Assembly (NCBI GenBank): GCA_028866655.1
Contig: JAGWHQ010000014.1
Coordinates: 1 to 40,878 of the forward strand
Length of the DNA stretch: 40,878 nucleotides
Direction: 5' to 3'
Source of the DNA: Nitrososphaerota archaeon
GTDB lineage: Archaea; Thermoproteota; Nitrososphaeria; Nitrososphaerales; Nitrosopumilaceae
A model generated the notes under the pieces. That model had not been told where the DNA came from, searched no databases, and saw nothing but the letters and a program-made list of their open reading frames with translations. How positions within the stretch are numbered: position 1 is the stretch's first letter; each line of letters opens with the position of its first letter. This document shows positions 1-40,878 of the stretch, one piece after another. The position numbers and the translations under genes were made by a program.

Positions 1-1098
1 TGTTATGGTGACATCCATATTCTTATTGTCTCGTACAATGTGCAAGATCATTTTATCGCCTGCAGACTTGTTGTCTTGCAAATAATTCAAGAGATCTTCT
101 AGCTTAGATACTGGGTTACTATCTGCACCAGTTATGATGTCCCCGCCATACTTGTACTTGATTCCATCTATTGTCTTTGTTTGGTTTGATGCATGCAGGC
201 CTGCTTTGGATGCTGGACTGTCTGAGACTATATTCTCAATTAAAAAGCCCATATGTGTGGAGATTCCCAAACTGTCTGCCAAGTCTGGATCAATTGTAAT
301 TCCTGATATTCCAAGCCATGGGTGTTTGTAATGACCTGTTTGTATTAAGGCTGGAACAATTCTCTTCATGGTGTTTGACGGTATGGCAAAACCTACCCCT
401 GAAAACTCGCCAGTATCGGTTTGGATTGCTGTGTTGATTCCTATTACCTCGCCGCGGTCATTTAAAAGCGGACCACCCGAGTTTCCTGGATTTATTGCAG
501 CATCTGTCTGGATTACATTTGGAATGGAAAATGACTGGATATTTGGAGGATTGAGAATTCTTCCCAATTGACTTACAATTCCTGATGTCATTGAACCGCT
601 CAGGCCAAATGGGCTGCCGATAGCAGTGACAGCATCTCCTATGCGAAGCTTTGACGAATCCCCTAGCGGTAATGGGTGCAACACCTGTGGGTCTGCATTC
701 ACCTTGATTACTGCCAAGTCTGCATATACATCAGTGCCACTGACGTTGGCTGAATATGATTCTCCGTCATGAAATACAACTCGTATCTTTTGATAATCGT
801 CTACAACGTGATTACTTGTAATGATGTGTCCTCCAAGGTCATATACAATTCCTGAGCCGATTGCTCTGTCTGAAGAATTGTCCCCTGTCTTGCGAACTAC
901 AATCTGTACAACACCGTCTTGTGATTTTGCAAAAAGATCTGCAAGACTTAGTTGACTTCCAGTATTTGATGGGACAAGATTTCCTGGAAAACTCTGTTGT
1001 GTAAGATCTATTTTTTGCTCCTCAAGTACAAACGCAAGTACTATGACTAGAACAACGATTCCATATGCTCCGCCTAAAATTGCTGTAGTCTTGTCCAA
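1..1098 (-). CDS. HtrA/DegP-type trypsin-like serine protease with PDZ domain (3' end cut by window)
   Basis: Read on the minus strand from a TTG at 1098; 366 codons are present and the window edge removes only the last part of the PDZ domain. Residues 10-25 form a membrane anchor or uncleaved signal, so the protease probably faces the outside of the cell. The trypsin-fold triad is complete: His97 in SNHVV, Asp127 in ADLAV and Ser207 in GNSGGP. A PDZ domain follows from about residue 265. HtrA enzymes degrade or refold damaged exported proteins. The TTG is the only start available after an in-frame TAG, and an ATTATA box at 1125-1130 lies about 29 bases upstream, as expected for a leaderless transcript. 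That box sits just past the end of the neighbouring glycosyltransferase gene. Family assignment is firm; the physiological substrate is unknown. Confidence 0.93.
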   Translation of the reverse strand, partial: MDKTTAILGGAYGIVVLVIVLAFVLEEQKIDLTQQSFPGNLVPSNTGSQLSLADLFAKSQDGVVQIVVRKTGDNSSDRAIGSGIVYDLGGHIITSNHVVDDYQKIRVVFHDGESYSANVSGTDVYADLAVIKVNADPQVLHPLPLGDSSKLRIGDAVTAIGSPFGLSGSMTSGIVSQLGRILNPPNIQSFSIPNVIQTDAAINPGNSGGPLLNDRGEVIGINTAIQTDTGEFSGVGFAIPSNTMKRIVPALIQTGHYKHPWLGISGITIDPDLADSLGISTHMGFLIENIVSDSPASKAGLHASNQTKTIDGIKYKYGGDIITGADSNPVSKLEDLLNYLQDNKSAGDKMILHIVRDNKNMDVTIT

Positions 1099-1136
1099 GT
1101 AACATGAACTAGTCTAGGTTACTGTATAATCCTTAC

Positions 1137-2342
1137 TCACAAGCTAATTGGATTTTGCACTGTTTCTGAGATTGAATATGTTCTTCCTCTCCAAGTGACT
1201 GAATCATTTTTCTTTGCATGTAAAATTCCACTTGCAAATCCTGACACAATTACTGCACTACCAAGTGGGGTAAACAACGCATGTAAAAATCCAAGGCCGA
1301 GTCCTTTCTTTGCATCCATTGTGCTTCCTAGGTACACCAATCCTGATGATAGTAACGATGCAACAAGCAAGACCTCAAAAGATATGGAGAGGTTTGCATA
1401 AACGGCAGAATAGACAAGTGCTGGAAACGGCACAAACAGCAAAAATAACACTGCAAAAAATATCCCTATTGCCATCTTGCTTGACTGGATGTATAATGGA
1501 ATCATTAGTCTCTTGAGTGCATGCCATAGCGTGGCCTTGTCTCTTGCCCACACTGCTTCTACCAGGTGTTCTCCACGTACCATCTTTAGCTTGAATCCTT
1601 GCTCCTTTACTTTTTTTCCCAGTGCACCATCTTCTACAATCTCGCTTTTTACACTTTCATGTGTTCCAACTGATTCGTATGTTTTTCTTTTTATGATGAA
1701 AAAGCTTCCAAAGAAATATCCTGTCTTTTTGGAAGGATCGTTTACCCTTAGTGCTGAAAATCTTGTATGCAAAAATGTCGATAAAACTGGCAGAGTTATC
1801 TTTGTCCACCAGTCCAGGCAAAGCATCTTTGGAACAACTGTAAGTGCATCCAGGTCTTCGCTTAAGAGGTGGCCTACTGCAAGCGAGATTGTCTTTTTTG
1901 TGTGGATTGTATCTGCATCTGTAAATAGTAACAATTCTCCTGTTGATGCCTTGAATCCTTCTATGCATGCCCAGTTCTTTCCAATCCATTTCTCTGGTTT
2001 GGGTGCTGCCTTGACATGTACTACCTTGGAGTTTTTCTTTGCAATTTTTTCAATTATTTCTCCGGTGTTGTCATCTGACATGTCATCAATTGCAACTATC
2101 TCGTAATTTTTGTAATCTTGGTCTAGCAAGGAATTGATGCATTTTTCAATAAACATCTCTTCGTTTCTTGCAGGTAATATGATTGACACTTTAGGTGTGT
2201 CGTGTGGTTTTGAATCATACTTGTCAAGAAATGGCGAGTCGCGAAATGTAATCCACATTGATTTTATCAAAAACATCCATGCGACAGAAACGCTCAGCAA
2301 AATGGCTGCAAGAAGATAATTTGCTATGTCTACTAGAAACAT
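1137..2342 (-). CDS. Membrane glycosyltransferase family 2
   Basis: A 401-residue GT-A fold glycosyltransferase. One N-terminal membrane helix (about 7-28) precedes the catalytic domain, which starts at VSIILPARNEE (52-62), has the first nucleotide-sugar aspartates at Asp86-Asp87, the DAD metal motif at 142-144 and a VEDGALG acid motif. Three to four hydrophobic segments close the protein (about 290-380). The layout resembles HpnB/CrtQ-like enzymes that glycosylate lipids, rather than processive synthases: no QxxRW motif is evident. It starts five bases after the stop of the SRPBCC gene, so the two are almost certainly co-transcribed, which suggests a lipid-linked substrate handled by both. 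The acceptor is not predictable from sequence. Confidence 0.9.
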   Translation of the reverse strand: MFLVDIANYLLAAILLSVSVAWMFLIKSMWITFRDSPFLDKYDSKPHDTPKVSIILPARNEEMFIEKCINSLLDQDYKNYEIVAIDDMSDDNTGEIIEKIAKKNSKVVHVKAAPKPEKWIGKNWACIEGFKASTGELLLFTDADTIHTKKTISLAVGHLLSEDLDALTVVPKMLCLDWWTKITLPVLSTFLHTRFSALRVNDPSKKTGYFFGSFFIIKRKTYESVGTHESVKSEIVEDGALGKKVKEQGFKLKMVRGEHLVEAVWARDKATLWHALKRLMIPLYIQSSKMAIGIFFAVLFLLFVPFPALVYSAVYANLSISFEVLLVASLLSSGLVYLGSTMDAKKGLGLGFLHALFTPLGSAVIVSGFASGILHAKKNDSVTWRGRTYSISETVQNPISL

Positions 2343-2347
2343 CTTTT

Positions 2348-2764
2348 CTATCTCTGTGCTTCTTGTTTGATGCTCTCAAGGGCCTGCTCAGAACCACTTT
2401 GGATGTGTTTTTTTATCATCCCAGTAAACATTCCCATCATACCTGTTAACTTCATGTCCCAGAGTGCATCTAGTCTTACCTTGTTGCCGTCTTGGGCAAG
2501 TGTGAGTGTCTTTGTTCCCTCGATTACTCCTTTTGTAAACTGGATCTGGATTTTTTCTTTTGGATATAGTGTTACAGTCTGCATACATTTTGAATCCTTG
2601 AATGCAATTGTGACTTCTCGTGTTATGGTATTTCCATCCTTTGAGATGTTTCGTACCTCCTTAGTTCCCTTCCAGAACTTGGGTTCTGAATCAAGATCAG
2701 ATACAATGCTCCAAACTTTGTCAATTGGAGCATCAATTTCAACAGAGGCTTGGATCTTAACCAT
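2348..2764 (-). CDS. SRPBCC (START/Bet v1-like) ligand-binding protein
   Basis: A 138-residue soluble protein with the SRPBCC/polyketide-cyclase pattern: an opening strand VEIDAPIDKVWSIVSDLD (residues 7-24), a run of antiparallel strands with alternating hydrophobic residues, and a long C-terminal helix (about 112-135). Members bind hydrophobic ligands such as lipids, quinones or polyketides in a deep cavity. It is the first gene of a two-gene unit with the glycosyltransferase at 1137-2342. A TATA-like CATAAATATG element at 2785-2794 lies about 26 bases before the ATG. The ligand is unknown; the pairing with a membrane glycosyltransferase hints at a lipid. Confidence 0.85.
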   Translation of the reverse strand: MVKIQASVEIDAPIDKVWSIVSDLDSEPKFWKGTKEVRNISKDGNTITREVTIAFKDSKCMQTVTLYPKEKIQIQFTKGVIEGTKTLTLAQDGNKVRLDALWDMKLTGMMGMFTGMIKKHIQSGSEQALESIKQEAQR

Positions 2765-2784
2765 GTGGTTAGATCACTTTACTT

Positions 2785-2794
2785 CATATTTATG
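2785..2794 (-). promoter_or_regulatory. TATA box for the SRPBCC-glycosyltransferase unit
   Basis: CATAAATATG on the minus strand, centred about 26 bases before the ATG at 2764. The spacing predicts a leaderless mRNA. Confidence 0.6.
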
Positions 2795-2845
2795 TTGTAA
2801 CGCAAGTTGGCTTTACAAAAACAAACCCTGCATGATTTCGAAATC

Positions 2846-2854
2846 AATTTTAAT
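2846..2854 (+). promoter_or_regulatory. TATA-like box deciding the start of the tRNA-binding protein
   Basis: AATTTTAAT centred about 26 bases before a GTG at 2876. It supports that GTG over the further TTG at 2807. Confidence 0.5.
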
Positions 2855-2875
2855 CCTTGTGATATTCAAATTGTC

Positions 2876-3202
2876 GTGCCTCTGATAACATACGATGATT
2901 TTTCCAAGCTTGACATGAGGGTAGCCAAAGTAATTTCAGTTGAAGAAATTCCGGGAAAATCAAAGATAGTCAAGGGAATAATTGACCTAGGAGACGAGAA
3001 ACGTGATGTTATCATTGGTGGTGCACAATACTACAAGCCAGAAGAACTTGTGGGCAGGACAGTTATTGCACTTGTAAATCTTGAACCGCGAACAATTGCT
3101 GGAATTGAATCTGGTGCAATGCTTTTGGCAGCAGACTCGGACGACAAACCATTCTGGCTTACTGTGACTGAAGATGTTCCACTTGGCACTGGTATAAAAT
3201 AA
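2876..3202 (+). CDS. tRNA-binding OB-fold protein (MetRS beta-subunit/Arc1p-like)
   Basis: A 108-residue single-domain protein of the EMAP/Arc1p/MetG-C family. It carries the family opening ITYDDFSKLDMRVAKV, the central GGAQYYKPEELVGR region and the closing SGAMLLAA motif of the OB fold that holds tRNA. Free-standing versions in archaea act as a dimerising tRNA-binding partner of methionyl-tRNA synthetase or as tRNA chaperones. The reading frame is open back to a TTG at 2807, but the extra 23 residues have no family counterpart, and an AATTTTAAT box sits 26 bases before the GTG at 2876, so I start there. No catalytic synthetase gene is nearby. Confidence 0.88.
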   Translation: MPLITYDDFSKLDMRVAKVISVEEIPGKSKIVKGIIDLGDEKRDVIIGGAQYYKPEELVGRTVIALVNLEPRTIAGIESGAMLLAADSDDKPFWLTVTEDVPLGTGIK

Positions 3203-3217
3203 TCATTCTTGGTATGC

Positions 3218-4648
3218 TTAGATCTTCAAGTTTCTAGTAACTGTACTCTGACTTGATATTATCTTGCCGGGATTTAGAATATTTTCTGGGTCAAACTGTT
3301 TTTTGACATCCTTGAAGACAGAATATGTTTTGGCATCATACTGTAGTTTTACAAACTCTGACCTTGCAAGGCCATCTCCATGCTCACCTGTTATGCTTCC
3401 ACCAATGCTTATCACTGCTGCAAAGAATTCGGTTGCTATGGTTTTGATCAAGCCAAGATCCTTTTGCTTGAGAATTGGTCTCATGTGCAGGTTGCCGTTT
3501 CCTGCATGACCATAGACTATAACCTTGAGGCTGTATTTTTTGCAAATCATGTCTAGTATCTTTAGCAAAAGTGGCAGTCTTTTCACTGGTACAACCACAT
3601 CTTCAATGAGTGTGGGCATTGTCTCATTTTTTGTTATGCTCCGCAAGCTGTATGCCAAAGCCGAGTTTCTAAAACTCCATAACTTTTTGATTTTTGCAGC
3701 GTTTGATTCGGTCTTGATTATTTTGCCTGATGTGATTTTATAGATTTGTTTTCTATTTTTGTTGTCATCCAACTCGACAAAAAGGAGACAGCCTGTACTT
3801 GGCATATTTATCTTGATGTGCTTTGTTATGTTGCTGTCTACAAGCTCAACTGCAGATGGTTCTAGTTCTAGTATCTTTGGAACGTCTCTTGTTGCATCTG
3901 ATAGTGTTTTGTAGTGTATTACATACAGCAAGATGTTCTTTGGAGATGGATATGTGACAAGTTTTGCAGATATTATTATCCCAAGTGTTCCTTCAGAACC
4001 TGCAATTAATTTGTACAAATCTTTTTCTGAAAAAACCTTGTCAATTCTGTAACCACATGAATTTTTTGATACTTTGGGAAAAGTGCTATTTCTTGCTTGA
4101 ATTTTTTTGATGATACTATCGTATCTTCCTGGAAATTTTATTATCTTGCCGGAAGAATCTATCATTCTAACCTGGATAATGTTGTCAATTACACTTCCAT
4201 ACTTTAGCGAATGAATGCCACTTGCATTGGTGCCAATCATTCCGCCAATGGTGCAAAATGGGCCAATTGATGGGTCAGGACCAATGATTCTGCCTTGTTT
4301 TTTTAATATTTTATCAAGGTGTCCCTTGAAGACACCGCTTCCAATCTCGACATGAGATGCTCCAAGTTTTATCTTGTCGAAATTTCTCATGTCCAAGATG
4401 ATTCCTCTTCCAAGTGCACTGCCAACAAGTCCTGTTCCTGCTCCTCGTGGAGTTACTGGGATGTGATATCTTTTTGCAAATTTTATAATTTTCATAACGT
4501 CTATTTTATTTCGAGGAAGGATGACAACTGATGGCTTTAAGATGTAAGAGCTTGCATCAACTGAATAAAAATTTCGTACATATTCATCACTTGATATTGT
4601 ACACTTTGTTATCTTTGATAGTCTCTTTTCAACATCACATGGTTTCAT
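3218..4648 (-). CDS. FAD-linked oxidase, GlcD / D-lactate dehydrogenase type
   Basis: A 476-residue flavoprotein of the vanillyl-alcohol oxidase superfamily. The FAD-binding PCMH domain shows PRGAGTGLVG (67-76) and GGMIGTNASG (135-144), and a third glycine-rich site GSEGTLG near 220. The C-terminal FAD-oxidase domain carries HAGNGNLH (from 381) and GEHGDG (421-426), the His/Glu/Asp cluster that holds metal and substrate carboxylate, then the closing FDPENILNPGK. These enzymes oxidise D-2-hydroxyacids such as glycolate or D-lactate and pass electrons to an acceptor. No iron-sulfur GlcF partner is adjacent. A TTTTTAAG box about 29 bases upstream of the ATG implies a leaderless transcript. Substrate choice between glycolate, lactate and longer hydroxyacids cannot be made. 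Confidence 0.92.
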   Translation of the reverse strand: MKPCDVEKRLSKITKCTISSDEYVRNFYSVDASSYILKPSVVILPRNKIDVMKIIKFAKRYHIPVTPRGAGTGLVGSALGRGIILDMRNFDKIKLGASHVEIGSGVFKGHLDKILKKQGRIIGPDPSIGPFCTIGGMIGTNASGIHSLKYGSVIDNIIQVRMIDSSGKIIKFPGRYDSIIKKIQARNSTFPKVSKNSCGYRIDKVFSEKDLYKLIAGSEGTLGIIISAKLVTYPSPKNILLYVIHYKTLSDATRDVPKILELEPSAVELVDSNITKHIKINMPSTGCLLFVELDDNKNRKQIYKITSGKIIKTESNAAKIKKLWSFRNSALAYSLRSITKNETMPTLIEDVVVPVKRLPLLLKILDMICKKYSLKVIVYGHAGNGNLHMRPILKQKDLGLIKTIATEFFAAVISIGGSITGEHGDGLARSEFVKLQYDAKTYSVFKDVKKQFDPENILNPGKIISSQSTVTRNLKI

Positions 4649-4769
4649 TGCTGGTATCTTGTATTACAAATGCTTAAAAAATGATTTTTCCAAGCCGTGT
4701 TTTCATCCGTAGAATTTTATCTAAAATGATATATTGTACCATTTTTCGCTTGGATATACCGGATCTATA

Positions 4770-4991
4770 TTGATCAAATTTTTATTCCACAATGACGTAT
4801 TATATGACAGTCATCCGACCCAACAAAAGTGTCGACTCGCTTGCAACAGGAAATCAGGTAAGGACTTGGTCTTTTGTTCATGCGATGTTAACATTTCTGC
4901 AAGGAAACATGTGACAACACATGGATTCTCAGAAGTGGAGAACAAATGGCAAAGAGGGAAAGTAATAGATGCGTTGGCATGTTATTGCTAG
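4770..4991 (+). CDS. Possible small cysteine/histidine-rich protein
   Basis: Low-confidence gene in a 455-base gap. The frame is open from 4734 to a TAG at 4989-4991. Its distal half has a metal-ligand-like pattern: Cys-x3-Cys, then Cys-Ser-Cys, His-x3-His, and Cys-Tyr-Cys as the last three residues. A TTG at 4770 with an ATTTTTCG element 26 bases upstream is a plausible start; another TTG lies at 4734. A hairpin begins at the base after the stop codon, which is what one expects at the end of a real gene. I do not recognise the family. A competing 36-codon ORF (4804-4914, ATG) in another frame has a better-placed TATA box but an unremarkable protein. Confidence 0.4.
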   Translation: MIKFLFHNDVLYDSHPTQQKCRLACNRKSGKDLVFCSCDVNISARKHVTTHGFSEVENKWQRGKVIDALACYC

Positions 4992-5033
4992 GAAAAAGTT
5001 GCCATGTCCACCCAAAGGACGGATGACTTTTTC
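4992..5033 (+). terminator. Hairpin with T-tract between the small Cys-rich ORF and DUF1512
   Basis: A perfect 8-base inverted repeat, GAAAAAGT (4992-4999) and ACTTTTTC (5026-5033), encloses a second stem GTCC (5006-5009)/GGAC (5017-5020) with a seven-base loop. It abuts the TAG at 4991 and lies upstream of the promoter of the gene at 5105. Terminator is the simplest reading; a small structured RNA is possible. Confidence 0.5.
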
Positions 5034-5104
5034 ATTTATCTAAATTATCAAATTTGTTCCAAACTCTGAAAGATTTAATTTAGTAAAATAGGACCTTTTC
5101 ACTA

Positions 5105-6226
5105 ATGGATTTTTTGGGTACAAATTTGGACAAGCTTTTCAGCTCTACTGATAATTCTAATCCCTTAATGTGGATGGTTTGGATTTTACCCATCTTTGTC
5201 TTTATGCTGTATGGACAGAGAATCCAGCTTCATGTCACCTCATCTGAAATCAACAAGGGGCTGGAGAAACTAAAGCTATACCGAGATGAGACTAGAAAAG
5301 AACTGATTGCTTATGTGAAAAATAATGTAAAGTCTTCTGTAGATCCTACTGGATTACTTGATAGATATTTTGAATACTTTACTATCATGCCAGTTGACAT
5401 GGACCCAACCGGTATTGTTCCAAAAATACAACACATCATGAGGACGAGAGAAGACTCGACTAGGGCACAGGTCAAAACACTGTCTCCAAATCTAAGCCAT
5501 CAAGAAGCTAGTCAGATAATCAATATTTTAGAAGCAGTAACAACACTGCACATGTTGTACAAGATGGTACGACACTTTTTCCTTACTGCAAAAAAGCAAA
5601 ACAACTTTCCATTGATACTTCCTTTGCAGATGATGATGCCGTTTATCCTAGAAGAAGCTGAAGCACTCAAGGTTGCAGTGTCTGCATTCAAGCAGGGACA
5701 ACCAATTGGAGATGGAATTGGTCCAATGGTTGTTGGTAAAATGATGCTTGGAACAGAAAAAAAATCTGTTGCACTTGAAACTGTCCAGAGTGAAAAAGAG
5801 TTCGAAGGAAGAAAATTGTATCTTTTAAAGGCAGAAGGTCCTGCTGCAACAGTTGGAAGACCTGCTGATACACTAGAGAAAACAATTTCAGAAAACAAGC
5901 CTGACATTATAGTAATGGTTGATGCTGCCTTGAAGCTAGAAGGGGAAGATACTGGTTCTGTGGCACAAGGATTTGGAGCTGCAATTGGAGGAGTGGGAAC
6001 TGAAAGATTCCAAATAGAGGCGATTGCAACAAAGCATAACATTCCAATCTATGCAATAGTTGTTAAACAGTCAATCAAGGAGGCAATCACGCTTATGAAA
6101 AAAGAGATTGCCGATTCTTCTGAGAAGGTGTTGTCACAGGTTTATGATATCATACGGGAGAACACCAAGCAAGGTCAGTCTGCCTTGGTAATTGGGGTTG
6201 GCAACACGTTAGGTGTATCACAATGA
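5105..6226 (+). CDS. DUF1512 family archaeal membrane-associated protein
   Basis: A 373-residue protein matching the archaeal DUF1512 family in length and content. One membrane helix lies at about 22-40, right after a short polar N-terminus. A helical region follows (45-230), then an alpha/beta C-terminal half with a glycine-rich stretch GSVAQGFGAAIGGVGTERFQ (about 295-315) and IGVGNTLGVSQ at the end. That pattern looks like a Rossmann-type or phosphatase-like domain facing the cytoplasm. The function of the family is unknown. An AT-rich TTTAATTTA element about 29 bases before the ATG fits a leaderless start. Its stop overlaps the ATG of the next zinc-ribbon gene by four bases (ATGA), so the two are translationally coupled. 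Confidence 0.85.
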   Translation: MDFLGTNLDKLFSSTDNSNPLMWMVWILPIFVFMLYGQRIQLHVTSSEINKGLEKLKLYRDETRKELIAYVKNNVKSSVDPTGLLDRYFEYFTIMPVDMDPTGIVPKIQHIMRTREDSTRAQVKTLSPNLSHQEASQIINILEAVTTLHMLYKMVRHFFLTAKKQNNFPLILPLQMMMPFILEEAEALKVAVSAFKQGQPIGDGIGPMVVGKMMLGTEKKSVALETVQSEKEFEGRKLYLLKAEGPAATVGRPADTLEKTISENKPDIIVMVDAALKLEGEDTGSVAQGFGAAIGGVGTERFQIEAIATKHNIPIYAIVVKQSIKEAITLMKKEIADSSEKVLSQVYDIIRENTKQGQSALVIGVGNTLGVSQ

Positions 6227-6411
6227 GGCTATTCAAGAAAAAAGAAGAGGTGCTAGATCCATATACTGTAGAACAGTGTAGCAGCTGCAACAAAACATCA
6301 AAGCGAAAATTCAAGCAAGGGGATTATATCTTCAAGGTGACTGACAAGTGCCCATCCTGTGGAGACGGACAGATGGTAATAGACAAGATCTTCGGCGAAG
6401 TTGTAAAGTAA
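6223..6411 (+). CDS. Small zinc-ribbon protein coupled to DUF1512
   Basis: A 62-residue protein with two zinc knuckles, CSSC (19-22) and CPSC (43-46), and a basic N-terminus. It overlaps the upstream DUF1512 stop by four bases. Such tiny zinc ribbons are common in Nitrososphaeria and often bind nucleic acid or a partner protein; the coupling suggests it works with the DUF1512 protein. No further function can be assigned. Confidence 0.85.
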   Translation: MRLFKKKEEVLDPYTVEQCSSCNKTSKRKFKQGDYIFKVTDKCPSCGDGQMVIDKIFGEVVK

Positions 6412-6502
6412 AAAAATCTCTTGTTTTTCTATATATCGCAAAACGGAAACATTCTAGAGGTAAATCTTTTAAGTAATGGTGTGGTACCGTACATGCCAAA
6501 AC

Positions 6503-6751
6503 ATGAAAACACTTGGTGCCTCGTTCATTGTGTTGGGTTTGCTTGTAACCATGCTTGGATATGGACTGCATGAATCTGGCGTGTGCTATTGTAACAGTTC
6601 TCATGTAGGTGGCGCTGTAACTGGATGTCACTGCACAAATACTTTGGAGCAAAGCATTGGTAACACGTTGGTCTATGCAGGGCTTGCAATTGCAGGCAGT
6701 GGAATGATTGTATTTACAATGTGGTGGAGAAAAAAGATCATACTACAATAG
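6503..6751 (+). CDS. Small two-helix membrane protein with a four-cysteine loop
   Basis: An 82-residue protein with helices at about 5-22 and 54-74 and a short basic C-terminus. The loop between them holds Cys28-x-Cys30 and Cys42-x-Cys44, suited to two disulfides or a metal site on the outer face. The frame also has an ATG at 6476, but a TTTTAAG element at 6467-6473 would place transcription start near 6500, favouring the ATG at 6503. I do not recognise the family. It is convergent with the methionine aminopeptidase gene (16 bases between stops). Confidence 0.75.
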   Translation: MKTLGASFIVLGLLVTMLGYGLHESGVCYCNSSHVGGAVTGCHCTNTLEQSIGNTLVYAGLAIAGSGMIVFTMWWRKKIILQ

Positions 6752-6767
6752 GATTCATTTTGAAATC

Positions 6768-7664
6768 TTATTGTGCCATTGTAGTTATTAGAACGCCATT
6801 TTCTTGTGGAATAAAAGTATGTTCTGCCTGTGCGACCTTTTCTCCTTTTGATTCTACAAGTATTGGGTATGCCCTGACAACTTTATTCTTGATCAGCCTG
6901 TCTAAAAGATCTCTTGCAGTCTTTTCGTCATATTCTGGGATGAACCATCTTAGTGCAAATGGAAGCATGTTGAATTTTTGCCATATGAAATCAATCATCT
7001 TGTTTGCCTCTTCATCTTTTGTCCTTTTTCTTGTAACAAGGGAAAAGATATTTTTGATCTTGCCCTCTCGCACAAAGCCTGAACCATCTGGAGTTGTGAC
7101 AAATGGCTCACATGCATAGGCCTCTGTTGACTGGAATGAAAAAGAGCCAATAGACCAGATGTTTGGGACTGATTTTCCTGCATGAATTGTATATTGTTCA
7201 AGAGAATGACCACTTAGATTTGCAATTGGTATTCCACCCATCTGCTTTGCAGTGTTCTCTATTGTTTTTCCAACGTCGCTTGATTTTGCACCGACTCGTA
7301 TGATTGACATGGCCTCTCGTAGTGCTGATTCTGCTGCCTGGACTAGAAAATCATACTTGGGATCATAGCAAACTGTGACTGCGGTATCTGCAATGTAGCC
7401 ATTTATCTGGACACCCAAGTCAATCTTTAACAGATCAGTATCTTTGACTATTATCTTGTCATTTGGCTCTGCAGTATAGTGTGCTGCAATCTCGTTTAGA
7501 CTGACATTTACTGGAAATGCACACTTGCCACCTTTGCTTGTTATTTCTTTTTCAACAGAATTGCATATCTCTTCCAAGGTAGAGCCGACATGATTTTTTC
7601 TTCTGGCATTCTCTCTTACCTCAGATGCTATCTTTCCTGCATTGATGTAATCTTGTAATTGCAA
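6768..7664 (-). CDS. map: Methionine aminopeptidase, type II
   Basis: A 298-residue archaeal/eukaryotic-type (type II) methionyl aminopeptidase, which removes the initiator methionine from nascent proteins. All metal ligands of the pita-bread fold are present: Asp82, Asp93, His153, Glu186 and Glu281, with His62 and His161 as substrate-side histidines. The spacing Asp-11-Asp and His-33-Glu matches the family. The type II insertion, a small winged-helix-like subdomain, lies between His161 and Glu281. The start is TTG at 7664, backed by a TTTTAAATAATAA box centred about 27 bases upstream; no ATG is available nearby. Confidence 0.95.
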   Translation of the reverse strand: MQLQDYINAGKIASEVRENARRKNHVGSTLEEICNSVEKEITSKGGKCAFPVNVSLNEIAAHYTAEPNDKIIVKDTDLLKIDLGVQINGYIADTAVTVCYDPKYDFLVQAAESALREAMSIIRVGAKSSDVGKTIENTAKQMGGIPIANLSGHSLEQYTIHAGKSVPNIWSIGSFSFQSTEAYACEPFVTTPDGSGFVREGKIKNIFSLVTRKRTKDEEANKMIDFIWQKFNMLPFALRWFIPEYDEKTARDLLDRLIKNKVVRAYPILVESKGEKVAQAEHTFIPQENGVLITTMAQ

Positions 7665-7748
7665 TGATTATGCCTTAATTTGGTTTATTATTTAAAATCA
7701 TCACAGTGCGAGAAGATTAAATTGGGACATTTTTGTGCAAATCACATC

Positions 7749-7822
7749 GGGATCGTGGTCTAGCTTGGTATGATTCGGGTTTTGGGTACCTGAGGTCGTC
7801 GGTTCAAATCCGGCCGATCCCA
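7749..7822 (+). tRNA. tRNA-Pro (anticodon TGG)
   Basis: A 74-base cloverleaf ending in the discriminator A. The acceptor stem GGGATCG/CGATCCC is perfect. The D arm has the GG of the D loop, the anticodon stem is CGGGT/ACCTG (one G-T pair) around loop TTTGGGT, giving anticodon TGG at bases 34-36. The T arm is GTCGG-TTCAAAT-CCGGC. No intron is present and CCA is not encoded. A GATTAAAT element about 31 bases upstream is a likely TATA box, and a T-rich stretch follows. Confidence 0.96.
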
Positions 7823-7856
7823 TTTTCATTTGTAGTTAAAATAACTAGGTTTGATT

Positions 7857-8024
7857 TTACGTTAGACACAATTCGCAATCACATAGTGTGTCCTGATTAA
7901 TTTTTGCAAGACACTTGCTGTGTTGACCTGCTTGACACTGGACACATATTGTACTCTTGCCTTCTAGTGATGAATATTTTGGAGCACCATCAAATCCAAA
8001 TCCGCCGTCTTGTGGTCCGACCAT
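7857..8024 (-). CDS. 55-residue cysteine-rich small protein
   Basis: A short minus-strand gene starting at ATG 8024 and ending at TAA 7857. The N-terminus is glycine-rich (MVGPQDGGFGFDG). The rest has a clear metal-binding pattern: Cys27-x2-Cys30, His35, Cys38, then Cys48-x-Cys50-x2-Cys53 close to the end. The in-frame stop TAG lies ten codons upstream with no other usable start. A weak AGAAATAC element sits about 25 bases before the ATG. The dense ordered Cys/His content makes it much more convincing than the overlapping 90-codon plus-strand frame. It is probably a zinc-binding protein; I do not recognise the family. Confidence 0.72.
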   Translation of the reverse strand: MVGPQDGGFGFDGAPKYSSLEGKSTICVQCQAGQHSKCLAKINQDTLCDCELCLT

Positions 8025-8118
8025 GTGTTCTAAGAGTATTGACCTGTATTTCTATCTGTTCCAAAAATGATGTATTGCTAGTCGTAAACTCTATTACAAC
8101 TTTGGTGAAATGTTTCTC

Positions 8119-8694
8119 ATGGGGTATCATGGTGCAAATGTTGTGTCACGATGCACGTGGGCAACAGGAGATCTAATGATATCATACCATGATAACAAGT
8201 GGGGTGTTCCACTTCATGCCGACCAAGAGTTGTTTGAGATGTTAATACTTGAAGGCGCACAGGCTGGACTGTCTTGGTCTACTATTCTTAAAAGACAAGA
8301 AACGTACAGAAAGGCATTTGACAATTTTGATCCAAAAAAGGTTTCCAAGTATGCTGGAAAAGATGTTACAAGACTTTTGCAAAATGAAGGAATAATTAGA
8401 AACAAGCTAAAAGTGCATTCTGCAATCAACAACGCCAAGAGATTTCTACAAGTTCAGAAAGAATTTGGTTCGTTTGACAAGTACATCTGGAGTTTTGTAA
8501 ATTGCAAGCCGATTGTTAATCGTCCAAAAAGATATTCTGATATTTTACCATCTACTGATCTTTCAGATAAAATCAGTGTAGACTTGAGGAAAAGGGGCTT
8601 TAATTTTGTAGGAACTACAATATGCTATGCGTTCATGCAGGCAATAGGAATTGTAGATGATCACACAAGAGATTGTTTCAAGTGTAAAAAATGA
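8119..8694 (+). CDS. tag: DNA-3-methyladenine glycosylase I
   Basis: A 191-residue protein closely following bacterial TagI, which excises 3-methyladenine from alkylated DNA. The zinc ligands are present: Cys12, His24 (in YHDNKWGV), and the His182-x3-Cys186 pair near the C-terminus. The base-recognition Glu45 and Trp53 lie in LEGAQAGLSW, and VGTTICYAFMQA is the conserved C-terminal helix. I take the ATG at 8119 because a CTATTAC element is centred about 25 bases upstream; an in-frame ATG at 8110 adds three residues. The bacterial-type family in an archaeon suggests an old transfer, but base composition matches the neighbours. Confidence 0.94.
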   Translation: MGYHGANVVSRCTWATGDLMISYHDNKWGVPLHADQELFEMLILEGAQAGLSWSTILKRQETYRKAFDNFDPKKVSKYAGKDVTRLLQNEGIIRNKLKVHSAINNAKRFLQVQKEFGSFDKYIWSFVNCKPIVNRPKRYSDILPSTDLSDKISVDLRKRGFNFVGTTICYAFMQAIGIVDDHTRDCFKCKK

Positions 8695-8714
8695 ATCACA
8701 CTTTTGTGATTGGT

Positions 8715-8725
8715 AAGAAATAAAC
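8715..8725 (+). promoter_or_regulatory. TATA box deciding the transporter start
   Basis: AAGAAATAAAC, centred about 29 bases before the ATG at 8749. It lies inside the N-terminal extension of the longer TTG frame (8710), arguing against that start. Confidence 0.5.
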
Positions 8726-8748
8726 CCAAGCGCATTCTTGACTTGCCA

Positions 8749-10041
8749 ATGAAAGAATACATTGCGCTAGCAATTTTTGCAATTGTCTATGTGTTAATTG
8801 TGGGTCGACTGCGATTCAAGGTACCAATTTGGATTGCCATGTCTGCTGGCGCAGTACTCATGATTTTATCTCAGGTCATTGACGTACGATCTGCTGCACA
8901 ATCCATCTCAATTGATGTCATTGTGTTTCTCTTTGCAATGTTTAGCATTGTATCAGCACTTGACAGGTCTGGTCTGCTAAAACTTGTAGCCGTAAAAATG
9001 ATGTCAAAAGCTAAGACTCCGGACTTGTTATTGATGGTAATTGTTGTTGGTATGGGACTGCTTTCTGCATTTCTTGTAAATGATACAATTGCCTTGATGG
9101 GAATTCCACTTGTCATTTACATTTCAAAGCATGTTGGTGTAAGGCCAGTGGTATTTCTGCTTGCGTTAGCCTTTGGAATCACTGTGGGCAGTGCCATGAC
9201 ACCTATTGGTAATCCTCAAAATCTTTTGATTGCGCTACAAAGTGGAATTCCGTTGCCGTTTACAAGTTTCTTGGAATTTCTTGCAGTTCCAACTGTTGCA
9301 AACTTGTTTCTTACATGGTATATACTAAAAATTTATTTCAAAAAGGATTTACTGCAAATATCTCATAACTATGAAGATAATACAATGATGCTAAGCGCAA
9401 AAATTGAAAATCCACTGCTTGCCAAGATATCACTTGCTGTACTAGTTGCAACAATTGCAGGATTTTTTGTATCCGAAATCTTGCGTTTTCTACATGTGTT
9501 TGACATCAGTATTAGTATTGTTGCATTAATTGGTGCTGGGGTTCTCTATGCCACAAGTGGCCAAAGATATGATATTTTAAAAAGTGTAAACTATACAGTA
9601 TTGATATTTTTTGCAGCCATGTTTGTAGTGACTAGCGCACTGTGGTCTTCTGGTGCGATTTCAATATTTATGAAATATCTTCCAATTCCAAACCCGCAAG
9701 ACTTGATCCAAAGTAATGCGGTCATATCCGCATACAGCATAACACTTGGGCAAATCTTGAGTAATGTTCCATTTGTTACATTGTACAATCATGTTATGGT
9801 TGCTAATGGCTTTACAGGCACACATGTATCCCAGTGGATGATGCTTGCAGCTGCATCTACAATCTCCGGCAATCTTACAATACTTGGAGCAGCAAGCAGT
9901 GTAATCATAATACAATCTGCTGAATCAAAAGGTGTCAAGGCCTTTACATTCATAGAATTTTTCAAAATTGGTATGTTGATAACCCTTGTAAATCTTCTAG
10001 TCTATTATGGATTCATTGTATTTCTAGGGATGGCACTTTAA
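8749..10041 (+). CDS. SLC13/ArsB-type (ion transporter superfamily) membrane transporter
   Basis: A 430-residue protein with about 11 membrane helices and the inverted-repeat signatures of the IT superfamily: SAFLVNDTIALMG with TPIGNPQNLL in the first half, LSNVPFVTLY with SGNLTILGAASSVI in the second. These re-entrant loops bind anion and cation in SLC13, CitMHS and ArsB/NhaD carriers. The substrate is unclear: dicarboxylate, arsenite, sulfate or Na+/H+ exchange are all possible. The frame extends to a TTG at 8710, but an AAGAAATAAAC box 29 bases before the ATG at 8749 supports the shorter form. The 3' end overlaps the convergent EamA gene by four bases. Confidence 0.88.
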   Translation: MKEYIALAIFAIVYVLIVGRLRFKVPIWIAMSAGAVLMILSQVIDVRSAAQSISIDVIVFLFAMFSIVSALDRSGLLKLVAVKMMSKAKTPDLLLMVIVVGMGLLSAFLVNDTIALMGIPLVIYISKHVGVRPVVFLLALAFGITVGSAMTPIGNPQNLLIALQSGIPLPFTSFLEFLAVPTVANLFLTWYILKIYFKKDLLQISHNYEDNTMMLSAKIENPLLAKISLAVLVATIAGFFVSEILRFLHVFDISISIVALIGAGVLYATSGQRYDILKSVNYTVLIFFAAMFVVTSALWSSGAISIFMKYLPIPNPQDLIQSNAVISAYSITLGQILSNVPFVTLYNHVMVANGFTGTHVSQWMMLAAASTISGNLTILGAASSVIIIQSAESKGVKAFTFIEFFKIGMLITLVNLLVYYGFIVFLGMAL

Positions 10042-10937
10042 ATTTCTGGAGCCTCTATTTTTTCTCTGATACTCTCTTTTCTGTTTATCATGTAAATTCC
10101 GACAAGCATTATTGCAATTGCTACTGTCTGGTACACGCTTATCTGTTCGTGTAAAAATATTGATGCAAAGACAAGACCGAAAACAGATGACATTGAAAAT
10201 ATAACAATAGTCCTGATTGTGCCAATTCTCTTTAGACTCTGCAAGAAAAAGTACAGCGAGCCACCAAATCCAATTGCACTAAGGAGTATGACATATGGTA
10301 TCTGTGGTGGACTGATGTCAAGTGGAACGCCAAGCACAAGTATTGTTGCAAGCAGGATCACGCCACCTATGACTGATTTTAGTTGTACAAGTCTTGCAGT
10401 GTCCATCTTGACTGATATTATTCTGCTCAAGTTGTTGTCTAGTGCCCACAATGCCATGGAACCTAGTATGAAAAAATGTCCTGCATTTAGCTGTAAAAAT
10501 GATCCTGAGAATCGAAAATCTGTTGTTATTATTATAACACCTAGTATGACCATTGCTACTGCAACAAAACCAACTGGCCTCAATCTCTCTTTGAAAAATA
10601 TCAATCCAAAAAGTACTGTAAACATTATCTCAACATTTGATAAAAGTGATGTATCCGCTGCACTTGACTGGTGTAAACCTAGAAAGTAGAGATATGGTGC
10701 AGCAGCTGCTCCGCAAACTGAAATGCTAACAAGTATGATATAGTCTTTTTTTACAAGTGATGCTTTAGCTTTTTTTGCTATTGGCGTAAATGTAAGGGCT
10801 GCAATTAGATATGCTATTGAAGACAAGAGCAATACATTGATGTTTGATATGACAGGTTTTGCAAGTGTAGGCACTGCGCCAAAAAATACTGAAGCAATCA
10901 ATGCTGATATGTATCCAATAATTTCTGACTTGTCCAT
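10038..10937 (-). CDS. EamA-family (drug/metabolite) transporter
   Basis: A 299-residue membrane protein with ten predicted helices arranged as two EamA repeats (about 8-137 and 150-285). Each repeat ends with the family pattern of an acidic/basic helix boundary: FFKERLRPVG near 114-123 and IFLHEQISVYQ near 257-267. EamA members export or import metabolites such as amino acids, nucleotide sugars or triose phosphates. No substrate can be named. A TATTACATATTT box about 25 bases before the ATG gives a leaderless start. The gene is convergent with the SLC13-like carrier. Confidence 0.9.
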   Translation of the reverse strand: MDKSEIIGYISALIASVFFGAVPTLAKPVISNINVLLLSSIAYLIAALTFTPIAKKAKASLVKKDYIILVSISVCGAAAAPYLYFLGLHQSSAADTSLLSNVEIMFTVLFGLIFFKERLRPVGFVAVAMVILGVIIITTDFRFSGSFLQLNAGHFFILGSMALWALDNNLSRIISVKMDTARLVQLKSVIGGVILLATILVLGVPLDISPPQIPYVILLSAIGFGGSLYFFLQSLKRIGTIRTIVIFSMSSVFGLVFASIFLHEQISVYQTVAIAIMLVGIYMINRKESIREKIEAPEI

Positions 10938-11007
10938 TGTTTAATCTAACCTGTATTACATATTTGAAAGAATCCAATTGGTTATTATCTGACACTGATT
11001 GACTAGG

Positions 11008-11078
11008 ATAGCCAGGCGATGAAGAAGAGTTAGAGAAATGACTCGATGATTGTTAATTCAGTGACTCTGAGTTCTGGC
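11008..11078 (+). ncRNA. Candidate C/D box small RNA
   Basis: In a 179-base gap between divergent genes. The order is C-like box GCGATGA (11016-11022), D'-like ATGA (11038-11041), C'-like CGATGA (11044-11049) and D box CTGA (11067-11070). Short flanking arms CCAG (11012-11015) and CTGG (11074-11077) can pair. A GGTTATTATC element centred near 10983 would start transcription about 27 bases later, at the edge of the RNA. Both C boxes differ from the RUGAUGA consensus at one base and D' is imperfect, so this is a candidate only. C/D RNAs guide 2'-O-methylation of rRNA or tRNA. Confidence 0.42.
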
Positions 11079-11116
11079 AATATCTATTTATGGAAACACT
11101 AGTGTCCTAGATTAAA

Positions 11117-11356
11117 ATGAAATTTGAAAAACGAGAACTTCTCTTGATTGTAGGAGTTTTGTTTGTGATGGTTGGGACGATGTCAGTTCTTGCACCTGCT
11201 TATGCTCTGATAATTGCAATCTTGTTATATTTTGCAATCCGGGTATTTGTTGGAAGACGAAAAAGACAGATTCAAAGGGAAATAGGCCAAGGTATCTGTG
11301 TGACATGTGGGGAGAAAATAGTGGATAACAAGTGCCCCAAATGCGATTCTACATAG
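11117..11356 (+). CDS. Two-helix membrane protein with C-terminal zinc ribbon
   Basis: A 79-residue protein. Two membrane helices (about 8-24 and 27-45) are followed by a basic segment RRKRQIQR and a compact zinc ribbon, Cys61-x2-Cys64 and Cys73-x2-Cys76, which should face the cytoplasm. The gene at 30802-31125 has the same architecture but no obvious close sequence similarity. Function unknown. A TCTATTTATGG element about 30 bases upstream of the ATG is a likely TATA box. Confidence 0.82.
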   Translation: MKFEKRELLLIVGVLFVMVGTMSVLAPAYALIIAILLYFAIRVFVGRRKRQIQREIGQGICVTCGEKIVDNKCPKCDST

Positions 11357-11422
11357 AAAATTACCGTCTAATTTTGGTATAAATTCTGAGCATTCCTTAT
11401 AATGCTTGGACGAGTCTTTTGT

Positions 11423-11442
11423 ATATGCAAATTCGTGCATAT
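11423..11442. promoter_or_regulatory. Inverted repeat upstream of the large surface-protein gene
   Basis: ATATGCA (11423-11429), six-base spacer, TGCATAT (11436-11442): a perfect 7-base dyad about 80 bases before the ATG at 11520. It could be an operator or the 3' hairpin of the preceding gene. A likely TATA element (CTAAAATT) lies downstream of it at about 11482-11490. Confidence 0.4.
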
Positions 11443-11519
11443 TCGGCTTTAACAACAAGCTCAACTTTTGTACCATCTATACCTAAAATTCCGAAAGTTG
11501 ACTTGAAATGGTATAACAG

Positions 11520-14500
11520 ATGAAATACTCTAGCTTCAGCCTTGTCGTGGGAATTGTTCTCTTAATTGTTATCGGGCCAAGTCTTGCCGCATGTGGGCAA
11601 ACTCCCACAATTGCAAATCATATTGTAATAAACGAAGTAGAGGTAAACCCAGCTCTTGATTATACCAAGTCACCTGCACAATGGGTAGAACTGTACAATC
11701 CGACAAGTTCTGCTGTAAATATTGGAGGGTGGACTATCGGAGCAACAACTGGACTAAAACAAGTCTATACAATATCAGCAGGTACCACAATTGCAAGTCA
11801 ACAATTTATCGTATATCATTATGTACCACTTTGGTTTCCACAGGCAGGTGCTGTAATCCAGTTAACAAGCTCAACTGGTACTATAATTGATCAAACACCT
11901 CCACTTACAGACACCCAAGGTGACGGAAATACGTGGCAGAGAATGTACGACGGTCTTAGTACTGGCTCTACGAGCGACTGGGTGTTCACTACTGGAACTC
12001 CGGGATTTTCAAATGGAAAACCACCAACAGCTAGTACAACAAATCAGCTAACCATGGCCATGTCAACTGACAAGTCAAGCTATACTTTTGGAGACTTTGT
12101 AAACATAAGCGGTAGCGTATCACAAATTGTAATGAACTCTGCGGTATCTTCTATTCCTCAAACTGTTAGCGTGGTCTTATCTGGTCCACAAGGATACAAG
12201 CAAACATTTTCACTGTATCCTGGAAACGATCTCAAGTTTTCCCAGTCTGTAAAGACTGATCAAGTGCTGGGATTCTCTCAAGGAACGTACACTGTTTCTG
12301 CATCATATGATGGTGTACAAACATCAACCACGTTTACATTAAACTCTGCAGCATTTGTTCCGCCAACACAAGCATCTCCTACAACACTTACAATATCCAC
12401 AGATCATTCCAATTACACCACTTCGCAGCCTATCATACTACAAGGAATGGTTTCAACTGTAATTCCACTCACTCCAGTCCAGTACAAAGTCTTTGATCCA
12501 ACAAATGTCTTGGTATACCAAGGAAATCTATTTCCGGATTCCACTGGAAAAATAACTTCTGTAAATCCATATCAGAGCAGCACTGGTAGCTCTGGAATTC
12601 TAGTAAATGGTGTAAATCCTGTTTATGGAATATACCGTGTATCTGCAACTTATGGAGGAGTATCTGCCACTACGACTTTCATACTTGTTCCTGCTCAAAA
12701 ACAAACAAGCCAGATAACTGTATCAACTGACAAGCAAGTGTATGGCCCAGGTGCAACCGTTACAATTTCTGGAAGTACTCTTCTTCAAGGATTACAAAAT
12801 GTAGGACTAAACCCAAACCTGCAGATAATCCAGACAGGTGTTACCACAACTGGGACAAATAGCGGTACTGGCATCTCAAATGCTGTAAATCTTGTCACCC
12901 AAGTCAACCTCAAGTCTGATGATACATTTTCATATCAATTTTCACTTTCTGGAACCTCAAGCAGTTTGGGAAGCTATAGAGTGATTGTTTCAATCCCGCA
13001 AGGTACTGCAGAATCTGACTTTGTTGTAGTCCAAGACCCATCAACATACAATGGCACTGTCACATCCTCTGCTCCACTTACAATTAGTACAGACAAGAGT
13101 CTGTATGCTATAGGTGACTCGATTACAGTATTTGGCCAAATCTTGCATCCAATACAGCTTGCCACTCAAAATTCGGGACTTGGTGTAAGCATTCAGGTAT
13201 TGAATTCAACCGGCATGCCAATAACCTCTGCTGGTAACTTGCATGCAAACATCTCTACATTTACAGGAAATCAAACCGCACCTACTGCACAGGCAAACGC
13301 CTTGTCATATTCTGTATTTCCTAGTGCTAATGGCAATTATCAAGTACAACAAATTATTCAAACCGGAGTATATGCACCAGGAACATACATGCTCAAGGCA
13401 ACTTACATGAGTCTTACTGCTACTACAACATTTACAGTATATGATCCACTTGCAACAGGCTCAAGTGGAATTGTTGCAAGCACTGACAAAAAAGTCTATG
13501 GCGTTGGTGACTTGGTCCAGTTGACTGGAAACATTTCTGCTCAAACAACTGCTTCGTCTTTTACAATAACATTGACAAAACCTGATGGTGAACAAATATC
13601 ATCACCACTACCTCTCACAAATGGTCACTTTTCATGGACCTGGACAGTAGCAAGTACTGCAAGTCAGGGCGCTCAAATACTTACTGACAGGTCTGCTTCT
13701 CCAGTCTCTGATCCTACAATTAACGTCTATGGAATATACCACATACAGATAACATCAGTTAATGCAAACTCTGATCTATACTTCCAAGTATCCAAGAATC
13801 CGCAACCAAACCAAGACATTGCTCCACTTGTAGTAATGACTGACAAGACAAATTATACTTCAACAGATGTAGCAAAGATCTGGGGAGAGGTAGTTCAAAC
13901 ACAAAATACCGCAACGGAAGGTACAAACACTGGAGTTCAAATCTCAATTTACTCTAGTATGGGACAAGAAATTTACCGAGGCACTGCAAATGTAAACCAA
14001 GGTGGCCAGTACTACGCCACGGTGCCATTCCACATTGGAGTCTGGAATGCCGGAGTCTACAAGTTGTATGTCCAATATCTTACAAATACAATAATATCAT
14101 CATTTACTGTCTCTGACCCGTTTGAATCAACAGCCTCAACTGGATTGCAAGTATACATGACAACTGATTCTGACAAGTATCTTCCAGGACAGACCGTACT
14201 TGTTACTGGAAGAACGAGCAGCATAATTTCACTTAACAATTTGGATCTTTCATTTGGTCTTGCGAATGATACTACAATCAGTGAGGGTCAAGTTGTATCA
14301 AGTTCAGGAACTGTGATACCAACAGTTACAGTACCGTTTGATCAATTTGGATCCTTTAACTATAATTATAAAATTCCAAGCAATGCACCATTTGGAAATT
14401 ATACTATAATTGCACAGGTTCCATTTGGTACATACAATGCATACTTTAGTGTAGTAAACCAACTACCAGTTAATACAATTCCAGTTGTAAACCAGACCCA

Positions 14501-15035
14501 AACAACGCCTACAACTGGAACAAATCCGATCAATTCCACATCTGCTTCTCCGCCAACAGTTGTTCCATCTACCGTGGGACCAACACAAAAACCATCAAAG
14601 ACTGCTACTACATTTGTTGTAAAAGCAAACCAGATCTCCCAGTCTGTTGTTCCAATAAATCTTGATACAACACAGAGTGGAAATACAACATACTATCCAC
14701 GAGAATTTGATGGTCTCTTACTTGTAAACCCAAGTGACGTAAATTCTGTTAATCTCAAGGTTAGTGCACAAGATGGAACATGTATCATTGGTTCTGATTC
14801 TGGATGTAAAATATCAGGGTCTACCGTTCAAGCAGGTGGGGCATATCAGACTGTGACAATTGATGGCATGGGATACCTTGTAGGATATTCAGGAACTGGA
14901 GGAAGATTGGCACAGTTTAGCATCATACCTGCACATACTGGAGATGTAATCCCAGATGGCCAGTGGGGTGTTCAAGTAATCAAAAAAACCGAAGTGACCA
15001 AATTCTATTATCAAGTCACTTATACAACAAAATAA
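11520..15035 (+). CDS. Large secreted surface protein: lamin-tail domain plus seven repeats
   Basis: A 1171-residue exported protein. A signal peptide (1-23) is followed by a lamin-tail domain (about 33-172; VINEVEVNP, WVELYNP, IGGWTIG, GNTWQRM, TPGFSN). Then come seven related beta-sandwich repeats of about 110-130 residues, each opening with a pattern like STDKxxYxxGDxVxIxG, at roughly 182, 292, 401, 522, 654, 773 and 880. A Thr/Pro/Ser-rich linker (about 970-1040) leads to a final beta-rich domain holding two cysteines. There are many N-x-S/T sequons. No C-terminal membrane helix is seen, so retention is probably by S-layer contacts or carbohydrate binding. Likely a cell-surface adhesion or envelope protein. 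Confidence 0.88.
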   Translation: MKYSSFSLVVGIVLLIVIGPSLAACGQTPTIANHIVINEVEVNPALDYTKSPAQWVELYNPTSSAVNIGGWTIGATTGLKQVYTISAGTTIASQQFIVYHYVPLWFPQAGAVIQLTSSTGTIIDQTPPLTDTQGDGNTWQRMYDGLSTGSTSDWVFTTGTPGFSNGKPPTASTTNQLTMAMSTDKSSYTFGDFVNISGSVSQIVMNSAVSSIPQTVSVVLSGPQGYKQTFSLYPGNDLKFSQSVKTDQVLGFSQGTYTVSASYDGVQTSTTFTLNSAAFVPPTQASPTTLTISTDHSNYTTSQPIILQGMVSTVIPLTPVQYKVFDPTNVLVYQGNLFPDSTGKITSVNPYQSSTGSSGILVNGVNPVYGIYRVSATYGGVSATTTFILVPAQKQTSQITVSTDKQVYGPGATVTISGSTLLQGLQNVGLNPNLQIIQTGVTTTGTNSGTGISNAVNLVTQVNLKSDDTFSYQFSLSGTSSSLGSYRVIVSIPQGTAESDFVVVQDPSTYNGTVTSSAPLTISTDKSLYAIGDSITVFGQILHPIQLATQNSGLGVSIQVLNSTGMPITSAGNLHANISTFTGNQTAPTAQANALSYSVFPSANGNYQVQQIIQTGVYAPGTYMLKATYMSLTATTTFTVYDPLATGSSGIVASTDKKVYGVGDLVQLTGNISAQTTASSFTITLTKPDGEQISSPLPLTNGHFSWTWTVASTASQGAQILTDRSASPVSDPTINVYGIYHIQITSVNANSDLYFQVSKNPQPNQDIAPLVVMTDKTNYTSTDVAKIWGEVVQTQNTATEGTNTGVQISIYSSMGQEIYRGTANVNQGGQYYATVPFHIGVWNAGVYKLYVQYLTNTIISSFTVSDPFESTASTGLQVYMTTDSDKYLPGQTVLVTGRTSSIISLNNLDLSFGLANDTTISEGQVVSSSGTVIPTVTVPFDQFGSFNYNYKIPSNAPFGNYTIIAQVPFGTYNAYFSVVNQLPVNTIPVVNQTQTTPTTGTNPINSTSASPPTVVPSTVGPTQKPSKTATTFVVKANQISQSVVPINLDTTQSGNTTYYPREFDGLLLVNPSDVNSVNLKVSAQDGTCIIGSDSGCKISGSTVQAGGAYQTVTIDGMGYLVGYSGTGGRLAQFSIIPAHTGDVIPDGQWGVQVIKKTEVTKFYYQVTYTTK

Positions 15036-15084
15036 TTTTTTTAAATCTCAAACAATTTATTGTTGACAGATTCCCGTATCTTTG

Positions 15085-15579
15085 ATGCAAATCCAGGTGC
15101 TAATGTTTGAGCAGGACGATCCGTCCAAGTGTACTGCTGCAAAACTTGTAAAGTTTGGAATTGCAAAACGCATCAAGCATCTAACTGGAAATGACATGAT
15201 ATTAAATCCATTTGCAAAAGAATTTGTTTTAAAAACTGACAGAGACCTTACAAAATCGCTTACTGCAATTGACTGTTCCTGGGAGCTTGCACAAAACATG
15301 TTTCTCAAAAGATTTGTAGGGCTGTCAAGAAAGCTTCCACCACTTCTTGCAGGAAATCCTGTCAACTATTCCAAAGTTGGCAAGCTTACAACAGCTGAAG
15401 CAATAGCTGGTGCCCTGTATGTCATGGACTACAAAGACATGGCAGACTCTGTACTTGGTAAGTTCAAGTGGGGCCATACATTTTTTGACCTAAATCAATA
15501 CTTGTTACAAGATTATCTTGGTGCAAAAACAACAGAGGATATTGTAAAAATATCGCAAGAGTATGGACTTGAAGTCTAA
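15085..15579 (+). CDS. tsr3: Tsr3-type rRNA aminocarboxypropyltransferase (DUF367)
   Basis: A 164-residue protein of the Tsr3 family, which uses S-adenosylmethionine to add the 3-amino-3-carboxypropyl group to a hypermodified uridine in small-subunit rRNA. Conserved blocks are present: DDPSKCTAAKLVKFG at the N-terminus, IDCSW, RKLPPLLAGNPVNY and LTTAEAIAGALY, then FKWGHTFFDLNQYLL. The ATG at 15085 is preceded by ATTTATTG about 27 bases upstream; a TTG directly before it is in frame but unnecessary. It ends seven bases before the stop of the convergent permease gene. Confidence 0.93.
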   Translation: MQIQVLMFEQDDPSKCTAAKLVKFGIAKRIKHLTGNDMILNPFAKEFVLKTDRDLTKSLTAIDCSWELAQNMFLKRFVGLSRKLPPLLAGNPVNYSKVGKLTTAEAIAGALYVMDYKDMADSVLGKFKWGHTFFDLNQYLLQDYLGAKTTEDIVKISQEYGLEV

Positions 15580-15586
15580 GGGACAC

Positions 15587-17917
15587 TTAGACTTTTGATG
15601 AAAAGTAATCTTCTGGTGTGGTAATCTTCTTGGCTGGTCTGAATCGGTAGATGCTGCGATAAATCTTGTAAATTACCCTGTTTTCCTTCAATCTTGGAGC
15701 AATTAATTGCCAAAAGTATCTTGCCTTGATGCTTGCAAATCTTGAATCTCTTACAACAAACACACTGTATGCTGATTTTTCCACAATCTCCATTGTTCTC
15801 GGACTAAACGCCTGCTCTGATTGGTTTCCAGCACCTACAATTACAATCTCAGGATCCTTGTTGAGGTTCTCAAGCAAGTCTTTTGTTATCTCTGAACTTG
15901 TTGGGTATACTCTTTCAACAGGTACCTTTCTCAAATCAAGGTCAAACATTTTTTCATTTATCCTGCTCAAAATGTCTCTTTCATCTTCTGGGGATTCTAC
16001 CACACCGCGTATGATTCGTATCTTACTTCCAATCACATTTGAGAACGCATGTGCAATCTCTAGTCCCAAGTCAGAGTGTCTACCCTTGTCGTATGATACT
16101 ACAATATTTGATAATTCAGCTTCAAACTCTTTTTTGATATTGACTCCTAGTATGTCACATGTTGCAAGCGAGAGAAGCTTTCTGTTATTTTTGAGATCAA
16201 AAAAATCCATTATCAAGAGATTGATTCCCTGCTCTTCTGTTGTTGCCAAAATTGCCTCGGTATTGTCATGTGACAGCCTGACAAGATATCTATGATCTGA
16301 AAAGCCTGGCATGTTTTTCAAGTCGTCAAACGTCTTCATGATGGGCTCTGCAAACCTGTGACCCATTGAAAGCGGAATCTGGAGAGGAATTGTTGCTACA
16401 TTCAAAAGCGAGATCTCACCATCCTTGTCCTTTGCAATTGCAGATGCAATCTTGACTAGCTTTTCAATTGTCTTTTTGTTAAAGACAACCATGATTCTGT
16501 AACTCTTTCTCTCTGAGGGGCCAATGTTTGCAACAAGTGGTGCATAGTGCTCTATCTCTTTTTTTGAAATGTACAACTTGTACACTGAGAACCCAATGAG
16601 TATCCAAATTATTGCAATCACCCAGCTAAGTGGGTTGTATATGAGCAAAAATATCGCAAGTCCTGCCTTGCAAATTATTCCAATTATTGGCATGAGGGGA
16701 AACAGCGGAATCTTGAATCCATAGTCAAGCTTGTGACCATATAGTCTTCTAATGTTAATTCCAGCCCAGTTTACCTGCGTGAATAAAAACAAGAACATGA
16801 CACCGGCCACAAGTGCAATTTGCTCTAATGGCAACCATGATGCCATTATTATCATAATCACACCTGATGCAATTATTGCAAAGTGTGGTGTGTGGTATTT
16901 TTTATGAATGGAACTAAAGATGTATGGTAGATTGTACTGTCTACCCATTGCAAATGATACTCTGCTTGATGAAAATGTTGTTGCACTAAGTGCTGCAATG
17001 CTTGACACCAGTCCTCCTACAAAGACAAGTGTTGTTCCATATGGAATGAGGTATCCTGCAGCCTTTGCAATTCCAACATCTTGGTTGTCACCGATGAACT
17101 GCCATACATCCTTTCCAACCTTTGATGAATCAATTCCTCCCAAGAATACAAATGTAAATACGATATAGAGTGCAGTCACTACTCCAAGTGTGATGAATAT
17201 TGCCTTTGGAATATTCTTTTTTGGATTTTTTACCTCTTCTCCTGCTTGGACAATTATTTCATATCCTTCAAATGCGATAAATGTAATTCCCATTGCTAGG
17301 ATGAATCCAGTCATTCCGTTTGGAACAAAGTGCTGAAAATTTACCGTCCAGTTGTGGTTTACAAAACTCATTGCATAAACTCCAGAAGATATAAGGATGA
17401 TGATTATGACTAGCTGCATCATAGTCAGTCCGTTTCCAATCTTTCCTGTAAGTGAGACTCCACGATAATTTACATATGTGAAAAGTATGATTGATAAAAT
17501 TGCAATAATTTTTTCTAGTGGAATTCCTCCATACTGGGCTGCAACTCCTGCACTAGTCAGTATGCTTCCAAAAAAGTCTCCAATTGATACTGCATACAAA
17601 CTTCCTGCTATCATGTGGGCAAACCATGCTATCCAGCCACTGATGAATGCGTTTGGCCTTGGCAGGCCTTCTTTTACCCATCTATAGCCTCCTCCTGCCT
17701 CTGGAAATGCAGAGCCAAGCTCGGCATATGTCAGGGCAGTAAAGAAACTGATTACTCCGCTTGCAAGAAATACTATCATTAGTGATGGCCCACCTTCGTG
17801 CATTGCAGGGCCCACTAGGTTGAAGATTGCACCTCCAATCATTGCAGCAATTCCAATCATTGTTATGTCAAGCAATGAGAGGCTTCGGACAAGACCTGCA
17901 TGCGAATCGTGCTCCAT
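15587..17917 (-). CDS. APC-family amino-acid permease fused to two universal-stress (USP) domains
   Basis: A 776-residue fusion. Residues 1-455 form a 12-helix APC-superfamily permease with the typical first helix IGIAAMIGGAIFNLVGPAM and a re-entrant glycine motif, plus EGYEIIVQAGEEVKNP in the sixth-helix region. The cytoplasmic tail holds two USP-like alpha/beta domains, about 475-600 and 608-735; the second ends with VIVGAG...SVFVVRDS, resembling the ATP/AMP-binding loop. The tail probably senses nucleotide or stress state and gates transport, by analogy with other APC-USP proteins. Substrate (amino acid or amine) is not predictable. A pair of TTTGCAAA sites lies 54-85 bases upstream of the ATG. 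Confidence 0.92.
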   Translation of the reverse strand: MEHDSHAGLVRSLSLLDITMIGIAAMIGGAIFNLVGPAMHEGGPSLMIVFLASGVISFFTALTYAELGSAFPEAGGGYRWVKEGLPRPNAFISGWIAWFAHMIAGSLYAVSIGDFFGSILTSAGVAAQYGGIPLEKIIAILSIILFTYVNYRGVSLTGKIGNGLTMMQLVIIIILISSGVYAMSFVNHNWTVNFQHFVPNGMTGFILAMGITFIAFEGYEIIVQAGEEVKNPKKNIPKAIFITLGVVTALYIVFTFVFLGGIDSSKVGKDVWQFIGDNQDVGIAKAAGYLIPYGTTLVFVGGLVSSIAALSATTFSSSRVSFAMGRQYNLPYIFSSIHKKYHTPHFAIIASGVIMIIMASWLPLEQIALVAGVMFLFLFTQVNWAGINIRRLYGHKLDYGFKIPLFPLMPIIGIICKAGLAIFLLIYNPLSWVIAIIWILIGFSVYKLYISKKEIEHYAPLVANIGPSERKSYRIMVVFNKKTIEKLVKIASAIAKDKDGEISLLNVATIPLQIPLSMGHRFAEPIMKTFDDLKNMPGFSDHRYLVRLSHDNTEAILATTEEQGINLLIMDFFDLKNNRKLLSLATCDILGVNIKKEFEAELSNIVVSYDKGRHSDLGLEIAHAFSNVIGSKIRIIRGVVESPEDERDILSRINEKMFDLDLRKVPVERVYPTSSEITKDLLENLNKDPEIVIVGAGNQSEQAFSPRTMEIVEKSAYSVFVVRDSRFASIKARYFWQLIAPRLKENRVIYKIYRSIYRFRPAKKITTPEDYFSSKV

Positions 17918-17970
17918 ATGCTATCTAACCGTGAGGATTGGGCGGCAGAATAAATCTCTACTTGTAGATC

Positions 17971-18001
17971 TTTTGCAAATAGGCACAAATATTTTGCAAA
18001 T
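17971..18001. promoter_or_regulatory. Tandem TTTTGCAAAT sites between permease and RNase P RNA genes
   Basis: TTTTGCAAAT occurs at 17971-17980 and 17992-18001. The starts are 21 bases apart, two turns of the helix, and each copy contains the perfect palindrome TTTGCAAA. The pair lies upstream of the divergent APC-USP gene (minus strand) and about 50 bases before the RNase P TATA box, so it could be an operator for either. Confidence 0.45.
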
Positions 18002-18049
18002 GTGCAATAGATGTTGTCTGCTGTATCCCGTTTTTCTTGTTCCCAATCC

Positions 18050-18057
18050 TAAAATAA
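18050..18057 (+). promoter_or_regulatory. TATA box of the RNase P RNA gene
   Basis: TAAAATAA centred about 27 bases before the first base of the predicted RNA (18081). Confidence 0.65.
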
Positions 18058-18080
18058 CTAATCTTGACTTGTTATTCTAT

Positions 18081-18357
18081 GCGAGCCAGTGAACGATCAC
18101 TGCCACGGCAGAGGAAACTCCTCCCTCCTTGCAGCAAGTGTGATCCGGAGACGGATAGTCAGAGATGATTGGCAACAGCACAGAAAAAAATCCTACCTGG
18201 CGTACTATGATGGTAAAGCCTGAGGTTTCCAGCAACGGAATGAAAAATCTGTCCCACGCGGAGAAAGGCCAAATCAAACAATAAGCGCTGCACTTTGTTT
18301 AGGTAGGCCGCATAGCGAAATATCGTGAAAACAGAAGGAGGGTTACGGCTGGCACGC
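18081..18357 (+). ncRNA. rnpB: RNase P RNA (archaeal type A)
   Basis: A 277-base structured RNA that fills most of the gap between two minus-strand genes. The ends pair as helix P1: GCGAGCCAG (18081-18089) with CTGGCACGC (18349-18357), one A-A mismatch. The universal core is present: GAGGAAACTCCTCC (from 18111), then GGCAACAGCACAGAAAAA in the specificity domain, AAAGGCCAAATC, and the closing ACAGAAGGAGGGTTA (from about 18331), whose GGAGG pairs with CCTCC to form P4. RNase P removes the 5' leader of pre-tRNAs; the RNA is catalytic and works with archaeal proteins. A TATA box and a following T-tract delimit the gene. Confidence 0.94.
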
Positions 18358-18358
18358 A

Positions 18359-18367
18359 TTTTTTTTA
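18359..18367 (+). terminator. T-tract after RNase P RNA
   Basis: A run of T residues directly after the P1 helix, followed by further A/T-rich DNA. It can stop RNase P transcription on the plus strand; the A/T-rich bases up to 18386 may also serve the convergent gene ending at 18387. Confidence 0.55.
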
Positions 18368-18386
18368 AAATACTTTAAAATAATTT

Positions 18387-19538
18387 TTATTTCTTTTCTT
18401 CGTCGAATTTATCTGCCCAGTGCTTTCTTTCTTCATATTGGAATGTTGGTGCTGGGCTATTGTCTACTCCACGCTTTGCTGCATCTTTCATCTTCTTGTT
18501 GCTCCACAAGAAGATTCCTACTGCAATGATTCCTGCAAATCCTGCCATTGCATAAATTGTCATAGTTGAAAGACCTTGTGCTGTTGCGGTACCTGTGTTT
18601 GTAGATGCACCAGTAGTTGTTGAAATTGCTGGGTCGCCTTGGACTTCTAATCCGTTTGCATGTCCGTCTGCATCAAGTGTACCAGAACTTGCTCTTTCAA
18701 CCATTGTCAAGTGATATTTAGAATCTGCTGTAAAATCTACTTCTGTATCAACTGGCTTTAATGATCCTTGGTATAGGTCACTCTGTCCATATGCAAATGA
18801 TGTAACTGCTACCTTTTGTCCGCTGTATCCTAGGCCTGCTGCATCACTAAGTGTGTATGCTGGGTCAAAAAGAGTATTCCACTTTTCAATTGGATAATTT
18901 ACCAGAGGACTTGCATCTAGTATGCTTGTACTAAGTGGTGCCTCTGCTGCTGTTCCTTTCAATAGACTGTAAACATCTGGCAATTGGCTCTGGATTATTC
19001 CCATTGGTGAGTTGATGTCAACGTTTCCAAGGTTGCCCATTGAGACAACTGCTGGACCTGTCATGCTAAATCCCATCCATGATATGTCAAATACGGTGGG
19101 TGTGTCTCCATTGCTCTTGTATAAGAGATATCCTGTAAGTGTTGGAGTTAGTACTACTTTGTAATCAATGGTAGCGCCTTGATCGTCACCATTTACTTGA
19201 ACTTGATAATCTACTCTTAAATCTGAAAATGTTGCTGTTGTCTTTCTCTGTGTTGCAAGTACTGTGTTTATTGCTTCCATGAGTGATTTGATACTTGTAT
19301 TGTTTGATGCGGTACCAGAGAATGTGTATGTAGTATTTTTGCCATTTAGAAGATCTTTTAGTTTTCCTCCACCAGAATAATCAAATGCAACGTTTTTTGT
19401 AAACTTGAATTCTGGTGTAATTGGGGTTCCAGCAATTGGCAAGTATGCATTAAAATCAGTTGTTGCCAAGATCGGAGAAACTGTTCCTACTACTATTAGA
19501 CTCAAGACGGCTGATGCTAAAAGAAGTCTCTTAGTCAC
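18387..19538 (-). CDS. Exported, membrane-anchored protein of unknown function
   Basis: A 383-residue protein. A signal peptide covers about 1-25, a large beta-rich extracellular part 26-325 has few charged runs and several N-x-S/T sequons, a Thr/Ser/Gly linker (about 305-325) follows, and one membrane helix (about 330-348) leads to a charged cytoplasmic tail ending in repeated Glu/Lys. I do not recognise a named domain; the arrangement is typical of surface proteins displayed on the archaeal envelope. The start is GTG at 19538, supported by GATTTATTAC about 28 bases upstream. The gene is convergent with the RNase P RNA. Confidence 0.82.
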   Translation of the reverse strand: MTKRLLLASAVLSLIVVGTVSPILATTDFNAYLPIAGTPITPEFKFTKNVAFDYSGGGKLKDLLNGKNTTYTFSGTASNNTSIKSLMEAINTVLATQRKTTATFSDLRVDYQVQVNGDDQGATIDYKVVLTPTLTGYLLYKSNGDTPTVFDISWMGFSMTGPAVVSMGNLGNVDINSPMGIIQSQLPDVYSLLKGTAAEAPLSTSILDASPLVNYPIEKWNTLFDPAYTLSDAAGLGYSGQKVAVTSFAYGQSDLYQGSLKPVDTEVDFTADSKYHLTMVERASSGTLDADGHANGLEVQGDPAISTTTGASTNTGTATAQGLSTMTIYAMAGFAGIIAVGIFLWSNKKMKDAAKRGVDNSPAPTFQYEERKHWADKFDEEKK

Positions 19539-19657
19539 GAATCAGAATTTTCTTCATGATAGTAATAAATCTTAGCATTAATTTTGAAACTTTAATTTTT
19601 TCGTCATGTATTGGCAAGAGTAATATTTAGTTGGTGTTGATTACTAATTTCACGGGG

Positions 19658-20587
19658 ATGGGAAACATGATTACAATTTTAGCAGGTGGAACTGGTTCTG
19701 TAAAACTGGTAAGAGGAATAGCAACTCAAACTCGAGATATTTCTGTAATATCAAATGTTGGCGATAATTATTGGTTGTACGGGTTGTACATCTGTCCTGA
19801 CATTGATACAATTCTTTACGGACTGGCAGATGTTTTAGACACTGACAAGGGATGGGGAATTAAAAAAGACACTTATGGATTTTTACGTCAAATGGAGATG
19901 CTAGGAGAAGAGACCTGGTTTAACATCGGTGACAGGGATGCTGCAATTCACCTCTTGAGAACAAACATGCTCAAAAATGGCAAGAACTTGTCTGATATTA
20001 CCGAATGGATGTGCCAGAAATTTGCAATTGATACAAAAATTATTCCAGTTACTGATAACAGCGTTGAGACAAGAATTGTGACTACCAAGGGAGACTTGCA
20101 TCTGCAAGAATACTGGGTAAAACATAAAGGACAAGACAAGGTTGACGGGATAAAATACATCGGAGCGGACAAGGCACGAGCAAATCCTGCAGCAGTAAAT
20201 GCAATACATGATGCTAAACTAGTAATAATTGCACCAGGAAATCCATTGACTAGCATTGGACCAATTTTATCCATCAAGGGAATTAGAAAGGAATTGTCCA
20301 AGTCCAAGAAAAAAGTTGTAGTTGTCAGTCCATTAATTGGAAACGCTGCAATCAGCGGTCCTGCAACAAAATACATGGAAGCAGCTGGAATGGAAGTCTC
20401 AGTTTATGGCCTTGCAAAAATGTATTCTGAAGTTGCATCACACATGGTAATTGATTCTTCAGATAGATTGCTTACAAGAAAGATTGAAAACTTGGACATG
20501 AAAGTTTACGAAACCAAGATAAGAATGAAAGACAAAAAAGACGAAGAAGCCTTGGCGTCATTTATTCTAAAACAAGTACATGTCTAA
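19658..20587 (+). CDS. cofD: 2-phospho-L-lactate transferase (F420 biosynthesis)
   Basis: CofD joins the activated phospholactyl (or phosphoenolpyruvyl) group to the deazaflavin Fo, giving the coenzyme F420 core. The family opening ITILAGGTGSVKLVRG is at the N-terminus, followed by NVGDN and the aspartates of PDIDTILYGLAD, and IAPGNPLTSIGPIL in the second half, all part of the Fo/GDP pocket. Family members begin within a few residues of ITILAGG, so ATG 19658 or 19667 is preferred over the TTG at 19631 that opens the frame; TAATATTTAG at 19621-19630 is a candidate TATA box. The 3' end overlaps cofC by eight bases, so the pair is an operon. Confidence 0.94.
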   Translation: MGNMITILAGGTGSVKLVRGIATQTRDISVISNVGDNYWLYGLYICPDIDTILYGLADVLDTDKGWGIKKDTYGFLRQMEMLGEETWFNIGDRDAAIHLLRTNMLKNGKNLSDITEWMCQKFAIDTKIIPVTDNSVETRIVTTKGDLHLQEYWVKHKGQDKVDGIKYIGADKARANPAAVNAIHDAKLVIIAPGNPLTSIGPILSIKGIRKELSKSKKKVVVVSPLIGNAAISGPATKYMEAAGMEVSVYGLAKMYSEVASHMVIDSSDRLLTRKIENLDMKVYETKIRMKDKKDEEALASFILKQVHV

Positions 20588-21218
20588 TTCGCGCATTGGC
20601 GCAATAATTCCTGTCAAAACTTTTTCTCGAGCCAAGACTCGTCTTGGGTTATCCCCTGACAAGACTGGACAAATTTGCAAACTAATGCTCGAGTCTGTTT
20701 TAGATTCTGTAACAAAATCTGATGTCATAGAAAAAACAGTTCTTGTAAGCAAAGACGAACATGCCCTTGATATTGGAAAAAAATTTGGAGCAGTTGGAAT
20801 CTATGACGAGTCTGAACAGGGGGTAAACAGTGCAGTCTTGCTTGCAGACAAGTACTTTGCAAAGGAGGGATTTGCAGGAACAATGGTGTTCCCACAGGAT
20901 ATTCCATTGATACAGTCTGATGATATTCGTACGTTATACAATATGAGAACATCTGACAGGTGCGTGCTTGTGGTACCGTCTCGAAAATTTGATGGCACAA
21001 ATGCCTTGTTTCGAGCTCCGCTTGGTGTCATGGAGACTCATTATGATGAGGATAGCTACAAGATACATCTGAGCACTGCAGAGAAGCGAAATGCAAGCTC
21101 GTCACTCGTGTTGATTCGAAGAATGATGCTTGACATTGATGACCAGTCTGACTTGAAGTTCATCTTGTCATTTTCTGATAGTGCCATAGCAAACTCGCTC
21201 AGAAAAGTTCTAGGCTAG
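20580..21218 (+). CDS. cofC: 2-phospho-L-lactate guanylyltransferase (F420 biosynthesis)
   Basis: A 212-residue nucleotidyltransferase that activates 2-phospholactate (or phosphoenolpyruvate) with GTP for CofD. The GT-A-like fold is shown by the opening IIPVKTFSRAKTRLG (residues 9-23), the metal motif FPQDIPLI (about 103-110, Asp in the DxD-like position) and RKFDGTNALF near 134-143, which binds the guanine nucleotide. It overlaps the cofD stop by eight bases and shares its transcript. Its stop overlaps the stop of the convergent CPBP gene by four bases. Confidence 0.94.
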   Translation: MSNSRIGAIIPVKTFSRAKTRLGLSPDKTGQICKLMLESVLDSVTKSDVIEKTVLVSKDEHALDIGKKFGAVGIYDESEQGVNSAVLLADKYFAKEGFAGTMVFPQDIPLIQSDDIRTLYNMRTSDRCVLVVPSRKFDGTNALFRAPLGVMETHYDEDSYKIHLSTAEKRNASSSLVLIRRMMLDIDDQSDLKFILSFSDSAIANSLRKVLG

Positions 21219-22216
21219 AGACTGGATTGAATTGTTTTTGCTTCAATGCGCTCTAGGATCTTGATTGCCAGTGCAAATAATCCTGTTGTGACAAGTATTA
21301 CTTCAACAGTATTTGAAAATGGATTTGATGAATCATTTATTGTTGAACTCTGACTAAGATTTGAGAGAAAGAACAAATATGAAAACAAGAAATAGTTTGT
21401 TGCCCAGTGGACAAGAATTGCTGGTGCAAGACCATATCTTACATAGACCCAACCAATTATTATTCCAGCCACTGCAGCTTGTGTTACTTTTCCAGGACTC
21501 CATGGTGTACCTGAAATGATGTGTGCCACGCCAAAAAGCAGACCGATTGTTATAATCAGTATCATTGGTTTTCTGTAATCTGAAATTTCAAGATATTTTG
21601 CTGGTCTCCACAACGACTTGATCAGCATCCTCCATGATGGAATATGTGAATACATTAGAAATAACGGTACACCGATTAAAAGAACTCGAAATCCTGCCTC
21701 TTCTGTCAGTGGAGATATGCCAAGCTGAAAGAACCGTACCAAGTCATTGCTTGAAGTGGGGGCATCCATTGTTACTCCAAATCTTTGCTGTACTGCATCA
21801 ATTGTTACAGAGGATAAAATCAAGATTGAAAACCATGCAATCATGTTTACCATGGAGTTTCCATGGAATCTTTTTACCTCTCGTGACATCATGCTAGAAA
21901 GCGTTTTGAGAAGCGAGTTCTCTGGGCCAAAATATGATATTGTAAAGAGGATCAAAAATATTGTCCATGTTATAACAAATGCATCGCCCATCTCAAAAGT
22001 AACTGGAATCTTGTAACCAATATCTCCCAAAAACATGTCCAGTCCATTGATTGGATATTGATAGTTTAGCTCTTTTCCAATATCGGAATTGTACATGACA
22101 TACAATCCAATTGGAAATGACAATATCATCACGCCAAATACTACAGATAATAATCCGGAATAAGGTATCAGAAGAGCTTTAATGATTCGATCTAACTTTT
22201 CTAGATTTGATATCAA
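21215..22216 (-). CDS. CPBP-family intramembrane metalloprotease
   Basis: A 333-residue membrane protein with about eight helices. The three motifs of the CPBP (Abi/CAAX protease-like) family are intact: EEAGFR, matching EExxxR, then FGVAH, matching FxxxH, and HWATNY near the C-terminus. The paired glutamates and histidines should bind the catalytic metal or activate water inside the membrane. Archaeal members cleave unknown substrates; prenylated CAAX proteins are not expected here. The gene starts with TTG overlapping the TGA stop of the eIF1 gene (TTGA), so it is translated by coupling from that gene. Confidence 0.9.
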   Translation of the reverse strand: MISNLEKLDRIIKALLIPYSGLLSVVFGVMILSFPIGLYVMYNSDIGKELNYQYPINGLDMFLGDIGYKIPVTFEMGDAFVITWTIFLILFTISYFGPENSLLKTLSSMMSREVKRFHGNSMVNMIAWFSILILSSVTIDAVQQRFGVTMDAPTSSNDLVRFFQLGISPLTEEAGFRVLLIGVPLFLMYSHIPSWRMLIKSLWRPAKYLEISDYRKPMILIITIGLLFGVAHIISGTPWSPGKVTQAAVAGIIIGWVYVRYGLAPAILVHWATNYFLFSYLFFLSNLSQSSTINDSSNPFSNTVEVILVTTGLFALAIKILERIEAKTIQSSL

Positions 22217-22521
22217 TGGACTTCGATACTTGCTTCTGGAAATCCCAGCTTAACAAGCGTTGTCTTGATAGTATCTCGGTGGTCTCCTTGGAGAAATATG
22301 TAACCATCTTTTACAGTTCCACCGCAAGCATAACGAGCCTTTAATTCTTTTACAACTTTTCCTAAATCGTTCATCTTTGGATTTACTCCTTCAATCATTG
22401 TTCCTTTCTTTTTAAAACGTCTCTCTTCAATTCTAACAACAATCTGTGTTTGATCTTTTTCTAGTTCGCCACAGGCGCATAAGTCATTAGGAAGTCCGCA
22501 AGTGTTGCAGATTACCGCCAT
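22213..22521 (-). CDS. Translation initiation factor aIF1 (SUI1/eIF1 family)
   Basis: A 102-residue SUI1-domain protein that binds the small ribosomal subunit and enforces correct start-codon choice. The N-terminus carries a zinc-knuckle-like CNTC...CAC cluster (residues 5-17), then the SUI1 fold with RRFKKKGTMIEG, LGKVVKELKARYACGGTVKDGYIFLQGDH and the closing LVKLGFPEASIEVH. A TTG two codons upstream is in frame, but a TTAATAG element 26 bases before the ATG at 22521 supports the ATG. It is first in a unit with the CPBP protease. Confidence 0.94.
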   Translation of the reverse strand: MAVICNTCGLPNDLCACGELEKDQTQIVVRIEERRFKKKGTMIEGVNPKMNDLGKVVKELKARYACGGTVKDGYIFLQGDHRDTIKTTLVKLGFPEASIEVH

Positions 22522-22602
22522 TCGCAATAAAAAGTCGAGATCCTACTATTAAGCCTTGTTTATCAGCTCATGTTTTTTTATTTGATTGTACCCATTATCT
22601 TT

Positions 22603-22932
22603 GTGTCAAAAGATCTAACAAAGAAAGCAGTTGAGCTTTTGCTAAGTGGTGCCACACTGCTAAGTGATCCATGTCCCTACTGCAAGGGTGTGCGAGTGAT
22701 GAAAGATGGTAATGCGTTGTGTGTCAGCTGTGGCAAACAAGGCGAAGATCTAGTTGAGCACATCCAGGTAAAACTGGAAAAATCTGGAAATCCAACAATT
22801 GACAACTTGGAGAAAAAATTGCTAGATCTAACAATACAGCTCTCGATGGAAAAAGATCTTGAAAGACAAAAACAGATCCTAGAGACCATGGATGCAATAA
22901 TTGCGATCAAGGAAAAACTTGGAGCGCTTTAG
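22603..22932 (+). CDS. UPF0148 / Sjogren-scleroderma autoantigen 1-like zinc protein
   Basis: A 109-residue protein with a zinc ribbon, Cys24-x2-Cys27 and Cys40-x2-Cys43, after a helix that includes LLLSGATLLSDPCPYC, the signature of the archaeal UPF0148 family. The C-terminal half is a predicted coiled helix rich in Lys, Glu and Leu (about 55-105). Function in archaea is unknown. The frame is open from an ATG at 22570, but family members begin near VSKDLTKKAVELL, and a TTTTTATTTG element sits about 23 bases before a GTG at 22603, so I start there. Confidence 0.85.
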   Translation: MSKDLTKKAVELLLSGATLLSDPCPYCKGVRVMKDGNALCVSCGKQGEDLVEHIQVKLEKSGNPTIDNLEKKLLDLTIQLSMEKDLERQKQILETMDAIIAIKEKLGAL

Positions 22933-22976
22933 GCACAAAAAGGTATTTATGTAAAGATCCTTAAAACAGGGTTAGT

Positions 22977-23141
22977 ATGAGCAGCAAAAAATCTGCACCA
23001 CTGCCCGCATCAAGCGCAGGACTGCTAAGATTCTTCGAGGATGAGACTAAGGGATACAAGTTGAAACCAGAGGTGGTAGTAGCAATACCAGCATCTTTGA
23101 TTGGGATTTCGTGGATTCTCAAGTTCTTCTTCTCGCCATGA
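22977..23141 (+). CDS. Preprotein translocase subunit Sec61 beta (SecG-like)
   Basis: A 54-residue tail-anchored protein: a polar N-terminus with SAPLPASSAGLLRFFEDE, the conserved glycine/phenylalanine segment, then KLKPEVVV and a single C-terminal membrane helix (about 33-52). This is the archaeal Sec61 beta pattern; the subunit is part of the SecYE-beta protein-conducting channel. A GGTATTTATG box lies about 30 bases before the ATG. Its TGA overlaps the ATG of the DUF2070 gene (ATGA), so the two proteins are made together. Confidence 0.9.
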   Translation: MSSKKSAPLPASSAGLLRFFEDETKGYKLKPEVVVAIPASLIGISWILKFFFSP

Positions 23142-24877
23142 CGGAAAGTTCCAACGATGTATCCCGCATTCACAAACGGTACACTCTAACAACATTTACA
23201 CCTACATCACACTATGTATCCCTTGCAATATCAATTGCAGTTGTATGTGTAATAGCTGCAGTATCTTACATTGATTACTTCAAGTCTACAAATAATCTGT
23301 TTATTGCACTTCCTGTTACCATTGCTGTACTTGTAGCAACACAGCTTATTGACCCAAGATTACTCAAGACTGAATATTCAAAATCGATCCACATGTCTGC
23401 ATTTGGAAACCTATTGTGGCTTGTGACAATTCTTTGTGGAATTCTTGGAGCCTATGTATTTTCAAAACCTACACTATTGTTAGTTTACATAACAGAAGGA
23501 ATGCTACTACATGCAAGTTTCCGTATTGCAATATTTACATCTGTACTTGGGACCAAGCTATCAACTGCATGGATAATCTGTCTTCTCCAACCGCTTGCAG
23601 TCTTTCTTGCATTTGTACCAACCAACATGTGGGTACCAATGCTTACTGACCCTAAAGCAATTGAATATGGAGTTGTCTTTTGTGTACTTGGTTCTGCTTG
23701 GACTCTATTAAGTGACAGGATTGCAGGAAGTGGAAGATTATCAAGCACACATGCATTCTTGCAAGCATATCTTGCTGCATGGACAAACGATGATCCTGTA
23801 CCGATGGAGTCCTTAATGGAGAAACGCTCAGAGCCATCAAAGGTTGCAACATTTCAAATTTTATTCAAGACTACGGACAAGAACTGTAGACTCGTAATTC
23901 CTGACTTGCATCCGGGACCGTTTCATCCAATTGGTGGTAGCAACATCCCATATTTGATTTACAAAAATCTTGACTCGTCTGCAATGGTGATGCATAGCAT
24001 CTCTGACCATGCGCTAAACCTGCCATCAAAATCCCAAGTTGACCTGTACATTACCAGTCTTAAACAAAATTCAAAGATTCGAGAGGGTTCCATGTGTACA
24101 AAACCTGTAACGATACAAGTGAACAAGGCACGAACAACTGGGTTGCTGTTTGATAAAACTGCAGTCTTGATACTTTCACTATCTCCACATGGCATGGAAG
24201 ACATTCCATATCAGATAAAGTCTGATTTGGAACAGTACGGCATGAATCGTGGATATGATAAAGTGCTAATCGTTGACAGCCACAATGCGATGGGAAAAGA
24301 GATTGAGAAACTTGATGCAGATGATCTCTTGACTGCTGCAAAATCTACACTTGATACACTAATCACAAAAGAGACACTACCACTCTCGGTTGGATATGCA
24401 AATTCTGAGGATCTCAATTTTGAGGCAGACGATCTTGGACCAGGTAGAGTTGCAATGATGTGCTTTAAGATTGGAGACGAGAAATTCTTTCTTGCATGGG
24501 CTGATGCAAACAATATGCTAAACGGATTACGTGAAGAGATTGCAAACTATTTCTCAAAGAATGGATACAACTTTCTTGAGATATGCACATCTGATACACA
24601 TTACAAGGCACGAACTGCAAAGAACAAGCATGGATACTTTGAGTTTGGAAGTTTGTCAAAAGCACCTGATGTGATATCTTGGTTTTCTAATCTTGCCAAA
24701 AAGGCCGACCATTCCGCAACACCTGCATCATACGAGTTGCTAAAAAGCGAGACCCAGGTCAAAGTAATGGGTGGAAACCAACTTGAACTCTATTCAAAAT
24801 CACTTGATAATGCAATGAGAATTACCCAGGCGTTTCTCTTGATAACTACGGGATTTTTCATCTATACAATGCTCTAG
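23138..24877 (+). CDS. DUF2070 family archaeal membrane protein
   Basis: A 579-residue protein with about six or seven membrane helices in the first 200 residues and one at the extreme C-terminus. The large soluble part between them (about 215-560) has the family block DLHPGPFHPIGGSNIPY, containing two histidines, plus LSPHGMEDIPY, VDSHNAMGKEIE, and DLGPGRVAM, a set of His/Asp/Asn residues that could form a metal centre. DUF2070 is archaea-specific and has no assigned function. The open frame begins at a GTG at 23111, but the ATG at 23138 overlaps the Sec61 beta stop by four bases and is preferred. Coupling to Sec61 beta points to a role in membrane-protein insertion or turnover (inference). 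Confidence 0.87.
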   Translation: MTESSNDVSRIHKRYTLTTFTPTSHYVSLAISIAVVCVIAAVSYIDYFKSTNNLFIALPVTIAVLVATQLIDPRLLKTEYSKSIHMSAFGNLLWLVTILCGILGAYVFSKPTLLLVYITEGMLLHASFRIAIFTSVLGTKLSTAWIICLLQPLAVFLAFVPTNMWVPMLTDPKAIEYGVVFCVLGSAWTLLSDRIAGSGRLSSTHAFLQAYLAAWTNDDPVPMESLMEKRSEPSKVATFQILFKTTDKNCRLVIPDLHPGPFHPIGGSNIPYLIYKNLDSSAMVMHSISDHALNLPSKSQVDLYITSLKQNSKIREGSMCTKPVTIQVNKARTTGLLFDKTAVLILSLSPHGMEDIPYQIKSDLEQYGMNRGYDKVLIVDSHNAMGKEIEKLDADDLLTAAKSTLDTLITKETLPLSVGYANSEDLNFEADDLGPGRVAMMCFKIGDEKFFLAWADANNMLNGLREEIANYFSKNGYNFLEICTSDTHYKARTAKNKHGYFEFGSLSKAPDVISWFSNLAKKADHSATPASYELLKSETQVKVMGGNQLELYSKSLDNAMRITQAFLLITTGFFIYTML

Positions 24878-25533
24878 CTCTGCATCTCTTCTAGATTTCC
24901 GTAAAACTCGTCACAGAATGAATCAAGCTGGTGGATTGGAATTATTGGAACTTTATCGATAAACTGGACACTGTGCTGATATAATGTAACAATTGCAGGG
25001 ATTGCTCCTCTGACTTTGTGCTTTGAGACAAACTGTCTTGTTCTAATCACTTGTTTTTTGACTGCCTCATGCAGTGCAGACTGGGTCATGCTGCTCCAGT
25101 GCTTGCAGTCAATTAGTATTGCAACCTCAGACTTTATTCCAACCACATCAATTTGGATGCGGGGATTTCTCATGATGACATTTTTTGTAGTCTCAAAGTC
25201 TCGCCTTTCAAGAACCTCTGCTGCAAGGGATTCAAAGTCCTGCCACTCTAGCATGCGAGATATCTCATCAATTGGAGCACCCATGCTTATTGCAATGATA
25301 CTGGTCTTTAGCTTGTCAGAATCTTCAAACTGGATCTGACCTTCCTCAAATTTTCCAATGCCGTTTTGCATTAGATTGTCTAGTATCTCTTTTGACAAAT
25401 CTTCGCTTGTCTGAGTTGCCATGCTAAAATCCTTGACAGACAGTCCACCTGGAATAATTCCTGGAATTCCTTTTGCAAGCATTGCAACATTCAATATGTG
25501 AGTTTTATATTTCTCAAATAAAATACTTGCCAC
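24874..25533 (-). CDS. Mrr-like restriction-endonuclease-fold protein
   Basis: A 219-residue protein. The first 90 residues look like a winged helix region; the C-terminal part (about 93-205) is a PD-(D/E)xK nuclease-like domain with Glu101 in WQDFESLAAEVL, Asp129 in QIDVVG and Asp142-x-Lys144 in IDCKHW. This is the Mrr/archaeal Holliday-junction-like arrangement, and no methyltransferase is adjacent, so a repair role is as likely as defence. The frame continues to an ATG at 25572, but a GTG at 25533 has an AATAAAAATTT box about 23 bases upstream and still includes the first helix, so I take it. The 3' end overlaps DUF2070 by four bases. Confidence 0.82.
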   Translation of the reverse strand: MASILFEKYKTHILNVAMLAKGIPGIIPGGLSVKDFSMATQTSEDLSKEILDNLMQNGIGKFEEGQIQFEDSDKLKTSIIAISMGAPIDEISRMLEWQDFESLAAEVLERRDFETTKNVIMRNPRIQIDVVGIKSEVAILIDCKHWSSMTQSALHEAVKKQVIRTRQFVSKHKVRGAIPAIVTLYQHSVQFIDKVPIIPIHQLDSFCDEFYGNLEEMQS

Positions 25534-25550
25534 ATTGTTTAAGATCTTGA

Positions 25551-25561
25551 AAATTTTTATT
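25551..25561 (-). promoter_or_regulatory. TATA box for the Mrr-like gene
   Basis: AATAAAAATTT-type element on the minus strand, about 23 bases before the GTG at 25533. It lies inside the 5' extension of the frame that begins at 25572. Confidence 0.5.
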
Positions 25562-25582
25562 GCACAATACATTGGACCACGG

Positions 25583-25590
25583 TTAAATAC
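25583..25590 (+). promoter_or_regulatory. TATA box of the ABC importer operon
   Basis: TTAAATAC centred about 25 bases before the ATG at 25611; a leaderless start is expected. Confidence 0.6.
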
Positions 25591-25610
25591 AGTTCATTGA
25601 AAAACATAGC

Positions 25611-28070
25611 ATGAAGCTCATGCTAGTCTTGCTGCTAGCACTTTTTGTTTTAGGACCTGCTATTACATTTGGAGTCAAGGGAACAAACTTTGATGTGGTG
25701 CAGTTTATACAATATTCTGATGATAACACTGCAGTGCAAGAAGTTGAAAACGGCCACCTTGACATGTACTATTCTGCAATACCTATTGACAGACTTGATG
25801 ACCAGTCAAGACAGCACCTGAAGGTCTTCCAGTCTTCTGGAACAATCTATAGTATTTTGCTAAACCCTGCAGTATCTAACACACAATTTAATCCGTTTTC
25901 AATCCAGCAGGTAAGATTTGCAGTAAACTATCTGGTAGACAGAGACCTCATTGTAGATGAAATCCTTGATGGATATGGCGCTACAATGGTATCTGCATAC
26001 AAGCCATACGACCCTGACTATCTTCTCATACTGGGAGATCTCCAGTCGTTTAATTTCAAACACAATCCTGCACTTGCTGATTCTCTGATTACATCTGCAC
26101 TGGAACAAGCGGGTGCAAAAAAAACTGGAGGGCTGTGGTACTATGATTCAAAACCTGTTACAATTGATATTTTTATACGAAACGACGATCCTGTAAGAAA
26201 ATCAATTGGAGAGATTCTTGCATCACAATTGCAGGGCATGGGGTTTGCAGTGAAAAAAGATTATGGTGACCTGACCAAGGCATTTACAACTGTATATGGC
26301 TCAAACCCGTCTGATCTGAAATGGAATATCTACACTGAAGGGTGGACAATAGGAGGCTTTGTAAGATATGATTCTGTAAATACGGCGCAAATGTATTCTC
26401 CGTGGTACTCGAGCATGCCGGGATTTAACAATCCGTCATACTGGAATTTCCAAGACCCACAAGAAGATTCTCTATCAAAGGCAATATTTTTTGGAAACTT
26501 TACATCATATGAACAACGAGCCAGTTTGATAAACCAGGCAGTTGACAGGGGGATACATGATTCTGTTAGAATATTTCTTGCATGCAAGACTGACCAGTTT
26601 GTTGCAAACAAAAATGTTGATGGCATCATCAATGACTTTGGTGCAGGAATCACAAGCAGGTTTACGCCAATTAATGCACGGTCTGATTCTGATACGCTTA
26701 CAATCGGAGTAAAAAACATCTACTCTGGTGCATGGAATCCAATTGCGGGATTTGCAGATTCTGCAAGCCAGCAAATATGGGGAACAATATCAGATCCTGG
26801 AAGTTTCAAAAACCCTTACACTGGATATACAATTCCTGTGCGCTCTGACTGGCAAGTTGATGCCAAGGGACCGCTTGACAAACTTGATGTCCCATCTGAT
26901 GCAATAAAGTGGGATGCTTCAAAACAAAAGTGGGTCCAAGTTGGACCTGGTGCCACGGCAACAAGTAAAGTTACATTTCATCTCAAGTTTGGAAACTGGC
27001 ATGATGGCACCCCGATGGACATGAACGATGTCTTGTATGGAATCTATTTCTTGTACCAGTGGGGTGCAGACCAAACAAATGGTACCATGACATTTGATTC
27101 TGAATTTTCTCCCAAAGCAAACCAGGCTGCAAAGACACTCATAGGAGTGCGAGTAATTAATGGCAATACAATTGAGGTGTATCAAAATTATTGGCACTTT
27201 GATTCAGGCGAGATTGCAGACTCGGCTCAAGTGTGGCCTGCAATGCCATGGGAGATGATCTATTCTATGGAAAAAGCAGTAACTGATGGAAAACTTGCAT
27301 TTTCACGGTCAGATGCTGAAAGCAAAAACATTGACTGGATGTCATTACTAGTCCCAGATGATGTAAAAATAATAAAATCAAACTTGGACGAGTTTGCAAG
27401 TGAGGGTTCAATTCCTCCAGCACTTGCATTTGTGAATGACTCGAAATATTTTGTTACTAGATACGACGCATCATCATCATGGATTGCAGAGCATGGACAT
27501 GCCGTGATAAGCAATGGCCCATACTATCTTGATAGTTACGCACCTGATGCAAGAAAGATTACAATCAAGGCCTTTGACGATCCTACCTATCCATTTCCTG
27601 CAGGCTATTGGAAAAAGTTTGAACAGGTAAGCATGCCACAGATACTTGGGATTAACGTGCCAACTAGTGTATCACTTGGGTCCACCCTTGCAATTCCTGT
27701 ATCCGTTACGCCCAATGCTACAATTTACTATTACTTTACCAGTCCTCAAGGAAAGATGATTGATGAAGGAAATGTTACATTGGGGAATGGCTCTGGAACC
27801 ATTACTCTGTCATCTCAAAAGACCTCAACTCTAGACTTGGGTTCGGATGACTTGCAGGTGTTTGTGGTCTCTGATGAGGCGTACAAGCCAGACATGTATC
27901 ACACTAGCTTTCTTGTAACAAATGGTTCCATTCCACTTGTTGTATACAATGGTGTATCCAGCACTGGACAGATTGCAGAAAACTATGGGTATGTATTTTT
28001 TGGAATTATACTGGCAGGAATTGTTATTGCAGTGATATGGTATGTTATAAAAAAGAGGGGCAGATCATAG
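25611..28070 (+). CDS. Family 5 (oligopeptide-type) ABC substrate-binding protein with circularly permuted domain, membrane-anchored
   Basis: An 819-residue lipoprotein-like surface receptor. A signal peptide (about 1-22) is followed directly by what is normally the C-terminal half of a family-5 binding protein (about 27-350): NTAVQEVENGHLDMYY, QVRFAVNYLVDRDLIVDEIL, ALEQAGAKKTGGLWYY and RASLINQAVDRGIHDS. The normal N-terminal half comes after it (about 360-672): LTIGVKNIYSGAWNP, FHLKFGNWHDGTPMDMNDV and SNGPYYLDSYAPDARKI. A beta-sandwich (about 675-770) and one membrane helix (about 788-812) with a KKRGRS tail complete it. It should capture peptides or similar solutes outside the cell and deliver them to the two permeases encoded next. 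The next ATG follows its stop directly. Confidence 0.88.
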   Translation: MKLMLVLLLALFVLGPAITFGVKGTNFDVVQFIQYSDDNTAVQEVENGHLDMYYSAIPIDRLDDQSRQHLKVFQSSGTIYSILLNPAVSNTQFNPFSIQQVRFAVNYLVDRDLIVDEILDGYGATMVSAYKPYDPDYLLILGDLQSFNFKHNPALADSLITSALEQAGAKKTGGLWYYDSKPVTIDIFIRNDDPVRKSIGEILASQLQGMGFAVKKDYGDLTKAFTTVYGSNPSDLKWNIYTEGWTIGGFVRYDSVNTAQMYSPWYSSMPGFNNPSYWNFQDPQEDSLSKAIFFGNFTSYEQRASLINQAVDRGIHDSVRIFLACKTDQFVANKNVDGIINDFGAGITSRFTPINARSDSDTLTIGVKNIYSGAWNPIAGFADSASQQIWGTISDPGSFKNPYTGYTIPVRSDWQVDAKGPLDKLDVPSDAIKWDASKQKWVQVGPGATATSKVTFHLKFGNWHDGTPMDMNDVLYGIYFLYQWGADQTNGTMTFDSEFSPKANQAAKTLIGVRVINGNTIEVYQNYWHFDSGEIADSAQVWPAMPWEMIYSMEKAVTDGKLAFSRSDAESKNIDWMSLLVPDDVKIIKSNLDEFASEGSIPPALAFVNDSKYFVTRYDASSSWIAEHGHAVISNGPYYLDSYAPDARKITIKAFDDPTYPFPAGYWKKFEQVSMPQILGINVPTSVSLGSTLAIPVSVTPNATIYYYFTSPQGKMIDEGNVTLGNGSGTITLSSQKTSTLDLGSDDLQVFVVSDEAYKPDMYHTSFLVTNGSIPLVVYNGVSSTGQIAENYGYVFFGIILAGIVIAVIWYVIKKRGRS

Positions 28071-29123
28071 ATGGGATTTAAAAAATTCCTTGTCAAGCGG
28101 GCAATTACCATGTTTGGCGTACTGATGGCAACACTTCTTCTCACTATTGTTCTTGTTGGTTCCAACATGGATTCAATATCAAAGCAAAGCGCTGCACAAG
28201 ACATACGACAACAAGTGACAAGCAACAAGAGTCTTCTTGCAAGCTTCAAGACAACAGAACAACTTGATTCGTATATCAACAATCAAGTAAAAATGCGAAT
28301 CACTGCACTTGGACTTGACCAACCCTGGTACTCGCCGCAAAGAATCGGATTGTCAATGTATAAAATTTTGACACTAGACTTTGGTCATGCCAAGTTTCTA
28401 ACAAGTGATAGTGGCTCGTCTGATGTTAAAGATATCATACTTGAAAAACTTCCAAGGACCATACTTCTTTTTACAACAGCTACTGCCATAGTATCTGTCC
28501 TTGGAATATTTCTTGGGGCAGTTGCTGCAAGCAAGGTCAACTCTAAAATTGACAAGATAACATCTGGGTTTGCAATAATATCTAGCAGTTTTCCTGTCTG
28601 GTGGATTGGAGTCTTGATGATCTTTGTATTTGCATTCTTGTATCCAATATTTCCTGCAAGGGCAACACCTGATGTCTCTGCGTCAGACCCTGGGTATCTG
28701 GGCTCGCTCTTGTACCACATGGCACTTCCATTAATTACACTTGTAATCATTGGATTTGGCTCTTGGGCGTATCTGGTGAGAAATTTCTTGGTAGGTGTGC
28801 TCCAAGAGGACTTTATCATGGCAAAAAGGGCTGCAGGAATTGATGAAAAACGTATACTGTACTCACATGCGCTAAAAAATGCAGCGCCCCCGATTGTTAC
28901 GATACTTGCACTGAGTCTGTCTGGTTCCCTTGGTGGTGCAATAATTACCGAGGCAGTCTTTGACTGGCCTGGCATGGGCAGGCTATATTTTGAGGCAATA
29001 AGCGTTCTTGACCTGCCAGTGATAATTGGCGCAACCTATGTCTTGACTGCATTCTTTCTTGTCAGTGTATTTGTAGCTGATGTCTTGTATGGATACTTTG
29101 ATCCAAGGGTACGAAGACAATGA
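28071..29123 (+). CDS. ABC transporter permease, DppB/OppB type
   Basis: A 350-residue membrane subunit of an oligopeptide-type importer. An N-terminal helix (about 9-30) is followed by a roughly 90-residue outer segment and five more helices. The cytoplasmic coupling loop that contacts the ATPase is present: EDFIMAKRAAGIDEKRILYSHALKNAAPP, the EAA-type motif, near 245-275. It begins at the base after the substrate-binding protein stop (TAGATG) and overlaps the next permease by four bases. Confidence 0.93.
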   Translation: MGFKKFLVKRAITMFGVLMATLLLTIVLVGSNMDSISKQSAAQDIRQQVTSNKSLLASFKTTEQLDSYINNQVKMRITALGLDQPWYSPQRIGLSMYKILTLDFGHAKFLTSDSGSSDVKDIILEKLPRTILLFTTATAIVSVLGIFLGAVAASKVNSKIDKITSGFAIISSSFPVWWIGVLMIFVFAFLYPIFPARATPDVSASDPGYLGSLLYHMALPLITLVIIGFGSWAYLVRNFLVGVLQEDFIMAKRAAGIDEKRILYSHALKNAAPPIVTILALSLSGSLGGAIITEAVFDWPGMGRLYFEAISVLDLPVIIGATYVLTAFFLVSVFVADVLYGYFDPRVRRQ

Positions 29124-30484
29124 GTTTTTCACCGCGAGTAATATGGAAAGAATTCTCACACAGCAAGATTGGTATGACTGGAGTTGCAATTCTTGTTGTT
29201 CTTTTTTTCATGTCAGTTGTTGCATTTGTTACCATTCCACTAGACAGTTTTAAAACATGGAACGACCCTGCAAGTTGGTTGCTGTATCCGAAATCTGCCC
29301 AGCCAGCATGGATAAATTATTTCCAGTCTGAAAAAATTCCCGAACATTTGATTTTGTCTCCCATTGTGTCATCGCAACAGCTTGGCACTGTCAATGTTGT
29401 CACAAATTCATTTGCAGTAAATTACCAGTATGATGGTTTTCCAAGTGATTTTATCTATCAATATGCCGCAAAATATGGTGGCTCACCACTGTTACAAATA
29501 TCTGTGACAAGACCTGATGGGATAGTTTTGCATCTTGTATCAACTTCGCTTCCATTTGCAAGTGGCGATGTTACATACAGCAGCATGATATTTTCAACAC
29601 AAAATATTATACAAAAAAATATTGCAGACAAGAAAGCACGATATGCATTTCCACTTGATGGTATCTCCTCTGAGAAAATTATCTTTTCAAAACTTGATGA
29701 AAATACAATTCTCAAGGGAGAGTATGTATTTCATATAAATCTCTATGATGTATCCGGAAAACCTGTGCTGGAGCAATCACGTCTGATTCTTGGGGGCCAA
29801 GTATATGGAATCATGGGAACAGATGAGCTACGACGAGACCTGTCCATTGGACTGCTTTGGGGAACACCTCTTGCACTATTCATAGGAATTACAGTATCAA
29901 TTGGCTCTGTAGTAATTGGCCTGATTTACGGTGTCTATGCTGGCTACAAGGGAAAGGCAACAGATGAGGTATTGATGCGCTTCAATGACATCATCTATGC
30001 CATGCCTGCACTACCTCTACTGATTATCCTTGCAGTGACAATTGGAAACAGCATATTTCTGATGGTAGGATTTCTAGTGATATTTGGCTGGGTTGGAATA
30101 GCAAAGGTCTCAAGAAGCATGGCCATGCAGATAAAGACACTACAATATGTCGAGGCAGCACAACTCATGGGCCAGAAAAATCACAAGATTATTTTCAAAC
30201 ATATTTTGCCACAACTTTTGCCATATGCATTTGCAAGCATTGCAATATCTGTACCAGGTGCAATCACTACTGAAGCGGGCCTGAGTTTTCTGGGTCTTGG
30301 CGATCCCACTTTTCCAACATGGGGTCAGATACTCCATGATGCAAGCTCTTACAGTGCAGCAGCTCGTGGGATGTGGTGGTGGATATTACCCCCTGGCATC
30401 CTGATTGCAGTGACAGGTCTTGCGTTTGTGTTTATGGGCCACGCAATGGATGGCATTGTAAACCCTAAGCTTCGACAGCGTTGA
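29120..30484 (+). CDS. ABC transporter permease, DppC/OppC type, with long extracellular insert
   Basis: A 454-residue membrane subunit; family members are usually about 300. Helix 1 (about 18-39) is followed by an insert of about 190 residues before the conserved GTDELRRDLSIGLLWG (from about 231), predicted to be outside the cell and beta-rich. The EAA coupling loop VEAAQLMGQKNHKIIFKHILPQ and the closing EAGLSFLGLGDPTFPTWG are typical of DppC. The insert could dock the membrane-tethered binding protein (inference). No ATP-binding subunit follows; the next genes are on the opposite strand. The 3' end overlaps the convergent 30465-30791 gene by 20 bases. Confidence 0.92.
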   Translation: MSFSPRVIWKEFSHSKIGMTGVAILVVLFFMSVVAFVTIPLDSFKTWNDPASWLLYPKSAQPAWINYFQSEKIPEHLILSPIVSSQQLGTVNVVTNSFAVNYQYDGFPSDFIYQYAAKYGGSPLLQISVTRPDGIVLHLVSTSLPFASGDVTYSSMIFSTQNIIQKNIADKKARYAFPLDGISSEKIIFSKLDENTILKGEYVFHINLYDVSGKPVLEQSRLILGGQVYGIMGTDELRRDLSIGLLWGTPLALFIGITVSIGSVVIGLIYGVYAGYKGKATDEVLMRFNDIIYAMPALPLLIILAVTIGNSIFLMVGFLVIFGWVGIAKVSRSMAMQIKTLQYVEAAQLMGQKNHKIIFKHILPQLLPYAFASIAISVPGAITTEAGLSFLGLGDPTFPTWGQILHDASSYSAAARGMWWWILPPGILIAVTGLAFVFMGHAMDGIVNPKLRQR

Positions 30485-30791
30485 ACTGGCGAATTATCTT
30501 GATGGTGTCATCTGATAATCGAATTGTATAGGCTGCGGCATTTGGGTCAGTTGACTGGGCAAGTATTTCTGCAAACTGGGTCTTGTCTTTTCCTCGCTGA
30601 TACATTCCGCCAGTCTCTTTTATGCACAATGGAAACTTTTGCAGTTTCAACCCGTTCTGGAATAAATGAGCAATGAATTTTTTATAATTTTCAGGCAAGT
30701 ACCAGTCTGCATTTTTTTCCTCGCATGTCATTATCCATGTATCAATTGTATTTTGGAATAATGCCTTGCTCCTTAATTCTTCAAGGGTCAT
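30465..30791 (-). CDS. Small conserved-looking protein of unknown function
   Basis: A 108-residue soluble protein without recognisable domain; helical at the N-terminus (LEELRSKALFQNTIDTWI) with a Trp/Tyr-rich middle and strands towards the C-terminus. It begins ten bases after the stop of the zinc-ribbon membrane gene at 30802 and probably shares its transcript. A 12-base palindrome ACTTTTAAAAGT (30798-30809) spans the junction and includes that stop codon. The last 20 bases overlap the end of the DppC-type permease on the other strand. Confidence 0.72.
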   Translation of the reverse strand: MTLEELRSKALFQNTIDTWIMTCEEKNADWYLPENYKKFIAHLFQNGLKLQKFPLCIKETGGMYQRGKDKTQFAEILAQSTDPNAAAYTIRLSDDTIKIIRQFNAVEA

Positions 30792-30801
30792 CTTTTTACT
30801 T

Positions 30802-31125
30802 TTAAAAGTCTGCTCGCTTCATCTTGGAGCCGCATCGTGGGCACATTCCGCCCTTGTATCTATTGTTGCATGCAAGACAGATGTATCTGACTCCTTGATT
30901 CTGTCCGAAAAATCCTCCGCCGCCAACACCTGCATCTGAGCCCATTCCGCCCATGCGCTTGATAGACCTGTTTCTTAGAACTAATGGGAAGATTATGAAT
31001 ACTGCCAGTGCAATTGCCACTCCTGAGAATGGAGGCCAGTTAAGGTATGATGCAAGCAACTGGATGCCGATGCTAAACGCCAAAGAGCCAAAAAGGAATA
31101 CAAGATAGGTTTTGTAATTAATCAA
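30802..31125 (-). CDS. Two-helix membrane protein with C-terminal zinc ribbon
   Basis: A 107-residue protein with helices at about 5-25 and 33-50, a Gly-rich linker (59-75) and a zinc ribbon, Cys83-x2-Cys86 and Cys95-x2-Cys98, followed by a basic tail. It has the same plan as the protein at 11117-11356. It starts with TTG at 31125; an AATTTATAAG box about 29 bases upstream supports this. Function unknown. It heads a likely two-gene unit with 30465-30791. Confidence 0.82.
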   Translation of the reverse strand: MINYKTYLVFLFGSLAFSIGIQLLASYLNWPPFSGVAIALAVFIIFPLVLRNRSIKRMGGMGSDAGVGGGGFFGQNQGVRYICLACNNRYKGGMCPRCGSKMKRADF

Positions 31126-31167
31126 CGCTAATGGTTACATCAAAAAGCTTATAAATTTTTGTCAGGA

Positions 31168-31596
31168 TTAATCCGAACTAATCGATGTTTCAAGCAGGTT
31201 GCCATCACGATCGTAGGCAAAAATGTCACCGTCTTCATACGGTGATTGTATGATAATTGATACAAAGCCAAAAAAGTTGTGCAAATCGGTGACTGATGGT
31301 CTTGCGACACCTGATGGATGCGAATGCACTGTTCCTATGTAGCTTGTATCAAGTGGAAGAAAAGAATGTGGAAATCCTGCAAATGTGGGGCCTGTGTGGA
31401 AGAACGGTGGAATTACTAATCCATCTACTGTTACCTGTCCCTTTCTTGACTTGCCCTTGAGTATCAGTATGCACTCGTTTGGATGATTCATTTTACAATA
31501 TGATAGAATACTGTCTCGAATGTCTTTTTTTATCGTTATATTTCGTTTGAGTTTTTCTTTCTTGAAGAAGATCAACTGGAAACTTATCCGTATCAC
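31168..31596 (-). CDS. JAMM/MPN+ (Mov34/JAB) metalloprotease-like protein
   Basis: A 142-residue single-domain protein. The complete JAMM zinc site is present: Glu41 in NECILILKG, His91 and His93 in HSHPSGVARPSVTD, with Ser101 and Asp104 at the right spacing (H-x-H-x7-S-x2-D). JAMM enzymes hydrolyse isopeptide bonds to ubiquitin-like proteins; archaeal forms remove SAMP-type modifiers or process sulfur-carrier proteins. No modifier or E1-like gene is in the window. GTG at 31596 is chosen because a CATATATCT box lies about 25 bases upstream. Confidence 0.92.
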   Translation of the reverse strand: MIRISFQLIFFKKEKLKRNITIKKDIRDSILSYCKMNHPNECILILKGKSRKGQVTVDGLVIPPFFHTGPTFAGFPHSFLPLDTSYIGTVHSHPSGVARPSVTDLHNFFGFVSIIIQSPYEDGDIFAYDRDGNLLETSISSD

Positions 31597-31625
31597 GCGC
31601 TAATTAATCTTCAATAGATATATGA

Positions 31626-32906
31626 TCACTTTAGTGATACCTTGGAACCTGTTAACTTGGAAACGCCAGACTCTAAATGTGAAATGTTTTTTGTCAGAGT
31701 ATGATTGCCGTCCTTTACCTCTTCATCTAGTTTCTTTTTGATTCTCTCCATGTTCGTGACATCGGTTTTTGCCTTGTGCAAGTCGTGCTCTTTTGATTCT
31801 AGCGATTTAATGTCAAAGACTGCAAGTTCTTTTTCAAGTGCCGATACTTTATTTGAATATGCTTGCTTTAATGCTATGAATTCATCAAGCTTTGATATTG
31901 TCTCCTGGACCTGTTCAATTGATTTTTCAGAATCCTTGACAGAAATGGAGCCAGAGATTACTGATTTTTCTACTGCCTCTAATATGTGTATTACGGAGTC
32001 CTTGTTGTGCGGGGAGATCACCTCGTATGGGTTGGCAAGAAGTTCATCCATCATTATTCTTACTGGCTTTTCAAATGATGAGATGTAACTGTACCTGCCA
32101 AGTGGCCTTGAAATCTTGGAGAACTGGAAATCAATGGCATTTTTTACATCTGATTTTTCAGATGACATGGAATCAATCCTTGTTTTTATCTCAAGGAATT
32201 TTATGTGACCCTCACTTGATTTCATCTCATGAATCTGTTTTTCAAGACTTGAAATGGTCTCATTGAGAGACTTTGTCTCTGACTCTACTTCTGATAATCT
32301 CTCAGTTTTTTGTGCAATCTCTATTCTCTGCTCTGAAATTTTATGACTGAGGTCTTCTATGATTTTACATTCTGCTCTGAAATGCTCTATTGTGTTTATC
32401 GATGATTGTAATTGGTTTCTACTTTTTGCAATCTTTGCAATCTCTTCTTTTAGATTGTCTGCATATTTTTTTGCAAAGATGTGAATTATCCTTGAATTCT
32501 GTCCAAGAACATCACCCATTTTTTTTAACATCTGGCTTATCTCCAAGTTGAGCAAGACTGCTTGGTCATACTTGGTAGCGTTAGTAAGTACAGATGATGT
32601 CTCTTTTTTTATTGTTGATACAATTGCACTCTTACCACGTTTTACGATGACACTCAGATTCCTGTCAACATCGTCAAGCTTTAGGCCGTCTGATTCTAAA
32701 TGTAAAATTAGGCCAAGAATTTTTTTTCTATGTATTTCCACTTCTTCTTTTGCTGTCTTTGCAATCTCCAGCGCCTGTGCAGTCTGTGGAGCCTCGATCT
32801 CTTGCAGTATGCCAGGTATCTCTTCTAGTGATATTTCCTTTAGGGTCGCTGCTGGTATAGTGGGCTGTTGTTCCTGTGTTTTTTTCTTGCCAAAGCCGAA
32901 AACCAT
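31626..32906 (-). CDS. Long coiled-coil protein of unknown function
   Basis: A 426-residue, highly charged protein. After a basic start (MVFGFGKKK) and a linker, most of residues 45-425 are helical with heptad patterns; two coiled-coil stretches (about 180-260 and 340-415) flank a middle segment (about 265-320) with more aromatic residues and a proline. No ATPase motifs are present, so it is not a complete SMC/Rad50, though automated calls may say so. A cytoskeletal, division-scaffold (CdvA-like) or chromosome role is possible but unproven. It lies just upstream of, and in the same direction as, the JAMM gene (29-base gap), which has its own TATA box. Confidence 0.8.
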   Translation of the reverse strand: MVFGFGKKKTQEQQPTIPAATLKEISLEEIPGILQEIEAPQTAQALEIAKTAKEEVEIHRKKILGLILHLESDGLKLDDVDRNLSVIVKRGKSAIVSTIKKETSSVLTNATKYDQAVLLNLEISQMLKKMGDVLGQNSRIIHIFAKKYADNLKEEIAKIAKSRNQLQSSINTIEHFRAECKIIEDLSHKISEQRIEIAQKTERLSEVESETKSLNETISSLEKQIHEMKSSEGHIKFLEIKTRIDSMSSEKSDVKNAIDFQFSKISRPLGRYSYISSFEKPVRIMMDELLANPYEVISPHNKDSVIHILEAVEKSVISGSISVKDSEKSIEQVQETISKLDEFIALKQAYSNKVSALEKELAVFDIKSLESKEHDLHKAKTDVTNMERIKKKLDEEVKDGNHTLTKNISHLESGVSKLTGSKVSLK

Positions 32907-32935
32907 TTTCTCTTATTTTATAATATTTTGACAAC

Positions 32936-32945
32936 GTTAAATATT
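32936..32945 (+). promoter_or_regulatory. TATA box for the 102-residue membrane protein
   Basis: GTTAAATATT centred about 28 bases before the ATG at 32969; part of a short divergent promoter region shared with the coiled-coil gene. Confidence 0.55.
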
Positions 32946-32968
32946 GTGCAGAACAATGTTCAGTCATC

Positions 32969-33277
32969 ATGAGTGACATACGGCTTGTCATGATAGGGGC
33001 AGTTGTGATGTTTGCAGGCTTTGTGGTTGGAAGCATTGGAAATGCTGACTATGCCCAGTATGCAGTCCAGCAGCAAAACTTTGATGACTGCTACGACTAT
33101 TCCTCAGGTGCTCAAATACATGTCAAGTGCTCAGACAAGAGCTATGACCACCTGCTCAATATGCTTTTGACGTTTAGCATTTTGGGAGTAGGAGGATTTG
33201 TCCTCTACAAGGGAATACGCGGAAAATGGGATCATGATGTTAAAGACAGCGAGATGCTAGGTCCAAAGGACACCTAA
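32969..33277 (+). CDS. Small two-helix membrane protein with a cysteine pair outside
   Basis: A 102-residue protein with helices at about 6-24 and 64-81. The 38-residue segment between them holds Cys41 and Cys54, which could form one disulfide on the outer face, and the C-terminal tail is acidic. I do not recognise the family. It is divergent from the coiled-coil gene and nearly meets the convergent NodB-like gene (three bases between stops). Confidence 0.75.
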   Translation: MSDIRLVMIGAVVMFAGFVVGSIGNADYAQYAVQQQNFDDCYDYSSGAQIHVKCSDKSYDHLLNMLLTFSILGVGGFVLYKGIRGKWDHDVKDSEMLGPKDT

Positions 33278-33280
33278 GTT

Positions 33281-35209
33281 TTACTTTATTGCTTGTATCT
33301 GGACAAGATACTGCATAGCAGCTGTAAACTCGTCCTCTGAAATTAATCCTTGAGATTGTAGTTTGGCAGTGCTCTTGACCCAGCTTGGAATTGTTGTATA
33401 GTTTGCAGTAGATGGAACAATTGATTTTACTATTCCAAGAAACTCTGCACTTGATATCTTGTCTTGAGACCACTGGAATACACTTGATGCCCATGGCGCT
33501 TGCTTGAACATGTTTTCCATGTTGCCAATTGTTGTGATTCTGTAACCGTTGTTTCGTATGGTATCAATTAACAATTGGAGATTTTGGATCTTTTCAATAT
33601 CAGGTATGTTTGTCTTGGCTGATGCATTACCTTGAGCATAATCTTGGAAATTAAGTATGACAACTGCGTAACCATTTGTCTTGATTGCATCATTGACGCT
33701 TGATAATATTTTATCATTTAACATGCTCTGGTTTGTGTTCTGGGCAAGAACTCCCGCAAATACATTTGCTGGATAATTGTGGATTGTACCTGTCAAGTTT
33801 TGTGGAATGTTGAGTACCGGGCTACCACTTATGATTCCTATACCGTTTGATGCCATTGCGTAAAGTGTATCACTATTGGTTTTTTCATAGGGTGGCAAGA
33901 ATACGGTTGGTGTGATACCAAGCAGACTGGACATCTTTGCCTTTGATTGCTCAAGCAGGCCTGACTGTTGATCTTTTGTAAATGTAGTAAAGTCTTCAAA
34001 ACTCCATCCGTTTATTGCAACATCGATGTTACCATCTGGTGTCTTTGATTTTAGATAATTTACTAGCTTAGAATCATTTCCAAATGCCTTTCCAATTACA
34101 CCAACTGTAATGCCTGCATCCTTGCTGTCAAAACTGTCAATTATCTTGGTCTGGACATCGTCAAGCCAATAGTCTTGCACGTTGTCCAGTCTGAATGCTA
34201 CACAGTTGCAGTTTGGAATTTGTGTTGGTGGCAAGACAGAAGTTCCTGTGGGTAAGCTAGTGGGTTGGCCTGATGTGACAGTTGCAGTTCCAGTGGTGTT
34301 TTGGCTTTGCATTACCTGGAAAATGGTATTTGTTCCATCTTCTGTCATGCTTGCACTGGCCCACGTTGAATTGTCTCCTATCTTTGTGACCTTGAAAGTG
34401 TAATCGCCAACTTTGATGTTTGAAAAAGTTGCGACTCCTCTTGATGTGACAGGAGAATTTGATACGGTATTGCCATTGCTGTCAAAGAGGTCTACTGAAA
34501 ACTTGCCGTCAGTTGTTGATACTGGATGTGATTGGGAATCAAGTACGTTAACTGTTACAAGTGAATTAACTATTGGGGGCCAGTTTGTTGTAATTTTGAT
34601 CTCTTGGGAAATTCCTGGTCTGAGATATACTGGTGAGGCAGAATAAACTAGATGATTCCCAATGTGGACGTCGACAATATAGTGATCACCTGTAGATGTT
34701 GTTGGCTCTATCCAAAAGCGCAACGAGTCTCCGTCTACATTTGTGATGCTGTGTCCCCATGTTTTATTGTCTAGAGATGCTCTGATGTATACTGTGGCGT
34801 TTGCAATTGGTGTTACACCATCGTTATAGAATGCATTGATTCGCATTCCACCTGGGAGTGGCAACTTTATTGTAATAGCTTGTTGTGGTTGTTCCAAGTC
34901 TACGTATCCAACACTAGAGTACATGCTATTTGCATATGCTACTATCTTGTACTGGTGACCTATTGGAAGTGATACAATGTTGAATGGGTTTCCTGTAAGT
35001 GACTCGATTGCCTTGTAGGGGGTCTGACTAGAGTCTTGGTATATGGTAAGCGATACTGGCCAATAGTCTGCTGTATCTTCATTGGTATAGACAAGTGTCA
35101 CTGCAATGGAACCCGTTGTATCTGCAAATGATGGTACCGGAATTAAAAAGAGTAGTGATAAAGCTGGCAGTAGCATGACAAGTTTTATGTAAAGTCTGGA
35201 TGTATCCAA
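33281..35209 (-). CDS. Secreted NodB-like protein with degenerate active site and beta-sandwich domains
   Basis: A 642-residue exported protein. A signal peptide (about 1-29) precedes two or three beta-sandwich domains resembling carboxypeptidase-regulatory folds (about 30-305), then a NodB/polysaccharide-deacetylase-like domain (about 335-550), and two short C-terminal motifs of the IPSWVKSTAKL..QGLISEDEF type frequent on archaeal surface proteins. Compared with the paralogue at 36875-38434, the metal site is lost: RMDD becomes RLDN, and the HGWNH (H-x3-H) motif becomes NGWSF near 398. It is probably a binding protein or pseudoenzyme. TTG at 35209 is the start giving the signal peptide. It lies about 100 bases downstream of the glycosyltransferase gene. 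Confidence 0.85.
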   Translation of the reverse strand: MDTSRLYIKLVMLLPALSLLFLIPVPSFADTTGSIAVTLVYTNEDTADYWPVSLTIYQDSSQTPYKAIESLTGNPFNIVSLPIGHQYKIVAYANSMYSSVGYVDLEQPQQAITIKLPLPGGMRINAFYNDGVTPIANATVYIRASLDNKTWGHSITNVDGDSLRFWIEPTTSTGDHYIVDVHIGNHLVYSASPVYLRPGISQEIKITTNWPPIVNSLVTVNVLDSQSHPVSTTDGKFSVDLFDSNGNTVSNSPVTSRGVATFSNIKVGDYTFKVTKIGDNSTWASASMTEDGTNTIFQVMQSQNTTGTATVTSGQPTSLPTGTSVLPPTQIPNCNCVAFRLDNVQDYWLDDVQTKIIDSFDSKDAGITVGVIGKAFGNDSKLVNYLKSKTPDGNIDVAINGWSFEDFTTFTKDQQSGLLEQSKAKMSSLLGITPTVFLPPYEKTNSDTLYAMASNGIGIISGSPVLNIPQNLTGTIHNYPANVFAGVLAQNTNQSMLNDKILSSVNDAIKTNGYAVVILNFQDYAQGNASAKTNIPDIEKIQNLQLLIDTIRNNGYRITTIGNMENMFKQAPWASSVFQWSQDKISSAEFLGIVKSIVPSTANYTTIPSWVKSTAKLQSQGLISEDEFTAAMQYLVQIQAIK

Positions 35210-35309
35210 TGTTTCTTACCTGATGCAGCTAGAATTTGCTTGTTATTAAAAGTCCATGTGGAAAAATGCGACAAATTATGTGATGTATGTTTGGCCCTTG
35301 GTTTCTTCT

Positions 35310-36761
35310 CTAAATCCCAACTCTATCAGCACTTGTCCAGACTGAATCTCTCTTTGTCAAGTGCTCAAAGATTGCACCAATCAACAAAATGTCTAGTATC
35401 TGCTTGAATCCTAGAACTAGAAAGATTCCATATGCAACAAGTCTTGGATCCTCGTTGTCTAGTCGTACTGCAAGTGCTACCTGCATGCACTGGAGTGCTG
35501 AAAATATGCCAAACATTGCAAGAACAAACAATCCTCCGCCTCCGAAAATTCCTGCGTATATTGCACTGCCTAACGTGATAAAGCTGACAAATGGCATGAT
35601 GCAGCTTGAAAATAACATGTATGGAAAGACGAACTTTTGCAATATTCCAAACCGTGGGTTTGTCAATGCATCAGAGTGTCTTGCAAAAACCTGGAGGTTG
35701 CCACCATACCATCTCTTTCTCTGTTTGTACAAGCTTTTCAGAGATTCTGGCGCTTCGGTATATGCAGTGGCATTTGTGCTTGCCGCAATGATTGATTTTG
35801 TCTTGAGTACCTTGAGGGTCACATCAAAATCCTCGACAAGTGTGTCCTTGTGGTAACTTCCAATCTCTTCTAGTATGCTTTTTCTAAAAGATCCTAGTGC
35901 TCCTGGAACTACGGATATTGCGCCAAAGACATCTAGTGCCCTTCTTGCAATCTGTATTCCGGACACATACTCGATTGCCTGGCACCATGTGAGCCAGTTA
36001 TTTCTGTTTCTTACCTTGACATTTCCTGCAACTGCTGCAATGTTCTTGTCAGTTGCAAACACTGTGGCTAGATGGACAAGAGAGTCTCGTCCAATTATGG
36101 TATCAGCATCAACTATGACGATTATCTCTCCAGTGGAATAGGCAAGACCAAAGTTTATCGCGCTTGCTTTTCCACCATTTGTCTTTTGTAAAACCTTTGC
36201 TTGTTTTTTGTACCTTGACATGATATCAAACGTCTTGTCCTTGCTTCCATCATCTACTAGGATAATTTCTTTTTCAGGATACTTTGTTTCTATCAATGCC
36301 TGAATGGTTGTATCAATTACCTTTTCTTCATTATATGCAGGAACTATAACTGTAATCTTTGGGTATACTGTAATTGTTCCAATTGACATTTCTCTGCGCT
36401 TGCTGTACAGTGCAAGAGGAATGAACAAGAGTGTACTCCAAAACATTAGTGTAAGACCCCATAGTAGAATCGCCTTTGATATTGAATTCTGGGTAAAATA
36501 AGTGTCATAGCCTACTGTAACTCCTAGCGCAATTGGAGATGCTAGCAAAAATATGAAAAAAGCTGAAGGGAAATGTTTCCTTGATTCTATCTTTGATGTT
36601 CTCTGGAGTGTTATCATTTGAATTATGACTACGATAGAGCCCAGGCCTACTGCAACCATTGTAATTGGGGAGAAGACCAGATATGCCATCAGGACTAGCA
36701 GTCCAAAGATTGCAGAACTAATGATAATCAGTACGGGATCAAATCTTTTTTGCTGTGACAC
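35310..36761 (-). CDS. Processive membrane glycosyltransferase, PgaC/NodC/BcsA-like (GT2)
   Basis: A 483-residue polysaccharide synthase-like enzyme. Two hydrophobic pairs (about 10-50 and 67-118) precede the GT-A domain: VPAYNEE (140-146), Asp170-Asp171, Asp218-Ala-Asp220, the catalytic base Glu310-Asp311 and QRKRW (347-351), the D,D,D,QxxRW set of processive beta-glycan synthases. Three or four helices close the protein and would form the export channel. PgaC and NodC polymerise N-acetylglucosamine; cellulose- or hyaluronan-type products cannot be excluded. The neighbouring NodB-like genes favour an amino sugar polymer. The start is GTG at 36761. Confidence 0.92.
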   Translation of the reverse strand: MSQQKRFDPVLIIISSAIFGLLVLMAYLVFSPITMVAVGLGSIVVIIQMITLQRTSKIESRKHFPSAFFIFLLASPIALGVTVGYDTYFTQNSISKAILLWGLTLMFWSTLLFIPLALYSKRREMSIGTITVYPKITVIVPAYNEEKVIDTTIQALIETKYPEKEIILVDDGSKDKTFDIMSRYKKQAKVLQKTNGGKASAINFGLAYSTGEIIVIVDADTIIGRDSLVHLATVFATDKNIAAVAGNVKVRNRNNWLTWCQAIEYVSGIQIARRALDVFGAISVVPGALGSFRKSILEEIGSYHKDTLVEDFDVTLKVLKTKSIIAASTNATAYTEAPESLKSLYKQRKRWYGGNLQVFARHSDALTNPRFGILQKFVFPYMLFSSCIMPFVSFITLGSAIYAGIFGGGGLFVLAMFGIFSALQCMQVALAVRLDNEDPRLVAYGIFLVLGFKQILDILLIGAIFEHLTKRDSVWTSADRVGI

Positions 36762-36841
36762 GCATTTGTTGTTGAGATATCATCCTAATGGGTCTTTTTG
36801 TGATTTATGTGGAGGTATGGTTTCCATCTTTGATTGTTTTT

Positions 36842-36849
36842 GTATTTAT
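36842..36849 (+). promoter_or_regulatory. TATA box deciding the deacetylase start
   Basis: GTATTTAT centred about 29 bases before a TTG at 36875. It lies inside the longer open frame from 36788, arguing that the shorter protein, which begins with a clean signal peptide, is the real one. Confidence 0.55.
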
Positions 36850-36874
36850 TCCATCATACGACATAAGTAATGCC

Positions 36875-38434
36875 TTGTGCAAAATTCTTGTACGCTTGAA
36901 GATAATTCTGGCTCTGATTTTCTTGATATCTTTTGGAGTTGCCCATGAGGCATATGGGATACAGGCCTGTCAGTGTGTTGCATTTAGGATGGATGACATT
37001 CAGGATTACTGGCTTGATACTGTACAGGTTGGGGTGATTAGCGAGTTTGAGCACAAGGATGCAGACCTTACAGTTGGTATAATTGGAAATTATTTTGGAC
37101 AGGACCAGTCAATTGTGGATACTGTATCTAGTGCGCTAAAAGAGGCAAACCCAAAGGTTGTGGTTGCAAACCATGGGTGGAACCATGAGCACTTTAACAC
37201 TTTTCCGCAAGATGAACAGTCTGCCTTGATACACAATACGAACCAGAAAATTTTAGACACACTTGGCATACTGCCTAATATTTTCATTGCACCGTACAAT
37301 GCAATTAACAATGATACCCTGATATCGCTTTTTGAAAACAAGATGGTATATTTGAGTACTAATGAAACACAAGACAGGCCTCCCTATCGCCTGACTGGTG
37401 CTGCATTTTTTATATTTCCTGGAACTGCCGAGATTGGAGATATCAACAAGGCAAATACTGCATGGGTGAGTGTAAACCACAACGAGACCTATGCTGAAGT
37501 CTTGCGAAGTCTAGTCAAGTATGGCTTTGCTGTTGTGGTATTACATCCACAAGACTTTGCAAACAAGCACTCGGGATTTGTATATGATAATACCATCAAC
37601 CAGACCCAGATTCATGAGCTTGATTTACTACTAGATGATATTCGCAACGCTGGCTACAAGACTGTAACCATGGATGACATTCCTGCAAATTCGAATTTTA
37701 CTACAAAATATCCTTCCTGGCTTGACAAAAATTTTGAGATGTATATTCAGGGAAATACAAGTGATGCTGACATGACAAATTCGATTAATTATTTGAAAAA
37801 TGAACATGTGATTTTGTCCAGTGGTGTACATGACAAGTATTCTCTACACCAAAATGTCACTACAACATATTTCTGGGTTGGGGAACCGGCTGATGCTGAC
37901 AATCAATACAATGACAATCTATCCAGTGCCTGGGATAGTGCATGGGTGAACCATTATGGTGGAGTGGACGATCCTAAAAATAGAGACCAATATCTTCCGT
38001 CTGGATTTACTCCAAAAGAGAATCCGTTTTACTTTGCATTGCCATATGATGATTTCTCTGAGAATGGTACGCGAAAAGCTAGTTCCTATGGTACTGTATA
38101 CTGGTCTGGAACACAATCCTGGAATGATTCTGTGTCCATGGTGAAAAACAGGTGGATTGAGATTTCCAAAGGCGACAAGACTGTATATGCCCAGTGGGAG
38201 GATTCTGGCCCGTTTGTGTACGATGATTCTGGATATGTGTTTGGAAGTGCAAAACCTTCGAACCAGCAGAATAACAATGCTGGGCTTGATGTCTCCCCTG
38301 CCGTGAAAGATTACATTGGTCTGCAACACGGCAAGAATTTGGTCAGCTGGAGGTTTGTTGATTATTCTGATGTTCCAGATGGGCCGTGGAAACAGATTGT
38401 TACCACGTCTGAAGTGTATCATCCTCATGGTTGA
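36875..38434 (+). CDS. Secreted NodB-type polysaccharide deacetylase fused to a double-psi-beta-barrel-like domain
   Basis: A 519-residue exported protein. A signal peptide (1-28) leads into a NodB domain (about 34-270) with the metal/catalytic set FRMDD (Asp40-Asp41) and HGWNH (His100, His104) and a proline-tyrosine motif FIAPYN. A short surface-protein motif YPSWLDKNFEM..GNTSDADM follows, then a domain (about 335-519) with ENPFYFALPYDDF, NRWIEISKGDKTVYAQWEDSGPF and AGLDVSPAV, which resembles RlpA/expansin-like double-psi barrels. NodB enzymes remove acetyl groups from GlcNAc polymers. TTG 36875 is used because of the TATA box and signal peptide. The gene is divergent from the synthase at 36761. 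Confidence 0.86.
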   Translation: MCKILVRLKIILALIFLISFGVAHEAYGIQACQCVAFRMDDIQDYWLDTVQVGVISEFEHKDADLTVGIIGNYFGQDQSIVDTVSSALKEANPKVVVANHGWNHEHFNTFPQDEQSALIHNTNQKILDTLGILPNIFIAPYNAINNDTLISLFENKMVYLSTNETQDRPPYRLTGAAFFIFPGTAEIGDINKANTAWVSVNHNETYAEVLRSLVKYGFAVVVLHPQDFANKHSGFVYDNTINQTQIHELDLLLDDIRNAGYKTVTMDDIPANSNFTTKYPSWLDKNFEMYIQGNTSDADMTNSINYLKNEHVILSSGVHDKYSLHQNVTTTYFWVGEPADADNQYNDNLSSAWDSAWVNHYGGVDDPKNRDQYLPSGFTPKENPFYFALPYDDFSENGTRKASSYGTVYWSGTQSWNDSVSMVKNRWIEISKGDKTVYAQWEDSGPFVYDDSGYVFGSAKPSNQQNNNAGLDVSPAVKDYIGLQHGKNLVSWRFVDYSDVPDGPWKQIVTTSEVYHPHG

Positions 38435-38635
38435 TTTTATTTGAGAAATATTCTGTAATTTTTGGAGATTTTATTGATTTGTAGATTTTTTTCATGAAAA
38501 ATAAATGGATAATAATGGACAATTTTTTTGAGTATGATTTTTCAAATTCTTTCTTATCTATAGTCATCTCCGCTTCAATCGTTCTATTGAAACAAAATTA
38601 ATAATTAGATTATATGGAAAATTTTACTTGCAAAG

Positions 38636-38776
38636 ATGTGGGCCAAAAATTATCTCAAAATAGTAGTTGAATCCCAACGACTCGATCCAGTTAAAAAATT
38701 ATATTCCAAATGTGGCAATAGAGTAATCCAATACATTCCAAATGGTTATACTGTCACTTTTGTTCAAGCGACTTGA
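38636..38776 (+). CDS. Possible 46-residue protein
   Basis: An ATG frame of 46 codons with even, protein-like composition ([17 protein letters not shown]... ending TVTFVQAT) and one cysteine. GATTATATGG centred about 24 bases upstream is a good TATA match for a leaderless start. The last 23 bases overlap the end of the alcohol dehydrogenase gene on the other strand. I do not recognise it. The 200 bases before it (38435-38635) are very A/T-rich and hold nothing else I can support. Confidence 0.4.
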
Positions 38777-39800
38777 TATCAATTACAAACCTGTATCTAA
38801 CATCGCTTGCAAGTATTCTCTTGTAGGCCTCATTTACCTTTTGAATTGGAATCAATTCAATATCACTTGTTATACCATTTTTTGCACAAAAGTCTAGCAT
38901 CTCTTGTGTCTCCTTTATTCCTCCAATAAGGGAACCTGCAAGGCTACGACGACCTGCAACTAGCGGAAACGCGCCAACTGATGTCTGCTTTTCAGGTATC
39001 CCTACTACTACCATGGAGCCATCTAACGCCAAAAGCTCAAGATATGCATTCCAGTCAAGATCAGCAGATACTGTGTTTATTATCAAATCAAAACATCCCT
39101 TTAATTTCTCAAACGTTTCAGGGTCTGATGTGGCGTAAAAATGGTCAGCACCTAGTTTTTTTGCATCCTCTTGTTTTTTCAATGACTGGCTAAGGACTGT
39201 AACATCAGCACCCAATGCATGTGCAATCTTTACTCCCATGTGGCCAATTCCGCCTAGTCCAATTACTGCAACTTTTTTTCCAGGGCCTGCCTTCCAATGC
39301 ATCAAAGGAGAATAGAGTGTTATTCCAGCACACAAGAGCGGAGCGGCTCTATCAAGTGGCAAAGAATCTGGAATACGTAATACATAATTTTCATCTACTA
39401 CTATTTTACTAGAGTATCCTCCAAAAGTCACAGTACCATCTTTTTCAGTTCCATTGTACGTTGTAACCATTCCATCTGTACAATACTGTTCCAAGTTTTT
39501 CTTACAAGCATCACACTTGCGACATGAATTTACAAAACATCCAACACCGACCTTGTCACCTATCTTGTATCTTGATACCTTAGGTCCAATCTTGGACACA
39601 ATTCCCGTTATCTCATGTCCTGGGACCATTGGAAATATCGAACCGCCCCACTCGTCAGCTACCTGGTGAATGTCAGTGTGACATATTCCACAATATTGAA
39701 TATCAACCACAACATCATTGTCACCAGGTTCTCGTCGCTCAAACGAGTATGGTAATAACGTTGCCTTGGCATTTTGTGCTGCATAACCATTAACTTTCAT
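38754..39800 (-). CDS. Zinc-dependent alcohol dehydrogenase, CAD/YahK-like
   Basis: A 348-residue medium-chain dehydrogenase that interconverts alcohols and aldehydes with NAD(P)(H). Catalytic zinc ligands are Cys40 (CGICHTD), His62-Glu63 (PGHE) and a cysteine in LLCAGIT near 158; the structural zinc is held by Cys93, Cys96, Cys99 and Cys107. The Rossmann fold has [11 protein letters not shown]. The sequence pattern matches the cinnamyl-alcohol/YahK branch, which is usually NADPH-dependent with aldehyde reduction as the favoured direction. An A/T-rich AATTAAATAG element lies about 33 bases upstream. Physiological substrate unknown. Confidence 0.94.
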
Positions 39801-39884
39801 TAGTGTTACAATTACTGTCCTGATTCTATTTAATTATTGATGGATATGGAAAACCCAATCACCCCAGACTATTCTACACTAGAT

Positions 39885-40878
39885 TTAGCTCATGCCAAAA
39901 AGATGCGAAAAGAATTGTACTAGACCTTCAAAGATTGCATTGCTTGTCTGTGGAATCTCCTTGTCTGAGATGACATAGACTAGTCCAGGACTGTCATTTC
40001 CTGCATAAACCAAGCCTGTAGATGGATTTACAACAATGCCGTATACGTGTGTTCCAGCAGGTATCGTTCCAGATACAGTATCAGTCTTGCCGTCAATTAC
40101 AGAGACAGTGCCACCACCAGAGTCTGCAACGTAGATCTTGTCTTGTACTGGGTCTACTGTTATACCATCAGGATTTGCGCCTACTGCAATGGTATGTGTC
40201 ACAAAACCAGTATCTCCATCAATTGCAAAAACCTCGGATGTTTTAGAACTTGTCACATAGATGGTATCATCCACTGGATCAACTGCAACTCCAGTGGTAC
40301 CATTCTCAACTGGTATAGTCCTGATTACAGTATCTGTTTTTTCATCAATAATCGATACCGTTCCTGCTCCAGAGTTTGTGACATAGGCCATTCCACTTAC
40401 AGGATTTACAGCAACTGCAGTAGGCCGTGCACCTACTGATATAGTATCTGTTACAGTATTTGTCTTGCAGTCAATTACAGACACTGCAGCAGAATTTGTA
40501 TTTGCAACATAGGCCTTGTTTGCGATTTCATCAATGCCAATACCGTTTGGTTGATTTCCAACTGTGATGGTTCCAGTTACGGTACCAGTATTTCCGTCAA
40601 TTACAGATACTGTGGGTGAACTAAACTTTGATACATATACCATGTCAGTTGCCTGGTTTATTCCAATTCCTGTTGGATTCTCACCCACGATGATATTTTT
40701 TATTACAGTATTTGTCTTGCCATCAATTACAGAGACTGAATCATTTCCCGAGTTTGTTACATAGATCTTGTCAGTAGTTGAATCAACTGCTACAGCCCAG
40801 GGGTTTGCACCTACCTTTACCTGGGACACTGAAAACGAAAATGCAGGCAGGACACAAACTGGTACGATAAAAATTATC
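39885..40878 (-). CDS. Secreted seven-bladed YVTN beta-propeller protein (5' end beyond window)
   Basis: The frame runs off the right edge without a stop, and its first visible residues (IIFIVPVCVLPAFSFS) are a signal peptide, so the true start lies beyond 40878. A GTG at 40829 is only an internal codon. Seven repeats of about 42 residues follow, each with the pattern VGxNPxGIAVDPxxxxxYVTNxxxxTVSVIDGxTxTVxxTI, enough for a closed propeller. The last 25 residues (FEGLVQFFSHLFGMS at the end) form a short amphipathic helix. YVTN propellers are common on archaeal surface layers and probably bind proteins or glycans. No enzymatic residues stand out. Confidence 0.9.
   Translation of the reverse strand, partial: IIFIVPVCVLPAFSFSVSQVKVGANPWAVAVDSTTDKIYVTNSGNDSVSVIDGKTNTVIKNIIVGENPTGIGINQATDMVYVSKFSSPTVSVIDGNTGTVTGTITVGNQPNGIGIDEIANKAYVANTNSAAVSVIDCKTNTVTDTISVGARPTAVAVNPVSGMAYVTNSGAGTVSIIDEKTDTVIRTIPVENGTTGVAVDPVDDTIYVTSSKTSEVFAIDGDTGFVTHTIAVGANPDGITVDPVQDKIYVADSGGGTVSVIDGKTDTVSGTIPAGTHVYGIVVNPSTGLVYAGNDSPGLVYVISDKEIPQTSNAIFEGLVQFFSHLFGMS

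Follow-up and report, generated by a model that had tools for sequence, protein, structure and literature searches.

The closest solved relative of the protein described here is the oligopeptide permease A of Thermococcus kodakarensis (TkOppA; PDB 7fi3); according to its title, the PDB entry contains an endogenous pentapeptide in bound form. Searches of the PMC open-licence literature yielded no paper on TkOppA. A binding protein of an ABC importer that is naturally circularly permuted has been reported from Treponema: TpMglB-2 (Tp0684) is designated 'Type Ic / Cluster Bc' and has a Type I / cluster B glucose-binding fold in which three N-lobe strands have moved to the C-terminus, with tethering raised by its authors as a possible reason for the permutation (PMC4990184).

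Here we analyzed a stretch of 40,878 nucleotides (the window) that encodes an 819-aa product at 25611 to 28070 (+). We consider this gene product, with a probability of about 0.92, to be a cluster-C (family-5) substrate-binding protein that has undergone circular permutation and belongs to an ABC importer of the Opp/Dpp type. A genome search recovered this gene as the only SBP_bac_5 gene, and as the sole match to that family in an archaeon that its nearest named relatives mark as Nitrosotalea-like (ammonia-oxidising), it bears on the possible uptake of organic compounds by such organisms. The chain is laid out as follows.

25611..25673 (+): signal-peptide-like N-terminus, aa 1-21, a hydrophobic start judged by eye
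25674..26666 (+): family-5 C-terminal half, first in the chain, aa 22-352 (structural match to aa 361)
26667..26693 (+): junction of the old C-terminus and old N-terminus, aa 353-361, in the gap left by the C-half and N-half models
26694..27626 (+): family-5 N-terminal half, second in the chain, aa 362-672
27636..27923 (+): C-terminal all-beta domain, aa 676-771 (modeled strands span 678-770)
27987..28064 (+): predicted C-terminal membrane helix with a basic end, aa 793-818 (helix at 793-818 in the model)

Order of the two halves

A sequence-only reading of the window had placed segments typical of the second half of DppA/OppA-type proteins ahead of the usual N-terminal half, which was said to begin only at residue ~360. 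All of the segments it quoted are present in the order it gave, namely NTAVQEVENGHLDMYY (aa 39-54), QVRFAVNYLVDRDLIVDEIL (aa 100-119), RASLINQAVDRG (aa 303-314), LTIGVKNIYSGAWNP (aa 363-377), FHLKFGNWHDGTPMDMNDV (aa 456-474), and SNGPYYLDSYAPDARKITIKAFDD (aa 634-657), and the N-half indeed occupies aa 362-672, after the C-half at aa 22-361. The protein scores 95.2 bits against Pfam SBP_bac_5 (PF00496; gathering cut-off, 32.4), split over two stretches, which places it in SBP_bac_5 and cluster C by score but without the canonical half order. The strongest stretch aligns aa 25-250 with profile positions 146-351; in the genome search, this piece lies at 25683-26360, and profile positions 18-141 lie downstream at 26967-27611, a piece that is weak by itself (22.1 bits, E 3.2e-5, below the family cut-off). 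The profile search proposed as a check on half order thus returned the PF00496 pieces swapped, with no single collinear full-length match, and this order marks a permuted variant rather than an ordinary SBP_bac_5 member.

Comparison with TkOppA gave the same picture. The top solved match by phmmer was 7fi3, with query residues 369-662 aligned to chain positions 17-310 and residues 31-292 to positions 326-611 (positions here and in the profile comparison are counts along the chain). A profile built from 33 relatives matched 7fi3 with an E value of 9.2e-130 in three pieces: 372-668 on 11-309 (i-E 5.2e-62), 26-283 on 317-596 (i-E 6.7e-61), and 300-364 on 658-722 (i-E 0.0013). Judged from these alignments, the three pieces are the segments of 7fi3 in rotated order, to a degree beyond chance. 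The motif WNxYTEG is kept across the permuted set, with N, I, and G nearly invariant. It had also been claimed that in Escherichia coli DppA the equivalent of the segment near residue 650 directly precedes that of the segment at residue 28, and this held: in DppA the match of the N-tail model (208-230, i-E 0.00038) comes just ahead of that of the C-half model (249-366), which is the normal order. As a control, the C-half model also matched OppA (245-377) and NikA (285-393) of E. coli; the N-tail model had no significant match in either of these two, and the main N model had none in DppA, OppA, or NikA.

The predicted structure of the whole protein (pLDDT 88.5, pTM 0.84) bore out the permutation. 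Each half of the model matches a half of the cluster-C fold, and the two map in swapped order on 7fi3, with aa 22-361 aligned to residues 334-755 and aa 361-672 to a range starting at residue 34. The latter range ends at 736, near the C-terminus of 7fi3, so that some residues at the end of the second half lie off the place that a plain rotation predicts. A separate complete binding domain in the N-terminal part is rejected on these two alignments. The structure-search matches listed bear the names of family-5-type proteins; among them is the domain-swapped binding protein AliC (8qlh), and the monomer model would also be compatible with an obligate dimer in which the halves pair between two molecules and the order reflects that pairing. 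We regard such a dimer as improbable, because the monomer model unites both halves with a pTM of 0.84 and further rotations of the same ring exist among relatives. In the alignments and models a short linker connects the old termini, and each half corresponds to its counterpart in one canonical fold. The new termini, on the same grounds, are placed between a segment ending in ...YPFxxxYW and one starting at about DkVxF, which adjoin each other in canonical members. The junction was also examined in nine relatives.

Spread, rotations, and history

Relatives of the protein were found in 50 of the 61 genomes near that of the window (its own counted) and at 52 distinct loci of GTDB genomes, where titles mostly name Thaumarchaeota, with Nitrosotalea and its kin; Desulfurococcales, Geothermarchaeota, Thermoplasmata, and Baldrarchaeota are represented by single records, and Atribacterota and Spirochaetes by several. 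The proposed check of homologues was carried further with profile A1. In the window's phylum it matched 186 of 299 genomes (E ≤ 1e-30); the other matches were 40 of 247 in Spirochaetota (E ≤ 1e-30), 9 of 50 in Atribacterota and 2 of 194 in Thermoplasmatota (both E ≤ 1e-25), and 4 of 148 in the phylum of the Baldrarchaeota genome (E ≤ 1e-20), phylum names being inferred from the records used as centres and a match by itself being no proof of half order. In at least 4 of the 186 genomes (G110, G183, G286, and G290, found on re-querying 20 of the matching genomes) the genes behind the match are canonical, and such copies may be undercounted because only the best few candidates were scored per genome. 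The permuted form is no peculiarity of a single genome: it is common in archaea and present in some bacteria, with permuted genes also in Atribacterota, Spirochaetota, Thermoplasmatota, and Asgard archaea.

Half order could be read in 160 distinct sequences, of which 155 run C-N, 4 run N-C, and 1 runs n-C-N, but these shares are not natural frequencies, since permuted proteins, and in one search a canonical protein, served as the queries by which the loci were retrieved. The count draws on frames with enough of both halves among 246 sequences (loci and window, many overlapping), leaves out fragments and edge-cut or masked sequences, and may count a gene twice if two loci cut it at different points. 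Nothing was found to favor an assembly or frame artefact, and the same order recurs across numerous independent assemblies, in most cases with no internal stop, and in single-contig genomes such as G006 and G035; we rule out this explanation, whose probability is negligible.

The third rotation is that of a Baldrarchaeota gene (L078:147-2582), in which an N-tail, the last piece of the N-half, is followed by the C-half; the remainder of the N-half comes next, and a membrane helix closes the chain. The gene begins with a signal-like stretch at a TTG codon preceded by a purine-rich site and is followed downstream by OppB and OppC; as a single gene close to a contig start, it needs confirmation. 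Going by their segment order, the N-C, C-N, and n-C-N forms are rotations of one ring. In L080 and L081 a long stretch ahead of the gene was considered as a tandem copy and rejected, the frame being overlong with a plausible start within. Separately, the frame of a permuted gene at L160 (G760) ends in a helix together with a short stretch that is P-rich and contains PGF, an ending reminiscent of an archaeosortase signal.

Canonical genes of one archaeal family (f37) are nested among permuted genes. The canonical protein L118 of this family matches 12 of 397 genomes of its phylum (E ≤ 1e-40), namely that of L118 itself, that of a close relative (79%), and ten more. Of these ten, seven have both pieces listed, adjacent and swapped, at 37 to 45% identity, and for the remaining three the list gives the C piece alone. 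New domain orders are known to arise by fusion, and the halves could in principle derive from two different family-5 genes rather than from one permuted gene. This origin appears very improbable given that the genome has only one SBP_bac_5 gene, that the nearest solved relative is the same for both halves (7fi3), and that both halves of L118 match the same permuted genes.

Trees were built from representative sequences (57 out of 121 after clustering at 80%, or 64 out of 160 at 62%, plus TkOppA), with the window's own gene represented by a near relative. In a 65-row tree, without the long-branched L117 and its partial kin L119, two f37 genes and five permuted rows fall in a starred clade (100/100), the starred branches force at least two order changes, and a single change occurs in 0 of 200 bootstrap trees. 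The best-sampled test rejects a single clade of permuted rows (p-AU 0.0115; 62 rows versus 3), as does an earlier 58-row set (p-AU 0.0261; 54 versus 4); the latter set without L117 (57 rows), which predates the addition of near permuted kin of f37, does not (p-AU 0.332). A quick tree with L117 forces three origins of canonical rows, and in a C-half tree with E. coli outgroups the starred branches force one origin of these rows only; this result and the p-AU of 0.332 speak against repeated permutation.

These trees indicate that the order has likely changed repeatedly, and the canonical order elsewhere in family 5 suggests that the ancestral order was canonical. A full natural series, in which the ring was cut at three places, the order changed repeatedly, and f37 returned to canonical order from a permuted ancestor, is a tentative reading that we place slightly below even odds. 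TkOppA, as the solved member of the subfamily, may itself be a revertant to canonical order. A double-length frame was looked for and none was found, and DNA repeats inside the gene amounted to four weak two-copy families, taken as chance; we infer the duplication mechanism, as we do the selective reason and the substrate.

Transporter genes and proposed function

Two permease genes directly follow that of the binding protein.

28071..29123 (+): OppB-type permease (BPD_transp_1, 5e-38; best NCBIfam model Opp2B, 2.5e-55, below the model cut-off)
29120..30484 (+): OppC-type permease (BPD_transp_1, 2.2e-26 at aa 267-452; best NCBIfam model Opp4C, 1.5e-53, below cut-off)

The OppC carries an extra segment of ~170 aa after TM1 (about 29255-29770) that has no Pfam match up to an E value of 1. 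Two OppD/OppF-type ATPases with oligo_HPY matches above cut-off lie at ~68-70 kb of G000:C22; their frames are 346 and 335 aa long, and they are not linked to the window. An Opp/Dpp-type importer is represented by OppB and OppC beside the binding protein together with ATPases of the OppD/OppF type. Complete sets of binding protein, OppB, OppC, and two ATPases stand together at L066, L177, and the canonical L171-L173. Elsewhere in the window, the neighboring ORF at 24874-25572 (-) has weak similarity to Mrr-type restriction endonucleases (E 3.2e-5; 24.5 bits versus a cut-off of 21), and a small ORF at 31168-31596 (-) has an HSHP...D pattern, presumably akin to that of JAMM/MPN peptidases.

OppC frames beside permuted genes are mostly 452 to 543 aa long (one is overlong, at 831), and that beside the standard binding protein L178 is 295 aa. 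A tie between permutation and a long OppC is weakened by the canonical operons L171, L172, and L173, whose OppC frames are also long (506, 503, and 439 aa); this argument is one of length, because similarity to the window's OppC insert, present at 7 of the 10 permuted-gene loci with an adjoining OppC, was not detected in L171-L173, nor in the permuted L066, L175, and L176. No OppB/OppC was found to adjoin the receptor gene in L053, L055, L058, and L059, relatives whose titles name Nitrosopumilus, Nitrosarchaeum, or Cenarchaeum. An orphan receptor in Nitrosopumilaceae is ruled out, as 114 of the 120 genomes in the window's family have OppC, in many cases away from the receptor; in G208 the distance is ~92 kb.

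The protein is most likely the receptor of an Opp-type importer, probably one for peptides. In the mechanism we propose, the chain would be exported through its signal peptide (with a simple script, 151 of 155 permuted sequences showed a hydrophobic or lipobox start ahead of the C-half) and, as modeled, would fold into a single two-lobed binding protein. In most archaea the C-terminal beta domain and membrane helix would serve as a tether; the domain has no Pfam family above its cut-off and is Ig-like by inference only. The receptor would catch its solute outside the membrane and hand it to OppB/OppC, with transport powered by the single, unlinked OppD/OppF pair of the genome. By analogy with TkOppA the substrate is probably a short peptide, although family-5 ligands vary and peptide import here is drawn from TkOppA only. 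The receptor may be oriented by being tethered at the end newly created in its N-half. As a general reason for the half order, however, relocation of a C-terminal tether is weakened by members without the helix: a C-terminal hydrophobic helix is found in 107 of the 155 permuted sequences and is missing from 44, mostly bacterial, the other 4 being edge-cut.

Comparison with known systems

To our knowledge, few families show natural circular permutation in more than one rotation, and here canonical, C-N, and n-C-N forms stand side by side in one widespread transporter subfamily. This subfamily lets the effects of segment order be tested on folding during export, tethering, and permease docking, as well as whether permutation reverses. 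There is also a consequence for annotation, as PF00496 sees the permuted protein only as two pieces, swapped.

The proteins of the DppA/OppA/NikA type (family 5, cluster C) share with the window's protein the family match and the fold of each half; those aligned here are canonical, whereas the window's protein is permuted, with an added C-terminal beta domain and helix. TkOppA aligns with both halves and has WNxYTEG in common with the permuted set, but its N-half precedes its C-half, and the window's protein has the C-half first. The sequence-only reading knew of no permuted member of the family, and searches of the PMC open-licence literature, a scope outside which most subscription papers lie, likewise found none. 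Permutation of binding proteins is known in cluster B, and the family-5 case appears undescribed in that literature. TpMglB-2 resembles the window's protein in being a natural circular permutation of an ABC-importer binding protein, but it belongs to cluster B, whereas the window's protein has a cluster-C fold, another cut, and another family.
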